NCBI RefSeq assembly: GCF_016599855.1
Contig: NZ_CP067041.1
Location: 4,898,001 to 4,962,000, forward strand
Reading direction: 5' to 3'
DNA length: 64,000 nt
From: Bradyrhizobium diazoefficiens
GTDB taxonomy: Bacteria; Pseudomonadota; Alphaproteobacteria; Rhizobiales; Xanthobacteraceae
The stretch's first letter is position 1. Each line of letters begins with the position of its first letter. Made by a program: the position numbers and the translations under genes. Positions 1 to 64,000 of the stretch are shown one piece after another. The notes below the pieces were generated by a model, which made no database searches, was not told where the DNA came from, and was given only the letters and a program-made list of their open reading frames with translations.

Positions 1-194
1 CCTGCTCCGTCTATGGCGACGAGGCGATCGAGCGGTTTGGACTGTGGGCTGGCGGCTGGATGACGCTCGCCCGGCTGCTGCGCTGCAACCCCTTCGGCAC
101 GTCCGGTATCGACAACGTGCCTCTCACGGCGCCACGAGGCGCGCTCTGGTATCTGCCCTGGCGTTACGGCCGTTGGCGTGGCGTCAATGCCTGA
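1..194 (+). CDS. yidD: Membrane protein insertion efficiency factor YidD (3' part)
   Basis: The frame entering at base 3 reads [13 protein letters not shown], then GGW, then RLLRCNPFG, and stops at 192-194. Cys-rich residues followed by a gene for a GGW...RCxPFG core are typical of YidD, a small membrane-associated protein that helps YidC insert inner-membrane proteins. The N-terminus lies outside the window. The tail after the conserved core ([10 protein letters not shown]) is aromatic and basic. No operon partner is visible here. The identification rests on the core motif only. Confidence 0.85.
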
Positions 195-227
195 GTTCGT
201 TACCGGGCCAGGTCTCGCGGTCTGAAC

Positions 228-253
228 GGAACCTTCAACTTCCTCCTCGCGTT
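228..253 (+). promoter_or_regulatory. EcfG-type (general stress sigma factor) promoter
   Basis: GGAAC at 228-232, a 17-base spacer and CGTT at 250-253 match the alphaproteobacterial EcfG consensus GGAAC-N16/17-CGTT. The predicted transcript would start near 260, about 25 bases before the ATG at 284. The match is seen directly; its use by EcfG is inferred. Confidence 0.55.
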
Positions 254-283
254 GTTGTAATGCTCCCGCGGGAGGAAACAACA

Positions 284-496
284 ATGCGCTGGAAAATCAG
301 CCCTCATTTTCACTTCAGATTTGGTTCCCATCTTAGCTTTAATCCAAGGGATCATGATCCCCGGACGATAGACATGCTTGCGATCATCGCGCTGCTCGTC
401 CTCGTCGTCGGCTCGGGTTGGTATCTCGCGGCAAGCCTTGCAACGCCGCCAAGCACGACAGCGTTCATCGTGCCGAGCCAGAGCGTGCACTGGTAG
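284..496 (+). CDS. Small single-pass membrane protein, probably general-stress regulated
   Basis: This 70-residue frame starts at an ATG preceded by the strong ribosome site GGGAGGAAACAACA. Residues 1-30 are polar and basic with several His and Arg. Residues 31-50 (MLAIIALLVLVVGSGWYLAA) form one clear transmembrane helix, followed by a short Thr/Ser/Pro tail. No family is recognised. An EcfG-type promoter lies just upstream, so a role in the envelope stress response is a reasonable guess. Its stop codon abuts the stop of the convergent gene at 497 with no gap. Confidence 0.7.
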   Translation: MRWKISPHFHFRFGSHLSFNPRDHDPRTIDMLAIIALLVLVVGSGWYLAASLATPPSTTAFIVPSQSVHW

Positions 497-1708
497 CTAA
501 CGGAACCAGAAGAAACGTCCGGGCGGCGGTGGGAACGACTCGGGCGGACGTGGCCGCTTTGGCCGCGGTCTCGGCGGGGGCTCGGCGGATGAAGTGGTTT
601 CCGCGGGCGGTGCGGCCTCGCTCCCTGCGACTTTCACCGACAGCAGCAAATTCGACTCATGCGTCCGCCAGCGATAGCCGACGCCGAAATCGATCGGCTG
701 GGCGCGTGTGAACAATCCGGCGTAGCGCTCCTGATAGCGGCCGGGGAATTTGTCAATCGGCCCAAGATAACGGCCGAACGGGAAGAAGCGCCACTGCCGC
801 GGATTGTAATTGGCAAGCGGAATGCCGGAATCGTCCTGGATGATGGTCGCGCTGTTGGCGAGCAGCCAGTCGCGCGCAACGGTGAAGTTGCCGCCGTGCA
901 AGAGATACGACGCGCTCTTGATCAGACTGTTGCCGGGCCCAAGCGTCTCGCAGAATTTCAAGAAGCCGGCGGCGCGCGCGCCTGAATTGGAAAGATCGGT
1001 CGAGAAATAATATAGCGTGCGCGCCTCGCCGTCGGGGCCTGCAAAGGTGATGCGGACGCCGCGTGTGGCGTTCGGCCCCGGATTGTCATTGCCCGTGTGC
1101 ATTCCGCCCTTGTTGTCGAGCGCGACCATCTCGACGTTGCGGATGGTCTTGCCGGAGCGCGCCAGGAAGACATAGAGGATCGGCAAGGTGCCATTGACCT
1201 GGTTGGCGTGCAGATCGGCCTTCATCTGTTTGGTGATGAAGAACGAAAAGCTCAGGATGGAGCCGAGCGAGCGCTCGACATTGTAAAGCGCGGCATTGAC
1301 CGAGCCGCGCGGCAGCCTGGACAGATCAGGGACCGCACCGACCGGCTCCAGCGCACCCAGCACATAGTTGCTGGCCTTCGAATAGAAAGCGTTGGCATAG
1401 AGGAAATCCGGGCCGCTGAACAAATAGAACATGGTCGGCCTGGGCGCGGCGAGATTGACGTCGGACCAGCTCCGGATCTTCGACAATTGCCGTTGTTCGA
1501 GCTGGGCGAAGGCGCCGTCGAAAAACTTTGCGTGATGCTGCCAAGATGGATCCTTGGTGAGCGCCACCAGCGGCGAGTCCGCCGAAGGCTGCATGCCCGC
1601 GAGGAAGCGCGCGGTGTCGTCGAAGGTGACCTCGGCCGCCCGCGCGGACGAGATGGCCGCGACCAAAAGGCCAAAAGCGACGGCCGCAAGTCTCACCGGT
1701 CGAAACAT
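497..1708 (-). CDS. Conserved exported protein of unknown function
   Basis: A 403-residue protein with a clean signal peptide (residues 1-24, ending SARAA). The body contains a hydrophobic, aromatic stretch around residues 90-115 with the motif YLFSGPDFLYANAF and is otherwise without recognisable catalytic signatures. The last 35 residues are rich in Pro, Arg and Lys and may be disordered or touch the cell wall. The ATG is the only good start in the region and the gene follows the APC permease gene after two bases, so the two are probably co-transcribed. I do not recognise the family; similar long periplasmic unknowns are common in Bradyrhizobium. Confidence 0.8.
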   Translation of the reverse strand: MFRPVRLAAVAFGLLVAAISSARAAEVTFDDTARFLAGMQPSADSPLVALTKDPSWQHHAKFFDGAFAQLEQRQLSKIRSWSDVNLAAPRPTMFYLFSGPDFLYANAFYSKASNYVLGALEPVGAVPDLSRLPRGSVNAALYNVERSLGSILSFSFFITKQMKADLHANQVNGTLPILYVFLARSGKTIRNVEMVALDNKGGMHTGNDNPGPNATRGVRITFAGPDGEARTLYYFSTDLSNSGARAAGFLKFCETLGPGNSLIKSASYLLHGGNFTVARDWLLANSATIIQDDSGIPLANYNPRQWRFFPFGRYLGPIDKFPGRYQERYAGLFTRAQPIDFGVGYRWRTHESNLLLSVKVAGSEAAPPAETTSSAEPPPRPRPKRPRPPESFPPPPGRFFWFR

Positions 1709-1710
1709 GT

Positions 1711-3078
1711 CTATTCGCGGTTATGTGACGTGGCAGCGGCGACCGGCCGCCTGCGGAAAACAGCATAAATCAACAGGCCCGAGAACATGACGAGCATCCC
1801 CGACAGCGACTGCACAGGCCGCTCGGTCAGGAGGTAGTACATCATGGATGCCGTCACGAGCAGGAAAATGAGCGGCGTGAACGGGTATCCCCAAGCACGA
1901 TAGGGCCGCGGCAAGTCCGGATCGGTGATGCGAAGCTTGATGACGCCGGCCACCGTGAAGAACGAGCAGAACAGCAGCGAGAACTGGATGAAGTCGAGCA
2001 CGGCCTCGAAGCTGCGCGTGAACAGCAGCAGATTGGCCACCGCAAGCTGAAACAGGATGGCGTAGGCCGGCGCGCCGCTGACCAATCGTTTCGAAAACAC
2101 GCGCAGCGCCGGGATGTCCTCTCCCATCGTCATCATCACGCGCGGACCGATCCACATCATCGCGCTGATCGAGGAGATCAGGCCGACACAGATCATCGCA
2201 CCCACGATCCGCCCGCCGAGCGTACCGAAAATGGTGCTGCCAGCCACGCTTGCGACGTCCAGCTGGCCGGCCAGGGCGCTGATTGGCGTCGAATAGAGGA
2301 AGACCGCGTTGAGCGCGACATACAATACCAGCACGATCAGCGTGCCAGCGAGCAGCGCGCGCGGCAGGCTCTGCTGCGGCGTGCTCATCTCGCCGATGAT
2401 GTAGGTCGCGGCATTCCAGCCCGAGAACGAGTACATCACGAAGACGAGCCCGATCGCGAAAGGTGCGCTGACGATGTGGGCGAGATCACTCACCTGCGGC
2501 GCAAAGGAGATCGGCTGCGGCGTACCGATGACGAAGCCGGCGAGGAGGAAAGCGATGATCAGCACGACTTTCAGAATGGTCGAGATCAGCTGGAAGGTCG
2601 ATGAGTGCCTGACGCCGGTCAACTGCACGATCGAGACCAGCCACACCACGCCGATCGCGAGCGGGATCGGCGGCAGATCGGGCATGACGGACTTGGCGTA
2701 TTCGCCGAACGCCATCGCGGCGAGCGCCACCGGGGCTGCGAAGCCGACGGTCGCCGAGACCCAGCCGGCCAGAAAGCCGAACGCCGGATGATAGGCGCGG
2801 CCGAGGAAGTTGTACTCGCCGCTCGAGCGCGGAAACATTGCCCCTAGCTCGCTGTAGGAGAACACGCCGCACAGCGCGACGATGCCGCCGACCATCCACA
2901 GCGCGAGGATCGAGAAGCCGGAGGGGATGTCCTTGACCTGGAAGCCGAGGCTGGTGAAGACACCGACCCCGATCATGTCGGCAACCACGATCGCGGTTGC
3001 GACCAGAGCGGACACCCCGGAGCCGCCTCCGGTCAGCCGCCCGGTCCAGGGCGCGGTTCCCGCATCTGATGCCGTCAT
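1711..3078 (-). CDS. APC family amino acid permease
   Basis: The 455-residue product is almost wholly hydrophobic with about 12 predicted helices. The first helix carries IGVGVFTSLG, the unwound helix-1 signature (GxGIF type) that binds the substrate amino group in APC transporters. FSYSELGAMFPRSSGEY follows in helix 2. These features fit an inner-membrane amino acid or amine transporter; the substrate cannot be read from sequence. The ATG at 3078 has GAGGAT upstream. The gene leads a two-gene unit with the exported protein at 497-1708. Confidence 0.88.
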   Translation of the reverse strand: MTASDAGTAPWTGRLTGGGSGVSALVATAIVVADMIGVGVFTSLGFQVKDIPSGFSILALWMVGGIVALCGVFSYSELGAMFPRSSGEYNFLGRAYHPAFGFLAGWVSATVGFAAPVALAAMAFGEYAKSVMPDLPPIPLAIGVVWLVSIVQLTGVRHSSTFQLISTILKVVLIIAFLLAGFVIGTPQPISFAPQVSDLAHIVSAPFAIGLVFVMYSFSGWNAATYIIGEMSTPQQSLPRALLAGTLIVLVLYVALNAVFLYSTPISALAGQLDVASVAGSTIFGTLGGRIVGAMICVGLISSISAMMWIGPRVMMTMGEDIPALRVFSKRLVSGAPAYAILFQLAVANLLLFTRSFEAVLDFIQFSLLFCSFFTVAGVIKLRITDPDLPRPYRAWGYPFTPLIFLLVTASMMYYLLTERPVQSLSGMLVMFSGLLIYAVFRRRPVAAATSHNRE

Positions 3079-3392
3079 CTGGATCCTCAGCCTCAGGCGT
3101 CGCGCCTCATGGGGGCATCGTGCAGTTTGAGCCAGTCAATTCAAGCAGCGTTAACAAGGGCTAAATGAGGCAGATCAATAGGTATTGAGCCACCTAATAT
3201 GCATCCTTTCCGGTGGTGAGCCCGGAATTTGACGCCAAAAACCGCGCTCCTCTCCCACAATCGCGACACGATTGCGTGGTCTTTTTCAATCGTTCCGGAT
3301 GTGGGGAAGTTTCTCCGGACACGTAACGTCGCCTAAACGCCAGTCGGCTCAATTTGCCGAGACATTGCCGCTGGACTTGGGGTCATGGGTGG
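3079..3392. other. Divergent intergenic region
   Basis: This gap separates the minus-strand APC permease gene from the plus-strand lipoprotein gene and must hold both promoters. It is locally A/T-richer around 3150-3210. No confident promoter, operator, repeat or small gene was found. Confidence 0.5.
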
Positions 3393-4724
3393 ATGGTCGG
3401 GGCCGTTCCGAAATCAAAAGCAGACATCCGTGCCGACCGGACCAAGACGTCCGGCGCGCGCGGTCATGCGCTTCGGATCGCCCTGATCTCAGGTTTGGTG
3501 CCGCTGGCTCTGACGCTGGTTCAATGCGGCAAGGCGCCCAATCCGGCAGCGCTCGCGGCGAACTCGCAGACCAATGTCCAGGTCGTCGCCAAGACCAATA
3601 CTCAGCAGGTCGCAAGCGGCGACACGTTCGAAGAACGTTTCCCCGCGCCGCAATTCCAGGAGCGCTTCCCTTCAGCGAGCGAGAGTTTCCTGCAACGGCA
3701 GATGTCGGACTTTTCGCCCAAGCGCGCCCTGCAGCAGCAGCCTCAGCCGGAGCAGGCGCCCTATAAGGTCGCCTCGCTCGAGCCGCAGGTCCCCTACAGG
3801 CGTCAGCCGCGTGAGGACCTGACGACCCTTGTCAGCATGAAGTCCTCGGCCTTCCCCTATTTCGGCAACAACCCCGCCTCCGACGCGCCTTTCCTCAACA
3901 TCTCCAAGGGCGACCGCCGCGGCCACCGCAGCTATTCGGGGCGCGTGTTCTGGCAGGACGAGACCTACAACGACAGCCGCGTGCTGGTGCACATCCCCGA
4001 ACATTTCGACGTCCGCAAGCCTGGCGTGATCGTGGTGTTCTTCCACGGCAACGGCGCGACGCTCGAGCGCGATGTGCGCGACCGGCAGCTGGTGCCGCAG
4101 CAGATCACCGCGTCGGGCGCCAACGCCGTGCTGCTTGCACCGCAGATGGCCGTCGATGCCGCCGATTCCAGCGCCGGAAAATTTTGGCAGCCTGGCGGCC
4201 TCAAGCGCTTCATGGAGGAATCGGCGAGCCACCTCGCCCGTCTCACCGGCGATCTCAACAGCGCGCGGGCCTTCGCCAACATGCCAATCGTGATCGTCGG
4301 TTATAGCGGCGGCTTCCTGCCGACCGCCTGGAGCCTCGAGGTCGGCGGCATCAGCGATCGCGTCCGCGGCGTCGTGCTGCTCGATGCGGTCTATGGCGAG
4401 ATGGACAAGTTCGCGTCCTGGATCGAGAGCCACCGCTCGGGCTTTTTCGTCAGCTCCTACACGCATTACACCGCACGGCGCGACCGCGAGCTGATGAGCA
4501 TGCTGCGGCAAAAGGGTATCGGCGTGTCCGAGGACATGGATGGACCCTTGCGCCCCGGCAGCGCGGTGTTCGTCGAAACCGGCGACGGCATCACCCACCG
4601 CGACTACGTCAACCGCGCGTGGACGCAGTACCCGCTCAAGGACGTGCTGGTGAAGATGTCGGCAACGCCGGCACTGGCGCTGACGCGCGTCGCAGCCACC
4701 GCTTCATCGGCAGCTAGCCGATAG
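3393..4724 (+). CDS. Alpha/beta-hydrolase-like lipoprotein
   Basis: Read from ATG 3393, the 443-residue product has basic residues, a hydrophobic segment (ALISGLVPLALTLVQC) and a lipobox Cys at position 45, so it should be lipid-anchored and exported. A Pro/Gln-rich linker of about 80 residues precedes the catalytic part. That part has the strand VIVVFFHGNGA (oxyanion region) and the nucleophile elbow GYSGG with Ser305. DAVYGE is a plausible acid region. Family knowledge suggests an esterase or peptidase-like hydrolase; the substrate is unknown. An upstream in-frame start at 3354 would only extend the N-terminus before the signal sequence. It converges with the gene at 4747. Confidence 0.75.
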   Translation: MVGAVPKSKADIRADRTKTSGARGHALRIALISGLVPLALTLVQCGKAPNPAALAANSQTNVQVVAKTNTQQVASGDTFEERFPAPQFQERFPSASESFLQRQMSDFSPKRALQQQPQPEQAPYKVASLEPQVPYRRQPREDLTTLVSMKSSAFPYFGNNPASDAPFLNISKGDRRGHRSYSGRVFWQDETYNDSRVLVHIPEHFDVRKPGVIVVFFHGNGATLERDVRDRQLVPQQITASGANAVLLAPQMAVDAADSSAGKFWQPGGLKRFMEESASHLARLTGDLNSARAFANMPIVIVGYSGGFLPTAWSLEVGGISDRVRGVVLLDAVYGEMDKFASWIESHRSGFFVSSYTHYTARRDRELMSMLRQKGIGVSEDMDGPLRPGSAVFVETGDGITHRDYVNRAWTQYPLKDVLVKMSATPALALTRVAATASSAASR

Positions 4725-4746
4725 ACTGGACCCAGCGACCGAGCGC

Positions 4747-5142
4747 TCAGCTCTTGGGCAGCTTCGGAATGCTCTCGGCGAAGCCGTTGAAGCAGGCCAA
4801 CCGCTCGTCCTCTTCCTTAAGGAAGCGGCAGTCGGTGACGCCTTTGGCTTTCGGCGGCTTGGGCTTCGGCGTCGGCGGAATCACTGCGTCGTAGCAGTTG
4901 AGGCGGTCCTTGGTGCCGTCGTCGGTGTCGAGGCAGGCCTGCAGCCGCACTGCGATCGACTGCGGCTTGCCCCTAGGCGCCGCTGCGACCGGTTTGGCAG
5001 CAGCCTCCTTGGTCCCCGCCGCTTTAGTCCCTTTGGGCTTGACCTGCACCAGCGGCTTGTCCCCCACCATCGGTGGCTTGTCGGCTTGCGCAAACGCGGA
5101 GGCTGAATAGAGCACCGCGGCAACCGCCAGAATCATCCTCAT
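4747..5142 (-). CDS. Small exported Cys-containing protein, unknown function
   Basis: From ATG 5142 the product is 131 residues with a signal peptide ending near SAFAQA. A Lys/Ala/Pro-rich linker leads to a C-terminal half with four Cys: CLDTDDGTKDRLNCYD and CRFLKEEDERLACFN. The paired C-x(11)-C pattern suggests two small disulfide-linked helical hairpins in the periplasm. A TTG start three codons upstream is possible, but the ATG has AGAGAG at good spacing. No named family is recognised with certainty. Confidence 0.7.
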   Translation of the reverse strand: MRMILAVAAVLYSASAFAQADKPPMVGDKPLVQVKPKGTKAAGTKEAAAKPVAAAPRGKPQSIAVRLQACLDTDDGTKDRLNCYDAVIPPTPKPKPPKAKGVTDCRFLKEEDERLACFNGFAESIPKLPKS

Positions 5143-5233
5143 CTCAGTCAACTCTCTTTGGTCCCCATAACCGGCGTTCTAGCGCTCTCCCGCGCGGTTT
5201 GCCAAGCACCTTGCGTACAGGACACACCGGCTT

Positions 5234-6406
5234 TCAGCTTGGGGCGGCAGCAGCCGGTAGGGGCCGGCTCGCAAGCACCACGACCAGCGCCAGCACGACG
5301 AAGCCAACCGCCACGAAGCCAGTGCTGTGCAGCAATTCGCGGGCAAACAACAGCCCTCCGATGGCAGAGCCAATGGCTTGGCCGATATAGAGGACCGACG
5401 TATTGAGCGCGACGGTTGCGGGCGCCAGCGGCGGCGCCGCCGCGACCAGCCTTACCTGCTGCATCGAATTGGTCGATGCAAAGCCCAATCCCCAGATCGC
5501 CACCGCGAGCGCCATCAACACCAGACTGCCTGCGCTCAGCGCCCACCCGGCGATGCCCGCCAGTAACAGGCACGTGAACAGCAACGAGGTCCGGTACGGC
5601 CCCCACGTGTCAACAATGCGGCTCGCCACCACGACGCCGAGGAAGCCGCAGACGCCGTAGATGCCGAACACCATCCCGATCGCATCCGGGCTCGCCTCAG
5701 TCAGCTTCTTGAGCAGCGGCCCCATGAAAGTGAACACCGCGAACTGGCCGGCCATCTGGAGCATCGTGATCGAGAGCAGCAGCAGGATCATCCTGTTGCG
5801 ACCGACCTCGCTCCAGGTCTTCAGATCGACCGGTGTGCCCTTCAAACCGGCCGGCAGGCGCACCAGCAACAACAGGAAGCTGACGCAGCCGAGCGCGCCG
5901 ATCTCGCCATAGGCAGCGCGCCAGCCATAGCGGCTGGCGACGAAGGTGATCAGCGGGAGGCCGACGGCGGCGGCGAGCGACCAGCCAAGGAAGATATAGG
6001 CGATCGTGCTGCCGCGCCGCTCCGCCGGCACGATCAGCGCCGCCGTGCCCGCCGCCTGCGGCGTGTAGAGCGCGCCAACAGCAAGCATCACCAGGCGGAT
6101 GGCGAGGAGACCTGCGTAATCCGGCGCGAATGCCGAAGCAAGATTGCCAAGCGCGAGCACGGCGAGCGTGGTCGTGAGCAGGATCCGCCGGTCGATGCGG
6201 CTGGTCAGCCACGCCGTCAATGGCGAGCCGATGCACAGCGTGATCGCGCCGGACGTGATCAGCAAGCCGGCGGCGTGAATGCTGACGCCGAGCCCACCCG
6301 ACAATTCCGGCAGCATCCCCGCCGGCGCCAGCACCGAGCAGCCGGTGACGAGATTGCCAAGCATCAGGGCGGTTGCCGTGAAACGGCCGGCGCGGGAATT
6401 TTCCAT
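5234..6406 (-). CDS. MFS transporter (sugar/drug efflux type)
   Basis: The 390-residue protein starts MENSRAGRF and has about 12 hydrophobic segments. SRIDRR follows helix 2, the position of the conserved MFS loop motif, and residues near LAIRLVMLAVGALYTPQAAGTAALIVP match the proton-antiport half of MFS exporters. The minus-strand frame stays open far beyond this start, across all of thrS, but that upstream part is a composition artefact; ATG 6406 gives the normal family length. Divergent from thrS. The substrate is unknown. Confidence 0.85.
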   Translation of the reverse strand: MENSRAGRFTATALMLGNLVTGCSVLAPAGMLPELSGGLGVSIHAAGLLITSGAITLCIGSPLTAWLTSRIDRRILLTTTLAVLALGNLASAFAPDYAGLLAIRLVMLAVGALYTPQAAGTAALIVPAERRGSTIAYIFLGWSLAAAVGLPLITFVASRYGWRAAYGEIGALGCVSFLLLLVRLPAGLKGTPVDLKTWSEVGRNRMILLLLSITMLQMAGQFAVFTFMGPLLKKLTEASPDAIGMVFGIYGVCGFLGVVVASRIVDTWGPYRTSLLFTCLLLAGIAGWALSAGSLVLMALAVAIWGLGFASTNSMQQVRLVAAAPPLAPATVALNTSVLYIGQAIGSAIGGLLFARELLHSTGFVAVGFVVLALVVVLASRPLPAAAAPS

Positions 6407-6552
6407 GCAAATGCATGTAGAGCAGACCCGCGGCCAATTAAAGGGCGCGGCGCGAAATAGTTGGAGCACAGCCTCCGCTTTTGCGCGCCACTTTCTTGGA
6501 ATTGCCGGATTGCACAGGCCGAATCGCCTGATATATCGCTCGTTCCCGCTTA

Positions 6553-6570
6553 CCTGCGCTCGTTCGCAGG
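6553..6570 (+). promoter_or_regulatory. thrS leader hairpin with tRNA-Thr-like loop (candidate operator)
   Basis: CCTGCG (6553-6558) pairs perfectly with CGCAGG (6565-6570) around the loop CTCGTT, 22 bases before the thrS ATG and just ahead of its ribosome site. The loop reads C-U-C-G-U like positions 32-36 of a tRNA-Thr(CGU) anticodon loop. E. coli ThrRS represses its own mRNA by binding such a mimic. A second copy of GCTCGTTC sits at 6538-6545. Function is inferred. Confidence 0.4.
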
Positions 6571-6592
6571 AGTGAGCCTCAGGAGAAAAGCA

Positions 6593-8644
6593 ATGTCCGA
6601 CCAGCCCAAATCCGAATCCGGCTTCCAATATTCCCTCAGCAATCTGAAGCCCGCGAACCCCGCCGCCAAAGTCACCCTCACCTTCCCCGACGGCGCCCAG
6701 CGCCAATATGACAAGGGCATTAGCGGCCTCGACCTCGCCAAGGGCATCTCGCCCTCGCTCGCCAAGCGCACGGTCGCGATGGCGCTCGACGGCGTGCTCA
6801 CCGATCTCAACGATCCCATCGAAGCCGATGCGAAGATTGAGCTCGTCAACCGCGACGATCCGCGCGCGCTCGAGCTGATCCGTCACGACTGCGCGCACGT
6901 GCTGGCTGAAGCCGTGCAATCGCTGTGGCCGGGCACGCAGGTGACCATTGGCCCAGTGATCGAAAACGGCTTCTACTACGACTTCTTCCGCAACGAGCCG
7001 TTCACGCCGGGAGATTTCGCGGCCATCGAGAAGAAGATGCGCGAGATCATCGCGCGCGACAAACCTTTCTCGAAAGAGGTTTGGGATCGGGAAAAGACAA
7101 AGGAGGTGTTCCGCGACAAGGGCGAGGCCTTCAAGGTCGAACTGGTCGACGCCATTCCCGGAAACGAGCCGATCAAGATCTACTACCAGGGCGACTGGTT
7201 CGATCTGTGCCGCGGCCCGCACATGACCTCGACCGGCAAGGTCGGAAGCGCCTTCAAATTGATGAAGGTGGCCGGCGCCTATTGGCGCGGCGACAGCAAC
7301 AACCCGATGCTGACCCGCATCTACGGCACGGCGTTCGCCAAGCAGGAGGACCTCGACGCTTATCTGAAGCAGATCGAGGAGGCCGAGAAGCGTGACCATC
7401 GCAAGCTCGGGCGCGAACTCGACCTCTTCCACTTCCAGGAGGAAGGCCCGGGCGTCGTGTTCTGGCACCCGAAGGGCTGGACCATCTTCCAGCAGCTGAT
7501 CGCCTATATGCGCCGGCGTCTGACCGGCGACTACGACGAGGTCAACGCGCCGCAGATCCTCGACAAGTCGTTGTGGGAGACCTCGGGCCATTGGGGCTGG
7601 TACCGCGAGAACATGTTCGCGGCGCAGTCGGCGGGGGATGAAGCCGAGGACAAGCGCTGGTTTGCGCTGAAGCCGATGAACTGTCCCGGTCACGTTCAGA
7701 TCTTCAAGCACGGCCTGAAGAGCTACCGCGACCTGCCCTTGCGCCTCGCCGAGTTCGGCGTGGTGCATCGCTACGAGCCGTCCGGCGCCATGCACGGCCT
7801 GATGCGCGTGCGCGGCTTCACCCAGGACGACGCGCACATCTTCTGCACCGAGGACCAGCTCGCCGACGAGTGCCTGAAGATCAACGATCTGATCCTGTCG
7901 ACCTATGCGGATTTCGGCTTCACCGGCGACCTCACGGTGAAGCTGTCGACACGTCCGGAGAAGCGCGTCGGCACCGATGCGATGTGGGACCACGCCGAGC
8001 GCGTGATGGCGACCGTTTTGCGCGAAATCCAGGCGCAGAACAATCATATCAAGACCGAGATCAACCCCGGCGAAGGCGCCTTCTACGGGCCGAAGTTCGA
8101 ATATGTGCTGCGCGACGCCATCGGCCGCGACTGGCAGTGCGGCACCACGCAGGTCGACTTCAACCTGCCGGAACGGTTCGGTGCGTTCTACATCGACCAT
8201 GACGGCGGCAAGAAACCGCCGGTCATGGTGCACCGTGCGATCTGCGGCTCGATGGAGCGCTATATCGGCATCCTGATCGAGCACTATGCCGGCAACTTCC
8301 CGCTCTGGCTCTCGCCGGTACAGGCGGTGGTCACGACCATCACCTCGGAAGGCGACGAATACGCCAAGCAGGTGCTGGAGCAGGCGCGGCGCGCAGGGCT
8401 TCGGGTCGAGATCGACCTGCGCAACGAGAAGATCAACTACAAGGTCCGCGAGCACTCGCTGGCCAAGATCCCGGCGCTGCTCGTGGTCGGTAAGAAGGAG
8501 GCCGAGACGCATTCGGTCTCGGTCCGCCGGCTCGGCAGCGACGGCCAGAAGGTGATGACGACCGCTGAGGCCATCGCCGCGCTGGTCGACGAGGCGACCC
8601 CGCCGGATGTCCGGCGGATGCGTGCGGCGCGGTCTGATCCCTGA
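6593..8644 (+). CDS. thrS: Threonine--tRNA ligase
   Basis: The 683-residue product charges tRNA-Thr in the cytoplasm. It has an N-terminal TGS domain, the editing domain ([11 protein letters not shown] onward), the class II catalytic core and a C-terminal anticodon-binding domain ([10 protein letters not shown] onward). The zinc ligands that select threonine are present as Cys364 (MNCPGH), His415 (DDAHIFC) and His547 (MVHRAICGS), with the spacing seen in other ThrRS. About 20 extra residues precede the TGS domain. The ATG at 6593 has AGGAGAAAAGCA upstream; the frame is open further upstream but without a better start. Translation may be controlled by the leader hairpin at 6553. Confidence 0.98.
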
Positions 8645-8730
8645 AATCGATCTAAACTCGCTTTCGGTTGCGGGCGTTCATGCCTATCTCGGCATGGCAC
8701 GCCCGACGACCAGCCGAAGAGGCCATCGCA

Positions 8731-9294
8731 ATGCCCGACGCAATCGAACTCCTGAAGACCCGCCGCTCGGTCAAGCCGCGCGAAATGACCGGGCCCGGCC
8801 CCTCGCCGGCCGAGCTCGAGACCATTCTCACCATCGGCGCGCGGGTGCCCGATCACGGCAAGCTCGCGCCCTGGCGCTTCATCATTTTCGAGGGCGATGC
8901 ACGCCTGCGCGCCGGTGAGGTGATCGCCAACGTCTTCGCCCGGAAGAATCCCGGCGCTCCCGCTGCTGATATCGAGACCGAGCGCAAGCGCCTCACCGAT
9001 GCGCCGCTGGTGATCGGCGTCGTCAGCTTCACCAGGCCGCATCCGAAGGTGCCGGCGTGGGAGCAGGAATTGTCCGCGGGCGCCAGCGTCATGAACATCG
9101 TCACGGCCGCGACCGCGCTCGGCTACGGCGCCTGCTGGCTGACCGGCTGGTTCGCCTTCGATCGCGACGTGCTGGACGGGCTCGGCCTCAAGGCGGACGA
9201 AAAGCTCGCCGGCCTTGTCCATATCGGCACGCCGACCAGGCCGAGCGAGGACCGTCCACGCCCGGTCCTTTCCGAAATCGTGGCGCGCTTTTAG
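8731..9294 (+). CDS. Nitroreductase family protein
   Basis: This 187-residue protein begins MPDAIELLKTRRSVK, the usual FMN-phosphate-binding RRS motif of nitroreductases. It continues with PDHGKLAPWRFIIF and ends with a GLVHIGTP segment that contacts FMN. The size and motifs match small oxygen-insensitive NAD(P)H nitroreductases of the YdjA type, flavin enzymes that reduce nitro compounds or quinones; the physiological substrate is unknown. The ATG at 8731 was chosen because family members begin at this point. The gene lies 86 bases after thrS on the same strand. Confidence 0.9.
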   Translation: MPDAIELLKTRRSVKPREMTGPGPSPAELETILTIGARVPDHGKLAPWRFIIFEGDARLRAGEVIANVFARKNPGAPAADIETERKRLTDAPLVIGVVSFTRPHPKVPAWEQELSAGASVMNIVTAATALGYGACWLTGWFAFDRDVLDGLGLKADEKLAGLVHIGTPTRPSEDRPRPVLSEIVARF

Positions 9295-9357
9295 TCGAAG
9301 GCGTGTTGACGCTTCTGATGTCTTGCGGCTTTGTTCCCGGCGAGGGAGGAAGCCCGG

Positions 9358-10629
9358 ATGAAGCGTCGTGAATTTCTGGTCGGAGCGGCGATGCTGACCG
9401 GCACCATGGCGCGAGGCCGTGCTGCCGCCGACATCCCTGCGCCAGCGCCTGACAAGCTGCAGCGCATCACAGCGTACTTCGAGAACGAGGTTACGACCGG
9501 CAGATTGCCGGGAGTCGTGATCCTGATCCAGCAGCACGGCAAGCCGGTCTATTTCAAGATGCTCGGCGTGCGCGATGTCAGGACCCGCCTCTCGATGACG
9601 CCGGACACGATCTTCGCCATCCATTCCATGACCAAGCCGATCACCAGCCTGGCTGCGATGATGCTGATCGACGAGGGCAAGCTCGCGCTCACCGATCCCG
9701 TGTCGAAATACATTCCCCTCTTCGCCGGCACCAAGGTGGGGCTCGAGGTCACCAAGCCTGACGGCTCGCTCGCGCTCGACCTGGTGCCCCCGATCCACCC
9801 GGTGACGATCCGGGATCTGATGCGGCATACCTCGGGCATCAGCTACGACTACATCGGCGGCAAATGGGTCGAGCTCGCCTACAAGGCGGCCAATATCTTC
9901 GAGGGTCATTTCGACAACAGGGAATTCGCCGATCGCATCGCCAAGCTGCCGCTGGCGCGCCAGCCGGGGACGCTGTGGCGCTACGGTCATTCCACCGACG
10001 TGCTCGGCAGCGTCATCGAGATCATCACGGGGCAGACGCTGTACGAGGTCCTCAAGCAGCGCATTCTCGATCCGCTCGGCATGACCAGCACCAAATTCGT
10101 GCTGACGACGTCAGATGAAATCGAACGGATGGCACGGCCGCTACCGAGCGACCAGGTCCTGCTTGACGCCGAGCGCGAGCGTCTCGCTCATCCGGAATGG
10201 CAATCCGGCGGCGGCGGCCTACTCTCGACGATCACCGACTATCAGCGCTTCGCGCAAATGCTCCTCAACGGCGGTGAGTTCGACGGCAAGCGCTATCTCA
10301 GTCCGGCCGTCTTCAAGGAGATGACGACCGATCAGATTGGGCCGGGCTCGGGCGTCGCGCGCGATTATTTCTATTTCCCGGGCGACGGCTTCGGCTATGG
10401 CTACGGCCTTGCAGTGCGCACCGACCCCGGCAATGCGAAGCCGCCGGCGCCGGGTTCGCTCGGCGAGCTGAAATGGGACTCTGGCAGCGGCACCTATTTC
10501 GGCGTCGATCCGAAGCTCGACATGGTCTACGTCCTGATGCAGCAGACCCAAAACGAGCGCGGCCGCATCACGCCGACCTTCAAGGAACTGGTCTATGACA
10601 CCTTTCCGCCGGAGTTACGCCGCCCGTGA
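9358..10629 (+). CDS. Serine hydrolase, beta-lactamase/esterase fold (PF00144 type)
   Basis: The 423-residue product starts MKRREF with a Tat-like or Sec signal (about 25 residues) and is probably periplasmic. The catalytic SxxK motif is S90-M-T-K93. Tyr209 in RYGHS followed by DVLG matches the YxN-equivalent of family VIII esterases and D-aminopeptidase-like proteins rather than true class C beta-lactamases. WDSGSGTYFGVDP stands for the third motif. It is most likely an esterase or peptidase-type hydrolase; antibiotic hydrolysis is not implied. The ribosome site GGGAGGAAGCCCGG supports the start. Its 3' end overlaps the convergent gene by 15 bases. Confidence 0.88.
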   Translation: MKRREFLVGAAMLTGTMARGRAAADIPAPAPDKLQRITAYFENEVTTGRLPGVVILIQQHGKPVYFKMLGVRDVRTRLSMTPDTIFAIHSMTKPITSLAAMMLIDEGKLALTDPVSKYIPLFAGTKVGLEVTKPDGSLALDLVPPIHPVTIRDLMRHTSGISYDYIGGKWVELAYKAANIFEGHFDNREFADRIAKLPLARQPGTLWRYGHSTDVLGSVIEIITGQTLYEVLKQRILDPLGMTSTKFVLTTSDEIERMARPLPSDQVLLDAERERLAHPEWQSGGGGLLSTITDYQRFAQMLLNGGEFDGKRYLSPAVFKEMTTDQIGPGSGVARDYFYFPGDGFGYGYGLAVRTDPGNAKPPAPGSLGELKWDSGSGTYFGVDPKLDMVYVLMQQTQNERGRITPTFKELVYDTFPPELRRP

Positions 10630-13077
10630 GGCGCGCTGGCCGAAATCGGCCAGCAGCTTTGCGATCTCGGCGGCAGGCCGCGCCGCGCTGAACAGGAAGC
10701 CTTGCACCTCGTTGCAGCCTTCGGCGCGCAGCCAGTCGAGCTGGTCCTCGGTCTCCACGCCCTCCGCGGTCGTGGTGATGTTGAGGCTGCGGCCAAGTCC
10801 GGAGATCGCCCGCACGATCGCAACACAATCGGGCCGCTGCGCCAGATCCTTGACGAAGGAGCGATCGATCTTGATCTTGTCGAACGGGAAGCTGCGGAGA
10901 TAGCTGAGGCTGGAATAGCCGGTGCCGAAATCATCCATGGAGATGCTGACCCCGAGCTCGCGCAGCTGATGCAGCGTCGCGAGGTTGGCATCGGTCTCGG
11001 CGAGAAAGATCGACTCGGTGATTTCCAATTCGAGCCGCTTCGGCGACAGGCCGGATTGCCCCAGCGCCGAGATCACGACCTGTACCAGATTGCGGCTGCG
11101 GAATTGCGCCGGTGACAGATTGACCGCGACCTTGACGTCAGCGGGCCACTTCACCGCCTCAGTGCAGGCTTCGCGCAGCACCCACTCGCCGAGCTGGGTG
11201 ATCAGGCCAATGTCTTCGGCGACCGGAATGAATTCCGCCGGGGAGATCATGCCCTTGTCGGGGTGACGCCAGCGCAACAACGACTCGAAGCCGGAGATGC
11301 GGTCGGAGGCGATCGACACCAGGGGCTGGTAGTGCAGCTCGAACTCGCCATGGGCAAATGCACGGCGCAGATCGACTTCCATGTCGCGACGCTTCTGTGC
11401 CTGCAGGTCCATCTCGCGCTCGAAGAAATGATGCATGCCGCCACCGTCCGACTTCGCCCGGTACAGCGCCATGTCGGCGTTGCGCATCAACTCTTCCGAT
11501 GTCACGCCGTCGCCCGGCGACAGCGCGATGCCGATGCTGGCGCCGATCACCATCTCCTGGCCGTCGATATCGTAGGGCGCTTTCAACATTTCGATCAGCA
11601 GGGTCGCGCAGGCGCTGGCCTCGTTCGGCGAGACATCGGCCGCCAGGATCACGGCGAACTCGTCGCCACCGAGCCTTGCTGCGAGATTGGCGCCGCGCAC
11701 GGCGGCAGTCAGGCGTTCAGCCACCTCTTTGAGCAGGCGGTCACCCGAGGGATGCCCGAAGGAGTCGTTGATGTTCTTGAACAGGTCGAGGTCGATATAG
11801 AGCACGCCGACACGCTTGCCGCCGGCTTGGCCGAGCGCCTGCGTCAAGCGCTCCTGGAAATATTCGCGGTTCGGCAGGTCCGTCAGTCCGTCATGATGGG
11901 CCATGTGCGCGATCCGCGCCTCGGCCTTGCGCCGCTCGGTGATGTCGACCACCGCGACCAGATAGCCGTCGCGATCGTCAAAGGCGACGCGGCGACCGAA
12001 GGTCAGCACCTCGATCTCGCTGCCGTCGGCGCGCAGATGCCGCCAGTTCCGCGAGGAATGATAGGCGTCGCCGAGGCGCTCGAGCGCCTCCGCGTGGCTA
12101 TCCCATTCGTCCTCGGGCCAGATCTCGTGCAGCTTCATGCGCAGGAAGGCCGCGCGGCTATAGCCGTAATGCTGGATCGCTGCGTCGTTGACGCCAAGGA
12201 ACTGTTTGGTCTCGGCGTCGAACACCCACATCGGCATCGGGTTGTTGTCGAACAGCAGGCGGAACGAGGCATCGCGCCGCTTCATCGCGGTGACATCCGA
12301 GATGGTCAGCGATACCACGTCCGCAAAGGCCGTGGCTGTCATGCGCAGGTAACGATCATCGTTCTCGATTTCGAGCTGCGCGCCGCGGCCCCCCGAAACC
12401 GTCCTCAGCAGGACGTCCATGACCTCGGGCGCCGACAAGAGCGTGGTGCCCTCGCCGATCTGCCGCCACAAAAGGCCGCCGCCCGCGGCCTTCAGAAGCA
12501 ACTCGGCGCTTTTGTTGTGATGCACGACTTGGAAATCGAATGGCTGACCACTTGCGTCGCGCAGCGTCGCCAGCGAGACCACCGCGTCATCAGTCGCGGA
12601 GAAGATCGCATCCAGGAGATTGTACTGCGCACCGCGCTCGTTGACATAGGCACCGACCAGCGTCGCGCCCCAGCGTGAGGCGGTCGGCAGCGCGAGCAAA
12701 TCATAGGTCCTGACCATGCCGTCGCGCACGCAATGGGCGCTCGCCTGGTGCGGCCGTCCGTTCTTGAGCGCACTCGCCACCGCTTCCGACAATGCGGTGG
12801 CGCAATCGGGCGGCAGCTCAGCGACCGGAATGTCCCAGCGTTCCTCGCCGAGCCATTTCTGCACGTAGCGTCCGCTGCGCGACAGTTCGAGCGCGCCGTC
12901 GTCCTTGAGCAGCGCGATGTGGTCGGCGAGCCGTCCGAGGCTGCCGAGCATCACGTCCTCATAGCGCGGCAGCCGGTCACCCGGCTTCAACGCGGCGCGC
13001 CATTTGCGCTGAAGCACGGGGATGTCGTCAAACATTTCGGTGGCCGGTTTGCCCGGCGTGTTCTTCGCGGCAGTCAT
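10615..13077 (-). CDS. PAS-GGDEF-EAL cyclic di-GMP signalling protein
   Basis: The 820-residue protein has no membrane segment. An N-terminal PAS_5-like region (about 30-170) and two PAS regions (one near LLFDNNPMPMWVFDAETKQF) precede a GGDEF domain with intact RLGGDEFAVIL near residue 470. The EAL domain starts near 595 with FESLLRWRHP. The EAL motif reads ESL, but downstream metal-site motifs ELEITES, MDDFGTGYSS and KIDRSFV are present, so both synthesis and hydrolysis of cyclic di-GMP remain possible. The ATG at 13077 has GGGGAC upstream. It overlaps the serine hydrolase gene tail to tail. Confidence 0.93.
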   Translation of the reverse strand: MTAAKNTPGKPATEMFDDIPVLQRKWRAALKPGDRLPRYEDVMLGSLGRLADHIALLKDDGALELSRSGRYVQKWLGEERWDIPVAELPPDCATALSEAVASALKNGRPHQASAHCVRDGMVRTYDLLALPTASRWGATLVGAYVNERGAQYNLLDAIFSATDDAVVSLATLRDASGQPFDFQVVHHNKSAELLLKAAGGGLLWRQIGEGTTLLSAPEVMDVLLRTVSGGRGAQLEIENDDRYLRMTATAFADVVSLTISDVTAMKRRDASFRLLFDNNPMPMWVFDAETKQFLGVNDAAIQHYGYSRAAFLRMKLHEIWPEDEWDSHAEALERLGDAYHSSRNWRHLRADGSEIEVLTFGRRVAFDDRDGYLVAVVDITERRKAEARIAHMAHHDGLTDLPNREYFQERLTQALGQAGGKRVGVLYIDLDLFKNINDSFGHPSGDRLLKEVAERLTAAVRGANLAARLGGDEFAVILAADVSPNEASACATLLIEMLKAPYDIDGQEMVIGASIGIALSPGDGVTSEELMRNADMALYRAKSDGGGMHHFFEREMDLQAQKRRDMEVDLRRAFAHGEFELHYQPLVSIASDRISGFESLLRWRHPDKGMISPAEFIPVAEDIGLITQLGEWVLREACTEAVKWPADVKVAVNLSPAQFRSRNLVQVVISALGQSGLSPKRLELEITESIFLAETDANLATLHQLRELGVSISMDDFGTGYSSLSYLRSFPFDKIKIDRSFVKDLAQRPDCVAIVRAISGLGRSLNITTTAEGVETEDQLDWLRAEGCNEVQGFLFSAARPAAEIAKLLADFGQRASRAA

Positions 13078-13586
13078 TGCAGTCCCCAACGCACATTCCC
13101 GCGGTATCCAATGCGACCTCACTTAATGGCGTGTAAAAGGCGCGCAGTCGCGAGTTCCACTTCAGTGATTATGACAGTTTTAAGTCACGCGTTGGTTAGT
13201 GGGTGTTAGAGACTATGACGGCTGCTTGAAATGCGACGCTCTCGTGTTCCGGACGCGCTGCAGCGCGTAGCGTTGCTGCGCGTCCGGGACCCAGCAGGCC
13301 ATGCCTTCGCTGATGCATGGGCCCCGTTGTTGAATGACTGACATGAGTTCGTATCCTCGCGGCGCGTGTCGCCCGAGGCCCGCGTTCGTGATGATCGCGA
13401 TACGCCCCTCTTCCTTGGGCAGGGGTGCGCGACACATACGCCGTTCCCGAAATTCGGTAAATTGGCATATTTTGGGGATTGCCCTAGGTCTGGCGTGTTT
13501 TGCCCGTCCTGCAACGCAAGGGATTGTAGGTTGACGCCAGCAGACTGCGCTTCGCGCCTCCGCAAGGCTGCCCTACGAGATCGCCG
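13078..13586. other. Repeat-bearing intergenic region
   Basis: No supportable gene is seen in these 509 bases. The part next to 13077 should hold the promoter of the GGDEF-EAL gene. A REP-type palindrome lies at 13244-13290. Around 13355-13450 there is a stretch beginning GTGTCGCCCGAGG that resembles a fragment of a longer dispersed Bradyrhizobium repeat; this is from memory and needs a genome search. Short open frames here lack ribosome sites and codon bias. Confidence 0.5.
13244..13290. repeat. REP-type palindromic repeat
   Basis: CCGGACGCGC at 13249-13258 is the exact inverse of GCGCGTCCGG at 13278-13287; the inner GCAGC/GCTGC bases also pair. Flanks GTGTT and GGACCC resemble the ends of a palindrome scattered through Bradyrhizobium intergenic regions. 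Confidence 0.6.
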
Positions 13587-13781
13587 CTAGTCCTCGCTCG
13601 ATGCCGCGGAGCGGTTGCGCAAGTGCGCCTGCGACAACAGGAAGAACAGCGCACGCTCGCCCTGATATTTGGCCGATGGCCGCGTGCGCTCGAAGCCGTC
13701 CGCAAACACCTTGCCGGACTGGTCGCAGACCTGCCAACGCCACCCCAACCGTTTGCGCCTGGTGAGGATCACTTCGAACAT
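13587..13781 (-). CDS. Small conserved protein (64 residues), unknown function
   Basis: The frame from ATG 13781 gives MFEVILTRRKRLGWRWQVCD, then an SGKVFADGFERTR segment, with short beta-strand-like alternation ending in an ERALFFLLSQAHLR helix. The opening FEV...WRWQV...GKV pattern recalls small DUF1508-like beta proteins, but the match is weak. The frame is open further upstream without a convincing start or bias. No ribosome site stands out, so the start is uncertain. It is isolated, flanked by two repeat- or hairpin-rich gaps. Confidence 0.55.
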   Translation of the reverse strand: MFEVILTRRKRLGWRWQVCDQSGKVFADGFERTRPSAKYQGERALFFLLSQAHLRNRSAASSED

Positions 13782-14015
13782 GCCGACGCGCTTGGTCCCT
13801 GCTCCTTGCCGGTCGCGCGAGCCCACAAGGTTGCGCCGGCTTCCCCATTGAACGGGTGCCCGACATATAACGCAGCAGGACAGAAAGCGAATGAAATTGA
13901 TTATCGTGAATACGTATCTCGCACCGGTTGTTGCGGGAGCGCGACGAGCCCGGAATATGACCCTGATTGGTAACGCTTGCAGCGCATTCAAATCAAAACA
14001 CACAACATCTGATCC

Positions 14016-14033
14016 GGTGAGCGCCTGCTCACC
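14016..14033. other. Perfect 7-bp stem-loop
   Basis: GGTGAGC (14016-14022), loop GCCT and GCTCACC (14027-14033). No U-tract follows on either strand, so it is not a classical terminator. Confidence 0.5.
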
Positions 14034-14060
14034 CGCATTTCAATAGAGGTAACGGAAGGT

Positions 14061-14099
14061 GGGATTTCGTGCGTTGAATGAGAATTCAAACGAAATCCC
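14061..14099 (+). other. 16-bp stem-loop capped by a GNRA tetraloop
   Basis: GGGATTTCGT (14061-14070) pairs with ACGAAATCCC (14090-14099). After a three-base bulge (GCG), TTGAAT (14074-14079) pairs with ATTCAA (14084-14089) around a GAGA loop. On the plus strand this is a GNRA tetraloop, which favours plus-strand RNA as the structured form. No poly-T follows. Confidence 0.55.
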
Positions 14100-14143
14100 G
14101 AGCGCGAAATCGAGCCGCATCGCACCGGCGAGACGAAACCGCG

Positions 14144-15217
14144 CTACCGCGCGACAACTTCGACTTCGCCATCGACACCGTTCACGACGTTGAAGCCGCG
14201 CTCGTAGACCTTGCCCTCGTTCTTGGCGATGGCGCGGTATTCGCCTTCGGAGAGCACGACGCGCGGGAAGGCGCCGATCGATTCCTTAATCACGTCGCCG
14301 CCCGGGGTCAGCACCGACCAGGCGGTGTTGGCGAGCGCCTCGCCGCCCTTGTCGCTGACGAGCTTGAGCGTGATCACGGCGGCGCGGTGGGTGATGGTGA
14401 CGTCGGTGAGCTTTCCGGCCTGGACGCGGATGTCGGAGCGCACCACCGAATTGGCGTCGCCGTAGTTGGAGATGATGTAGTAGGTGCCCTCCGGCAGCAG
14501 CACGACGTCGCCGGCGGACACGTTCGGCACCAGCGAGGCGCGCTCGCCGGATTCGAATTGGCTGCCCTTGTAGATCGCGAACGAGATCTGGTTCTGCGGG
14601 ATGCGGCTGGTGCCGACACGGCCTTCGATGCGCAGGCCACCGGCCGGCAGCACGAAGGACTCGCGGTCGGTCTCGGCCTTCAGGCTGACGGTACGCACCG
14701 CGCTGACGAGACCGAAGGCGACGTGCACGACGTAATTGCCGGGCGGCAGCACGATGTTGGGCGTGGCGTTGCGGTCCTCGCGGATCAGCTTGAAGGTGCC
14801 GTTCTCGTCCGGCCGGTCGGCAAACACCCGCCACACCAGGCCGCTGGTGATCGCTGGCGTGTCCTTGCCGTATTTGGCGCTCAGCGACAGCACTGCCTGC
14901 CCGGGCGCGGCCGCGTTGAGCGGCGCTGCTGGCGGCACGGTCGTCACCGCGGGCGGCGGCATGCTGGGCGTGTTCGGCTGTGTCAGGGTGGGCGGCAGGC
15001 TCAGGGGACCCGCGCCCGGACCGGAGGGTGGCGCCAGGCTGACGGCGCCGCCGGGATCGGGCACCGAAGCCGGCGGCACCGGCGGCGGCCGATCGGAGAA
15101 AAGCTGCGCCTGCGCGGTAGTTTGGCCTGAGGCAACGAGGCCCACGGCAAGGACAAGCGCCGGCAGCAGCCGACCGCCGCGCCGCCATCCAATGATGCCG
15201 TCACCCCCGAAAATCAT
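14144..15217 (-). CDS. Large exported protein with repeated beta domains, unknown function
   Basis: A 357-residue protein with a signal peptide ending at TTAQA near residue 37. It continues through a Pro-rich linker to about residue 105. The rest consists of short repeating beta modules that each contain a GxY or PPGNY-type strand: VLPPGNYVVHV, LLPEGTYYIISNYG and LSEGEYRAIAKNEG. This is the look of carboxypeptidase-regulatory or prealbumin-like beta-sandwich repeats found on secreted proteins. No catalytic residues are evident. It is divergent from the patatin gene. Confidence 0.8.
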   Translation of the reverse strand: MIFGGDGIIGWRRGGRLLPALVLAVGLVASGQTTAQAQLFSDRPPPVPPASVPDPGGAVSLAPPSGPGAGPLSLPPTLTQPNTPSMPPPAVTTVPPAAPLNAAAPGQAVLSLSAKYGKDTPAITSGLVWRVFADRPDENGTFKLIREDRNATPNIVLPPGNYVVHVAFGLVSAVRTVSLKAETDRESFVLPAGGLRIEGRVGTSRIPQNQISFAIYKGSQFESGERASLVPNVSAGDVVLLPEGTYYIISNYGDANSVVRSDIRVQAGKLTDVTITHRAAVITLKLVSDKGGEALANTAWSVLTPGGDVIKESIGAFPRVVLSEGEYRAIAKNEGKVYERGFNVVNGVDGEVEVVAR

Positions 15218-15463
15218 GTCTCCTGCTTTTCACTGAAAACGCGGCAAATTCAAGCCTCTGAAATCCCAAGAAATACGGCTTCGCGAGAGATCTTTGGAAC
15301 CCGGTTGACGCCTGCGTGATTACATCAGCAGCAACCGGCCATTGCCACACTCCTGCCCCCTGCGTCACGAACGCTGTAAACCAAGCTTTGCCCTCCTTTC
15401 TGGCGAAGCGGAAGCGCGGCGCCTACTCTGGAGTGAGGACGGCCCGGAGTAGGAGAAGTTTCG

Positions 15464-16492
15464 GTGCTGGATATCTTGAAAGGTCGGGGCGTGAACGGCG
15501 CAAATGGCGAGAAGGTCGGCCTCGGCAGTATCCGGCGCCCTATCGTCGGCCTCGCCCTCGGAGGCGGCGCTGCGCGCGGCTTTGCGCATATCGGTATTAT
15601 GAGGACGCTGCTGGCCAACGGCATCGTGCCCGATGTCGTGGTCGGCACCTCCATCGGCGCGGCGGTTGGCGGCGCCTATGCGGCCGATCGGCTCGATGCG
15701 CTGGAAGGCTGGGCACGCAGCCTGCAGGGGGTGCGCAACATCCTCGGCTATCTCGACATCCGCCTCAACGGCTCGGGCCTGATCGGCGGGGAGAAGCTCG
15801 CAAGCCGGCTCGAGGAATCGATCGGTCAAATCCTGATCGAGGATCTCCCGGTGAAATACGCCTCGGTCGCGACCGAGGTGCGCACCGGCCACGAAATCTG
15901 GCTGACGCGCGGCCGCCTGGTTGAGGCGATGCGCGCCTCCTATGCGCTGCCCGGCATCTTCTCACCCGTGATGATCGGCGACCGCTGGCTGGTCGACGGC
16001 GCGCTGGTAAACCCGGTGCCGGTTTCGGCTGCGCGCGCGCTCGGGGCCGAAATCGTCATAGCGGTCAACCTGTCTACTGACATCTTCACCCATTCGACGA
16101 CGATCCATGCGCACGGCACGATGCCCTCGCCGGTCGCACCCGTGACCGAGGAGATCCCGGTCAAGCGGCGCTTTCCGCGCTTGTTCTCGCCGGAGAGAAC
16201 CGTCAAGCGCGAGTTCTTCGGCACCGCCGGTCGTCCCGGCATCTCCTCGGTGATGGTCGATGCCTTCAACATCATGCAGGACCGCATCACCCGCGCGCGG
16301 CTGGCCGGCGATCCGCCGGACCTCCTGATCACGCCACGGGTCGGCCAGTACGGCTGGTTCGACTTCCATCGCGCCGAGGAGCTGATCGCGCACGGCACCC
16401 GCGCCGCCGAACGCGCGCTGGAGTCGATCCAGGAGACGATCGACGTGCTGGCGCCGGCGCCCGAAGGCGCCGCGCCGAAAGCGGTCGAATAA
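15464..16492 (+). CDS. Patatin-like phospholipase (RssA/NTE type)
   Basis: The 342-residue protein has the complete patatin signature: oxyanion loop LGGGAARGFAHIG, nucleophile GTSIGA with Ser63, and the catalytic Asp178 in LVDGALVNPVP. It should hydrolyse acyl esters of phospholipids at the inner membrane face or in the cytoplasm; no signal peptide is present. A GTG start at 15464 is supported by AGGAGAAGTTTCG. The C-terminal 100 residues are less conserved. It converges with the CBS-domain gene after 19 bases. Confidence 0.92.
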   Translation: MLDILKGRGVNGANGEKVGLGSIRRPIVGLALGGGAARGFAHIGIMRTLLANGIVPDVVVGTSIGAAVGGAYAADRLDALEGWARSLQGVRNILGYLDIRLNGSGLIGGEKLASRLEESIGQILIEDLPVKYASVATEVRTGHEIWLTRGRLVEAMRASYALPGIFSPVMIGDRWLVDGALVNPVPVSAARALGAEIVIAVNLSTDIFTHSTTIHAHGTMPSPVAPVTEEIPVKRRFPRLFSPERTVKREFFGTAGRPGISSVMVDAFNIMQDRITRARLAGDPPDLLITPRVGQYGWFDFHRAEELIAHGTRAAERALESIQETIDVLAPAPEGAAPKAVE

Positions 16493-16511
16493 GCTCAGCG
16501 AGCAGGAGGGC

Positions 16512-16940
16512 TCAGGCGGTCTTGATGTAGTCGCGCAGGGCTTCCTGCTCGGACTCGTATTCCTGGACGCGGCGCTTGACGATATCGCCGATCGAGATCA
16601 GCCCGACCACCTTGTTGTTCTCCAGCACCGGGAGGTGGCGAAACTTACCGGTGGTCATCATCTCCATGAGTTCGGCCACCGTGTCGGTCTCCTTGCAAGT
16701 GACTACCTTGCGGGTCATGACTTGAGACACCGGCTCCTCCAGCACGCCCGCTCCGCGCTCACCGAGCACGCGAACGATGTCGCGCTCCGACAGGATGCCC
16801 TCGAGCCGGCTTTGGTCCATCACCAGCACCGCGCCGATCTTCTTCTCGCCGAGCAGCTTGATCGCGGCGGCGAGCTTGGCGTCGGGCGCGACGCTCATGA
16901 TCTGGTGGCCCTTGGTGTTGAGAATGGAACGTACCGTCAT
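16512..16940 (-). CDS. Two-CBS-domain protein
   Basis: The 142-residue product consists of a CBS pair. The first (about 8-62) holds LGEKKIGAVLVMD and GILSERDIVRVL. The second (about 72-130) holds MMTTGKFRHLPVLENNKVVGLISIGDIVKR. Stand-alone CBS pairs bind adenine nucleotides and modulate partners such as transporters or enzymes; the partner is unknown here. ATG 16940 follows GGAGGCGACA and gives the normal family length; an upstream in-frame ATG would add an unlikely basic tail. It is followed by the rhomboid gene region in divergent/tandem minus order. Confidence 0.9.
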   Translation of the reverse strand: MTVRSILNTKGHQIMSVAPDAKLAAAIKLLGEKKIGAVLVMDQSRLEGILSERDIVRVLGERGAGVLEEPVSQVMTRKVVTCKETDTVAELMEMMTTGKFRHLPVLENNKVVGLISIGDIVKRRVQEYESEQEALRDYIKTA

Positions 16941-17128
16941 TGTCGCCTCCCTGAATCGGATCCGTCCGCTTTGCGCGGTCCGGATTTGTTCGCGAGTCTT
17001 CAACTAACAGTTTCAGCGCCGGTTTCACGCTCGAGCGCTTTGCGAAGCATCGCCTCTACAGGCCTGTCGCTTCGGAACATTCTTCGCGGGAATGATGGAT
17101 GAATTCGGGGCGCGCCGCAAGCGCCGCT

Positions 17129-17938
17129 TCAAATACCGCTTGAAATGTCCTGTGATGACGCACCCGCAGCATCATCGCTTCGCACGCGCGGCACGGGATC
17201 GAACAGCGCGAACAGCAACAGCCCTGCGAAGAAGCCGCCGATATGCGCCTCCCAGGCAACGCCCGCGCTGTCGGAGTCGACGCCGATCGCGCCGACGCCG
17301 AAGATGATGTTGAGGGCGAACCACACGCCAAGGAAGCCGACGATCCGCCGGTCTCGCAGTGCCTGTAACAGCGGCAACGCCGGAACTTTTGCGGCGGTAT
17401 CAGCGTCCGAACGGCTGAAGGAGAGGAAGCTGCCGCGCACGAAAGCGAAGCGGATCGCCGCCGCCATGGCACCGGACACCGAGGCCGAGGCGCCAATCAT
17501 CGGCATCACCGCATGCTCGTGGGTGACGAGGTGCGCGAGCGCGCCGGCGGCGGCCGTCACCGCCAGGAACATGAATAAGCGCAGAGCGCCGAAGCGCCGT
17601 GCCAGCGCGCTGCCGAATGGCAGCAGCCACAGCACGTTGAAGGCGAGATGGGCGAGATTGGCGTGCAGCAGCGAATAGGTGACGAAGGTCCAGACCTTGG
17701 CACCGGCACCGCCCTCGAACTGCAGATTGACCAGCGAGGAATCGTAACGCTTCGGGATGAAGCCGAAGACGTCGATGGTCCAGTTCTCCAGCTCCGGCGG
17801 CAGCAACACCCGTAGATGAATCAGCGCCAGCAGGACAACATAGGCGGTGAGCGGCAGCGGCAGCGTCAGGATCGGCTCGCGCGGCGCCTCTTCGACGACG
17901 ACCGGCTGGTCCGACGGTGGTTGTGGCGGGGAATCCAA
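17129..17938 (-). CDS. Rhomboid family intramembrane serine protease
   Basis: Starting at a TTG (17938) the product is 269 residues with about six helices. It contains the HANLAHLAFNVLWLLPFG segment of helix 2, the nucleophile region GASASVSG with Ser151, and the His232 in AHIGGFFAG, so the catalytic dyad is intact. Rhomboids cleave transmembrane substrates in the inner membrane. No ATG is available between the upstream repeat sequence and the first helix, and GGAAAAGCG lies before the TTG; the start is therefore likely but not certain. A minus-strand intrinsic terminator stands 77 bases upstream, so it should have its own promoter. Confidence 0.82.
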   Translation of the reverse strand: MDSPPQPPSDQPVVVEEAPREPILTLPLPLTAYVVLLALIHLRVLLPPELENWTIDVFGFIPKRYDSSLVNLQFEGGAGAKVWTFVTYSLLHANLAHLAFNVLWLLPFGSALARRFGALRLFMFLAVTAAAGALAHLVTHEHAVMPMIGASASVSGAMAAAIRFAFVRGSFLSFSRSDADTAAKVPALPLLQALRDRRIVGFLGVWFALNIIFGVGAIGVDSDSAGVAWEAHIGGFFAGLLLFALFDPVPRVRSDDAAGASSQDISSGI

Positions 17939-18014
17939 GGCGGTTTCGCTTTTCCGGCGCGATCGAGGCAACAGGCTTTGGAGATAGTCGCGTTTGCCGG
18001 CCTTGCGCAAGTGC

Positions 18015-18052
18015 GCAAAAGGAAAAGGCAGGGCCCTGGGAAAGCCCTGCCT
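18015..18052 (-). terminator. Intrinsic terminator or attenuator, minus strand
   Basis: Read on the minus strand, AGGCAGGG and CCCTGCCT form a perfect 8-bp stem (18045-18052 with 18026-18033) around an 11-base loop, followed by TTTTCCTTTTG. It lies 77 bases upstream of the rhomboid start codon, so it either ends a short upstream transcript or attenuates the rhomboid gene. Confidence 0.55.
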
Positions 18053-18112
18053 ATCCGTGTCGATCTTGCCGGCCCCTAAAGGCGCGTTACCGCGCTTCAG
18101 GTTCTCGTTTGA

Positions 18113-18156
18113 GCATGATGTTGCCGGAAAATCGCTTCGCACTTTCCGGATCATGC
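18113..18156. repeat. Degenerate Rhizobiales palindromic element
   Basis: GCATGAT...CCGGAAA and TTTCCGGATCATGC are inverted around a short loop. This resembles the widespread GAGCATGAT...TTTTCCGGATCATGC element of Rhizobiales intergenic DNA, with several mismatches in the left arm. Confidence 0.55.
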
Positions 18157-18279
18157 CACGGAGGAACAGGAGTATCCCCACCCCTCCCCGCGGCCAGTGA
18201 CCAAACTGTTTGACGCCCGTGTACAGGCCTCGCCGAGAACCTGGATGAAAGCGGCGAGGCTTGCGACCGCGATCACCAT
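18151..18279 (-). CDS. Possible 42-residue peptide gene
   Basis: The frame reads MVIAVASLAAFIQVLGEAC followed by TRASNSLVTG and a Gly/Ser-rich tail. The N-terminal 17 residues are strongly hydrophobic and about 80 per cent of their codons end in G or C, like real genes here. It has no obvious ribosome site and its end runs into a dispersed palindrome, which argues for caution. It is bracketed by a CtrA-type site upstream and an intrinsic terminator downstream, the layout expected of a small stand-alone gene. Confidence 0.25.
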   Translation of the reverse strand: MVIAVASLAAFIQVLGEACTRASNSLVTGRGEGWGYSCSSVA

Positions 18280-18311
18280 AGCCGACGCGGGATAAGGGCA
18301 AAGCGCATAGT

Positions 18312-18327
18312 TAATTTAACGTTAACG
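18312..18327. promoter_or_regulatory. CtrA-type binding site
   Basis: TTAA (18312-18315), seven bases, then TTAAC (18323-18327) is an exact match to the CtrA consensus TTAA-N7-TTAAC. It lies 33 bases upstream of the possible minus-strand small gene and about 150 bases before the PAS gene. Binding is inferred. Confidence 0.45.
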
Positions 18328-18473
18328 ACGCAAAGGCAGCGCGCACAAGGCCGAAAACGCGCCCTCGGCATGGACGCTGCAATTCCCCTCCTGCACAACA
18401 ACACAGGGATCTCGGGTGCACTGAAGCGGGACAGGTTTGTCCCATGAGGTTGCGCCGAGGGTGAGCGTCAGTC

Positions 18474-19028
18474 ATGAAACATCCATCGAGTCGCGCATTC
18501 TTCGCGTATTGGGACAAGAAGCGCGGCAGCGCGCGGGCCCCTGACCGGGCCGATATCGACCCGGCCGCCGTGCGCGAGCTGCTGGGCGACATCTTCGTCC
18601 TGTCCTGCGAGCCGAAACTCGGCTTTCCGTTCCGCGTCGCCGGCACCCGCGTCTGCGCGCTCGCAGGCCTCGATCTCAAGGAGCGGGGCTTCGCCGCGCT
18701 GTTCACTGAGGCAAGCCGCGGCGAGATCGAGGAAATCGCGACCGTCGTCGCCGACGAGACGCTCGGCGCCATCGCCGGCGTCACGGCGCTGCGCGAGGAC
18801 GGCAGCAAGGCGCATCTCGAGCTGCTGCTGCTGCCTTTCAACGCCCGTCCGCATACGCCGGTGAGCGTAACCGGGGTGCTCGCGCCGTTCGAGGACGAAT
18901 GCGGCTCGCTCGGTCCGTTCACCGTCACCTCCTGGCGCTATCTGCACCAGCCGGAGAAGCTACTGCCGCGCGCGATCCGCAAACTGCAGATCGCACGCGG
19001 GCTGATGGTGTATGAGGGGCTGAGGTAG
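18474..19028 (+). CDS. PAS domain protein (PAS_5 family)
   Basis: The 184-residue protein matches the PAS_5 pattern throughout: FFAYWDKKRGS, APDRADIDPAAVRELLGDIFVL, FRVAGTRVCAL and a C-terminal PPFxxECGSLGPF-like stretch. This is a stand-alone sensory module with no output domain. Alphaproteobacteria carry many copies, and some link to cell-cycle or motility control. It is cytoplasmic. The ATG at 18474 follows GAGGGTGAGCGTC loosely. No operon partner is evident. Confidence 0.88.
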   Translation: MKHPSSRAFFAYWDKKRGSARAPDRADIDPAAVRELLGDIFVLSCEPKLGFPFRVAGTRVCALAGLDLKERGFAALFTEASRGEIEEIATVVADETLGAIAGVTALREDGSKAHLELLLLPFNARPHTPVSVTGVLAPFEDECGSLGPFTVTSWRYLHQPEKLLPRAIRKLQIARGLMVYEGLR

Positions 19029-19135
19029 AGCAACGTTCGCGCCGTGCGCGCAGCGCGTGCAAACGGCGCCAGCCACCATCTCTGAAGCAGATGGCGATCA
19101 GACACGCCTGCCTGCAGTCTTTGCGATCCCTCAAC

Positions 19136-19160
19136 GGAACCTTACCTGCCACGATACGTT
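19136..19160 (+). promoter_or_regulatory. EcfG-type promoter upstream of the Crp-like gene
   Basis: GGAAC (19136-19140), a 16-base spacer and CGTT (19157-19160) match the general-stress consensus exactly. Transcription would begin near 19167, leaving a leader of about 87 bases before ATG 19254. Confidence 0.55.
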
Positions 19161-19253
19161 TGCCTGTTTGCCGGGCGAGTATTGCACGGCAACGCGGCTC
19201 GGCCGCAGACGATGCGTGTCCTGGCCGCTTCCGTCGAGGGACGATTACCCGTG

Positions 19254-20042
19254 ATGGAGCACGCGACCAGAGTTGGTAATCGCCTGCTAGCTGCGTTACC
19301 GTCGGCCGATTTCGCTTTGCTTGCACCGCATTTGCGGAAGGTCCCGCTCCAACACGACGCAGTCCTGGTTCGATCGGGCGACCGGATCGATCACCTCCAC
19401 TTCCCCTGCAGTGGCGCCATCGCCCTCATCATGGAGCTGCCGAACGGACAAACGGCCGCAACCGCCGTGATCGGCAACGACGGCGCCGTCGGACTCATGA
19501 CGGCGCTCGGTCCCCTCCGCTCACCGATGACGGCGATCGTCCGCGTCGGCGGCACCGCGTTGCAAATTTCGCCCGCGCGCTTTCAGACGGCGCTCGAACG
19601 CAGTCCCGCCCTCAGAGGATTGGTTCAGGTTCTCGCCAGGGCGTTGATGACACAAATCCAGCACGTCGCGGCCTGCAATGCGCTGCACTCCGTCGAAGCC
19701 CGCTTGGCCCGCTGGCTGCTTCACATCCATGATCGGACGGATGGCGGTGACGTTCTGCCTTTGACGCAAGAGACGCTATCGGAATTGCTCGGCGTCCGGC
19801 GTACCACGGTCACGCACGTCGTGGGCGCACTTCGAACGTCAAGGGCCCTGAAATCCAGTCGGCGCGGTCAACTCGAGATCGACAGGCGTCGACTCGAGGT
19901 CGTCGCATGCGAGTGCTACAAGGTGATGAGCCGCAGGATCGATCGAATCGTTTCGCAGGATGCCTTGAGGCTCCTTCACGCCGCGCCGGCGCCGAACGAC
20001 TCCCTGCCCCCGGGCTTGCCGTTCGCCAGGGCCGGCTCGTAG
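19254..20042 (+). CDS. Crp/Fnr family transcriptional regulator
   Basis: The 262-residue protein has an N-terminal cyclic-nucleotide-binding fold (LLAPHLRKVPLQHDAVLVRSG, HLHFPCSGAIALI) and a C-terminal winged helix with LTQETLSELLGVRRTTVTHVVG as the recognition region. It lacks Fnr-type Cys clusters, and residues for cAMP contact are not clearly conserved, so its ligand is unknown. A GTG and an ATG overlap at 19251/19254 after GAGGGACG; ATG 19254 is used. It carries an EcfG-type promoter, linking it to general stress. Its last 67 bases overlap the convergent gene at 19976. Confidence 0.9.
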   Translation: MEHATRVGNRLLAALPSADFALLAPHLRKVPLQHDAVLVRSGDRIDHLHFPCSGAIALIMELPNGQTAATAVIGNDGAVGLMTALGPLRSPMTAIVRVGGTALQISPARFQTALERSPALRGLVQVLARALMTQIQHVAACNALHSVEARLARWLLHIHDRTDGGDVLPLTQETLSELLGVRRTTVTHVVGALRTSRALKSSRRGQLEIDRRRLEVVACECYKVMSRRIDRIVSQDALRLLHAAPAPNDSLPPGLPFARAGS

Positions 20043-20203
20043 ACCCAGGCCTCTTTGGCGAACCACTCGTGCGTCGCCGCGCACTTCCTGCAATATGTCC
20101 GCGAAAAGAACACTGTACTGCATCGAAATCTTTCGCGATCCATCTCGATGCCCGTCGGAATGACGCCTCCCGTTTCCGGGCACTTGATCATCACCATACC
20201 CAT
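19976..20203 (-). CDS. Small Cys-rich, probably metal-binding protein
   Basis: The 75-residue protein begins MGMVMIKCPETGGVIPTGIE. A single Cys near position 8 is followed by FRCSTVFFSRTYCRKCAATHEWF, giving C...C...C-x2-C plus nearby His, a plausible zinc-ribbon set. ATG 20203 has the strong ribosome site GGAGGAAATCAAG. Similar short proteins are frequent in Bradyrhizobium, but no function is known to me. Its 3' third overlaps the end of the Crp-like gene on the other strand. Confidence 0.75.
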   Translation of the reverse strand: MGMVMIKCPETGGVIPTGIEMDRERFRCSTVFFSRTYCRKCAATHEWFAKEAWVYEPALANGKPGGRESFGAGAA

Positions 20204-20313
20204 CTTGATTTCCTCCAGCTCGGATCACCTCACGGCGAGGGATGGCCCGTCGGCTGGATGGCATCTCTTCTGGCGAAGACGCTCATCCAGCCGATCCACG
20301 CGGCCGGTAGCTT

Positions 20314-20799
20314 TCAAGCAGTCTTGTGCAGAACCCGGTTGAAGCTCTTCTTGATCGGCTCGGTCGTCTCAATCGCGGCCTTTTGGGCCAGGTCCCAAAG
20401 CTCCCGGTTTTGTGCGGAAGCCGCTTCAAAGGTCTTGCGGCCGTGGGCGGTGGAGAGGTTCACGAGATCCGCAAACGATCTCGCATCCGCAAGCTGGGAG
20501 AGGAAGTCCAGCGCGGAAGTGGTCCTGGTGTTGGATATTTCGATGACCTTGGTGCTGTACTCGGCGGCACGCTTGGCATTGGTCGAACAGGCGTCGTAGA
20601 GAGCTCCGGTGATTTCTTCGGAAGTCGCCTTCATCTGCTCGAAACTTGCCTTGGCCCGCGCGGCGGTCGGCTCGGCGAGATTGCCGAAGATCGTCTGGAT
20701 GTTGAAAAAGGGTGCGTCGAATGGGAGCTTTGCGCTTCCGTTGGCCATTCCATTCAGCGGAGCGGCATTCGTTTCGACCTTCACATTGGCATCACTCAC
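20314..20799 (-). CDS. Phasin family protein
   Basis: The 161-residue protein is rich in Ala, Lys, Glu and Thr with amphipathic helix character throughout. It contains the phasin-type sequence ARAKASFEQMKATSEEITGAL and FDFLSQLADARSFADLVNLSTAH-like residues. Phasins coat polyhydroxyalkanoate granules or act as small stabilising proteins. The start is a GTG at 20799 preceded by AAAGGATG. The C-terminus ends in ETTEPIKKSFNRVLHK, as in family members. No PHA synthesis gene lies next to it. Confidence 0.88.
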   Translation of the reverse strand: MSDANVKVETNAAPLNGMANGSAKLPFDAPFFNIQTIFGNLAEPTAARAKASFEQMKATSEEITGALYDACSTNAKRAAEYSTKVIEISNTRTTSALDFLSQLADARSFADLVNLSTAHGRKTFEAASAQNRELWDLAQKAAIETTEPIKKSFNRVLHKTA

Positions 20800-21234
20800 G
20801 GGCTTTCATCCTTTCAAGCGAAACTAGATAATGGATTGAAGACTCCCCGACGCGTCCAGGTGCTTGCTGCACCGGGACACCAGTGCTCCTACTTTCACGT
20901 TGGTGGGATGCCGCTGCGGATGTCCCGCTCTCGCCCCCTGCCGGAGCCAACTATGGCCAACGACAATCGAAGTTTCTGTTCGCTTTCGGACTCTTGACTT
21001 GATTTAATTCGAATCATGCATTGACGCGGCGCACACACCGCATCCCGCCTCTTTAAAGTTGCTGCAATCGTATGCGCCAACTTGAGATTAGTAGCCCGCG
21101 TTGGCGTCGGACATCGCCAGCATCAGCCGATGCCCTGCCGCGCATGATCGATCCGTCACGGCATCGCAAGATGCCAGGCGTGTCGCCGCGCAATCGGGCG
21201 GCATCATCGCGGTCTGCGCTGACAGTGCAGCAGT
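20800..21234. other. Intergenic region between phasin and helicase genes
   Basis: The end at 20800 must hold the phasin promoter. An A/T-richer patch at about 20990-21020 contains TTGACTTGATTTAATTCGAA, including a TGATT-N7-AATCA dyad that could bind a regulator. No gene is supported. Confidence 0.45.
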
Positions 21235-23208
21235 TCAGCTGCGGCGCTTCTTCTTACTCTTCTTACCCGGCGCACCCGGCCATTCGGTAACCGACGGCGC
21301 ATATTTGGCGTCACCGGATTTGCTTCCGAATTTCTTGTTTTTCGTCCCAAACGCCGGCTTGGCGAATTTGCCGCCGTCATGAGGCTTGGCGTGCGGCTTG
21401 CCTTGATGCTTGGCTTCTGCCTTTCCCCGCGGCCTGTCGTGCTGCTTCGGCCCGTTCGCGTTCCATGCTCCGTCGGTGCGGCGGACAACATGATCGTCGT
21501 CACCTTCATCGCGCCGCGGCGCGTGCGACCGCTTCTCTGCCGGCACCGCACCGGTCATCGGCTCAATGCGGATGCTGTCTTCCTTGTCCGGACGCTTGAC
21601 CTTGGCGGCGAAGGATTCCGCGACCCGCTCGGAGATCTCGAACTCGGTCGTGGTGTCCATGACCTTGATCGCGCCGATGTCGCGCTTGTCGATGCCGCCG
21701 CGGCGGCAGATCATCGGCAACAGCCACCGCGCCTCCGCATTCTTGCGCCGTCCGATGGCAGCCCGGAACCAGACGGTGGGCTCTGCCATGACATGCTTCG
21801 GCGATGATTTTCCTGATTTGCCGTGAGGCTTCTCGGACCGATCGTTGCGCGGCTTTTGATCGTCGCGATGACGATCGTTGCGCGGCCGGCTGCTTCGCTC
21901 GCCGGGATCGATGATATCTTCCGGCGACGGCAGCCGCGCGCGATAGAGCCGCGCGAGCGCTGCGGCGATATCCTCGGCGGACCGCTCGGCCAACAAGGCC
22001 TTCGCCAGCTCGAGATCGTCGGCGGTCGTCTCCTCGGTGAACAACACGTCCTTCATGCGATCATGATCGAGCTTGCGTATCTCATCCGCCTGCGGCGCCG
22101 TACCCCAATTCGCCTCGATGCCGGACAAATTCAGCAAGACCTCCGCACGCCGCCGTCGTATCGGCGGCACCAGCAGGACGCTTGTTCCCTTTCGGCCCGC
22201 ACGTCCGGTGCGGCCGGAGCGGTGCTGCATGACCTCCGGGTCGTTCGGCAGGTCGGCGTGAATGACGAGGTCGAGGCTCGGCAGGTCGATGCCGCGCGCG
22301 GCGACGTCGGTTGCCACGCAGACGCGGGACCGTCCGTCCCGCAACGACTGGAGCGCGGTGGTGCGCTCGTTCTGGGTCAATTCGCCTGACAGCGCGACCA
22401 CGGAGAAGCCGCGCTCCAGCAGGGCCGCCTGCAAATGCCTAACGGCATCGCGGGTGTTGCAGAACACCAGCGCGCTCGGCGCTTCGTAGAAGCGCAGCAC
22501 GTTGACGACCGCGTGCTCGACATCGCCGGGGGCGACCCGGATAGCGCGGTACTCGATATCGGCGTGACCGCCTTCATCGCCGGCGACCTCGATCCGAAAC
22601 GCATCCTGCTGATACTGCCTGGCGAGCGCCACGATGCCGCGCGGGAACGTCGCCGAGAACAGCAGCGTGCGCCGCGTCTCCGGCGTGGTCTCGAGGATGA
22701 ACTCCATGTCCTCGCGAAAGCCGAGATTGAGCATCTCGTCGGCCTCGTCGAGCACGACGACCTTCAATTCCGAGATGTCGAGACGGCCGCGCCGCAGATG
22801 ATCGCACAGGCGGCCGGGAGTGCCGACGACGATGTGGGCGCCCGCGGCAAGCTCGCGCTGCTCGCGGCGCGGATCCATGCCGCCGACGCAGGAGACGACG
22901 CGCGCCTTCGCATGCTCATAGAGCCAGGTGAGTTCGCGCTGGACCTGCAAGGCGAGCTCCCGGGTCGGCGCGACGATCAGGGCCAGCGGCGCTGCGGCCT
23001 GCTCGAACCGCTCGGCGCCATCGAGCAGGTCCTTGGCCATGGCCAGACCGTAAGCGACGGTCTTGCCCGAGCCGGTCTGGGCCGACACCAGGAGGTCGCG
23101 GTCGACCGCATCCTCGCCGAGCACGGCGAGCTGAACCGGGGTCGGTGAATCGTAATTGCGCTCAGCCAAGGCACGGGCGAGCGGCGGGGTCAGGGCCGGA
23201 AAAGACAC
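21235..23208 (-). CDS. DEAD-box ATP-dependent RNA helicase (DeaD/CsdA type)
   Basis: The 657-residue protein has all core motifs: AQTGSGKT, PTRELALQ, LDEADEML, SATFP, ATDVAARGIDL and HRSGRTGRAG. A C-terminal DbpA-like RNA-binding domain lies near residues 465-545, with WFRAAIGRRKNAEARWLLPMIC at its start. The last 100 residues are basic with many His and Lys, ending KKSKKKRRS. It remodels RNA, typically in ribosome assembly or cold adaptation. A GTG start at 23208 lacks a clear ribosome site. It is the largest gene of the region and stands alone. Confidence 0.94.
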   Translation of the reverse strand: MSFPALTPPLARALAERNYDSPTPVQLAVLGEDAVDRDLLVSAQTGSGKTVAYGLAMAKDLLDGAERFEQAAAPLALIVAPTRELALQVQRELTWLYEHAKARVVSCVGGMDPRREQRELAAGAHIVVGTPGRLCDHLRRGRLDISELKVVVLDEADEMLNLGFREDMEFILETTPETRRTLLFSATFPRGIVALARQYQQDAFRIEVAGDEGGHADIEYRAIRVAPGDVEHAVVNVLRFYEAPSALVFCNTRDAVRHLQAALLERGFSVVALSGELTQNERTTALQSLRDGRSRVCVATDVAARGIDLPSLDLVIHADLPNDPEVMQHRSGRTGRAGRKGTSVLLVPPIRRRRAEVLLNLSGIEANWGTAPQADEIRKLDHDRMKDVLFTEETTADDLELAKALLAERSAEDIAAALARLYRARLPSPEDIIDPGERSSRPRNDRHRDDQKPRNDRSEKPHGKSGKSSPKHVMAEPTVWFRAAIGRRKNAEARWLLPMICRRGGIDKRDIGAIKVMDTTTEFEISERVAESFAAKVKRPDKEDSIRIEPMTGAVPAEKRSHAPRRDEGDDDHVVRRTDGAWNANGPKQHDRPRGKAEAKHQGKPHAKPHDGGKFAKPAFGTKNKKFGSKSGDAKYAPSVTEWPGAPGKKSKKKRRS

Positions 23209-23713
23209 GAGATGGAAACCTTGGTTGGTCCGGGGGCGCGGAACGGAAAGCCGAGGGGCGTGATGCTGCAGTCACTGCAGAAGGCCCGGTCACACCCATG
23301 ATGATTTTGATTTGGACGCTCTTTACGCCAGAAGCGGCCAAATCACCATGGCTTTGATGCATGGCATTGGCGACAGGGTGAACAACCCCGGGGGCGCTCC
23401 CGCAGCGCTTTTTGGCGTGCTTTGGTTGCCTCCAGCACGCTTTTGGACCCGGAACGGCGGACTTTTGCAGTCATCTTGCCTAAATTGCGCGCGCGGTCGT
23501 CGTGATCGTCGGCCAACGCATGATCCTTGTCACGGCGCAGCGCGAGTTCGACCTCGGATCGTCGGGCCGGACGAACGCATCGTGCGGGAGCTGGAGGGTA
23601 TCAAAGTGATGGGCGCGATGCTGGCGAAGGCGAGCGGGATATGACGCTTTCGAACCCTTGCCAGTCTGGAGGCTCGATCCCAAATCGTTTTTCGACCAAA
23701 TCAGGGGATGAAC
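23209..23713. other. Intergenic region with a possible gene remnant
   Basis: Next to the helicase start there is a 15-base palindrome (CTGCAGT-C-ACTGCAG, 23268-23282). Around 23555-23644 a plus-strand frame reads RIVGPDERIVRELEGIKVMG with strong G/C third positions, then stops. It lacks an N-terminal half and looks like the tail of a decayed gene. Nothing else is identifiable. Confidence 0.4.
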
Positions 23714-24106
23714 ATGAGTGACGGAATATCGCTGGCCGACAAGCTATCGACCTTCCAAGATCACTGGTCGCCGCGCACGATCACGACATTCAACGATTGC
23801 GACGTGATGGTCGTGAAGGTGAAGGGAGAATTCACCTGGCACAAGCACGACGACACCGACGATTTCTTTCTGGTCCTGAAAGGCCAGCTGAAGATCGAGC
23901 TGCGGGACCGCACCGTGACGCTCGGACCGGGCGAGCTCTACGTCGTGCCCAAAGGTGTCGAACATCGCCCGGTCGCGTGCGAAGAGGTCCATCTGCTGCT
24001 GATAGAGCCATCCGGCACGCCGAACACGGGCGACAAGGCACGGCCGCAGCGCGCAAGCTCGTATAGAGGACGCGGCTCTAATCCCTTGACGTCACGAGCC
24101 TGCTGA
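23714..24106 (+). CDS. Cupin domain protein with probable frameshifted C-terminus
   Basis: The 130-residue protein has both cupin motifs: FTWHKHDDTDDFFLVLKGQL and LGPGELYVVPKGVEHRPVA, with metal-type His and Glu. It is a small mononuclear cupin of unknown substrate. ATG 23714 is preceded by AGGGG. After residue GTPNTGDKA the frame continues as a basic tail with poor character. A one-base shift near 24038 would give a TAAARKLV ending at 24066, the tail I expect for this family. The present frame instead runs on to 24106 and overlaps the convergent gene by 29 bases. Confidence 0.8.
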   Translation: MSDGISLADKLSTFQDHWSPRTITTFNDCDVMVVKVKGEFTWHKHDDTDDFFLVLKGQLKIELRDRTVTLGPGELYVVPKGVEHRPVACEEVHLLLIEPSGTPNTGDKARPQRASSYRGRGSNPLTSRAC

Positions 24107-24590
24107 AGCTGCCGGCCAGCCTTGCTCTGACCCGCACGACATAATCTTTTGCCGCGCCGCTCAAGGCGCGGATGGCGCGCCAGGCTTCAGTTGCCTGCAG
24201 CCATGCACGCATCTCGATGAATTTCCCGTAGCCCCACGCGAATGCCGGGATCCGCATCAGCTTGTCACGCGTGAGATGGAACAGGCGCTCGACCAGCACG
24301 AGCTTGAGCAGCTCGCAGCCGACAAACGCCGCCACACCGCTCAGGAACTGGCCGGTCGCGACGAGGTAGGCGGCCACCGGCTTGATCGGCTCCAGAATGA
24401 TCACTGGCACGGAAAACAGCGCAAGCGACGGATAGGGCGGCAGCGACTTGATCCAGGCCCGCAAGCGCTTGAATTCGAAATGCCGCGCAAGCCAGCGGGA
24501 GATCGGCATCGCCACGGCCATGAACAACGCATCTACCAGAAAGTAGATGGCAGCCAGGACATAGGTGATGGGCCTCAGGATCCGCTTCAC
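24078..24590 (-). CDS. Small membrane protein, unknown function
   Basis: From a GTG start at 24590 the product is 170 residues. It begins VKRILRPITYVLAAIYFLVD, a likely signal anchor. A second hydrophobic stretch is ALFSVPVIILEPIKPVAAYLVATG and a third is FLSGVAAFVGCELLKLVLVE. The C-terminal third is basic and helical. The EPIKP loop between helices recalls bacterial membrane proteins of unknown role. The frame is open upstream to an ATG, but that extension is not gene-like. No partner is evident. Confidence 0.75.
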   Translation of the reverse strand: MKRILRPITYVLAAIYFLVDALFMAVAMPISRWLARHFEFKRLRAWIKSLPPYPSLALFSVPVIILEPIKPVAAYLVATGQFLSGVAAFVGCELLKLVLVERLFHLTRDKLMRIPAFAWGYGKFIEMRAWLQATEAWRAIRALSGAAKDYVVRVRARLAGSFSRLVTSRD

Positions 24591-24796
24591 GATGACTCTC
24601 CCGCGGAGTGAAAGCCGGAACTGGGGCCTAAGTTTCGCCCCCGCGTGAATAACTCGCGGATTCCCTATGGAACTTTTTGGGGCATTCGCCCCGGGGCCCG
24701 ATTCAGATCTCAGCATAGGCGCCGAAGGGCGCGCGGGCAGGCTTTGTCTGTTTGTGCATGCGTGGTCTTATTCCAAAACATCAATGCCAGGATTCC

Positions 24797-25948
24797 TCAC
24801 TCCACCAATTCCGGCCACGGCACGATGGTCGACTTCACCGTCTTCATCGCCATCGCGTCCTTCACGGCTCGCGCGACGCCTTCTTCCGTGAACGGATAGA
24901 TGGTCTGCATCTTCAGCCAGGGATATTTATCGCGGGTGCGGTAGAGCATGTCGACGCCGAGCGGCAGATCGTTGCCGGTAAAGCCCCAGGAGCCCAACAC
25001 GTTGAGGTCCTTGGTGCAGATGCGGTGCCAGGAGGTGTCGATCGAGCCGGCGTCGGTGAACTGGCCCATCTCGACATAGGTGCCGCCGTCGCGCAGCATC
25101 TCGATGCCTTCGGGGCCGGCTGAGGGATGGCCCGAGCAGTCCATCACGAGATCGGCGCCGAAACCGCCGACGATCTCGCGCACGCGCGCGATGCGCTCCT
25201 GCGCCGATGTGAGCTCTTCGATGTTGACCGTCGCTTCCGCGCCGAACTCGCGCGCGAGCTTGAGCCGCGGCTCCTCCGGCGCGCCGACGCAGATCACGCG
25301 CCCTGCTCCCATCTCCCTGGCCGCCGCGACCGCGAGAATTCCGATCGGGCCGGAGCCCTGGATCACCACCGTGTCGGCCCAGGTGAAGCCGCCGGCGCGG
25401 CTTGCGCGGTTAAAGGCGCGGACGCAGGAGGTCAGCGGCTCCGACAGCGCGCCGAGCCGCAGCGACATGTCATCGGGCAGCTTGTAGATCTTGGTGCCCG
25501 GCAGCATGTCGAGATCGACATAGACATACTCGGCCCATCCGCCCCACAGATGCGGCGCCTTGTCGAAGCCGAGATAGCGGCCGTAATAGACCGGCGTCAG
25601 GCATTTGTTGGCGGTCTGCGGATAATGAATGCAGTAATAGCAGCGCCCGCATGGCATCAGCGGCGGGATCATCACTTTTGATCCGATCGCCAGTGGCTTG
25701 CTCATAAAATCCTCGGTGAACTCGTCGCCGCATTCGACGATGATTCCGCCGAGCTCGTGGCCGAGCGTGAACGGCCAGGGCAGCGGCTTCGGCCAATGTC
25801 CCTTCAGGATATGCAGATCGGTACCGCAGACGCCGCAGGCACCGATCTTGATCAGCGCGGCCTTGCGGCCGACCTTCGGCCACGGCACGGTGCGGATGAC
25901 GGGCTCCGAGCCCGGCCCTGCGTAGGTGCAGACGCGGATTTGGTCCAT
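24797..25948 (-). CDS. Zinc-dependent medium-chain alcohol dehydrogenase family protein
   Basis: The 383-residue protein is an MDR dehydrogenase. Catalytic zinc residues are Cys41 (ACGVCGTD) and His64-Glu65 (LGHELGG). The structural zinc site is present as PCGRCYYC with a later Cys. The nucleotide-binding motif is GSGPIGILAVAAAR. It should oxidise an alcohol, polyol or amino alcohol with NAD(P); the substrate cannot be assigned. The ATG at 25948 fits family length. No pathway genes adjoin it. Confidence 0.9.
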   Translation of the reverse strand: MDQIRVCTYAGPGSEPVIRTVPWPKVGRKAALIKIGACGVCGTDLHILKGHWPKPLPWPFTLGHELGGIIVECGDEFTEDFMSKPLAIGSKVMIPPLMPCGRCYYCIHYPQTANKCLTPVYYGRYLGFDKAPHLWGGWAEYVYVDLDMLPGTKIYKLPDDMSLRLGALSEPLTSCVRAFNRASRAGGFTWADTVVIQGSGPIGILAVAAAREMGAGRVICVGAPEEPRLKLAREFGAEATVNIEELTSAQERIARVREIVGGFGADLVMDCSGHPSAGPEGIEMLRDGGTYVEMGQFTDAGSIDTSWHRICTKDLNVLGSWGFTGNDLPLGVDMLYRTRDKYPWLKMQTIYPFTEEGVARAVKDAMAMKTVKSTIVPWPELVE

Positions 25949-26116
25949 GGGGTTTCCTCGGCTCCCGCTTGTTGTGATTGATGGTGCGGGCTGCGATCAG
26001 CCTATGACAGCCTTGCGAGGTTGGAAATACCAAGGGCACGTTGACACGCCGCAGTTGTATCCGCAGGCTGCACATGGCGAGGCAAGCCTGCTTCGGACCT
26101 CCGCCGGGATCAGACC

Positions 26117-26634
26117 ATGAAATTGCGAGCGCCTGCGTTGATCGTGTTCGGCGGCCTTCCCGGCACCGGAAAGACGACGGTCGCTCGCGAGCTGACACAA
26201 CGGCTCGCCGCAACCTATCTCCGGATCGATACTATTGAGCAGACCTTGCGGAGTGCAGGTCTCGCAGTTGGGGTCATGGATACGCCGTCGCGAACGCTCT
26301 TGCCGCTGAAAATCTCAAGCTTCGCCGCACCGTCATTGCCGATTGCGTAAATCCGGTGCTGGCAAGCCGGGCCGGCTGGCGGCAGACCGCCCTGCAGAAC
26401 TCGGCACATATCGTCGAGATCGAGATGGTCTGTAGCGACATGGCTTTGCACCGGCGGCGCGTTGAAGGCCGAGCTCCCGACATCAGCGGTCACAAACTGC
26501 CAAGCTGGGACGACATAGCGAAGCGCCACTATGAATCCTGGGATCAGGAGCATCTTGTACTCGATGCCGCCGATGGCGCGGTTGATCGTCTCGTCAAACA
26601 GGCCGAAGCCTATATTCGCGGTAAGATCGGTTAG
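26117..26634 (+). pseudogene. Frameshifted P-loop kinase/ATPase gene
   Basis: The 5' part encodes FGGLPGTGKTTVARELTQRL, an intact Walker A, and ATYLRIDTIEQTLRSAG. After GVM the frame changes: the correct continuation YAVANALAAENLKLRRTVIA lies in the next frame from 26280, followed by DCVNPVLASRAGW and HRRRVEGRAPDISGH to the stop at 26632-26634. A single-base loss (or two-base gain) near 26277 explains this. The original gene is an AAA-type kinase of about 170 residues that uses ATP on a small-molecule substrate. As read, only a 77-residue fragment would be made. Confidence 0.85.
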
Positions 26635-26965
26635 GCCGTTGCCGCCGTCGAGGAGACCTGGATATCGCTACGCTCCCCCGGGCGCGGGACCGTGGCTCCC
26701 ATACCCATGAGCGCTCACCAGCGACCGTGTAGGGACGGCTCCAGTCCTACCTAGGTGAGATTGAACCCGCTTGCGCAAAATCCCTTGGACGCGTCCGGCT
26801 CGTTCGTGGCGCGTTGACGGTAATTGGCCTGCCTGCCCTTGGTGTGGCTTTTCGAGCGCATTGTGTCCGTTCGTAATCGACGCGCCAAATCATAACGCGG
26901 CATTAACCCTGTGCATCTTAGGGTCGTGTCGGACTCCGCCCGGGCGGGGGGTCGGGTAGTTGAAA
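26635..26965. other. Intergenic region upstream of the PilZ gene
   Basis: Nothing gene-like was found in these 331 bases. The segment near 26890-26945 should hold the promoter of the PilZ gene, but no confident -35/-10 pair is visible. Confidence 0.4.
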
Positions 26966-27577
26966 ATGGCGTTGGCGAACAAAAAATTTCTTCCGGCCGC
27001 CGAGGAACGTCGGCGTTTCCAGCGGGTGAAGGTGCACCTGCTCGGCCGCTACATGCTGCCGGACCGCCGTGAATTCCCCTGCCAGGTGATCAACATGTCG
27101 CCCGGCGGGCTCGCGCTGCTGGCGCCCGGCATCGGCAATGTCGGCGACCGCGTGGTCGCCTATCTCGACCATATCGGCCGGGTCGAGGGCAAGATTACCC
27201 GGATCATCGACAACGGCTTCGCCATGACGGTGGGCGCGACGCCACGCAAGCGCGACAAGCTGGCGGCCCAGCTGACCTGGCTCGCCAACCGCGACATCCT
27301 CAATTTGCCGGAGGACCGCCGCCACGACCGTATCGTCCCGCGCAACCCAATCGCGGTGCTGACGCTCGAGGACGGCACCAAGATGACCTGCCGCATCATC
27401 GACCTCTCGCTGTCCGGCGCAGCCATTGCTGCCGAGAACCGTCCGCCGCTGAAATCGATCGTTCTGCTCGGCCGGGTCCAGGGCCGCGTGGTCCGAAACC
27501 TCGAAGACGGCTTCGCGCTCGAGTTCATGCACGAGCAGCCGATTGAGACTCTCGAAGAGAGCGTTACCGCGCGGTAA
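26966..27577 (+). CDS. Tandem PilZ-domain protein
   Basis: The 203-residue protein contains two PilZ-like domains. The first has AAEERRRFQRVKVHLLGRY and the NMSPGGLALLAP core. The second starts at RRHDRIVPRNPIAV and has DLSLSGAAIAAE. RxxxR and D/NxSxxG are the two cyclic di-GMP binding motifs; the first copy has RRRFQR and NMSPGG and so should bind. It is a cytoplasmic receptor without an enzyme domain. ATG 26966 is used; a TTG two codons earlier is an alternative. It ends before a strong terminator. Confidence 0.9.
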   Translation: MALANKKFLPAAEERRRFQRVKVHLLGRYMLPDRREFPCQVINMSPGGLALLAPGIGNVGDRVVAYLDHIGRVEGKITRIIDNGFAMTVGATPRKRDKLAAQLTWLANRDILNLPEDRRHDRIVPRNPIAVLTLEDGTKMTCRIIDLSLSGAAIAAENRPPLKSIVLLGRVQGRVVRNLEDGFALEFMHEQPIETLEESVTAR

Positions 27578-27616
27578 AGCGCGAAGACGCTAAAGCGCCT
27601 GTATTTCAAGCCTGAG

Positions 27617-27650
27617 AGGCGGCCTCCGCGATGCGGACGCCGCCTTTTTT
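27617..27650 (+). terminator. Intrinsic terminator after the PilZ gene
   Basis: GGCGGC and GCCGCC arms (with inner CGC/GCG pairs) are followed by TTTTTT at 27645-27650, 40 bases past the PilZ stop codon. Confidence 0.8.
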
Positions 27651-27739
27651 GTGGCTGGCCACGGCCTGCCGCGGGTTAACGCGCGGGCTTCTCAGGGCAG
27701 AAACAACAGTTCCGCCAGCGTTCCCGCATTAATTCCTAC

Positions 27740-27799
27740 AATTTGAGTCAATTGCAGTATTCTCAAATTTTACTCGATTTTTCTTCAAGTATAAATCGA
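27740..27799. promoter_or_regulatory. A/T-rich tandem dyads upstream of the BTLCP gene
   Basis: Two perfect inverted repeats stand in a strikingly A/T-rich patch: AATTTGAG (27740-27747) with CTCAAATT (27762-27769), and TCGATTT (27774-27780) with AAATCGA (27793-27799). They lie 110-165 bases before the protease gene, with TTGACTTGGCTGACTTAGC between. They could be regulator sites; no known consensus matches. Confidence 0.35.
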
Positions 27800-27906
27800 A
27801 GTTTCCCAGCGTTTTACTTGTATTCGTCTCGACTTGACTTGGCTGACTTAGCGACAGCTCAAAAGCTCCATGCGCAATGTGGTCCCAACAAGAAACGGGG
27901 GCCGCA

Positions 27907-28533
27907 ATGTTGGACTTCAGGGGACAGGGGAAGGCACTGGCACTTGCTGCCATGCTCTTCGGGATCGGCGCGGCAGCGCAGGCGAGTGAAAGCCGTCTGC
28001 TCTACGCGAGCCTCGGCGACACCGCGCGTGCGCCGATCGGCTGGGTCGAGTTTTGTGCAGAGAATGCCGCTCAGTGTCAGGGCGGGCCGACGCAGCCGCG
28101 CGACATCGTGATGTCGCAGACCGCGTGGCGCGACCTGACCAAGGTCAATCGCTGGGTCAACGAGGCCATCAAGCCTTTGACCGACCAGGACCACTGGGGC
28201 GTGATCGAGAAGTGGTCGCTGCCAACCGACGGTTATGGCGACTGTGAAGACTACGTGCTGTTGAAACGCAAGATGCTGATGGATGCCGGTTGGCCGCGCG
28301 AGGCCCTGCTCATCACCGTCGTGCGCGACAAGAAGGGCGAAGGACACGCGGTACTGACGGTGAAGACCGACAAGGGCGAGTTCGTTCTCGACAATCAGAA
28401 CGAGAGCGTCGTTGCCTGGACGGAGACCGGCTACCGCTTCGTCAAGCGCCAGTCGCAGAGCGATCCCAACGTCTGGGTCTCGCTCGGCGATACCAAGCCG
28501 GCGGTCTCCACCGCCAGCGCGAGAGACCAGTAA
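27907..28533 (+). CDS. Bacterial transglutaminase-like cysteine protease (BTLCP/LapG-like)
   Basis: The 208-residue protein has a signal peptide ending near AAAQA and the catalytic triad of the BTLCP family: Cys113 in YGDCEDY, His147 in GHAVL and Asp162 in VLDNQN. The best-known relative, LapG, is a periplasmic protease that clips a biofilm adhesin and is held in check by a cyclic di-GMP receptor (LapD). Whether this copy acts that way is not known; no LapD or adhesin lies nearby. A PilZ gene just upstream makes a cyclic di-GMP link attractive. ATG 27907 has GGGGGCCGCA before it. Confidence 0.9.
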   Translation: MLDFRGQGKALALAAMLFGIGAAAQASESRLLYASLGDTARAPIGWVEFCAENAAQCQGGPTQPRDIVMSQTAWRDLTKVNRWVNEAIKPLTDQDHWGVIEKWSLPTDGYGDCEDYVLLKRKMLMDAGWPREALLITVVRDKKGEGHAVLTVKTDKGEFVLDNQNESVVAWTETGYRFVKRQSQSDPNVWVSLGDTKPAVSTASARDQ

Positions 28534-28610
28534 GTAGTCAGTAGAGACAAGGAAAGAGTTACGCGACCCGGTCACATCCCCACCCCTCCCCGTCCCAGAC
28601 CGGTTCGCGC

Positions 28611-28650
28611 GCGGCCAGCCATCCCCCAATGGCTGGCCGCAACTTTTTTT
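28611..28650 (+). terminator. Strong intrinsic terminator after the BTLCP gene
   Basis: GCGGCCAGCCAT (28611-28622) pairs perfectly with ATGGCTGGCCGC (28629-28640), 12 bp with a six-base loop, followed by AACTTTTTTT. Confidence 0.9.
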
Positions 28651-28662
28651 GGGGATCGCCGC

Positions 28663-30210
28663 TCACTCTGCGGCTTCAAGGTTGGCGGGTTTATCGGCCT
28701 CGCCCAGCGGCGACACGGCCGGGCCATTGAGCGCCGTGCCGTCGGGCGCGAACTGCGAGCCGTGGCAAGGACAATCCCAGCACTGCTCCAGCGCATTCCA
28801 GTGCACGACGCAGCCGAGATGGGTGCAGCTTGCGGAGTGCAGGTGCAGACGTCCGTTGCGGTCCCGGCAAGCGGCAATCTTCTTCAGGCCACTGCGGACA
28901 AGACGCCCCTCGCCCGGCAGCAGCCGTTCGACGCTCGCAATCTCGCTCGCCGTAAGATACTCCGCAAAATTCTTCAGCGGCGTGATGTTCTCGCTGATGA
29001 ACTCGCCGATGTTCTTCTGAATCTTCCGTGACGGCGCGTAGATCTCTTCCCACGGGCTCGCGCCCGTCGTGATCAGATCCGTCACCAAGAGGCCGGCGAC
29101 GAGCCCGTTCGTGATCCCCTGCCCGGAATCGCCGCTGACGATGAAGACATGCTCCTCGCCGGGGCTCCGGCCAATGAAGCCGGCGAAATCGACCGGCTCC
29201 AACACTTGGCCGGACCACCGATGAGTGACTTCGCGCAAATCGGGCAGGCGATCGCGGGCCCAGCGCTCGAGCGCGTCAAGGCGCTGTACGCCATCGTTCG
29301 CTTCGCCCGACTTATGGTCTTCGCCGCCGATGATCACGATATCCTCGTCGGCAGAGAACGGCTGGAGCCGGACATAATGATAGGGATCTAGCGTATCCCA
29401 ATAAAGCGCATCCTCCAGCGTACCGGCCGCAATCTTCGCGGCGAGCGCATAGGTGCGGTAAGGCGCCTGCTTCGTGTGGATCGCCACCTGCACATTGACG
29501 GGCGAGTTCGTCGCGACCACCACGTCGGCGGCGTGGACCTCGTGACCTGAGGTGGTCGTCACGACCATGTCGCTATGGCGCTGACGGATGCTCTCGACAC
29601 AGGTGTCGGCGTAAAGCCGCGCCCCGCGACGCTGGAGCGCGCTCGCCAGACCCGCGAGGTATTTGGTCGGATGCAGGCGCGCCTGGCGGGCAAAGCGCAA
29701 CGAACGTACCACTCCCGCGGAGTGGAACGGAGTCGGCTCGACGCAATTCTCGATGGCAATCCCGAGCTTGCGGCAGCAATCCAATTCCTTATCCAGCTCG
29801 GAGACGGCCGTTTCGGGCGCCAGCACCCAGTAACCGTCGACGCGTCGAAAATCGCAATCGATGTGCTCGGCACCCTGGATGGCTTCGGCGCGATCAATTG
29901 CGTCAGCGACACTCTGATAGTAGCGCCGCGCACAGTCAAGGCCGCGTACCCGCGCCAGCGCCTCGTAGCCGTCGTCGAGTGCGGTGGCGAGGTGCGCGGT
30001 CGTGCGCGCCGTCATGCCGCTGCCGATGCCGCCGCGGTCCAGCACCACGACCGAGCGTCCATGACTGGCAAGCTCATAGACGATCGATAGCCCGGCAATT
30101 CCAGAACCGACAACGACGACGTCTGTGCCCATCGTACCGGATAGCGCCGGCGCATCGGCAATCGAAACATCCATCCAGAGCGATCGGGTGTGCTCATCCC
30201 GTACGTTCAT
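28663..30210 (-). CDS. FAD-dependent oxidoreductase with C-terminal Rieske [2Fe-2S] domain
   Basis: The 515-residue protein starts [16 protein letters not shown]. It has a DAO-type FAD domain with [18 protein letters not shown] and [12 protein letters not shown] residues. The C-terminal 90 residues are a Rieske module with [11 protein letters not shown] and [11 protein letters not shown], the two Cys-His pairs for a [2Fe-2S] cluster. Such fusions shuttle electrons between a flavin and the cluster; they are often annotated as putative glycine or amino-acid oxidases. It is cytoplasmic with no signal. ATG 30210 follows GAGGAGCATTGTC. It is a single gene, isolated between a terminator and the GntR gene. 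Confidence 0.9.
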
Positions 30211-30539
30211 GACAATGCTCCTCGACGAACCAAACGACGCGACAGGATGAGAGTTCCTATCAGGCCCTGCCGAGCGAGGGCCGTCGAAGATCACCACATT
30301 CATTAGGAACCTTGATCGGGCTCGAAACGGCATGAGAAATCCATCACCCGGAATGCGCAGAACGTTGCGTCAGGCGCAATTGCACGGAGACCTGCTCGTC
30401 CCGCAAGGACAGGCTGTATTGCCGAGGCAATCATCCGATCTGCTCGGTACAGCTTGCACGCGGTCAGGTCAGGATAGGTGACCAAGCAGAACGGCGAATA
30501 CGAGATCACGCCTGACGGGCAGCTTGCGATTCGTACCGG

Positions 30540-31247
30540 TCAGGCGCCGAGCACATCGACCAGCCGAAGCTCGTCGGCGGCGGGATCTTTCAGGAACAGT
30601 TCGGCCTCGATCTCGGTCAGATGCGACAGCATCTGTGCGCGGGCGGCCAGCTTGTCGCGCTTGCGGATCGCGGTGACGATCTCGGCGTGATGTGAGGTGC
30701 CGCAAGCCGGCGTGTCGTGGCGGCGGTAGAGCAGGATGATCAGCGAGGACCGCGCGATCAGTTCCTTGAGGAAGCCGAGATAGATGCTGTGGCCGCTCAT
30801 CTCGGCGACGAGGCGGTGAAATTCGCCGGAGAGCCGAACCGAGGCGCGCGCGTCGCCGCGCAGCTCCGCCGCGCGCTCCTCGGCAAGATGCTGCTGTAGC
30901 CGATCTATCCACGCGGGCGACACCGCGTCGACAGCGTGATCGACCATGGTGGGCTCGATCAGGCGGCGCGCCTCGAACACCTCGCGGGCGTCCGCCGGCG
31001 TCGGGCGCGCAACGAAGGCGCCGCGGTTCTTCTCGATGTTGACGATGCCCTCATGCGCAAGCTGTTGCAGCGCAGTGCGGACCAACGTGCGGCTCGCGCC
31101 ATAGATCTCGCCGATCTCGTCCTCGCCGAGCTTGGTGCCCGGCAGCAGGCGGTGCTCGAGGATCGCCGCGGTCACGCCCTCCCTGATCCGGCTGACGCGA
31201 TCGCTCACGTCAGGCGCATCGGATTTCGGGCGGGATTTGGCGGGCAT
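30540..31247 (-). CDS. GntR family regulator (FadR/FCD subfamily)
   Basis: The 235-residue protein has an N-terminal winged helix (GEIYGASRTLVRTALQQLAHEG then VNIEKNRGAFVARP) and an FCD ligand-binding domain with the metal-type residues GEFHRLVAEMSGH and HHAEIVTAIRKRD. It is divergent from the ABC operon beginning at 31511 and is the obvious candidate for its repressor. The inducer is likely the transported compound. Possible half-sites TATCCAATC and TATACAATC lie in the shared region (31311-31341). ATG 31247 is preceded by weak ribosome-site bases. Confidence 0.9.
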   Translation of the reverse strand: MPAKSRPKSDAPDVSDRVSRIREGVTAAILEHRLLPGTKLGEDEIGEIYGASRTLVRTALQQLAHEGIVNIEKNRGAFVARPTPADAREVFEARRLIEPTMVDHAVDAVSPAWIDRLQQHLAEERAAELRGDARASVRLSGEFHRLVAEMSGHSIYLGFLKELIARSSLIILLYRRHDTPACGTSHHAEIVTAIRKRDKLAARAQMLSHLTEIEAELFLKDPAADELRLVDVLGA

Positions 31248-31353
31248 TAGTCCGAGGGGTTGGATTGGCGCGAGCGGCGACGTTTGGCTCGAATGGTAGT
31301 CGACGAGCTGTATCCAATCACAGGCGAAACTTTATACAATCTTCGCCCATTTC

Positions 31354-31388
31354 GTGTGCACACATCGCTGCCCGCCCGTGCGGCGCAC
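31354..31388. promoter_or_regulatory. Two palindromes upstream of the sigma-54 promoter
   Basis: GTGTGCACAC (31354-31363) and GTGCG-G-CGCAC (31378-31388) are perfect dyads 24 bases apart, 70-105 bases before the -24/-12 element. That position suits an enhancer-binding activator. No named consensus is matched fully. Confidence 0.35.
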
Positions 31389-31458
31389 AACCGCACGGAT
31401 TCGATCTAACGACCTGACTCCACTGCACAGTTTCCCAATTCAGCAATATTGACGCTGT

Positions 31459-31474
31459 TGGCACGGACCTTGCG
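31459..31474 (+). promoter_or_regulatory. Sigma-54 (RpoN) promoter of the ABC operon
   Basis: TGGCACG-GACC-TTGC matches the -24/-12 consensus TGGCACG-N4-TTGCW except for G in place of A/T at the last base. GG and GC are exactly 12 bases apart. It lies 37 bases before the ATG of the ATPase gene. Confidence 0.65.
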
Positions 31475-31510
31475 GAGAGGCGGGAACATCGCCCCTCTCG
31501 CGGACACGCC

Positions 31511-32497
31511 ATGGCCACTCCCGCAGCTCTCGAACTGGTCGCCGTCACCAAGCGCTATGACACCACGGTGGCCGTCGACAACGTCAATTTGAAGATTCCC
31601 GCTGGCACCTATTGCTGCCTGCTCGGCCCCTCCGGATGCGGCAAAACCTCGACCCTGCGCATGATCGCGGGCCACGAGGCGGTCAGCGAGGGCGACATCA
31701 TCCTGGGGCCGCAGAACGTCACGGACCTCGAGCCAGCCAAGCGCGGTACGGCAATGATGTTCCAGTCCTACGCGCTGTTTCCGCACCTGAGCGTGCTCGA
31801 CAATGTAGCGTTTGCCTTGAAAATGCGCCGCGTCGACCGGGCGACACGGCACAAGCGCGCCGGTGAGCTGCTTGAGCTGGTTGCGATGAGCCCCTACGCC
31901 GGCCGCCTGCCGGCCCAACTCTCTGGCGGCCAGCAGCAGCGCGTCGCGCTCGCCCGCGCATTGATCACCGAGCCGCAGATCCTCTTGCTCGACGAACCGC
32001 TGTCCGCGCTCGATCCATTCCTGCGGGTGAGGATGCGCGGCGAGCTCAAGCGGCTGCAGCGCGAGCTCGGCATCAGCTTCATCCAGGTCACCCACGGCCA
32101 GGAAGAGGCAATGGCGCTCGCCGACCACATCGTGGTGATGAACCAAGGCAGGATCGAGCAGCAGGGCACGGCCCGCGACATCTTTCACCATCCCCGCACG
32201 GAATTCGTGGCCCGTTTCATCGGCGGCCACAACGTCCTCAGCGACGGCGGCAAGCTCATCGCCGTGCGCGCCGATCAACTCGGCATCAAGCCGGTCACTG
32301 ACGACGCGTTCGGCGCGCCGGCGCTGCTGACCCAGACCGAGTACCAGGGCGCCTATGTCGCCGTGTCGCTCACGCTCGACGACGGCACCGCCCTGTTCTC
32401 CCATGTTCCCGAAGCCGCCTTCGACGTCCACCCGTTCCATCCGGGCGATCGTGTGCTGGCCACCTGGGATCCCGCCAAGGCGCAACGTCTGCAATAG
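31511..32497 (+). CDS. ABC transporter ATP-binding protein, PotA-like
   Basis: The 328-residue ATPase has Walker A GPSGCGKT (39-46), signature LSGGQQQR, Walker B ILLLDEPLSALD and a C-terminal TOBE-type domain (from about 245). Together these match the spermidine/putrescine or related amine/carboxylate importers. It powers import through the two permeases downstream. ATG 31511 begins the operon of four transporter genes plus a racemase. A sigma-54 element lies just upstream and a GntR gene is divergent, so both nitrogen status and substrate may control it. Confidence 0.93.
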   Translation: MATPAALELVAVTKRYDTTVAVDNVNLKIPAGTYCCLLGPSGCGKTSTLRMIAGHEAVSEGDIILGPQNVTDLEPAKRGTAMMFQSYALFPHLSVLDNVAFALKMRRVDRATRHKRAGELLELVAMSPYAGRLPAQLSGGQQQRVALARALITEPQILLLDEPLSALDPFLRVRMRGELKRLQRELGISFIQVTHGQEEAMALADHIVVMNQGRIEQQGTARDIFHHPRTEFVARFIGGHNVLSDGGKLIAVRADQLGIKPVTDDAFGAPALLTQTEYQGAYVAVSLTLDDGTALFSHVPEAAFDVHPFHPGDRVLATWDPAKAQRLQ

Positions 32498-32541
32498 CGC
32501 CATCATCTCTAGAAAATGCGCAACACAGAGGAGTGATTGGA

Positions 32542-33831
32542 ATGACCGAGACCACCAAAAAGACCGGCGTCAGCCGCCGCACACTGCTGAAGAGCACCGC
32601 GGGTCTCGCCGGCCTTGCCGCCGGCTCCGGTGCCATCACCGGCTTCCCATATGTAATGTCGGCGGAGCCGAAGGTGCTGCGCTATCTCGGCACCGCGGTG
32701 AATGAGGGCGACGACATCTCCAAGCAGTGCCTGAAGGACACCGGCATCAAGATCGAATACATCACCGCAACGACCGACGACGTCACCAAGCGCGTGATGA
32801 CCCAGCCGAACTCCTTCGACGTGCTGGACACCGAATATTTCTCGCTGAAGAAGATCGTACCGTCGGGCAACATCCTTGCCCTCGACGCCAAGAAGATCAA
32901 GCAATTCGATAACATCACGCCGGTCTTCACGAAGGGCGAGACGCCCGGCGGCAAGAAGATCGGCGGCCAGGGCACCGCGCCCTGGAAGGTGCTCTATCTC
33001 GAAGGCAAGGACTCCAGGAAGTTCGCGACCTCGCCAACCGAGTTCGTCACGCTGATCCCGACTGTCTACAACGCCGACACGCTCGGCATCCGTCCCGACC
33101 TGATCAAACGTCCGATCGGCTCGTGGTCCGAGTTGCTCAATCCCGAATTCAAGGGCAAGGCCTCGATCCTCAACATCCCCTCGATCGGCATCATGGATGC
33201 CGCGATGGTCGTGGAAGCCACCGGCAAGTACAAATATGCCGACAAGGGCAACATGACCAAAGAAGAGATCGATCTCACCATGAAGGTGATGACCGAGGCG
33301 AAGAAGGCCGGTCAGTTCCGCGCGTTCTGGAAGGATTTCAACGAGAGCGTCAACCTGATGGCCTCGGGTGAGACCGTCATCCAATCGATGTGGTCGCCGG
33401 CGGTGACGAAGGTGCGCTCGATGGGCATCGCCTGCACCTTCCAGCCGCTCAAGGAAGGCTATCGCTCCTGGGCCTCGGGCTTCTGCGTGTCCAAGGGCGT
33501 GTCGGGTGCGAAGCTCGATTGGGCCTATGAGTTCGTCAACTGGTTCCTGTCCGGCTACGCCGGCGCCTATCTCAACCGCCAAGGCTACTACTCCGCCGTG
33601 CTCTCCACCGCGAAGGCGAACATGGAGCCCTACGAGTGGGCCTACTGGATGGAAGGCAAGCCGGCCGAGAAGGACATCAAGGCGCCCGACGGCTCGCTGC
33701 TGGAGAAGGCAGGCTCCGTGCGCGACGGCGGTTCCTACGAGGACCGCATGGGCAGCGTCGCGTGCTGGAACGCCGTGATGGACGAGAACGACTACATGGT
33801 CCGCAAGTGGAACGAGTTCATCGCCGCGTGA
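32542..33831 (+). CDS. ABC transporter substrate-binding protein, PotD-like
   Basis: The 429-residue protein has a Tat signal (SRRTLLKSTAGLAGLAAG) and so folds before export to the periplasm. It belongs to the bacterial extracellular solute-binding family 1 type used for polyamines, iron or opines; VYNADTLGIRPDLIKRP and WKDFNESVNLMASGE are typical of the PotD group. The ligand is not clear. ATG 32542 follows GAGGAGTGATTGG. The stop overlaps the next start (TGATG). Confidence 0.9.
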   Translation: MTETTKKTGVSRRTLLKSTAGLAGLAAGSGAITGFPYVMSAEPKVLRYLGTAVNEGDDISKQCLKDTGIKIEYITATTDDVTKRVMTQPNSFDVLDTEYFSLKKIVPSGNILALDAKKIKQFDNITPVFTKGETPGGKKIGGQGTAPWKVLYLEGKDSRKFATSPTEFVTLIPTVYNADTLGIRPDLIKRPIGSWSELLNPEFKGKASILNIPSIGIMDAAMVVEATGKYKYADKGNMTKEEIDLTMKVMTEAKKAGQFRAFWKDFNESVNLMASGETVIQSMWSPAVTKVRSMGIACTFQPLKEGYRSWASGFCVSKGVSGAKLDWAYEFVNWFLSGYAGAYLNRQGYYSAVLSTAKANMEPYEWAYWMEGKPAEKDIKAPDGSLLEKAGSVRDGGSYEDRMGSVACWNAVMDENDYMVRKWNEFIAA

Positions 33832-34790
33832 TGGATACGTCGGACAACATCCTGCAGCAGGCATCCCCGGACCTCGTCCGGGGATCGGACATGGCGCGCT
33901 CTGCGAAAGCGGCGCGCCTGTCGCCCTCCTTCATCTCCTGGCTGCAGGCCGGGCCGATGATGCTGGTGTTTCTCGCCTTCTTCCTGATCCCGCTCGTCTT
34001 CGTCGTCATCGTCTCGTTCTGGGACTACAACGAATATCAGTTGCTGCCGGCCTTCTCGGGGCGCGGCTACACTGACACGTTCGAAGGCTGCATCGCGCAG
34101 CTCCCCGATCTCTGCACCATCGGCAAGACCTATGTGAAGACGCTGAAGCTGTGCTTCCTGGTCTGGGTGATCACGCTCTTCATCGGCTTCTGGGTCGCCT
34201 ATTTCCTCGCCTTCCACGTCAAGTCCAAGACCTGGCAGATGGGACTATCGCTGCTCTGCACGATCCCGTTCTGGACCTCCAACGTCATCCGCATGATCGC
34301 CTGGATTCCCTTGCTCGGGCGCAATGGCCTGGTGAACTCCGGACTGATGAAGACGGGCCTGATCAACCAGCCGGTGGAATGGCTGCTGTTCTCCGAATTC
34401 TCCGTGGTGCTGGCGCTGGTGCACCTCTTTACCTTCTTCATGGTGGTGCCGATCTTCAATTCGATGATCCGCGTCGACAGATCGCTGATCGAAGCCGCCT
34501 ATGACGCCGGCGCCACCGGCTTCCAGACGCTGGTCAACGTCATCATCCCACTCGCCAAGCCCGGCATCGTGATCGGCTCCATCTTCGTCATCACGATCGT
34601 GATGGGCGATTTCATCACCATCGGCGTGATGGGCGGCCAGCAGATCGCGGCGGCCGGCAAGATCATCGAGACGCGGGTGAATGCGCTGCAATTCCCGGCC
34701 GCGGCCGCGAATGCCGTGATCCTGCTCGTCATCACCTTCCTGATCATCACCATGATGTCGCGCATCGTCGACATCAAGAAGGAGCTCTAG
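33831..34790 (+). CDS. ABC transporter permease, PotB-like
   Basis: The 319-residue permease has six helices and the inner-membrane EAA loop (EAAYDAGATGFQTLVNVIIPLAKPGI) that docks the ATPase. ATG 33831 shares one base with the preceding stop codon. A second in-frame ATG at 33891 would start the protein after a 10-bp perfect stem-loop, and the 20 residues between (NILQQASPDLVRGSD region) look unlike coding sequence, so either start is possible. It pairs with the next permease to form the membrane channel. Confidence 0.88.
   Translation: MDTSDNILQQASPDLVRGSDMARSAKAARLSPSFISWLQAGPMMLVFLAFFLIPLVFVVIVSFWDYNEYQLLPAFSGRGYTDTFEGCIAQLPDLCTIGKTYVKTLKLCFLVWVITLFIGFWVAYFLAFHVKSKTWQMGLSLLCTIPFWTSNVIRMIAWIPLLGRNGLVNSGLMKTGLINQPVEWLLFSEFSVVLALVHLFTFFMVVPIFNSMIRVDRSLIEAAYDAGATGFQTLVNVIIPLAKPGIVIGSIFVITIVMGDFITIGVMGGQQIAAAGKIIETRVNALQFPAAAANAVILLVITFLIITMMSRIVDIKKEL
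33863..33885 (+). repeat. Stem-loop inside the start of the permease gene
   Basis: ATCCCCGGAC (33863-33872) and GTCCGGGGAT (33876-33885) form a perfect 10-bp stem with a three-base loop. It resembles REP-type hairpins that usually lie between genes, and here falls just after the end of the binding-protein gene. Confidence 0.6.
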
Positions 34791-34793
34791 GCG

Positions 34794-35672
34794 ATGAAGG
34801 AAGGACGCCCGCGCAGCTTCTACGTGCTCGCGATCTTCTTCGCGGCCTATGTGCTGTTTCTCTACGGGCCGATGATCGCGATCTACATGCTCTCCTTCCA
34901 GGGACCGCAAGGCGGCCTCACCTTCCCGATGAATGGCGTGTCGACCTACTGGCTGACGAAGCTGTTCCAGGGCACCGGCATCGTCGACCTCGGCGCGGCC
35001 TTCCGCCGCTCGCTGCTGCTCGGCGTCATCGTGATGGCTGTCACCGTCGTGTTGTCGGTTGCCGCAGGAATGGCCTTCCGCCGGAAATTCAGGGCGCAGA
35101 GCATTCTGTTCTACTCGGCTATTGCGAGCCTCATCGTTCCCTCGATCATCACCTCGCTCGGCATCTCGCTCGAATTCCGCATCATCGACGATTTGATCAA
35201 GGCGCATTGGAACGAGAATTTCGAGACCTCGATGGGCCTGCTCACTTCGGGTCTCGGCGCGCATCTGACTTGGACGCTGCCGTTTGGCCTGCTGATCATG
35301 TTCGCGATCTTCAACCGATTTGATCCCCGTCTCGAGGAAGCCGCGCGCGATCTCGGGGCGACGCCATGGCAGACGTTCCGTCATATCGTGCTGCCGATCA
35401 TCCTGCCTTCGGTGATCGGCATCGGCCTGTTCGGTTTCACGCTGTCCTGGGACGAGCTCGCGCGCTCCAGCCAGGCCATCGGGGCGGTGAATACATTGCC
35501 GCTCGATCTCCAGGGACTCACCACGACCGTGACGAACCCGGACATCTATGCGCTCGGCACCATCATCTCCGCAGTGTCCTTTGCAGTGATCGCGCTTGCG
35601 CTCGGCACCATCCACATGCTCAACAAGCGGCAGGCGGCCAAGGGCTCGGACGCCGGCAAGGGGCTCGTCTGA
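34794..35672 (+). CDS. ABC transporter permease, PotC-like
   Basis: The 292-residue permease has six helices and the EAA motif EEAARDLGATPWQTFRHIVLPIILP. It is the second half of the channel with the gene before it, three bases apart. ATG 34794 follows GAAGGAGCTCTAGGCG, the 3' end of the previous gene. The next gene starts four bases after its stop, continuing the operon. Confidence 0.92.
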   Translation: MKEGRPRSFYVLAIFFAAYVLFLYGPMIAIYMLSFQGPQGGLTFPMNGVSTYWLTKLFQGTGIVDLGAAFRRSLLLGVIVMAVTVVLSVAAGMAFRRKFRAQSILFYSAIASLIVPSIITSLGISLEFRIIDDLIKAHWNENFETSMGLLTSGLGAHLTWTLPFGLLIMFAIFNRFDPRLEEAARDLGATPWQTFRHIVLPIILPSVIGIGLFGFTLSWDELARSSQAIGAVNTLPLDLQGLTTTVTNPDIYALGTIISAVSFAVIALALGTIHMLNKRQAAKGSDAGKGLV

Positions 35673-35676
35673 ATCG

Positions 35677-36378
35677 ATGCGACTTCACGTCGTCAATCCC
35701 AACACCACCGTGACGATGACGGCGAAGATCGCCGCTGCGGCGCGCGCGATCGCGCTGCCTGACACCCTGATCGACGCGCGTCAGCCGGCGACGGGCCCAG
35801 TCTCGATCGAGGGGTTTTACGACGAGGCCTTCGCCGTCCCAGGCATGCTCGGCTGCATCCGCGAGGCTGATCGCGACGGAGCGGATGTCCATATCATCGC
35901 TTGCTTCGACGACACCGGCCTCGACGCCGCACGCGCCGCGGCGAAAGCGCCCGTAGTTGGCATCGGCGAAGCTGGCTTCCACATGGCAAGCCTGATCGCC
36001 GCGCGCTTTGCCGTGGTGACGACGCTCGGTGTCTCCATCGTGCCGATCGAGCATAATTTGCGGAAGTACGGCCTCGCCGAGCGCTGCGCCCGCGTCCGCG
36101 CCGCCGATGTCCCCGTGCTCGCGCTCGAAGATCGCAATGCAGACGCGCTTGGAAAAATCTCCGCGGAAATAACGGCCGCGATCCGCGACGACCGCGCTGA
36201 GGCCATCGTGCTCGGCTGCGCCGGCATGGCCGATCTTGCGGCCGAGCTCGCCGGCAAGCACGGCCTGCCCGTGGTCGACGGCGTCGCGGCTGCGGTGATG
36301 CTGGCGGAAGGGCTGGTGCGGCTCGGCCTGAAAACCTCCAGGCTCGGGCCCTACGCGGCGCCGAGGCCGAAGACTTAG
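35677..36378 (+). CDS. Asp/Glu/hydantoin racemase family protein
   Basis: The 233-residue protein starts MRLHVVNPNT and has two cysteines in the right places: IIACFDDTGLDAAR and VLGCAGMADLA. They are the proton-transfer pair of cofactor-independent racemases such as hydantoin racemase, which share this fold (PF01177). It lies four bases after the permease stop and closes the operon. This suggests the imported compound is a hydantoin, amino acid or related chiral nitrogen source. Which one cannot be told. Confidence 0.88.
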   Translation: MRLHVVNPNTTVTMTAKIAAAARAIALPDTLIDARQPATGPVSIEGFYDEAFAVPGMLGCIREADRDGADVHIIACFDDTGLDAARAAAKAPVVGIGEAGFHMASLIAARFAVVTTLGVSIVPIEHNLRKYGLAERCARVRAADVPVLALEDRNADALGKISAEITAAIRDDRAEAIVLGCAGMADLAAELAGKHGLPVVDGVAAAVMLAEGLVRLGLKTSRLGPYAAPRPKT

Positions 36379-36522
36379 TCTGGTCCGTTTTCGTCGTTTC
36401 AGCCTTGAGCCTCTGGTCCCGGCGCTGGCAGTGCGATCAACTTTTATGTTTCTGTCACAAGCGCCCCCAAGTTTCGCGTGAGCCATGCTAAGAGACCGCA
36501 CCAGTGTTTTTACGGGGTTTGT

Positions 36523-36714
36523 ATGAAAAAAAACGATGTCACGTGTTCAGCATGTGGGGGCGGCTTTCGACGACTTGAGCTCGCCACGCCGCCCGCCAAC
36601 ACTGGCGAGTACCGCTGTCCGGCCTGTGACGAAGTCCTTGAGACCTTCGATGGCAGCGCCTTCATTGCCTATCGCATGACGGTCCAGCCTTCGATGAAGG
36701 CCGCCCGTCCCTAA
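36523..36714 (+). CDS. Small zinc-ribbon protein
   Basis: The 63-residue product MKKNDVTCSACGGGFRRLEL carries C-x2-C, then YRCPACDEVLETFDG with a second C-x2-C. Two such pairs 20-odd residues apart form a zinc ribbon. The rest is short and polar. The size and pattern match small rubredoxin-like or zinc-binding conserved proteins found across Rhizobiales, with no known role. ATG 36523 has no strong ribosome site (GGGGTTTGT). No operon is evident. Confidence 0.75.
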   Translation: MKKNDVTCSACGGGFRRLELATPPANTGEYRCPACDEVLETFDGSAFIAYRMTVQPSMKAARP

Positions 36715-37004
36715 TTGGTGTCCCGCCGGGCCATTGCAGCACGATGGGCTGCTGCTGAGCGCGTACCGTGAGCATCCCCTCTCAGGCTAAATTCGACCTG
36801 GGCGGGGGTTTGCTTTTGGCGTAGCACCCTTGAGGGCCGGAGCCTTAGCGTTGGGCCAACTGCGCTTTTTCCACCAGCGGCCACCTTTTCGTCCCATTTG
36901 TTGCTGAGCTGTAACGCTTTCGGGATGCCCCGGCCGCCTTGTTCTGCGTCCTTGTGCTGCCGCTCTTCGCCACTCACCAACTTTCAATTTGGGTTTTGTC
37001 AGCG

Positions 37005-37499
37005 ATGATCGATCTCGCAGAGGATACACGATCCAATCCCCTCCTCCGTCTCGGTGGCCAGCCGATCGCGTTGGCGGCTGCGGCGCTGCTGCTGCTGATC
37101 GCCGGTGTCACCTCGATCGCGATATGGCGGGCCTACACCGGCGCTGCGCCCGAAACCGACCGGGTGGTCACGTCGCGGCAGCTTCAGGCGCGCACCGCGC
37201 AGGCCTCAGAGCAGCTCATTGAGAAGACCAAGGGGCTGGAGGCGACTCAGCAGGAATCGATCGACCAGCTCCAGGTCGTACAGGACCAGCTTCAGACCAT
37301 GAAGCGGCTGTTTGCCTCGCAGCAGGCGGACACCAAGCGCCTGTCGGAGCAGGTCGCCAGTTTGAACGAATCCATCGACGGTCTGCGGCAGTCCTTTGCC
37401 AGCGTCCGCGCCACCGAGGCCGATACGCCCTCGGTTACCCCAGCGAAACCGGCACGACACCGCGTCCATACCGGCGCGCGCAAACGCCCAAGCGGCTGA
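37005..37499 (+). CDS. Membrane-anchored coiled-coil protein, unknown function
   Basis: The 164-residue protein starts MIDLAEDTRSNP. It has one hydrophobic helix (PIALAAAALLLLIAGVTSIA) near residues 22-42, then a long heptad-like stretch through EQLIEKTKGLEATQQESIDQ and QLQTMKRLFASQQADTKRL to about residue 135. A short Pro/Ala/Arg-rich tail follows. The layout fits an inner-membrane anchor with a periplasmic coiled coil. The start at 37005 is chosen because the upstream extension is poor. No enzymatic motif is seen. Confidence 0.75.
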   Translation: MIDLAEDTRSNPLLRLGGQPIALAAAALLLLIAGVTSIAIWRAYTGAAPETDRVVTSRQLQARTAQASEQLIEKTKGLEATQQESIDQLQVVQDQLQTMKRLFASQQADTKRLSEQVASLNESIDGLRQSFASVRATEADTPSVTPAKPARHRVHTGARKRPSG

Positions 37500-37534
37500 T
37501 CCGTTCCCGTTCCTGGGCTTTTATTTTCGCCACT

Positions 37535-37550
37535 TGTGAAATGGATCACA
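37535..37550. promoter_or_regulatory. CRP-type dyad
   Basis: TGTGA (37535-37539), six bases, TCACA (37546-37550) is an exact match to the CRP/FNR-superfamily TGTGA-N6-TCACA pattern. It overlaps the -35 region of the promoter of the candidate small RNA, whose -10 is TATGAT at 37559-37564. Confidence 0.45.
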
Positions 37551-37570
37551 TTTGTCCGTATGATTCCGCG

Positions 37571-37664
37571 CGATGCTCACCCATACCGGATGGCGTGAGC
37601 CGATTTTAATATCCGGGGCTGGCAAGGTCGTTGACGGTATACTGCGTCAACGGCCTTGTTTTTT
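37571..37664 (+). ncRNA. Candidate small RNA (about 95 nt)
   Basis: Between two convergent genes a TATGAT -10 at 37559-37564 would start a transcript near 37571. It contains a stem-loop, GCTCAC (37575-37580) with GTGAGC (37595-37600) and inner CCAT/ATGG pairs, a short unpaired U/A-rich linker (GATTTTAATAT), and an intrinsic terminator ending in TTTTTT. There is no open frame. The layout is that of a trans-acting small RNA; homology to a named family was not recognised. Confidence 0.5.
37624..37664 (+). terminator. Intrinsic terminator of the candidate small RNA
   Basis: AAGGTCGTTGAC (37624-37635) pairs with GTCAACGGCCTT (37646-37657) with one G-U pair and a 10-base loop, followed by GTTTTTT. 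It could also end read-through from the coiled-coil gene that stops at 37499. Confidence 0.8.
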
Positions 37665-37715
37665 GGTGCCTCGGTATTGTGGTGCCTCGGCCGGGCAGTT
37701 GTGTAATTGCAAACC

Positions 37716-38072
37716 CTATTCACAGACCTGAGCACGGCGGACGCGCCAGCCCCATTGGGTGATGACGCGCTGCCGCACGAGGTAGCATTGTGCGCCATAG
37801 CCGCCATCGTCATAGCCGGCACCGTAATAATAGGGGTCACCGTAGTAGGGATAGCGGTATCCATACGCGCCGTAATAGCCGGCGCCTGCGATGCCGGCGC
37901 CGATTGCGAGCCCCGGCCAGAAGCCGCCGCCGTGCCAATGGCCATGCCAACCACCGCCGCCATGGAAGCCGCCCCCATGTCCGAAACCGCCTCCCGCCTG
38001 CGCTGCCTGGGGCGCCGCGAGACCGATTGCCGCGACGGCCAGTGCAGCCATGGTTATCTTGCGTAACAGCAC
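37716..38072 (-). CDS. Gly/His/Tyr-rich exported protein
   Basis: The 118-residue protein has a signal peptide to about AAQA, then GGGFGHGGGFHGGGGWHG and a Gly/His-rich run, a hydrophobic Gly/Ala segment (LAIGAGIAGAGYYG) and a Tyr-rich tail with two Cys (QCYLVRQ...RAQVCE). Such low-complexity proteins are common in the Bradyrhizobium envelope; metal binding by His is possible. The GTG at 38072 follows GGAGGG, while an ATG seven codons later is the alternative start. No partner is visible. Confidence 0.75.
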   Translation of the reverse strand: MLLRKITMAALAVAAIGLAAPQAAQAGGGFGHGGGFHGGGGWHGHWHGGGFWPGLAIGAGIAGAGYYGAYGYRYPYYGDPYYYGAGYDDGGYGAQCYLVRQRVITQWGWRVRRAQVCE

Positions 38073-38170
38073 TTACCCTCCGTGTGGAAACACTCCACAC
38101 TTCAAACGGGGCCAAGCTAATGTCACTCGATCATTGATGATAGGCGCGGTGGCTCACTTCCGCGCGACCA

Positions 38171-38478
38171 TCAGCAGCCGCGGCAGATGCTCTTCATCTT
38201 TTTGTCGAGCAGTTGGTTCTCGGCGTTCACCGTGACATCGGCGTCGCGGTTGGCACCGGAGACTGCGCCGGTGGTGACACCGGGCGCCCTGTTCACGCCG
38301 AGGACTGCGCCGTGCCCAGGCTGTTGGTGCCAGGCGGCGGAGCCGGTGCATTGGCAACGCCGCCAGTTGATCCAGTGGCCCCGGCGGTGCCTTGCGCGAA
38401 GGATATCACCGGCATCGCGGCAAGACCGAAGATGACGATCAACGTCTTGATTGACGCGCTTGCGGACAATCTGATCAT
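38171..38478 (-). pseudogene. Frameshifted gene for a small secreted protein
   Basis: From ATG 38478 (ribosome site GGAGATTTTCCG) the frame reads MIRLSASASIKTLIVIFGLA as a signal peptide, then a Gly/Thr/Pro-rich stretch ending GTAQSSA and an early stop at 38293. The next frame continues with NRAPGVTTGAVSGANRDADV, then DKKMKSICRGC, to a stop at 38171. The end CRGC is typical of related proteins, so one base appears lost near 38296. Either the short 61-residue form is made or the gene is broken. It has its own EcfG-type promoter. Confidence 0.7.
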
Positions 38479-38500
38479 CGGAAAATCTCCTCGCACCATC

Positions 38501-38525
38501 AACGGCCGCGGCGAAGGCAGGTTCC
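38501..38525 (-). promoter_or_regulatory. EcfG-type promoter, minus strand
   Basis: On the minus strand GGAAC (38525-38521), a 16-base spacer and CGTT (38504-38501) match the general-stress consensus. The start codon of the small secreted protein gene lies 23 bases downstream. Confidence 0.5.
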
Positions 38526-38614
38526 GGAACAAAATCCGCTCACATCAGCTTGAAACCCGAGAGCGTAGCGGACAAGGCGACAGCGCGCTCCAGACCCAGA
38601 AAGGCAGAAGCACG

Positions 38615-38779
38615 ATGATGGATCGCGATCCTTTTGCGGAGGGCGAACGCGCAGCGCGCGAAAACATCCCGGCCGAAGCGAACCCTTATCTCGACGGCAG
38701 TGACGAGCATGCACTGTGGGCGGCCGGCCACGAGAAAGTCACGGGCACGATCGAAGCCCGCGAATCCGAGGGAAGCTGA
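38615..38779 (+). CDS. Rmf-like small protein
   Basis: The 54-residue product MMDRDPFAEGERAARENIPA continues with NPYLDGSDEHALWAAGHEK. The pattern G-x-x-A...NPY...W-x-x-G resembles ribosome modulation factor, which dimerises ribosomes in stationary phase. The match is short and this is a prediction only. AAGGCAGAAGCACG precedes the ATG pair at 38615/38618. It is divergent from the gene behind the EcfG-type promoter at 38501, so a stress-linked context is possible. Confidence 0.65.
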   Translation: MMDRDPFAEGERAARENIPAEANPYLDGSDEHALWAAGHEKVTGTIEARESEGS

Positions 38780-38802
38780 CGCCTCGATGCGGCCGCCGAT
38801 CG

Positions 38803-40497
38803 CTATGCGGCGGCCACCATCTTCTCCGTCCGGTCCTCGACCATGGTCACGAACATGTGGGAGTCCTCGTCGGCACCGCCGATCTGGACCCGGCGGGCCG
38901 AGATCACGCGTCGCCCGCGTGCGGGATTGTCGATGGTATCGATGATCGGCTCGAGTTGCTGCTTCTGCGCCAGAAGCTGCTGATCGCGCCGCTCGATCAA
39001 CGCGGCCGCCTCGGCGGAGAACAATTCGCGCGCGGTCTTGCCGATGATCTCACTGCGCGCCATCCCGATCATCTTCTCGGCAGCCTTGTTGACGAAAACG
39101 TAGCGCAGATTGCGCGCGTCCTTGGCGATGATGCCCTCAGCCACGTTCTCGATGATGGTGGCCAGAAAACGCTCCATCCGCTCGAGGATGCGTTCGCGCT
39201 GACACTGCTCCGTGACGTCCTCCTGCACCGATACCCAACCGCCACCGTCCATCGGCCGCTCGTAGATCTTGATGGTGCGACCGTCGTTCAAGTTGATCTC
39301 ATAGGCCGTCGGCTCGCGCTTGGCGATGCGTGCGAGAACAGCCGCAACGTATTTCGCGACGTCGCTGCTGAACAATCCGCTATTGACCCGGTGCTGAAGG
39401 ATTTCCTCCAGCGTCGATCCCGCCTGAATCGTCTCGGGCAGATTGTAGATCCTGCGGTAGTTGCTGTTCATGGCGACCACGTTGGCCTTGCCATCGAGCA
39501 TGATCAGGCCCTGTGGCATGCTGTTGATCGCTGCCGAAAGCTGCCACTTCTTGGCCTGGTATTTGTCGTTGAATTTGTCGCGCTCGGTCATCGCCGCGTC
39601 GCGCGCCTGCGCAGTGCCGAGCTCGAGCTCCTCGAGCTCGAAGATGCGCGCCACGGCGTCGCGGAAGTTCTGCACGGCGCGCGCCAGGTGCCCGATCTCG
39701 TCGTAGCGGCGCAGATGCGGCACCTCGCTCTCGACGTCGCCTTGCGCGATCCGGTCGGTCGCCTGTGTGATCTCGGCCAGCGCACCAACCACCGAACCGC
39801 GCATCACGACGACATTCAGCGCGGCGAGAAAGAGCGCGATCAGCCCAAGCATGAACAGATAGGCCGCGGCGTAGCGGTTCTCGTTCGCGAGGTCGTCGGC
39901 CTCGTTGGTCCGCTGCCGGTAGATGCGTTCGAGCGTCTCCAGATCGCCGTTGAGTCTGTCGCGTAGCGTCCGGTTGGCGTCGTTGTCGCCCCATTCACGC
40001 GCGGCCGCAGGACTGATCTCCAGCCCGCGTCGCACCAGCTCCTGGCGAAATTCGATGAACTGCTCAATACGCTCGCGGAAGCTCGCCAATTGTTCGGCAT
40101 CGTCGTCGCCGGAGATCCGTTCCATACCCTTCACGGCGTCAGCGAGCTCGCGGTTGCGGCGCACCAGACCGTCGGCGAACTGCTTCGCCGCGCCACTATC
40201 GCTGGACATGTAGATGCCGCGCGATTCCATCACAATGGCGTAGATCAGCGCATTGATGCGCGCGACATTGATCGCCGCCTCCGCGGAGGTGGTGTGCAAG
40301 TGGCGGTAGGTCGTCTGTAACCGAACCGTCTGGATCGACATCACCAGCAGGAAGGTGGTGACAATCGCAAGAAAGCCCGCGATGCTGTAGACCTTCTCCG
40401 CGACGGTGAGCGTGTCGTTTCCGCGCGCGAAGGCGACGAATTTCTTCAATAGTCGGGAGCCGGCCTCGAACGCGGATCCCTGCGCCGCAACGTCCAT
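38803..40497 (-). CDS. Membrane sensor with HAMP and two PAS domains, no output domain
   Basis: The 564-residue protein has an N-terminal helix (VYSIAGFLAIVTTFLLVMSI), a periplasmic helical domain of about 150 residues, and a second helix (YLFMLGLIALFLAALNVVVM). A HAMP domain (ATDRIAQGDVESEVPHL) and two PAS domains follow: SMPQGLIMLDGKANVVAMN and IIENVAEGIIAKDARNLRYV. It ends right after the second PAS with EDRTEKMVAAA. No kinase, GGDEF, EAL or methyl-accepting domain is present, so it may signal through a partner or be a shortened relative of PAS-GGDEF sensors. Confidence 0.88.
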   Translation of the reverse strand: MDVAAQGSAFEAGSRLLKKFVAFARGNDTLTVAEKVYSIAGFLAIVTTFLLVMSIQTVRLQTTYRHLHTTSAEAAINVARINALIYAIVMESRGIYMSSDSGAAKQFADGLVRRNRELADAVKGMERISGDDDAEQLASFRERIEQFIEFRQELVRRGLEISPAAAREWGDNDANRTLRDRLNGDLETLERIYRQRTNEADDLANENRYAAAYLFMLGLIALFLAALNVVVMRGSVVGALAEITQATDRIAQGDVESEVPHLRRYDEIGHLARAVQNFRDAVARIFELEELELGTAQARDAAMTERDKFNDKYQAKKWQLSAAINSMPQGLIMLDGKANVVAMNSNYRRIYNLPETIQAGSTLEEILQHRVNSGLFSSDVAKYVAAVLARIAKREPTAYEINLNDGRTIKIYERPMDGGGWVSVQEDVTEQCQRERILERMERFLATIIENVAEGIIAKDARNLRYVFVNKAAEKMIGMARSEIIGKTARELFSAEAAALIERRDQQLLAQKQQLEPIIDTIDNPARGRRVISARRVQIGGADEDSHMFVTMVEDRTEKMVAAA

Positions 40498-40620
40498 GGC
40501 GCCACTCTCCCTGGTTGAAAACGTTCGACCATAGCCAGGATCGCGCTAGCACGAGCTTAACTTTTCCAGCTGTATTTTTACGGTGCGGAACCCGGAGCTG
40601 GCCGCGTAGCCGTACGGGTC

Positions 40621-41151
40621 TCAGCCGATCCGCTTCAGGCCCTTCTTGAAGCGGGGACCATTGGCGACATAGAAGCTCGCAGCACTTCCCATCCGCTGCA
40701 CTTGGGCGTCGTCGAGCGTGCGGATCACGCGCGCGGGCGAACCGATGATCAAAGAGCGTTCGGGGAACTGCTTGCCCTCGGTGATGACCGAGCCCGCGCC
40801 GACGATGCTGTTGCGGCCGATCTTCGCGCCGTTCATCACGATCGAGCCCATGCCGATCAGCGCGCCCTCTTCGATGGTGCAGCCGTGCAGGATGACGTTG
40901 TGGCCGATGGTGCAGTTCTTCCCGATCACGAGCGGGTAGCCGAGATCGGTATGGCAGGTTGAGCCGTCCTGCACGTTGGCGCCCTCGCCGATCTCGATCC
41001 ACTCATTGTCGCCGCGCAGCACCGCGCCGAACCAGACGCTGGCGCCCGGCTTCAGGCGCACGCGGCCGATCACGGTCGCGGTCTCCGCGATGAAATAATT
41101 GCCGTCCGAGGGAAGATCGGGCGCCTGCCCGTCGAGCTCGTAGATTGCCAT
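40621..41151 (-). CDS. Gamma carbonic anhydrase family protein
   Basis: The 176-residue protein has hexapeptide-repeat beta-helix sequence throughout (VIGRVRLKPGASVWFGAVLRGD) and zinc-type histidines in STCHTDLG, IGHNVILHGC. It may hydrate carbon dioxide or serve another role, as many such proteins are inactive or structural. ATG 41151 (MAIYELDGQAP) gives family length; a longer in-frame start is not supported. The conserved C-terminus has QRMGSAASFYVANGPRFKKGL. It is followed by the sensor gene after 123 bases on the same strand. Confidence 0.9.
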   Translation of the reverse strand: MAIYELDGQAPDLPSDGNYFIAETATVIGRVRLKPGASVWFGAVLRGDNEWIEIGEGANVQDGSTCHTDLGYPLVIGKNCTIGHNVILHGCTIEEGALIGMGSIVMNGAKIGRNSIVGAGSVITEGKQFPERSLIIGSPARVIRTLDDAQVQRMGSAASFYVANGPRFKKGLKRIG

Positions 41152-41231
41152 GGCGGTCTCCTGTCGCCTAGCCATAGCGAAACGGCGGCACGGAGGCAAA
41201 GGGCCGCCGGGCCACGCAGCCCTGCAAGGCG

Positions 41232-41561
41232 TCAGGCCAGCACGCCGGCCGCGCGCAGCGTCATCAGGAAGAAGGTGCCGCTCATCATGCTCCAGAAGCC
41301 AGCGATGACGGTCGCCATCATCACGAATTCGAAGCGGCGGCTTTCCAACCGCATGCCGCGCAGCGTGTTGCGCATGATGATGAAGGGCGCGGCGAACACC
41401 AGGAACGGCACCGCGGCAAACGTCCTGGGGGCCACCCCCTCCTGCAATAGCCCGAAACCTGCGGGCCTCTGCGACAGCGCCTGGTATCCATTTGCGAGCG
41501 CGCCTGCGAGAGCGAAACCGATGCAGATCGAGAAGAGAGTATTGAGAGCTTCAGGTGTCAT
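41232..41561 (-). CDS. Small multi-pass membrane protein (DUF6949-like)
   Basis: The 109-residue product begins MTPEALNTLFSICIGFALAG and has three or four hydrophobic helices: a first at 8-27, a second in the AAVPFLVFAAPFIIMRN region and a third in FEFVMMATVIAGFWSMMSGTF. The family assignment is from memory of similar Bradyrhizobium proteins. A CtrA-type site lies 74 bases upstream of its start. It is a single gene on the minus strand near the carbonic anhydrase. Confidence 0.7.
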   Translation of the reverse strand: MTPEALNTLFSICIGFALAGALANGYQALSQRPAGFGLLQEGVAPRTFAAVPFLVFAAPFIIMRNTLRGMRLESRRFEFVMMATVIAGFWSMMSGTFFLMTLRAAGVLA

Positions 41562-41634
41562 CGGAACGGTCCGCCCTTACGCAACGTGAGGAGCCCTCCT
41601 GTGACAAATCGTACCGGTTAACGCTACATTATCC

Positions 41635-41650
41635 TTAAGCGAAGGTTAAC
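41635..41650. promoter_or_regulatory. CtrA-type binding site
   Basis: TTAA (41635-41638), seven bases, TTAAC (41646-41650) exactly matches TTAA-N7-TTAAC. It is 74 bases upstream of the minus-strand membrane protein and 131 bases before the plus-strand gene at 41781. A further GTTAAC lies at 41617. Confidence 0.45.
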
Positions 41651-41780
41651 GGTGCCGCCCGGCCTGCGCAGAGCCCTCTTCCATTCCTGGCACTAGGAGC
41701 CTTCCGCGAAATCGCCGCCGCGTGGCATATTCGCTGCTGATTCGTCGGCCACCGGCCGACCTCCGGCTCTCGCGCGATTC

Positions 41781-42485
41781 ATGACGGTGTTTTCAGCAAC
41801 CTCCCCTCGGTCCGGCAGAACGCACGCACGGGCGCATATCCTCCCGATCGCGCTTGGCAGCGCCGCGGCGGTGGGCGCGGTCGTGCTCGTTGCCTATCTG
41901 TTGTGGCCGACCTGGAGCACCGGCGGCGCGAAGGACCCGGACAAGCTGCCGGTCAGCGTCGGCGGCACGCTGTTCAACGTGCCGATCTCGGCGATCCGGA
42001 TGAAGATCCAGCGGCACTCCGGACCGCAGGAACGCATCGATCTCGATTTCCTCTACCCCTCGCTACAAGCGCCTAACGGACCGAGGCACGTGACGGCGGA
42101 CACCGTGGACACGGCCATGCAGCCGATCGACCGCATCTTTCTCTCGATCGCGGCGCATCACGATGCGCTCTCGCCCGAGCAGCGAACGACGACAATCTAT
42201 CCGCGCTACCTCGAAGCCGCGACGCCTCCGGACGACGGATTGACGATGCGCCCGTTCCGCAGCGATACGCCCTATGGCAGCGAGGATCTGTACTCCGCAA
42301 CGAGCCCCGCGCTCACTGCGCGCTGCACGCGCGATGCAGCCACGCCCGGCATGTGCCTGTCCGAGCGCCGCGTCGGCGCCGCCGACCTCACCTTCCGCTT
42401 CCCCCGCAGCTGGCTGTCGCAATGGCGCGACGTCGCGGACGGGATGGATCGGCTAACCATGCAGTTGCGTGGACCGCACAGCTGA
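41781..42485 (+). CDS. Membrane-anchored protein of unknown function
   Basis: The 234-residue protein has one N-terminal helix (IALGSAAAVGAVVLVAYLLW) and a periplasmic part of about 180 residues with conserved-looking GGTLFNVPISAIRMK and ERIDLDFLYPSLQ. Two Cys (CTRDAATPGMCLSERR) are near the C-terminus and may be bonded. No known domain is recognised. The ATG at 41781 is the first in the frame. It stands between the CtrA-type site and a stem-loop. Confidence 0.75.
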   Translation: MTVFSATSPRSGRTHARAHILPIALGSAAAVGAVVLVAYLLWPTWSTGGAKDPDKLPVSVGGTLFNVPISAIRMKIQRHSGPQERIDLDFLYPSLQAPNGPRHVTADTVDTAMQPIDRIFLSIAAHHDALSPEQRTTTIYPRYLEAATPPDDGLTMRPFRSDTPYGSEDLYSATSPALTARCTRDAATPGMCLSERRVGAADLTFRFPRSWLSQWRDVADGMDRLTMQLRGPHS

Positions 42486-42525
42486 GCGTCCTCTCGCCCG
42501 GCCGTGAGTCCAGCCGGGCTGACGC
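42486..42525 (+). other. Large stem-loop directly after the stop codon
   Basis: GCGTC (42486-42490) pairs with GACGC (42521-42525), and GCCCGGC (42496-42502) with GCCGGGC (42513-42519). No U-tract follows, so it is a 3' structural element or weak terminator rather than a classical one. Confidence 0.5.
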
Positions 42526-42597
42526 CCACCTCAAAACTCGAAAACAACCCCATGCACAGTAGCCAGGAGCCTGCTCCAACTTCGTATTTTCGATAAT

Positions 42598-42648
42598 TCG
42601 TATTTTTAGAAATACGACTTGACCCGTCGGGCAAAACAGGGGCACAAT
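42598..42648 (+). promoter_or_regulatory. Palindrome abutting a sigma-70-like promoter
   Basis: TCGTATTT (42598-42605), loop TTAG, AAATACGA (42610-42617) is perfect. The -35 TTGACC (42619-42624) follows directly, with an 18-base spacer to CACAAT (42643-42648). An extra CGTATTT lies at 42583. A regulator bound at the dyad would overlap polymerase, implying repression. Confidence 0.4.
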
Positions 42649-42862
42649 GGCAACATGGGGAAATCGATGATGCGGTTACGCATCTCTACTCGGCGTCACG
42701 TTGCCTGGATAACGCAGGAATGTGTGACAAGCATCACCGATCGTCGATTGAATTTGAGCCATTCTGATGCAACAGATCATTCTCGCCGATCGCATCATGG
42801 CCGCGGAGGCTTGCGCCGGATCGGTCTCTTGATAGGCTCTCGTCGTTTGATCGACAGGGGCG

Positions 42863-43270
42863 GTGATCGACGTGACCGATGCAGCAGCGAACCTGCCACC
42901 GGGCGCCCAATTGCTGGGACGCGAATGGCTCGGCCTTGACGAGAGCGGACAAACGGCACTGATCCGCTTCCAGGCCCAGCCGTCTTTCACCAACCGGCAT
43001 GGCACGATCCAGAGCGGCTTTCTCGCCGCCATGCTGGACTCGGCTACGGGAATGGCCGCGTTGGCGGCCCTCGCCGCGGACCTCACGGTTGTGACCCGGA
43101 GCCTCGATACGCGCTTCCTGAAGCCGGCCGGCGTCGGACCGATCACCGCACGAGCACGCATTGTCGAGCGAGCCGATCACGACATGGTCGTTGAGGCCGA
43201 GCTCACAGATGCGAATGGCGTCACGGTCGCCGACGCCACTGCGCGGCTGCGAATTCTCGCGAAGAAATAG
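42863..43270 (+). CDS. PaaI-family thioesterase (hot-dog fold)
   Basis: The 135-residue protein has NRHGTIQSGFLAAMLDSATGMAA, the HGG/S helix of hot-dog acyl-CoA thioesterases, and RFLKPAGVGPITARARIVER, the usual PaaI C-terminal strand pattern. It should hydrolyse acyl-CoA thioesters, usually aromatic or short-chain. A GTG start at 42863 (GGGGCG upstream) is used; no ATG is available. It converges with the FAD monooxygenase gene at 43293. Confidence 0.85.
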   Translation: MIDVTDAAANLPPGAQLLGREWLGLDESGQTALIRFQAQPSFTNRHGTIQSGFLAAMLDSATGMAALAALAADLTVVTRSLDTRFLKPAGVGPITARARIVERADHDMVVEAELTDANGVTVADATARLRILAKK

Positions 43271-43292
43271 AACGTTAAAGGTCGCAGGCGGT

Positions 43293-44498
43293 TCAGATGC
43301 CAGCCTCATCCCGGGCGCCCCAGCGATAGTCCGGCAGCTCCACCTTGTCGGCAAGATCTCGGCCGACGGCAAGCCTTGCCCCGCCCGGCAATGAGAAGGC
43401 CCTGACGATCTGGTTTCGAAACCACAGACCATAGGAGGTCCTCGGCGCGAACGCCGCGGCGAAGCGCTCCGCTCCGCGTTGCTTCGCGTCGATATAGCTG
43501 CGAAGGCGCGCTTCGTAGGCGCTGAATGCTTCCCGGTAGCGCCCATCAGCACGAGCGAGCTCGCCCGCAAGCACATAGGCAGAGATCATGGCCAACGCCG
43601 AGCCCTGCCCGGCCACCAGCGACACGCAGAAAGCCGCATCGCCAACCAGGGTGATGCGGCCTCGTGACCAATCGTCGATCTTGATCTGGCTGACACGGTC
43701 GAAATAGAGATCGTTGCAGCGCTCGAGCGCGTGATCGATCTGCGGCCACTCCCATCGCACGTCACGATAGATGTCGCGCAGCTTTGCCTTCTGATCGGCC
43801 AGCGTCGCGGGCCACCGATCGGCGTCGTCAGCGAAGATGAAAACGAGCAGCGTTCGGTCACCATGCAGGGCAAAGCGCCCGATCATGCGGCCCGGCCGGG
43901 TGTACATGAGATACGTATTCTCGTCGCGCCTGTCGTAACCCTGAGTCTCGAACGCAGCGACGCCGTAGCCGAGATGGCGCTCGAAAGCCTGTTGCGGCCC
44001 GAAAGCAAGACGCCGCACTTGCGAATGCAGGCCGTCGGCTCCGATCACGAGATCGAAGCGGCGCTCTCCACCACGCAGCAAGCGAACCCCGACCGCGTCG
44101 GCGCGCTCCTCGAGCACGACGATCTCATCATCGAAGATGACCTCTGTGGAGGCGCTGATCTTCTCGTAGAGCAGGCGTGACAGATCGCTTCGCGCCAGCG
44201 TGATAAAACGTCCACCCGTGAGCTCGTCGAATACGCGTGTGCCGAAACCGGCAACGCGCCGACCGTTATCATCGATGATCCGCAACTCGCGCACATGATA
44301 GCCGGCGCGGTCGATCGCCGGCAGCAGCCCCATGCGCTCGGCAATGTCGTAACCCAGTCCCCAGAAGTCGATGACATAGCCGCCGCTACGAAGCGCGGGC
44401 GCGCGCTCGACCACCGTCGGCACGTAGCCGGCACGTTTCAGCCAATAAGCCAAGGTCGGCCCTGCGATCCCCGCCCCGGAGATCAGCACTGTTTTCAT
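43293..44498 (-). CDS. FAD-dependent monooxygenase, PHBH/TetX-like
   Basis: The 401-residue protein has the N-terminal FAD motif VLISGAGIAGPTLAYWL, the middle DG motif VIGADGLHSQVRRLAFG, and GRITLVGDAAFCVSLVAGQG, the second FAD contact (GD motif). This is the group A flavoprotein hydroxylase fold. The substrate is unknown; related proteins hydroxylate aromatics or polyketides. ATG 44498 fits the family. There is no partner gene. Confidence 0.9.
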   Translation of the reverse strand: MKTVLISGAGIAGPTLAYWLKRAGYVPTVVERAPALRSGGYVIDFWGLGYDIAERMGLLPAIDRAGYHVRELRIIDDNGRRVAGFGTRVFDELTGGRFITLARSDLSRLLYEKISASTEVIFDDEIVVLEERADAVGVRLLRGGERRFDLVIGADGLHSQVRRLAFGPQQAFERHLGYGVAAFETQGYDRRDENTYLMYTRPGRMIGRFALHGDRTLLVFIFADDADRWPATLADQKAKLRDIYRDVRWEWPQIDHALERCNDLYFDRVSQIKIDDWSRGRITLVGDAAFCVSLVAGQGSALAMISAYVLAGELARADGRYREAFSAYEARLRSYIDAKQRGAERFAAAFAPRTSYGLWFRNQIVRAFSLPGGARLAVGRDLADKVELPDYRWGARDEAGI

Positions 44499-44590
44499 GA
44501 AGAGGATATAGGAAGAGCGGCGATCGAACTCACCGCCGCCTCAACACCAAGTGATGACAGCGGAAGTTCCCGCCACGTAACTGGCCGGTA

Positions 44591-44809
44591 CTATTCCTGA
44601 TCGACGAGATCGTCCTCGAGGATCGCCATCTGGAACTGGAACGAGCGATCATCATCCTCGTCGTCGACGAACAGCACGCCGATGAACTCCTCGCCGATAT
44701 AGACTTCGGCGGAATCGTCCTTCTTCGGCCGCGGCACGACGCGGATCTTGGGATTGCCGAACACGCGCTTCAGATACGCATCTAGCTTTCTGACTTCTTT
44801 GACGTCCAC
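44591..44809 (-). CDS. DUF3126 family protein
   Basis: The 72-residue product (KEVRKLDAYLKRVFGNPKIR at its start, then SAEVYIGEEFIGVLFVDDED) matches DUF3126, a short conserved alphaproteobacterial protein of unknown function. It is acidic at the C-terminus. A GTG start at 44809 is used. It lies between the monooxygenase gene and cysE on the same strand; family members often sit next to cysE, so a link to cysteine synthesis is conceivable. Confidence 0.9.
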   Translation of the reverse strand: MDVKEVRKLDAYLKRVFGNPKIRVVPRPKKDDSAEVYIGEEFIGVLFVDDEDDDRSFQFQMAILEDDLVDQE

Positions 44810-44930
44810 GGCAAGTCTCCGATCGAAATTGGTCGGCGGGTTTTAGGACGAGACGCCGCGAACCGCCAGCATGAATTGCCAAAGAATTTGGGGACGAGAA
44901 GGGCCGGAGAATCCGGCCCTTCCGGCAGGC

Positions 44931-45755
44931 TCAAAGCCCCATCGCGTTGATCATCTGGTCCATGGTGCGCGACGGCTCGGCGCAGCCGGCCTCGCCGACG
45001 ATCTTGGCCGGCACGCCGGCCACGGTGACGTTGTGCGGCACCGGCTTGACCACGACCGAGCCGGCCGCGATGCGCGCGCAATGACCGATCTCGATGTTGC
45101 CGAGGATCTTGGCGCCGGCGCCGATCATCACGCCATGACGAATCTTCGGATGACGGTCCTCGTTCTCCTTGCCGGTGCCGCCGAGCGTGACGCCGTGCAG
45201 GATCGAGACGTCGTCCTCGATGACAGCCGTCTCGCCGCAGACGAAGCCGGTGGCGTGGTCGAGGAAGATGCCGCGGCCGATGCGCGCGGCGGGATTGATG
45301 TCGGTCTGAAACACCGCGGAGGCACGGCTCTGGAGATAATACGCAAAGTCCTTGCGGCCCTTCAGATAGAGCCAGTGCGCGAGGCGATGGGTCTGGAGCG
45401 CGTGAAAGCCCTTGAAGTAGAGCAAGGGATCGATGAAGCGCGAGGTCGCGGGGTCGCGGTCATAGACGGCGACGAGATCGGCGCGGAAGGCATTGCCGAG
45501 ATCGGGATCCTCGCGCAACGCCTCATCATAGGTCTGGCGCACCAGATCGCCCGAGAACGCGGCGTGATCGAGGCGGTCGGCGACCCGGTGGACCACCGAA
45601 TCTTCGAGGCGGCTGTGATGCAACACCGTCGAATAGATGAAGGTCGCAAGCTCGGGCTCGCGATGGACGATGTCCTCGGCTTCGCCGCGGATCCGATCCC
45701 AGATCGGATCGAGCGTTGCGAGCTTTCCTCCCGGATTGACCTGATGCACTGCCAT
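44931..45755 (-). CDS. cysE: Serine O-acetyltransferase
   Basis: The 274-residue enzyme transfers an acetyl group from acetyl-CoA to serine, first step of cysteine synthesis. It has the N-terminal helical domain (DPIWDRIRGEAEDIVHREPEL) and the C-terminal hexapeptide beta-helix with DINPAARIGRGIFLDHATGF and DVSILHGVTLGGTGK. The catalytic Asp/His pair is in LDHATG. ATG 45755 (MAVHQVNPGG) has AGAGAGAAAATC upstream. The frame stays open upstream, but that part is not needed. The DUF3126 gene follows. Confidence 0.95.
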   Translation of the reverse strand: MAVHQVNPGGKLATLDPIWDRIRGEAEDIVHREPELATFIYSTVLHHSRLEDSVVHRVADRLDHAAFSGDLVRQTYDEALREDPDLGNAFRADLVAVYDRDPATSRFIDPLLYFKGFHALQTHRLAHWLYLKGRKDFAYYLQSRASAVFQTDINPAARIGRGIFLDHATGFVCGETAVIEDDVSILHGVTLGGTGKENEDRHPKIRHGVMIGAGAKILGNIEIGHCARIAAGSVVVKPVPHNVTVAGVPAKIVGEAGCAEPSRTMDQMINAMGL

Positions 45756-46042
45756 GATTTTCTCTCTGGGATCTGCTCTTTCGAATGGGCTGGTTCTGTT
45801 GGCTCTATAGCACGGCGTAGACGACAAAGTCCCGACGGGCTTGCCTGGGAGTGAACTGGGCCTTGCCCCGCGAAAGCATACCAACGCGTTGAAATACAAC
45901 ATATTCTTCCGACGCCGCAGGCGGCAAGGTCGGCTCAAAATGGTCAGAGTCTCGCCAAATTCAAGTCGGGCGGCGTCAAACTATTGGTGAATTTCGCCGC
46001 AAGCGTTATTGCGGGCATGGTCCGGAAGAGGACGGAGCAGTT

Positions 46043-47419
46043 TTGAGCATCACCACCGAACAATTGCGCGCGCGCGCCGCTGATACCTTTTGGCTGCGGC
46101 TGGCGGCGGTGGCTCTGCCCCTCCTCATGATCGCGCCGGCGTTCTGGAACGGCTATCCGCTGTTGCAATGGGATACCGGCGGCTATCTGGCGCGCTGGTA
46201 CGAAGGTTACCTCGTCCCCAGCCGCTCGACCGTCTTCGGCCTCTACCTGCATTATGGCGAAGGTTTCGGATTCTGGAGCAACCTCGCGGTCCAGTCGCTG
46301 GCAACGCTGTGGCTCTTGCAGCTGACCCTGCGCGTGCTCTCGATGATGCAGACCTTCCGCTTCGTCGCGATCAGCCTGCTCCTGATCCTGTCGACCGCCT
46401 TGCCCTGGCTCGCGAGCATGCTGCTCACCGACATCTTTGCAGGGCTCTCGATCCTGTCGCTGTTTCTCCTGATCATCGGGGGCAACCGTATCTCGAGGCT
46501 GGAGAAGGCCTCGCTGTTCGTCTTCACCGCCTTTGCCGCCGCGACCCACAGCGCCACACTCGGCGTGCTGCTCGGGCTCTGCCTCGCCGGCTGGATGATG
46601 CGGCCGTTTCTGGAGCGTCGTCTGCCGATCGCCGGACTGGCCCAGGCAAGCCTCACGATCGTCGCAGGCGGCCTGATGCTGATCGTGGCCAACCACGCAT
46701 TATCAGGCAAATGGGCCTGGACACCCGGCGGCTACGGCGTCGCCTTCGGCCGCATGATGCAGGACGGCATCGTCGCGCGCTATCTTGGCGATCACTGTCC
46801 GCGCGAGAGCTTCAAGCTCTGTCCCTATCGCAACGAGCTGCCGGCGACCGCCGACGAATTCCTGTGGGGCAAGAGCATGTTCAACACGCTCGGCCGCTTC
46901 GACGGGCTCAACGACGAGATGGGCTACATCGTCGTGCACTCGCTCGCCGACTATCCCGCGTGGCAGGCCGGTGCAGCGCTGCGGGCGACGGGCCAGCAAT
47001 TGCTGCATGTCGCGACCGGCGAAGGCGCCAGTGTCTGGATTCCGCACACCTACGGCATCATCGAACGCTACATCCCTGCGCAAGTGGCGCCGATGCGCGC
47101 GGCGCGCCAGCAGCATTGGGGCCTCAATTTCAACTACGTCAACTGGCTGCACGTCCCGGTCGCGCTGGTCTCGATGCTGGGACTGCTCGCGCTGCTCGGG
47201 CACGCGCTCGCTAATCGCCGGCTCGACGACCTGACGCTGCTGGCCGCGACCGTGACGCTGGCATTGCTCGGCAATGCCTTCATCTGCGGCGTGATCTCGG
47301 GGCCGCACGACCGCTACGGCGCGCGGATGGTGTGGGTTGCGACCTTCGTGGTGCTGATGGCGCTGTTTCGATCAGTTGGCGACGACGAGACGGTGGACGA
47401 AACCTCAGCCGCGGCGTGA
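46043..47419 (+). CDS. Multi-pass membrane protein, unknown function
   Basis: The 458-residue protein starts at a TTG with GAGGACGGAGCAG upstream. It has about 10 hydrophobic helices. An early hydrophilic loop, PLLQWDTGGYLARWYEGY, and the later LGDHCPRESFKLCPYRNELP resemble the loops of GT-C type membrane glycosyltransferases with an acidic residue after the first helix. No family name can be given. It ends 15 bases inside the convergent hydrolase gene. Confidence 0.78.
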   Translation: MSITTEQLRARAADTFWLRLAAVALPLLMIAPAFWNGYPLLQWDTGGYLARWYEGYLVPSRSTVFGLYLHYGEGFGFWSNLAVQSLATLWLLQLTLRVLSMMQTFRFVAISLLLILSTALPWLASMLLTDIFAGLSILSLFLLIIGGNRISRLEKASLFVFTAFAAATHSATLGVLLGLCLAGWMMRPFLERRLPIAGLAQASLTIVAGGLMLIVANHALSGKWAWTPGGYGVAFGRMMQDGIVARYLGDHCPRESFKLCPYRNELPATADEFLWGKSMFNTLGRFDGLNDEMGYIVVHSLADYPAWQAGAALRATGQQLLHVATGEGASVWIPHTYGIIERYIPAQVAPMRAARQQHWGLNFNYVNWLHVPVALVSMLGLLALLGHALANRRLDDLTLLAATVTLALLGNAFICGVISGPHDRYGARMVWVATFVVLMALFRSVGDDETVDETSAAA

Positions 47420-48160
47420 CAGGAAATCGAGCACGCCGCTCTTGTACACCTTGTCGCCGACCGCACGCATGTGATCGCGGCCTGGAATATCGAGCACTTC
47501 CGAGCCGGGGATGATTGCCCCGAGTGCGCTCGCGGAGCCCGCGACGTCATCGGTCGAGCCGACCGCGATCAGCACGGGCACGTCGATGCGCGCCGCCTCT
47601 CCCCTGGTCATGAGCTCACGCGTGCCGCGCAGGCAGGCGGCCAGCGCGCGGCGGTCGGAACGGGTCTGATCGGCAAACGCACGAAACGTGCGGCCGACGG
47701 GATCAGTGACATCGTCGAGCGAGGGCGCTTCCAGCGCCTTGGCGACGTTCTCGCCGGGACCGGTGCCCTCGATCAGGCCGCCAATGCCGATGCCGCCGAG
47801 GATCGCCGAACGCAGGCGCTGCGGCTCGTTCAGCCCGAGCCACGCCGTCATCCGCCCACCCATCGAATAGCCCATGATGTCGGCCTGCGGGATGGCGAGA
47901 TGATCCATCAGCGCCAGCACGTCGCCGGCCATGACGGGAATCGAATATTGCGCGGGCTCGTAGAGCTTTGCGCTTTCGCCGTGGCCGCGATTGTCGAGCG
48001 CAATGACGCGACGGCCGTTCTTGCGCAGCTCGGAGACCCAGGTCGGATAGACCCAGTTCACGTTCTTGCTCGACGCGAAGCCGTGCACCAGGATGATCGG
48101 GTCGCCCTCGCCTTCGTCGAGATAGGCGATTTCAACGGCGCCGTTGTGAAAGCTCGGCAT
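47405..48160 (-). CDS. Alpha/beta hydrolase
   Basis: The 251-residue protein has the oxyanion motif LVHGFASSKNVNW, the nucleophile elbow GYSMGG near Ser98, and IPGRDHM with the catalytic His near 236. It is a small cytoplasmic hydrolase (esterase, lactonase or haloperoxidase-like). The ATG at 48160 is good. Its substrate is unknown. It converges with the membrane protein gene. Confidence 0.9.
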   Translation of the reverse strand: MPSFHNGAVEIAYLDEGEGDPIILVHGFASSKNVNWVYPTWVSELRKNGRRVIALDNRGHGESAKLYEPAQYSIPVMAGDVLALMDHLAIPQADIMGYSMGGRMTAWLGLNEPQRLRSAILGGIGIGGLIEGTGPGENVAKALEAPSLDDVTDPVGRTFRAFADQTRSDRRALAACLRGTRELMTRGEAARIDVPVLIAVGSTDDVAGSASALGAIIPGSEVLDIPGRDHMRAVGDKVYKSGVLDFLSRRG

Positions 48161-48194
48161 CAGCAGTTCCGCAGTGTTTGGGGGAAGATTGATC

Positions 48195-49331
48195 TTAAGC
48201 CGCGACGGCCGTGTTTGCCAGAGCGGCCTCGGCGGCGATCTGCGCCTGGCGGAGCCGCCGGGCCCGCCTGCGATCGTACCAGGCTTGCGTCAGTCGCTCG
48301 GTGGTCGCCTTGATCGACGACAACAGACCGAACAGCGTCAGCGCCGCGCCGAGCAGCCACAGCGTGAGATCGAACGCGCCGCCGATGAGCAGCAACGCAC
48401 CGCGGCCGAGCAGCTTCATGATGGCGCGCGTCTTGCTGCCTTGCGCTTCGGCAAGGCGCGCCGCGCGCGTGACATCCTTCGGGCCCTCGGCAATGCGCAG
48501 CGTATCCATCGCGCCACGCGTGCCGGTCTTCTCGGCCACGCGCGTGACGTCCTTGCCGAGCCGGACCAGCGCGCCGGCCTTCTCGACGCGGAACGCCGCC
48601 TTGATCGCGCTCACGGTCTCACCGGGACGAAACACCGATCCCTTGGCGACCGCATCCTGGAGCAACGGCGTGTCGACCACTTCGCGCGCCGACCGGCCGA
48701 CCCATGCGGCGAGACCTTCGCCGAGCCGTCCGACCTTGCGGGCATCCTTCACCAGCGTCAGCCCGGCGCGCACCGGCGCCGCTCCGCCGGCGGACATGTA
48801 GGTCACCGCCGTCACCGCAAGGCCGGCGGTGGCAAGACCAAGCACCAGGCGGTCGGTGTTCTCGCCCATGGCGAGATGCTTGCCCTCGCGCACGACGTCC
48901 CTGATATCGCCGATCACGAAGAGATCGCCGGCCACGGTTCCCGACAGGCTCGCGACATCGTCGGCGCTGCCGGTCACGAGACCCGTGGCGAAGCGCCTGG
49001 CGAAATGCGAGGTGGAATTTTGTTCTTTGACGGCATCGCTGACCCGGCTCAGTAGATCGTCAGGCAGCGCGATGTTGCGGTCACGCGCGAGCGCGACAAA
49101 GCTGTCGGCGAGGTCGGCATCGCCGGCGCTAAGCGCTGCCTCGATATTGTCCTGGACCAGGCGCTCGTCTTTCGCGAGAGCCGCATCGAGCTTGAGCTCG
49201 GAGAGGGCTGCCGGATCATCCTGGGCGGCAAGAATCGCGCCGGCCTCGCGGGCATGCGGTGCTACCTGCGCGAGCAAAAGGCTGCATGCAGCAATCCCGG
49301 TCAACGCTGAGCCGATTCGCAGCCATTTCAT
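48195..49331 (-). CDS. Large membrane-associated protein of unknown function
   Basis: The 378-residue protein starts MKWLRIGSALTGIAACSLLL, a signal anchor. A helical, acidic region follows. The middle holds LATAGLAVTAVTYMSAGGAA, a Gly/Ala-rich hydrophobic segment, then EGLAAWVGRSAREVVDTPLL. Near the C-terminus are one or two helices (LLIGGAFDLTLWLLGAALTL) and an RRRARRLRQAQ tail. No catalytic motif is seen. An ATG at 49331 is preferred over the upstream start. No family is recognised. Confidence 0.75.
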   Translation of the reverse strand: MKWLRIGSALTGIAACSLLLAQVAPHAREAGAILAAQDDPAALSELKLDAALAKDERLVQDNIEAALSAGDADLADSFVALARDRNIALPDDLLSRVSDAVKEQNSTSHFARRFATGLVTGSADDVASLSGTVAGDLFVIGDIRDVVREGKHLAMGENTDRLVLGLATAGLAVTAVTYMSAGGAAPVRAGLTLVKDARKVGRLGEGLAAWVGRSAREVVDTPLLQDAVAKGSVFRPGETVSAIKAAFRVEKAGALVRLGKDVTRVAEKTGTRGAMDTLRIAEGPKDVTRAARLAEAQGSKTRAIMKLLGRGALLLIGGAFDLTLWLLGAALTLFGLLSSIKATTERLTQAWYDRRRARRLRQAQIAAEAALANTAVAA

Positions 49332-49645
49332 GCTGAAAGCCTGGACATGGATCACTTGCGCAGGATCATCTGCGCTCGATTGTTCGTCTTTCGTCGCAAT
49401 TGCGCGTGTTCACAAACATAGTATGCCAAAATTGCGACACAACGTCCCCGACGAAAGAAGGGCTTCTCTCAGGCCGCAAGATTGTGTCGAATTTGCATGA
49501 GCAAATGAGCATGGGGCATTGCGGACCTTTCGGTTCCGCCGGGCTAGCAATCATCTCTACCCATCAGTATGGTCCGCGGCGCCTCAAATAAGCCGCGTCA
49601 GTCGTGATTGTGTCTGTCGCTATTGCCACTCCAGGATGAACTACG
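49332..49645. other. Divergent intergenic region
   Basis: This gap lies between a minus-strand membrane protein and the plus-strand zf-CHCC gene. It contains CGCAATTGCG near 49395 and the dyad ATTTGC-ATGA-GCAAAT at 49492-49507. No consensus promoter is evident. Confidence 0.4.
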
Positions 49646-49891
49646 ATGTCCGACCATGTCGTCCCGCACTTCCACAACGATGCCGGTGTTGCCGTCATCG
49701 AGATCGGCTCGAAAGAGTTCATGTGCGTGGGCGCCAACCCTCCGTTCGATCATCCGCACGTCTTCCTCGACCTCGGCAACGATAACGAGATCATCTGTCC
49801 TTACTGCTCGACGCTGTACCGTTACGCTGCCGACCTGAAGCCGGGCGAAGCCCGTCCGCCGGAATGCGTGCTGAAGGACAAGGCCGCCTGA
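49646..49891 (+). CDS. Zinc-finger domain protein (zf-CHCC family)
   Basis: The 81-residue product has FDHPHVFLDLGNDNEIICPYC, with the C-H...H...C-x2-C ligand set of PF10276 (Cys near FMCVGANPPF, His in DHPH, CPYC). These proteins are the bacterial homologues of the small complex I subunit NDUFS6 and similar factors. ATG 49646 has AGGATGAACTACG. The FAD monooxygenase gene follows after 19 bases on the same strand. Confidence 0.93.
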   Translation: MSDHVVPHFHNDAGVAVIEIGSKEFMCVGANPPFDHPHVFLDLGNDNEIICPYCSTLYRYAADLKPGEARPPECVLKDKAA

Positions 49892-49910
49892 CCGCTTTCA
49901 TCGGTCAGGG

Positions 49911-51113
49911 GTGGCGCTCTCCCGAACGATTGTCATCGCCGGTGCCGGAATCGGAGGACTGACGGCTGCGCTTGCGCTCGCCGCCCGCGGTTTTCGCATC
50001 GTCGTGCTGGAAAAGGCCGAGCGGCTCGAGGACATCGGCGCCGGCCTGCAACTCTCCCCCAATGCCAGCCGCGTGCTGGTCGAGCTCGGCCTGACCGAAC
50101 GGCTGAAGCTGCGCGCCGTCGTTCCGGAAGCGGTCTCGATCATGAGCGCGCGCGCCGGCGGCGAATTGCTGCGCATGCCGCTCGGCGACGCCGCGTCCAC
50201 GCGCGCCGGCGCGCCCTATTGGGTGGTGCACCGCGCCGACCTGCAATCCGCGCTGGCCGGCGCGATCGCGGACCATCCCGATATCGATTTGAAGTTGGGG
50301 GCGACGTTCGAGGATGTCGCGCCCCACGCCAAGGGACTGACCGTCGTCCATCGCAGCGGCACGATCCGCCGCAGCGATCTCGCCAGCACGCTGATCGGCG
50401 CCGACGGCATCTGGTCGACGGTTCGCCAGCATTTATTCCCCGAGGTGCAGCCGCGCTTCTCCGGCCTGATCGCCTGGCGCGGCACGCTGGATGCCACGCA
50501 GCTGCCGAAGGAGTACACCGCGCGACGCGTGCAGCTCTGGATGGGCCCAAATGCGCATTTCGTCGCCTATCCGATCGCGGGCGGCCGTCAGATCAACGTG
50601 GTGGCGGTGCTGCCGGGCACCTGGAACAGGCCGGGCTGGAGCACGCCCGGCGATCCCCTCGAGGTGATGGACGCCTTCGCCGCGCCGCGCTGGCCGCCGA
50701 CTGCGCGGATGATGCTGGCAACCGTGGACAGCTGGCGCAAATGGGCACTGTTCGGCGTGCCCGAGGGCTGCCCCTGGAGCAAGGGCCCGGTCGCGCTGCT
50801 CGGCGATGCCGTTCACGCGATGCTGCCGTTCGCAGCGCAAGGCGCCGGCATGGCGATCGAGGACGCGGCCGTGCTGGCCCGACATCTGAGCCTCGCAGCC
50901 GCCGAGGACGCAGCCAGCGTCGCGGCGGCGCTGAAGCAATATGGCCTGATACGTCAGGCCCGTGTCAGAAAGATTCAGCGCACCGCGCGGCAGCAGGGCC
51001 GGATCTATCATCTCGGCGGCCCATTCGCGCTCGCGCGCGATCTTGCGATCCGCGCGCTCGGGCCGGACCGCATGCTGGCGCGGCAGGACTGGGTCTACGG
51101 CTGGCGTCCCTGA
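49911..51113 (+). CDS. FAD-dependent monooxygenase, salicylate hydroxylase-like
   Basis: The 400-residue protein has TIVIAGAGIGGLTAALALAA, the GxGxxG motif, TLIGADGIWSTVR and GPVALLGDAVHAMLPFAAQG. Sequence after the GD motif (GAGMAIEDAAVLA) is typical of salicylate and 3-hydroxybenzoate 6-hydroxylases. The substrate is not assigned. A GTG at 49911 follows GGTCAGGG. The downstream gene on the minus strand is convergent. Confidence 0.92.
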   Translation: MALSRTIVIAGAGIGGLTAALALAARGFRIVVLEKAERLEDIGAGLQLSPNASRVLVELGLTERLKLRAVVPEAVSIMSARAGGELLRMPLGDAASTRAGAPYWVVHRADLQSALAGAIADHPDIDLKLGATFEDVAPHAKGLTVVHRSGTIRRSDLASTLIGADGIWSTVRQHLFPEVQPRFSGLIAWRGTLDATQLPKEYTARRVQLWMGPNAHFVAYPIAGGRQINVVAVLPGTWNRPGWSTPGDPLEVMDAFAAPRWPPTARMMLATVDSWRKWALFGVPEGCPWSKGPVALLGDAVHAMLPFAAQGAGMAIEDAAVLARHLSLAAAEDAASVAAALKQYGLIRQARVRKIQRTARQQGRIYHLGGPFALARDLAIRALGPDRMLARQDWVYGWRP

Positions 51114-51128
51114 CACGGGAGCAGCGCC

Positions 51129-51539
51129 TTAGCGTTTCGGAGCGGGCTTGATGTCCGGCCGCTGCGGCGTAGAAGCCGCCGGCTTCGCATCAGGCGGCGT
51201 TTCCCGGCACCTGTTGCGGCGCCAGGCATCTTCCGCCAACTGCGCCGAGCCGCGGACCGCGACATAGTCGTTGCGATACGCGAGTTCGGACACGACGGCG
51301 CCGCCGGCCCCCGTCTCCGCCTTGTCCATCAGCTTCTGCAGTTCGGCGGTGCGGGCGGCAAGTGCCTTGCGTTCCGCCTCGAGCTGCTTGCAGTCGTACA
51401 ATTCGTATTTGGCGGGATCGGCGAAGGCCGGAGCGATCGTCTCGCTCACACCGGCGCAGCCGGACAGCGCGAAGCCGGCCGCGAGCAGCGCGACAACCGC
51501 GCAACCAGGGCGCAGGGAAGAGGAAAGCGAGGCAGGCAT
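51129..51539 (-). CDS. Small lipoprotein, unknown function
   Basis: The 136-residue protein has a signal peptide ending ALSGCAGVSET, with lipobox Cys near 28. The middle is a helical segment (LEAERKALAARTAELQKLMDKAE) with coiled-coil character. Two Cys (DCKQ, RCRE) and a Pro/Lys tail follow. It is predicted to be membrane-anchored in the envelope. No family is recognised. Confidence 0.75.
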   Translation of the reverse strand: MPASLSSSLRPGCAVVALLAAGFALSGCAGVSETIAPAFADPAKYELYDCKQLEAERKALAARTAELQKLMDKAETGAGGAVVSELAYRNDYVAVRGSAQLAEDAWRRNRCRETPPDAKPAASTPQRPDIKPAPKR

Positions 51540-51709
51540 GGGTAGAAAATAGTCCCCGTGAATTGAGAATGCCTAAAGCAGGGCCAGATGTCCGGATTGA
51601 GGCTTTGCCTTGTGCCGCCGGCTCGCTTAAGGAAGGACCCCTGTCCGGCCCACAAGCGCCAATTCCACACTGCCGGACGGGACTTAAGTGTTTGATCTCG
51701 TTGGATCAA

Positions 51710-51798
51710 GCGGGCATGGCGGAATTGGTAGACGCAAGGGACTTAAAATCCCTCGGTGCGCAAGCGCTGTGCCGGTTCGACTCCGGCTGCCCGCACCA
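51710..51798 (+). tRNA. tRNA-Leu (UAA)
   Basis: GCGGGCA pairs with TGCCCGC at the ends, and CCA is encoded at 51796-51798. The anticodon stem AGGGA/TCCCT holds the loop CTTAAAA, anticodon UAA. A long variable arm (CGGTGCGCAAGCGCTG) identifies a class II tRNA. The T arm is GCCGGTTCGACTCCGGC. Confidence 0.97.
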
Positions 51799-51883
51799 AC
51801 GAAAGCTGCAGCCATCCCAAAACATGGGTTGTGCGACGCAGCATGGACATGGGATACGACCTCTGAAATCAGAGGTGAGCTGC

Positions 51884-53134
51884 TTGTCCGACGTCAATGC
51901 CGACGATTGGGTGTCCTCGGGACACCGCCCGATGGGTTTTCCCGAATTCGTCGTCGTGATCGCGTCCATCATGGCGCTGAATCCGCTCGCGATGGACATG
52001 ATGCTGCCGGCGCTGCCCAATATCGGGGCGGCGTTTGACATTCCCAACGCCAATCATCTCCAGCTCGTGCTGTCGACCTTCCTGATCGGCTTCGGCGCGG
52101 GACAATTCGTCATGGGTCCGTTGTCCGACCGGTTCGGACGCCGGCCGGTGCTGCTCGGCGGCATGGCGGTCTATGCGGTGGCGAGCGTGCTGGCGATCGC
52201 GGCGCCCTCGTTCGAGACGCTGCTGCTCGCCCGCGCGTTGCAGGGGCTTGGCACCTCGGCAACCCGCGTGATCGCGACCTCGATCGTGCGCGACTGTTAT
52301 GCCGGCCGCCGCATGGCGAGCGTGATGTCGCTCGCCATGATGGTGTTCATCGCCGTGCCCGTGATCGCGCCCTCGTTCGGACAGGCGGTGCTGCTGGTGA
52401 CGCAATGGCGCGGCATCTTCGTCGTGCTGATGCTCTATGGCGTGCTCGCGCTGGCGTGGAGCGTGTTGCGACTGCCTGAAACCCTTCCCGAGTCCGAACG
52501 CAGGTCGTTGGCGCCCGCCGACGTGCTCTCAGCCTTCCGCCAGACCGTCACCAACCGTCAGACCATCGGCTATGCGACGGCCGCCGGCAGCGTCATCGGC
52601 GCGTTGTTCGCCTTCGTGTTCTCGGCGCAGCAGGTGTTCACCGGCATCTATCATCTCGGCCATTATTTTCCGCTCGCCTTCGCCGCGATCGCGGCCGGCA
52701 CTGCGATCGCCGGCTTCCTCAACGCAAAGCTGGTCGGACGGCTCGGCATGCGCGTGATCTCGCACGGCGCGCTGACGCTCTATACTCTGGTGGCGGCCAT
52801 CATGTTGCTGACCGAGATATTCGGTGTGCTGCCGCTTGGCCTGTTCATGGCGCTCTCGGCGCTGATGATGTTCTCGTTCGGCATGATGGTTGCCAATTTC
52901 ACTGCGCTCGCGATGGAGCCGCAGGGCCACATCGCCGGCACCGCCTCCTCGCTCTACGGCTCGATTACGACGCTGATCGGCATCGCGGTCGGCACGATGA
53001 TCGGCCAAAGTTTTGACGGCACGCTGCTGCCGTTCTCGATCGGCTTCTTCCTGTCGACGCTTGCAGCGCTCGCGATCGTGCTGGTGGTGGAGAAGGGACG
53101 GCTGTTCAAGCCGCATTATCGTCCCATCGTGTGA
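51884..53134 (+). CDS. Bcr/CflA-type multidrug efflux MFS transporter
   Basis: The 416-residue protein has 12 helices. ALNPLAMDMMLPALPNIG has the acidic residue in helix 1 (MDMMLP) that marks the Bcr/CflA drug-efflux group, and GPLSDRFGRRPVLLGG is the MFS loop motif between helices 2 and 3. It exports drugs or other compounds by proton antiport. A TTG at 51884 with AGAGGTGAG before it is the best start; the frame runs upstream through the tRNA and that part is not coding. Confidence 0.88.
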   Translation: MSDVNADDWVSSGHRPMGFPEFVVVIASIMALNPLAMDMMLPALPNIGAAFDIPNANHLQLVLSTFLIGFGAGQFVMGPLSDRFGRRPVLLGGMAVYAVASVLAIAAPSFETLLLARALQGLGTSATRVIATSIVRDCYAGRRMASVMSLAMMVFIAVPVIAPSFGQAVLLVTQWRGIFVVLMLYGVLALAWSVLRLPETLPESERRSLAPADVLSAFRQTVTNRQTIGYATAAGSVIGALFAFVFSAQQVFTGIYHLGHYFPLAFAAIAAGTAIAGFLNAKLVGRLGMRVISHGALTLYTLVAAIMLLTEIFGVLPLGLFMALSALMMFSFGMMVANFTALAMEPQGHIAGTASSLYGSITTLIGIAVGTMIGQSFDGTLLPFSIGFFLSTLAALAIVLVVEKGRLFKPHYRPIV

Positions 53135-53185
53135 GGAACCTCGCGGTCCTCTCGATGTTGTCCTGCAGCAATTCGAGAGGCGGCT

Positions 53186-53323
53186 TCAATGGAACTGGAA
53201 CAGCACGACGAACATCACGATCAGGACCGGCGGCAGACTGAAAAGTCGGCCTCGCCTGCCGAACAAGCCGTCTTCAATCCGCCCTTTGCGAGCGAAGGGC
53301 TCGAGCAGATCCGCGACAGTCAC
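53186..53323 (-). CDS. 45-residue membrane peptide
   Basis: From a GTG at 53323 with the strong ribosome site GAGGAGGG, the product is MTVADLLEPFARKGRIEDG then LFGRRGRLFSLPPVLIVMFV, ending LFQFH. It has a basic patch followed by a C-terminal transmembrane helix. The helix codons all end in G or C, as in true genes here. It lies behind the terminator of the solute-binding gene and needs its own promoter. An opposite-strand 46-codon frame exists but has weaker bias. Confidence 0.5.
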   Translation of the reverse strand: MTVADLLEPFARKGRIEDGLFGRRGRLFSLPPVLIVMFVVLFQFH

Positions 53324-53375
53324 TGCTGATGCGCCCTCCTCCGCGCGGCGCTTTGCTGGCGCTGAAGGGGACGGC

Positions 53376-53411
53376 AAAAGAAAACGGCGCCGCTGTTGTC
53401 AGCGACGCCGC
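53376..53411 (-). terminator. Intrinsic terminator of the solute-binding protein gene
   Basis: On the minus strand CGGCGTCGCTG and CAGCGGCGCCG form an 11-bp stem with one G-U pair, followed by TTTTCTTTT. It lies 43 bases after the stop codon at 53454. Confidence 0.8.
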
Positions 53412-53453
53412 GCGATGATCGGGGACGAAAGGTACAGGACGCCCCTTCCTGCC

Positions 53454-55064
53454 TTACTCGGATTTGTCGATATTCCAGAACACCGGGGTCGCCGGGCCGT
53501 CGAGCACGCCGGTCAGCGACTTCCGCCACGCGCTCGGCGCCAGGTACTGGCCGAGCGGGATGTAGATCACCTGGTCGTAGGCTTCCTTCTGGATATCGGT
53601 CGCGATCTTCTTCTGATCGTCGAGCGAAGCGGCGCGGACGAATTGGTCCTTGAGCTGCTCGATTTTGAGATCTTCCGCCCAGCCGAACCAGCCGCCCTTC
53701 TTGCCCTGGCCGCCGATCGATAGATTGGAGATCGGGTTCGACACGTCGGCGCTGACCCAGTTGGTGAAGAACATGTTCCAGCCGCCCTCCTTCGGGGACT
53801 TCTGGCTGGCGCGTCGGCTCACCACCGTCTGCCAGTCGGTCGCCTGAAGGTCGACCTTGAATCCGGCCTCACGCAGCTGCTGGGCCGCGACGATGGGCTG
53901 CGCCTTCAGCGTGGTGACATCGCCCGGCGCCATGATGACGACGGGCGTACCATCATATCCGGACTCCGCGAGCAGCTTCTTGGCTTCCGCCACGCCGCCG
54001 CCCTTGACCAGCGTCTCCGAGCCGACGTCGGTTGCGAACGGGGTGTCGCAGATGAAGAAGGCGCCGCAGACCTTGTAGTATTTCGGATTGCCGACGAGCG
54101 CGTCGAGCACGTCCTTCTGGCTCATCGCCAGAAGCGCGGCGCGGCGGATCTTCGGATTGTCGAAGGGCGGATAGAGGAAGTTCATGCGACCGAGCGTCTG
54201 GTAGCCGAACTTGTTCAGCGTCTCGACCTTGAGGTCGGGATTGCCTTCAAGCACCGGCAGCAGATCCCATGGCGGCACTTCCATGAAATCGATGTCGCCC
54301 GACTGCAGCGCGTTCACTGCGGTCTGCGAGTCCGGCATGGTGATCCATTCGACCCGATCGACCTTCACGACCTTGCCGCCGGCGGTCCAGCTCGCCGGCT
54401 CCTTGCGCGGCACGTAGTCGGTGTTCTTCTCGTAGACCGCCTTTACACCGGGCTGGAATTCGCCCTGCACGAACTTGAACGGACCCGAACCGATCTGCTC
54501 CGGAATCTGCTTGTCCGGCGGCGTCTCGGCGAGACGCTTCGGCATCATGAAGGCGACGCGCGAGGACGGCTTTCCGATCGACTCGAGCACCAGCCCGTAG
54601 GGTTCCTTGAGCTTCAGCGTGATCGTCTTGGCATCGGTCGCCTCGATGCTTGCGGTGAAGTCCAGGAGCTTCTGGCCCATGCCATCGACCGCGGCCCAGC
54701 GCTTCAGCGAGGCGACGCAGTCCTCCGCCGTCACCGGCGTGCCATCATGCCACTTCAGGCCGTCGCGCAGCGTGAAAGTGTAGGTGAGCTTGTCGTCGGA
54801 GATCTTCCAGTCCGCCATCTGCGGCTGGATCTTGAAATTCGAATCGGTCGCGATCAGCGTGTCATACACCATATAGCCGTGATCGCGCGTGATGTAGGCG
54901 GTGGTGAAGATCGGATCGATGATGCGCAGATCCGAATGCATCACCGCCGTGATGGTCTTGCCGGCCGCAAACACCGGCGAGGCCATCGCCGTTGCAAGCG
55001 CGACGACCGACAGCGCAAGTGTGGAGACGAACGCGCGACGCCCCCGGCGCATCAAGCTCAACAT
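53454..55064 (-). CDS. Peptide ABC transporter substrate-binding protein (SBP family 5)
   Basis: The 536-residue protein has a signal peptide to about VFAAG, then typical DppA/OppA family 5 motifs: TFTLRDGLKWHDGTPVTAEDC and IGSGPFKFV. It binds peptides or related compounds in the periplasm for the permeases at 56703-58548. ATG 55064 has CAGGAGAAGC upstream. Although part of the same uptake system, it is on the opposite strand from the rest of the cluster. Confidence 0.93.
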   Translation of the reverse strand: MLSLMRRGRRAFVSTLALSVVALATAMASPVFAAGKTITAVMHSDLRIIDPIFTTAYITRDHGYMVYDTLIATDSNFKIQPQMADWKISDDKLTYTFTLRDGLKWHDGTPVTAEDCVASLKRWAAVDGMGQKLLDFTASIEATDAKTITLKLKEPYGLVLESIGKPSSRVAFMMPKRLAETPPDKQIPEQIGSGPFKFVQGEFQPGVKAVYEKNTDYVPRKEPASWTAGGKVVKVDRVEWITMPDSQTAVNALQSGDIDFMEVPPWDLLPVLEGNPDLKVETLNKFGYQTLGRMNFLYPPFDNPKIRRAALLAMSQKDVLDALVGNPKYYKVCGAFFICDTPFATDVGSETLVKGGGVAEAKKLLAESGYDGTPVVIMAPGDVTTLKAQPIVAAQQLREAGFKVDLQATDWQTVVSRRASQKSPKEGGWNMFFTNWVSADVSNPISNLSIGGQGKKGGWFGWAEDLKIEQLKDQFVRAASLDDQKKIATDIQKEAYDQVIYIPLGQYLAPSAWRKSLTGVLDGPATPVFWNIDKSE

Positions 55065-55332
55065 AGAAAGCTTCTCCTGACGTGAAACTGTTCAAAGGCA
55101 GGTTATTGGTTGAGCATCAGTTCGTTATTTAGGCGAACCAACCTCAAGCAATGCCTTTATCTTTCCGAGACTTGCAGACAGTCTTGAGCGCGTCAATCCG
55201 GTTTCGGTGCAGCCCATGGCATCGCACGCACGGGCTCCACAAGGATCGGTTTGGCTCTACAACTCTTCCCGCTTGTCTTGCCCGCGCCGATGCAATGCGC
55301 GTTCCATTTTTCGAAGCTTGAGAGACATTGAG

Positions 55333-56463
55333 ATGAATCCAGCCAATCTTCCCTTCGATTCAGAGGCCATGCTCGAAGGCCTGCGTACCTGGGTGGAATG
55401 CGAAAGCCCGACCTGGGACGCAGGCGCGGTCAACCGCATGCTCGATATCGCAGCGCGGGATATGGCGATCATGGGTGCGACCATCGAGCGCATCGCCGGC
55501 CGACAGGGTTTTGGCGGCGTCATCCGCGCGCGCTTCCCGCATCCCAGGCAAGGCGAGCCGGGCATCCTGATCGCCGGCCACATGGATACCGTCCATCCGG
55601 TCGGCACCATCGAGGAACTGAAATGGCGGCGGGACGGCAACAAATGCTACGGCCCAGGCATCTACGACATGAAGGGCGGTAATTATCTCTCGCTGGAAGC
55701 CATCCGGCAGCTCGCGCGCGCGTCCTTCACTACGCCGCTGCCGATCACCGTATTGTTCACACCAGACGAGGAGGTCGGCACGCCCTCGACGCGCGACATC
55801 ATCGAGGCGGAAGCGGCGCGCAACAAATATGTGCTGGTGCCCGAGCCCGGCCGCGCCGACAATGGCGTCACCACCGGACGTTACGCCATCGCGCGCTTCA
55901 ATTTGGAGACGACGGGACGGCCGAGCCACGCGGGCGCGACGCTGTCCGCAGGGCGCTCGGCCATCCGCGAGATGGCGCGGCAGATTCTCGCGATCGACGC
56001 GATGACGACGGAGGACTGCACCTTCTCGGTCGGCGTCGTGCACGGCGGCCAATGGGTCAACTGCGTCGCGACCACCGCCACAGGCGAGGCGCTGTCCATG
56101 GCCAAGCGCCAAGCCGATCTCGACCACGGTGTCGAGCGGATGCTGGCACTGTCAGGCACCGCCAACGACGTCACCTTCAAGGTGACGCGCGGCGTGACGC
56201 GGCCAGTATGGGAGCCGGATGCCGGCACCATGGCGCTCTATGAAAAAGCGCGGGGCATCGCCAAATCTCTCGGCGCGGAATTACCGCATGCGAGCTCCGG
56301 CGGCGGCTCCGACGGCAACTTTACCGGAGCGATGGGCATCCCGACGCTCGACGGCCTGGGCGTGGGTGGCGGCAATGGCCACACGTTAGAGGAGTATATC
56401 GAGGTCGAGAGCCTGGTCGAACGCGGCCGCCTGATGGCGGGGCTGCTGGCGACGCTGGAATGA
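55333..56463 (+). CDS. M20 family metallopeptidase (glutamate carboxypeptidase type)
   Basis: The 376-residue enzyme has the metal motifs ILIAGHMDTVHPVG, YGPGIYDMKGG and FTPDEEVGTPSTR, then PEPGRADNG, and a lid-region dimer loop. The CPG2-like group removes C-terminal Glu or other residues from peptides or folates. It is cytoplasmic, with no signal. ATG 55333 is used (TTGAGAGACATTGAG precedes it). It is divergent from the substrate-binding gene. Confidence 0.9.
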   Translation: MNPANLPFDSEAMLEGLRTWVECESPTWDAGAVNRMLDIAARDMAIMGATIERIAGRQGFGGVIRARFPHPRQGEPGILIAGHMDTVHPVGTIEELKWRRDGNKCYGPGIYDMKGGNYLSLEAIRQLARASFTTPLPITVLFTPDEEVGTPSTRDIIEAEAARNKYVLVPEPGRADNGVTTGRYAIARFNLETTGRPSHAGATLSAGRSAIREMARQILAIDAMTTEDCTFSVGVVHGGQWVNCVATTATGEALSMAKRQADLDHGVERMLALSGTANDVTFKVTRGVTRPVWEPDAGTMALYEKARGIAKSLGAELPHASSGGGSDGNFTGAMGIPTLDGLGVGGGNGHTLEEYIEVESLVERGRLMAGLLATLE

Positions 56464-56474
56464 CGCCGCAGCCT

Positions 56475-56571
56475 GTAGGGTGGGCAAAGGCGCGCACTTC
56501 GCGCGCCGTGCCCGCCATCGATCGGCAGCGTGGCCATGAATGGTGGGCACGCTCCGCTTTGCCCACCGTAC
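56475..56571. repeat. Dispersed imperfect palindrome
   Basis: GTAGGGTGGGCAAAGGCG at the left and GCTTTGCCCACCGTAC at the right are inverted; the middle includes GCGCGCCGTGCCCGCC and GGTGGGCACGC. This matches a repeat I know as very common between Bradyrhizobium genes. It sits between the M20 gene and the sigma-54 promoter. Confidence 0.65.
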
Positions 56572-56615
56572 GAAGACCACTGAGAGGACCTGTCCCGGAG
56601 AACCTATGGCCCCGA

Positions 56616-56631
56616 TGGCACGGGAATTGCT
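56616..56631 (+). promoter_or_regulatory. Sigma-54 (RpoN) promoter of the peptide ABC operon
   Basis: TGGCACG-GGAA-TTGCT is an exact match to the -24/-12 consensus. It is 72 bases upstream of the permease gene at 56703. Confidence 0.7.
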
Positions 56632-56702
56632 GAAATGCTAGGCTGATGGCAGAACGGGCCTGACCGCTGCCGCTGATTTGACTCTCATCTGACGGATTCA
56701 CC

Positions 56703-57644
56703 TTGCTCGGATATCTCCTTCGCCGAATCCTCGCCGCGGTGCCCGTGATGGGCGTCGTCGCGCTGTTCGTGTTCCTCCTGCTCCGCCTCACCCCCGGCGA
56801 TCCCGCCGCGATCCTCGCCGGCGACAACGCGACGCCGGAGCGGCTGGAACGGATACGCGCCTCACTCGGCCTCAACGAGCCGCTGATCGTGCAGTTCATC
56901 ACCTGGGTGAACAAGCTCTTGCATGGCGACCTCGGAACGTCGCTGATCTCCAACCTGCCGGTCATGAAGATGATCGGCCAGCGCGTCGAGCCGTCGATCT
57001 CGATCGCGCTCTCGACCATCATCCTCGCCGTGATCGTCGCGGTGCCCCTCGGCGTGATCGCGGCGTGGAAGCACGGGACCTGGATCGATCGCTTCGTGAT
57101 GGGCCTGTCCGTCCTCGGCTTCTCGGTGCCGGTGTTCGTGGTCGGCTACGTCCTGATCGAAGTGTTTGCGATCAACCTGCGCTGGGTGCCGGTACAGGGC
57201 TTCAAGAGCATCTCGGCCGGCTTCGGGCCGTTCTTGGAGCGCATCATCCTGCCGACCTGCGCGTTGTCCTTCATCTATATCGCGCTGATCGCCCGCATGA
57301 CGCGTGCGGCCATGCTCGACGTGCTCGGCGAAGATTACGTGCGAACGGCGCGAGCCAAGGGCATTAACGAGGTTGCGGTGATGATGCGGCATGCGCTCCG
57401 CAACGCCGCCGTCCCCGTGATCACCGTGATCGGCACCGGCTTTGCCCTTTTGATCTCCGGCGTCGTCGTCACCGAGAGCGTATTCAACATCCCCGGCATC
57501 GGCCGTCTCACCGTGGATGCCGTGCTGGCGCGCGACTATCCAGTGATCCAGGCGATGATCCTGCTGACCTCGCTGATCTACGTCGTCGTCAATCTCCTGA
57601 TCGACGTTGCCTACACGCTGCTCGATCCCCGGATCCGGTACTAG
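56703..57644 (+). CDS. Peptide ABC transporter permease, DppB-like
   Basis: The 313-residue permease begins MLGYLLRRILAAVPVMGVV (TTG start). It has the N-terminal signature LLRLTPGDPAAILAGDNATPE of DppB and the EAA-type loop ARAKGINEVAVMMRHALRNAAVPV. The six helices form half of the channel. The following permease gene starts 17 bases after its stop. A sigma-54 element is upstream. Confidence 0.93.
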   Translation: MLGYLLRRILAAVPVMGVVALFVFLLLRLTPGDPAAILAGDNATPERLERIRASLGLNEPLIVQFITWVNKLLHGDLGTSLISNLPVMKMIGQRVEPSISIALSTIILAVIVAVPLGVIAAWKHGTWIDRFVMGLSVLGFSVPVFVVGYVLIEVFAINLRWVPVQGFKSISAGFGPFLERIILPTCALSFIYIALIARMTRAAMLDVLGEDYVRTARAKGINEVAVMMRHALRNAAVPVITVIGTGFALLISGVVVTESVFNIPGIGRLTVDAVLARDYPVIQAMILLTSLIYVVVNLLIDVAYTLLDPRIRY

Positions 57645-57660
57645 GGCGAAGGACAAGATA

Positions 57661-58548
57661 ATGACGATCGATAGCCTTCCCCAGTCCTCGATTCCGATCA
57701 CGTCGCCCTTGCGGCCGCGCTTCGGCTTCCTCACCTCGACGCCGATCATTGCGGCAGCCACGATCCTGCTCGCGCTGATCGTGCTGATCTCGATCGTCGC
57801 ACCGCTGATCGCACCGCATGATCCGATCCAGCTCGCGCCGTCCCAACGGCTCAAGCCCTCCTCAATGCAATTCCTGCTCGGCACCGACGCCTACGGCCGC
57901 GATCTGCTCTCGCGCGTCATCTATGGCGGCCGCATCTCGCTTTTGATCGGCATCGGCTCGGCGATCTTCTCGGTCGTTATCGGCCTCGCGATCGGCCTCG
58001 TCTCCGGCTTCTTCAAGCTGGTCGATTCCGTGCTGATGCGCGTCATGGACGGCCTGATGGCGATGCCGAGCATTTTGCTCGCGATTGCCGTGGTGTCGCT
58101 GTCCGGCGCCAGCATCTGGACCGTGCTGATCGCGATCACCATTCCCGAGGTCCCGCGCGTGGCGCGACTGGTGCGTTCGGTCGTGCTGTCCGCGCGCGAA
58201 GAGCCTTATGTCGAGGCGGCGATCTCGGTCGGCTCCGGCCTGCCGAAAATCATGTGGCGGCATCTGATGCCGAACACGATCGCGCCGCTGATCGTCCAGG
58301 GCACCTATGTCTGTGCCTCCGCGATCCTCACTGAAGCCATCCTGTCCTTCCTCGGCGCCGGCATCTCGCCGGAGACGCCGACCTGGGGCAACATCATGGC
58401 CGAGGGCCGCCAGTATTTTCAGATCAAGCCGACGCTGATCTTCTGGCCGGGCCTGCTGCTCTCGATCGCCATCCTCAGCATCAACCTGATCGGCGACGCC
58501 GCCCGCGACGCCCTCGATCCCCGCATGAAGCAGCGGGAGGGTAAGTGA
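57661..58548 (+). CDS. Peptide ABC transporter permease, DppC-like
   Basis: The 295-residue permease has an N-terminal helix (IIAAATILLALIVLISIVAP), then LLGTDAYGRDLLSRVIYGGR, the DppC motif. The coupling loop is EAAISVGSGLPKIMWRHLMPN. ATG 57661 fits. It is the partner of the DppB-like gene before it and is followed by a repeat and the ATPase gene. Confidence 0.94.
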   Translation: MTIDSLPQSSIPITSPLRPRFGFLTSTPIIAAATILLALIVLISIVAPLIAPHDPIQLAPSQRLKPSSMQFLLGTDAYGRDLLSRVIYGGRISLLIGIGSAIFSVVIGLAIGLVSGFFKLVDSVLMRVMDGLMAMPSILLAIAVVSLSGASIWTVLIAITIPEVPRVARLVRSVVLSAREEPYVEAAISVGSGLPKIMWRHLMPNTIAPLIVQGTYVCASAILTEAILSFLGAGISPETPTWGNIMAEGRQYFQIKPTLIFWPGLLLSIAILSINLIGDAARDALDPRMKQREGK

Positions 58549-58561
58549 AACAAGTAAGAGT

Positions 58562-58685
58562 GTCATTCCGGGGCGCGACGAAGTCGCGAGCTACGGTGCG
58601 CAATTGCGCACCTGAGAATCCATTTCACCACCGACACTGCGGGCCTATGGATTCCGGGTTCGCGCTACGCGCGCCCCGGAATGAC
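58562..58685. repeat. Palindromic repeat between dppC-like and ATPase genes
   Basis: GTCATTCCGGGGCGCG (58562-58577) is the exact inverse of CGCGCCCCGGAATGAC (58670-58685). The middle contains GATTCCGGGTTCGCGC. It is a Bradyrhizobium-type dispersed repeat, here inside the operon and 14 bases before the ATPase start. Confidence 0.85.
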
Positions 58686-58699
58686 GGCGGAGAATTGAA

Positions 58700-60349
<1,650 letters not shown>

Positions 60350-60351
60350 CT

Positions 60352-60459
60352 GACATTCCGGGGAATCGCGAAGCGATGAGCCCGGAATCCATCTGGCCAC
60401 CGATTCTGTCGCACAATGGATTCCGGGTTCGCGCCCAAGCGGGCGCGCCCCGGAATGAC
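60352..60459. repeat. Palindromic repeat after the ATPase gene
   Basis: GACATTCCGGGG (60352-60363) and CCCCGGAATGAC (60448-60459) are near-exact inverted ends around GATTCCGGGTTCGCGC-type sequence, a degenerate relative of the element at 58562. Confidence 0.75.
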
Positions 60460-60592
60460 GACGGAGTATGGATCGCATCCGCAGCATTCCCAAAACGATC
60501 TGACCCTATGCATGGCGCGATTGCTTCTCACCTTGCCCTCGCCTCAAGGCCAAGGCTAACCTCGCGCACTCTCATTCGCCTGGACCCAATTG

Positions 60593-62098
60593 ATGACACG
60601 TATCGCCGTCGGCGGCTTCCTGCACGAGACCAATACCTTCGCCCCGACAAAGGCGACGTTCGCGGACTTCCAGCATGGCGGCGGCTGGCCGGCGATGACT
60701 GAAGGTGCCGACGTGCTGAAGGTGATGCGGCGCATCAATGTCGGTCTCGCCGGCTTCGTCGACAGCACTGAGGCCAATGGCTGGGAACTCGTTCCGACCA
60801 TTGCCTGTGGCGCGAGCCCGTCGGCGCATGTCACCGAGGACGCCTTCGAGCGCATCGTCAAGGTGATGGTCGACGGCATCGCCGCCGCCGGCCCGATCGA
60901 TGCTGTCTATCTCGATCTCCACGGCGCCATGGTGACCGAGCATCTCGAGGATGGTGAAGGCGAGATTCTGGCACGCATGCGCCGCGTCATCGGCAAGGAT
61001 GTTCCGCTGGTCGCGAGCCTCGACCTGCACGCCAACGTCACGCCCGAGATGATCGAGCATGCCGACGCGCTGATCGCCTACCGCACTTATCCGCACGTCG
61101 ACATGGCCGAGACCGGTCGGGCCGCGGCAAGGCATCTCGCGCTGCTGCTGAAGACGAAGCAGCGCTTCGCGAAGGCGTTCCGGCAACTGCCGTTCCTGAT
61201 TCCGATCAGCTGGCAATGCACCAACGACTTTCCCACCAAGGACATCTACGAAAAGCTCGCCGCGCTGGAGAGCGATGCGGTGCCCACGCTGTCCTTCGCG
61301 CCCGGCTTCCCCGCCGCCGATTTCCGCGACTGCGGGCCGAGCGTGTTCGCCTATGGCAGGACGCAGGCCGACGCCGACTTTGCGGCGGAGACAATCGTCA
61401 AGCTAATCGAAAGCCACGAGTACGACTTCGACGGCAAGATCTGGTCGCCCGATGACGGCGTGCGCCACGCCATGGAACTTGCGAGGAGCGCCAGCAAGCC
61501 GATCATCATCGCCGACACCCAGGACAATCCCGGCGCCGGCGGCGATTCCGACACCACCGGCATGCTGCGCGCGCTGGTGCGCAACAAGGCCAGCGCCGCG
61601 ACCGGCGTGATCTACGACCCTGTGTCAGCGAAAGCTGCGCATACAGCCGGCGTCGGCGCCACCGTTACGCTCTCGCTCGGCGGCAAGTCCGGCATTCCCG
61701 GCGACGAGCCCTATCGCGAGACGTTCGTCGTCGAAAAACTCTCCGACGGCCGCTTTATCGCACCCGGCCCCTATTATGGCGGCCGCGAGATGGAGATGGG
61801 CCCATCGGCGTGCCTTCGCATCGGCGACGTCCGCGTCGTCGTCTCCTCGCACAAGGCCCAGCTCGCCGATCAGGCGATGTACCGCTATGTCGGGATCGAG
61901 CCGACCGCGCAGAAGATTTTGGTCAACAAGAGCTCGGTGCATTTCCGCGCCGATTTCGAGCCGATCGCGGAAAAGCTGATGATCTGCGCCGCGCCCGGCG
62001 CGATGCCGGCCGACACCGCTTCGCTGCCCTGGACGCGCCTGCGTCCGGGCATCCGCATCAAGCCGAACGGCCCCGTTTTCACGCCCCCTTCACGCTAA
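60593..62098 (+). CDS. M81 family metallopeptidase (MlrC-like)
   Basis: The 501-residue protein starts MTRIAVGGFLHETNTFAP, the opening of MlrC proteins. DLHGAMVTEHLEDGEGE and SLDLHANVTPEM carry the metal-binding Asp/His sites. DTQDNPGAGGDSDTTGMLRAL is the conserved C-terminal motif. MlrC of microcystin degraders cuts linear peptides; relatives in dipeptide clusters probably cut short or modified peptides. ATG 60593 follows weak bases (GGACCCAATTG). It is downstream of the repeat at 60352. Confidence 0.92.
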   Translation: MTRIAVGGFLHETNTFAPTKATFADFQHGGGWPAMTEGADVLKVMRRINVGLAGFVDSTEANGWELVPTIACGASPSAHVTEDAFERIVKVMVDGIAAAGPIDAVYLDLHGAMVTEHLEDGEGEILARMRRVIGKDVPLVASLDLHANVTPEMIEHADALIAYRTYPHVDMAETGRAAARHLALLLKTKQRFAKAFRQLPFLIPISWQCTNDFPTKDIYEKLAALESDAVPTLSFAPGFPAADFRDCGPSVFAYGRTQADADFAAETIVKLIESHEYDFDGKIWSPDDGVRHAMELARSASKPIIIADTQDNPGAGGDSDTTGMLRALVRNKASAATGVIYDPVSAKAAHTAGVGATVTLSLGGKSGIPGDEPYRETFVVEKLSDGRFIAPGPYYGGREMEMGPSACLRIGDVRVVVSSHKAQLADQAMYRYVGIEPTAQKILVNKSSVHFRADFEPIAEKLMICAAPGAMPADTASLPWTRLRPGIRIKPNGPVFTPPSR

Positions 62099-62111
62099 CC
62101 GGACAGGACAT

Positions 62112-63275
62112 ATGCCCACCATTGATCGCATCGACGGCTATGCCGACGAACTCACCGCCATCCGCCGCGACCTCCACGCCCATCCCGAGATCGGCTTCGA
62201 GGAAGTGCGCACCTCCGGCATCGTCGCCGACAAGCTGAAGAACTGGGGCATCGAGGTGCATCGCGGTCTCGGCGGCACCGGCGTGATCGGTGTCATCAAG
62301 GGCAAAGGTTCGAGCGGCAAACGCATTGGGCTCCGCGCCGACATGGACGCGCTGCCGATGGAGGAGAATACCAATCTGAAATGGAGCTCGAAAATCCCCG
62401 GCCGCTTCCACGGCTGCGGCCATGACGGCCATACCACCATGCTGCTCGGCACCGCGCGCTACCTCGCCGAGACCAGGAATTTTGACGGCACCGTGCACCT
62501 GATCTTCCAGCCGGCCGAGGAAGGCCTCGGCGGCGCCCGCGCCATGATCAAGGACGGCCTGTTCGAAAAATTTCCGTGCGACGAGCTTTACGGCCTGCAC
62601 AACGCGCCCGACCTCAACTACGGCGAGATCGCGATCCTGCCCGGCCCGGCAATGGCCAGCGCCGACTTCTTCGACCTTCGCATCACCGGCTATGGCGCGC
62701 ATGGCGCGATGCCCGAACGCTCCAAGGACGCGGTCGTGATCGCGACCACGCTGGCGCAGGCGATCCAGACCATCGTCAGCCGCAACGTCGACCCGCTCCA
62801 GGCGGCGGTGGTGTCGATCACCCAGATCCATGCGGGCTCCGCCTACAACGTCATTCCCGGCGACGCACATCTCTGCGGCACCATCCGCACCTTCTCGAAG
62901 GAAGTCCGCACCCTGATCAGCGAACGCATCCGCACCATCTGCGCCGGCATTGCCGCGACGTTCCAGTGCGAAATCGACGTCGATATCCGCGACACCTTCG
63001 GCGTGCTGGTCAACCAGGTCGAGCAGTCCAAGGTGGTCGAAGAGGTCGCACGCACAGTCGTCGATCCGGCCAAGGTGATCACCCGCACCCAACCGAAGAT
63101 GGGCAGCGAGGACTTTGCGGATATGCTGGAGACCATTCCCGGCGCTTATTTCTGGGTCGGCCATGACGGCTCGGTGCCCGTGCACAATCCGGGCTTCGTG
63201 CTCGACGACAAGATCCTGCCGATCGGCGCCAGCATGTTCGCGCGGATCATCGAGACGCGCATGCCGGTGGGTTAA
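62112..63275 (+). CDS. M20 family aminoacylase / N-acyl-L-amino acid amidohydrolase
   Basis: The 387-residue protein has DLHAHPEIGFEE at its start, the GCGHDGHTTMLLG metal motif (Cys-His...His), IFQPAEEGLGGARAM with the catalytic Glu, and YGLHNAPDL. It resembles hippurate hydrolase and N-acyl amino acid amidohydrolases, which split an acyl group from an amino acid. ATG 62112 lies 13 bases after the MlrC stop. It joins the cluster of hydrolases with the peptide transporter. Confidence 0.93.
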   Translation: MPTIDRIDGYADELTAIRRDLHAHPEIGFEEVRTSGIVADKLKNWGIEVHRGLGGTGVIGVIKGKGSSGKRIGLRADMDALPMEENTNLKWSSKIPGRFHGCGHDGHTTMLLGTARYLAETRNFDGTVHLIFQPAEEGLGGARAMIKDGLFEKFPCDELYGLHNAPDLNYGEIAILPGPAMASADFFDLRITGYGAHGAMPERSKDAVVIATTLAQAIQTIVSRNVDPLQAAVVSITQIHAGSAYNVIPGDAHLCGTIRTFSKEVRTLISERIRTICAGIAATFQCEIDVDIRDTFGVLVNQVEQSKVVEEVARTVVDPAKVITRTQPKMGSEDFADMLETIPGAYFWVGHDGSVPVHNPGFVLDDKILPIGASMFARIIETRMPVG

Positions 63276-63278
63276 GCG

Positions 63279-64000
63279 ATGCACAAGAGCATCGAAGAAG
63301 CGGTCACCTCGCTGCACGATCTGTCCGCGGTCGATCTGATCGCGGGCTATCGCGCCAAGCAGTTCTCGCCGAGCGAGGTGCTGGAGGATTTGCTCGCGCA
63401 TGTCGCTGCGTGGGAGCCGCATCTGAAGGCACTCTATGCGTTCGATCCCGACAGCGCGCGCGAGGCCGCGAAGGCCTCGACCGCGCGCTGGTCCGGGGGT
63501 GAACCGGCCGGCGCGCTCGATGGCGTGCCTGTCACGGTGAAGGACAATATCGCGACCAAGGGCGTGCCGGTGCCGCTGGGGGCTGCGAGCGTCAAGCTCG
63601 TCCCGGCCGAGAAGGATGCTCCACCCGCGGCGCGCCTGCGCGAAGCCGGCGCGATCATCTTCACGAAGACCACCATGCCCGATTACGGCATGCTGTCCTC
63701 GGGGCTCTCCTCCTTCCACGCGCTCGCGCGCAATCCCTGGGATCTCTCCAAGAATCCCGGCGGCTCCAGCGCCGGTGCGGGCGCCGCTGCTGCGGCAGGC
63801 TACGGCCCGCTGCATCTCGGCACGGATATCGGCGGCTCGGTGCGCCTGCCCGCGGGCTGGTGCGGCCTCGTCGGGCTGAAGCCGAGCTTCGGCCGGGTGC
63901 CGATCGATCCCACCTATGTCGGCCGCGTCGCCGGCCCGATGACCCGCACGGTCGATGATTGCGGGCTGATGATGAGCGTGATCGCAAAGCCCGACCGGCG
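63279..64000 (+). CDS. Amidase (5' part)
   Basis: The frame from ATG 63279, three bases after the M20 stop, is open to the window end (240 codons). It has the amidase-signature triad: Lys in VTVKDNIATKG, and the Ser residues in KNPGGSSAGAGAAAAAGYGP and LGTDIGGSVRLPA. It hydrolyses amides to acids and ammonia. The start has GGTGGGTTAAGCG upstream. The C-terminus is outside the window. It belongs to the cluster as a second amide-cleaving enzyme. Confidence 0.92.
   Translation, partial: MHKSIEEAVTSLHDLSAVDLIAGYRAKQFSPSEVLEDLLAHVAAWEPHLKALYAFDPDSAREAAKASTARWSGGEPAGALDGVPVTVKDNIATKGVPVPLGAASVKLVPAEKDAPPAARLREAGAIIFTKTTMPDYGMLSSGLSSFHALARNPWDLSKNPGGSSAGAGAAAAAGYGPLHLGTDIGGSVRLPAGWCGLVGLKPSFGRVPIDPTYVGRVAGPMTRTVDDCGLMMSVIAKPDR

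Follow-up and report, generated by a model that had tools for sequence, protein, structure and literature searches.

The window, the 64,000-nucleotide stretch of DNA analyzed here, is part of a 7.10-Mb single-contig genome whose closest titled thrS relatives, among the best 80 of 590 loci, are Bradyrhizobium. It contains thrS, whose threonyl-tRNA synthetase (ThrRS) product matches 1qf6 at E 1.3e-217 and, judging by its sequence, has an anticodon-binding domain of the E. coli type (HGTP, PF03129). The gene upstream of thrS is transporter-like, lies on the - strand and is transcribed away from thrS. We also noted a 1092-aa open frame on the - strand (5234-8512), which runs antisense through thrS and is fused with the upstream transporter-like frame; we interpreted it as a side effect of high G+C codon use. 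The features of thrS and its leader are collected in Table 1.

Table 1. Features of the thrS leader and gene (positions are those of the window; loop residues are numbered as in a tRNA anticodon loop).
Feature	Positions	Strand	Details
Putative promoter, 16-bp spacer	6510-6537	+	TTGCAC 6510-6515, TATATC 6532-6537; proposed by eye
Upstream GCTCGTTC copy	6538-6545	+	judged outside the element
Whole two-helix RNA element	6548-6577	+	GCTTA-CCTGCG-CTCGTT-CGCAGG-AG-TGAGC, 30 nt
Outer helix, 5 bp	6548-6552/6573-6577	+	GCTTA/TGAGC
Inner stem, 6 bp	6553-6558/6565-6570	+	CCTGCG/CGCAGG, perfect
Loop CUCGUU	6559-6564	+	C6561-G6562-U6563 at anticodon 34-36; U6560 at U33
3'-side bulge, 2 nt	6571-6572	+	A6571 G6572; conserved A-N between both helices
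thrS Shine-Dalgarno AGGAG	6581-6585	+	3 nt downstream of element
thrS, threonyl-tRNA synthetase, 683 aa	6593-8644	+	ATG at 6593; TGS, tRNA_SAD, class II core and HGTP domains

A hairpin whose loop carries a threonine anticodon lies upstream of the thrS ribosome site. A sequence-only reading of this DNA had described a perfect 6-bp stem with the loop CTCGTT at this place, and this description was exact. Both stem and loop are real, but they represent only the upper part of a longer element that includes a bulge and an outer helix and ends 15 nt upstream of the thrS AUG. We compiled 201 such elements, 131 of them distinct, namely 197 model matches at leaders, the window itself and three further loci (L238, L239 and L241), and the bulged A was present in 200 of them, the exception being L040. 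In 166 of 196 model matches, a simple pattern detected a Shine-Dalgarno-like word and, after it, a start codon within 70 nt 3' of the element; one of the 196 is a chance antisense match (L041:1330). Where both were found, the median distance from element to start codon was 12 nt. Two further model matches, L015:2603 (-) and L230:95, were like L041:1330 (-) excluded as chance.

The putative promoter of thrS was proposed by comparison with B. japonicum promoters, which are of the TTG/TATA type (PMC4842269), and a strict consensus scan found no promoter. From this promoter the thrS RNA would start at approximately 6543-6546, in which case the hairpin would open the mRNA and the upstream GCTCGTTC copy would be mostly untranscribed. 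That copy, which stands 20 bases before the one at 6558-6565, had been counted with the mimic in the sequence-only reading. It is present, but as a second mimic it was rejected, since a copy within 30 nt before the element was found in only 10 of 195 leaders (L001-L007 and L123-L125, the nearest relatives) and hairpins with an NGU loop are not in excess upstream. In the 100 nt before the element, NGU hairpins were detected in 7 of 195 stretches, as compared to a mean of 4.4 (range 1-10) in shuffles, and 8 of the 138 hairpins there have GU. The upstream copy is thus probably outside the element.

A single sequence was insufficient for the claim of a mimic, because neither the frequency of the octamer nor the stability of the leader is exceptional. 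There are 7 copies of GCTCGTTC in the window versus 4.75 expected, and 22 of 100 shuffles reach 7. The leader folds no better than its shuffles (z -0.85), and thermodynamic stability was rejected as evidence for the element. Pair probabilities in the window were 0.62-0.77 for the inner stem and 0.47-0.58 for the outer helix, and the mean inner-stem probability reached at least 0.5 in only 146 of 195 leaders. A best-hairpin scan without alignment chose other hairpins in many loci, and for this reason covariance models were adopted. When the covariance model R1 was run on the 7.1-Mb genome, with 150 of 3648 first-look candidates scored, the thrS site had 46.8 bits (E 9.4e-11) and is the only strong match. 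The next-best match (L082, E 0.06) was considered as a second site and taken as chance; it lies inside long open frames.

Comparison of thrS leaders from related genomes confirmed, at the level of aligned sequences, that the element is beyond chance. R1 found it in 78 of 80 titled thrS loci; these are nearly all Hyphomicrobiales by title and, being the best 80 of 590, lean to close relatives. The two misses were a locus without upstream sequence (L025) and a locus without the element (L027). Among near relatives, 38 of 41, the window's genome included, had a match at E up to 0.1. To these we added an order-wide sample of 140 genomes, including that of the window, every one of which had a thrS match; some of these genomes are of the same species as titled loci, so the two sets overlap. 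This sample yielded 139 leaders from 138 of the 139 other genomes (one genome gave two leaders and one with a partial gene was excluded), and R1 at E up to 0.1 matched 119 of them (88/100 and 31/39), on the thrS strand and adjoining thrS. Of the 20 leaders missed by R1, seven were seen on inspection to have a diverged element (L238, L239, L241, L246, L248, L249 and L250), and 13 are without it by both model and eye (L153, L259, L187, L223, L243 and L251-L258). L223 is a second thrS copy, and L153 and L259 share one genus. These last two and L027 form one lineage in the order, in which the leader element has apparently been lost and which offers a natural knock-out for comparison.

Conservation of the stem, which had been named beforehand as a test of the mimic, was borne out by compensatory change. 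In the seed alignment A1 (33 sequences, 10 stem pairs examined), 94.8% of cells were standard-paired and 7 of the 10 pairs had changed on both sides. The covariation score was 0.447, versus 0.168 in shuffles (0/500 as high) and at most 0.189 in slid controls, and two measures were weaker against shuffles: double-change pairs (9/500) and further pair types (157/500). RNAalifold, unaided, predicted eight pairs, all of which were within the 10 pairs of the element. A second sample of 88 R1 matches (71 distinct rows) was 96.9% paired, with double changes at 6 of 10 pairs and a covariation score of 0.238 versus 0.101; its alignment was fitted to R1 and so leans to the model, and it may share species with the first sample.

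The loop is likewise not free to change at the positions that ThrRS would be expected to read, a further test that had been named in advance. GU occupies positions 35-36 in all 201 elements (189 by script and 12 with a shifted frame by eye), and the triplet at 34-36 is CGU in 124, GGU in 43, UGU in 30 and AGU in four. In the 189 elements parsed by script, position 33 is U in 157, C in 26, A in three and G in three, and position 37 is U in 104, A in 51, C in 20 and G in 14. The loop of Hyphomicrobiales elements is 6-8 nt long. As R1 had learned GU, we built a loop-blind model, R2, by masking the loop in 16 stem sequences. On 219 loci R2 gave 198 matches, 195 of them at thrS leaders, and GU was present in 195 of 195. 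In a quick ThrRS tree of 80 rows, of which 79 were labelled, at least 11 changes at position 34 were counted; 200 shuffles gave 12 or more (mean 13.7), and positions 35-36 were GU in all 79 labelled rows.

The tRNAs of the same genome provide a comparison for this rule. There are 48 tRNA matches, among which ARAGORN names three tRNA-Thr with anticodons CGU, GGU and UGU and loops UUCGUAA, UUGGUAA and UUUGUAA. The three frequent loop triplets are therefore the genome's own three threonine anticodons, and an anticodon matching the A34 of four elements is absent from it. The loop of the window had been reported to match tRNA-Thr(CGU) from position 32 to 36; because the tRNA loop is UUCGUAA, the match holds for 33-36 (UCGU) and fails at position 32. 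Position 37 is often U in the elements, versus A37 in the genome's tRNAs-Thr. ThrRS of E. coli is dependent on G35 and U36. Anticodon nucleotides are within the identity set, as described in a review (PMC9976931). The occurrence of AGU, rare as it is, suggests that position 34 itself would be hardly read, a pattern that fits recognition by ThrRS. Overall, the covariation of the stem and the invariant GU support the anticodon-mimic interpretation of the sequence-only reading, in which ThrRS binding and regulation would follow.

An mRNA that imitates tRNA is known classically from the thrS operator of E. coli. In that system ThrRS binds operator hairpins that look like the anticodon loop of tRNA-Thr and keeps the 30S subunit from binding (PMC11088916, PMC3858243), and an operator given the tRNA-Met triplet instead comes under the control of MetRS (PMC11088916). 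The element described here is similar in that it belongs to the same gene and stands just upstream of the thrS Shine-Dalgarno sequence, presenting a threonine anticodon at positions 3-5 of its loop. It differs in architecture, as it has one 30-nt hairpin with an outer helix and a conserved bulged A, whereas two mimic hairpins (domains II and IV) and a linker make up the E. coli operator (PMC11088916). In 195 leaders, no second anticodon-like hairpin with a linker, as in domain IV, was found beyond the frequency of NGU in shuffles. By our own reading of the E. coli sequence (L292), the hairpin before the ribosome site is GTGATCT-TTCGTGT-GGGTCAC and the upstream one TAGC-ATTTGTTG-GCTA (as RNA, UAGC-AUUUGUUG-GCUA). 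R1 did not match the E. coli-type stem in sequence and structure: with filters off there were zero significant matches at the E. coli leader, the best score in the E. coli region was 10.0 bits, and the upstream hairpin scored 5.9 bits (E 3.9).

Based on the covarying stem, the loop rule and the E. coli parallel, we consider it very probable that the element is a compact single-hairpin operator to which ThrRS would bind for translational self-repression of thrS. The thrS mRNA would open with this imitation of the tRNA-Thr anticodon arm. With ThrRS in excess over its tRNA, free enzyme would use its anticodon-binding domain to grip the hairpin via G35 and U36, and the bound enzyme would keep the 30S subunit off, so that translation of thrS falls. 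Such a block is expected from the position of the hairpin, which stops 3 nt short of the Shine-Dalgarno sequence and lies inside the ribosome footprint. Free tRNA-Thr would compete with the hairpin and relieve repression. We infer the mRNA start, the binding, the competition and the ribosome block in this scheme, and a working like that in E. coli is the most likely one since gene, place and loop rule are the same.

Other modes of action were weighed against these data. The minimum-energy fold of the window leader pairs the loop and the Shine-Dalgarno region differently from the mimic fold, with CCUG on CAGG of the Shine-Dalgarno region and GCUCGUUC on GAGUGAGC, as would be expected of a ribosome-site switch in which one of two folds hides the Shine-Dalgarno sequence under the influence of temperature, an ion or another factor. 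Such a switch is very unlikely, however, as the pairings that were examined and proved conserved between sequences belong to the mimic fold, which leaves the Shine-Dalgarno sequence free, and it leaves the invariant GU and variable position 34 unexplained. A 5'-terminal hairpin can protect bacterial mRNA, and the ThrRS-bound element might act mainly via mRNA decay rather than by a ribosome block. We regard this as very improbable given the short spacing to the Shine-Dalgarno sequence and start codon, and given that the E. coli parallel works on 30S binding (PMC11088916).

T-boxes, too, lie in the leaders of aminoacyl-tRNA synthetase genes, and the element, with its threonine triplet, could be imagined to sense tRNA-Thr and not ThrRS. 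What a T-box presents to tRNA is a codon. The loop here shows the anticodon NGU and not a threonine codon ACN able to pair; moreover, a search of 6400-6700 against Rfam at E up to 5 gave zero matches, T-box included, and no terminator was found 3' of the element, and we consider a T-box-like leader extremely unlikely. Finally, the inverted repeat CCTGCG-N6-CGCAGG near the likely promoter resembles a DNA site for a transcription regulator of thrS, a proposal that is hardly credible since the arms change (CCTGC, CCCGC, CGGGG, CGCCG, CCCGG) with pairing kept, the conserved loop and one-sided bulge are asymmetric, and the element stays close to the start codon.

Anticodon-like hairpins at thrS were observed in other lineages as well. 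In f38, an alphaproteobacterial family (41 genomes searched, 30 loci) that may, going by its number of genera, be Rhodobacteraceae-like, 28 of 30 loci (L319 and L354-L380; not L352 and L353) have GGCGY-NNNGUNN-GCGCC upstream of the thrS Shine-Dalgarno sequence, mostly followed by AAACCGACGAGGAG or close variants. This hairpin is like the Hyphomicrobiales element in its NGU loop with variable position 34 (in a loop of 7 nt, GU in 28/28; position 34 C in 23, A in three and G in two), and differs in its GGCGY/GCGCC stem and its flanks; R1 had zero matches at f38 leaders. A diverged form of the element was present in four of four genomes of another alphaproteobacterial order, that of G148 (L094, L381, L382 and L383), as GCTTACCTGC-ATKGTGT-GCAG (also written GCTTACCTGC-ATKGTGT-GCAGAGAATGAG), with R1 scores of 14.4-14.6 bits.

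In a class-wide search with R1 (51 candidates scored per genome), 10 of 143 genomes had a match, and only that of the window's own genome adjoins thrS; the diverged element L094 was missed. We read 39 leaders from other alphaproteobacterial orders. A clear NGU hairpin is present in L094 and in three leaders of f38, and the other 35 showed none apart from single candidates (e.g., L100, L104). The absence of the element outside the order is consequently not firm, as it rests on 51 scored candidates per genome, a search that missed L094, and 39 leaders read.

Among 24 non-alphaproteobacterial thrS leaders, nine (L332, L336, L338, L341, L342, L345, L347, L348 and L349) have a 7-bp stem of the E. 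coli type in the same place, followed by ACC(A/G)CT, and two (L340, L344) have partial versions. The loop of the nine is NNNGTNN; its position 34 can be C, G or A and is thus variable, as in the Hyphomicrobiales. In five of these nine leaders another NGU hairpin stands 58-91 nt upstream of the protein match, as in E. coli. At E up to 1, R1 had zero matches at the leader hairpins of the 24 loci; a match at E 0.92 in L332 lies elsewhere.

The stems of the three hairpin types, those of the Hyphomicrobiales, f38 and E. coli-type leaders, are unrelated and their occurrence is patchy, as they were not seen in most other lineages sampled. For these reasons we lean slightly towards the view that ThrRS anticodon-arm mimicry arose more than once, the three types converging on N-G-U with a variable position 34. 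In yeast, mRNA anticodon mimicry bound by a synthetase is described for AspRS (PMC9976931), and another anticodon mimic in an mRNA bound by a synthetase is described in PMC6542539. The yeast synthetase mimics are eukaryotic, concern other amino acids and have another architecture. Among the matches listed in our search of the open-access literature, no thrS anticodon mimic in alphaproteobacteria was found, the cases being only E. coli, yeast, other eukaryotic or unrelated; the words "thrS" and "threonyl" are absent from the main texts of PMC1273637 and PMC6429828.

The element is outside the Rfam families searched: at the gathering threshold the sole match in the whole window was a tRNA at 51710-51795, and the E. 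coli thrS leader itself gave zero matches at E up to 1. It is found in rhizobia and many related genera, and thus provides a second, order-wide and structurally simpler set of mimics beside the E. coli operator. The natural variation of this set allows the recognition rule to be deduced, namely that G35 and U36 are constant and that position 34 and the stem sequence can vary. The leader, which would be about 50 nt from the likely RNA start, has one predicted contact point and is a ready test object. The three hairpin types suggest that the mimic strategy was invented repeatedly. If this is true, thrS would be a repeatedly evolved minimal protein-operator system, with its smallest form, one hairpin of ~30 nt, in the leaders described here.
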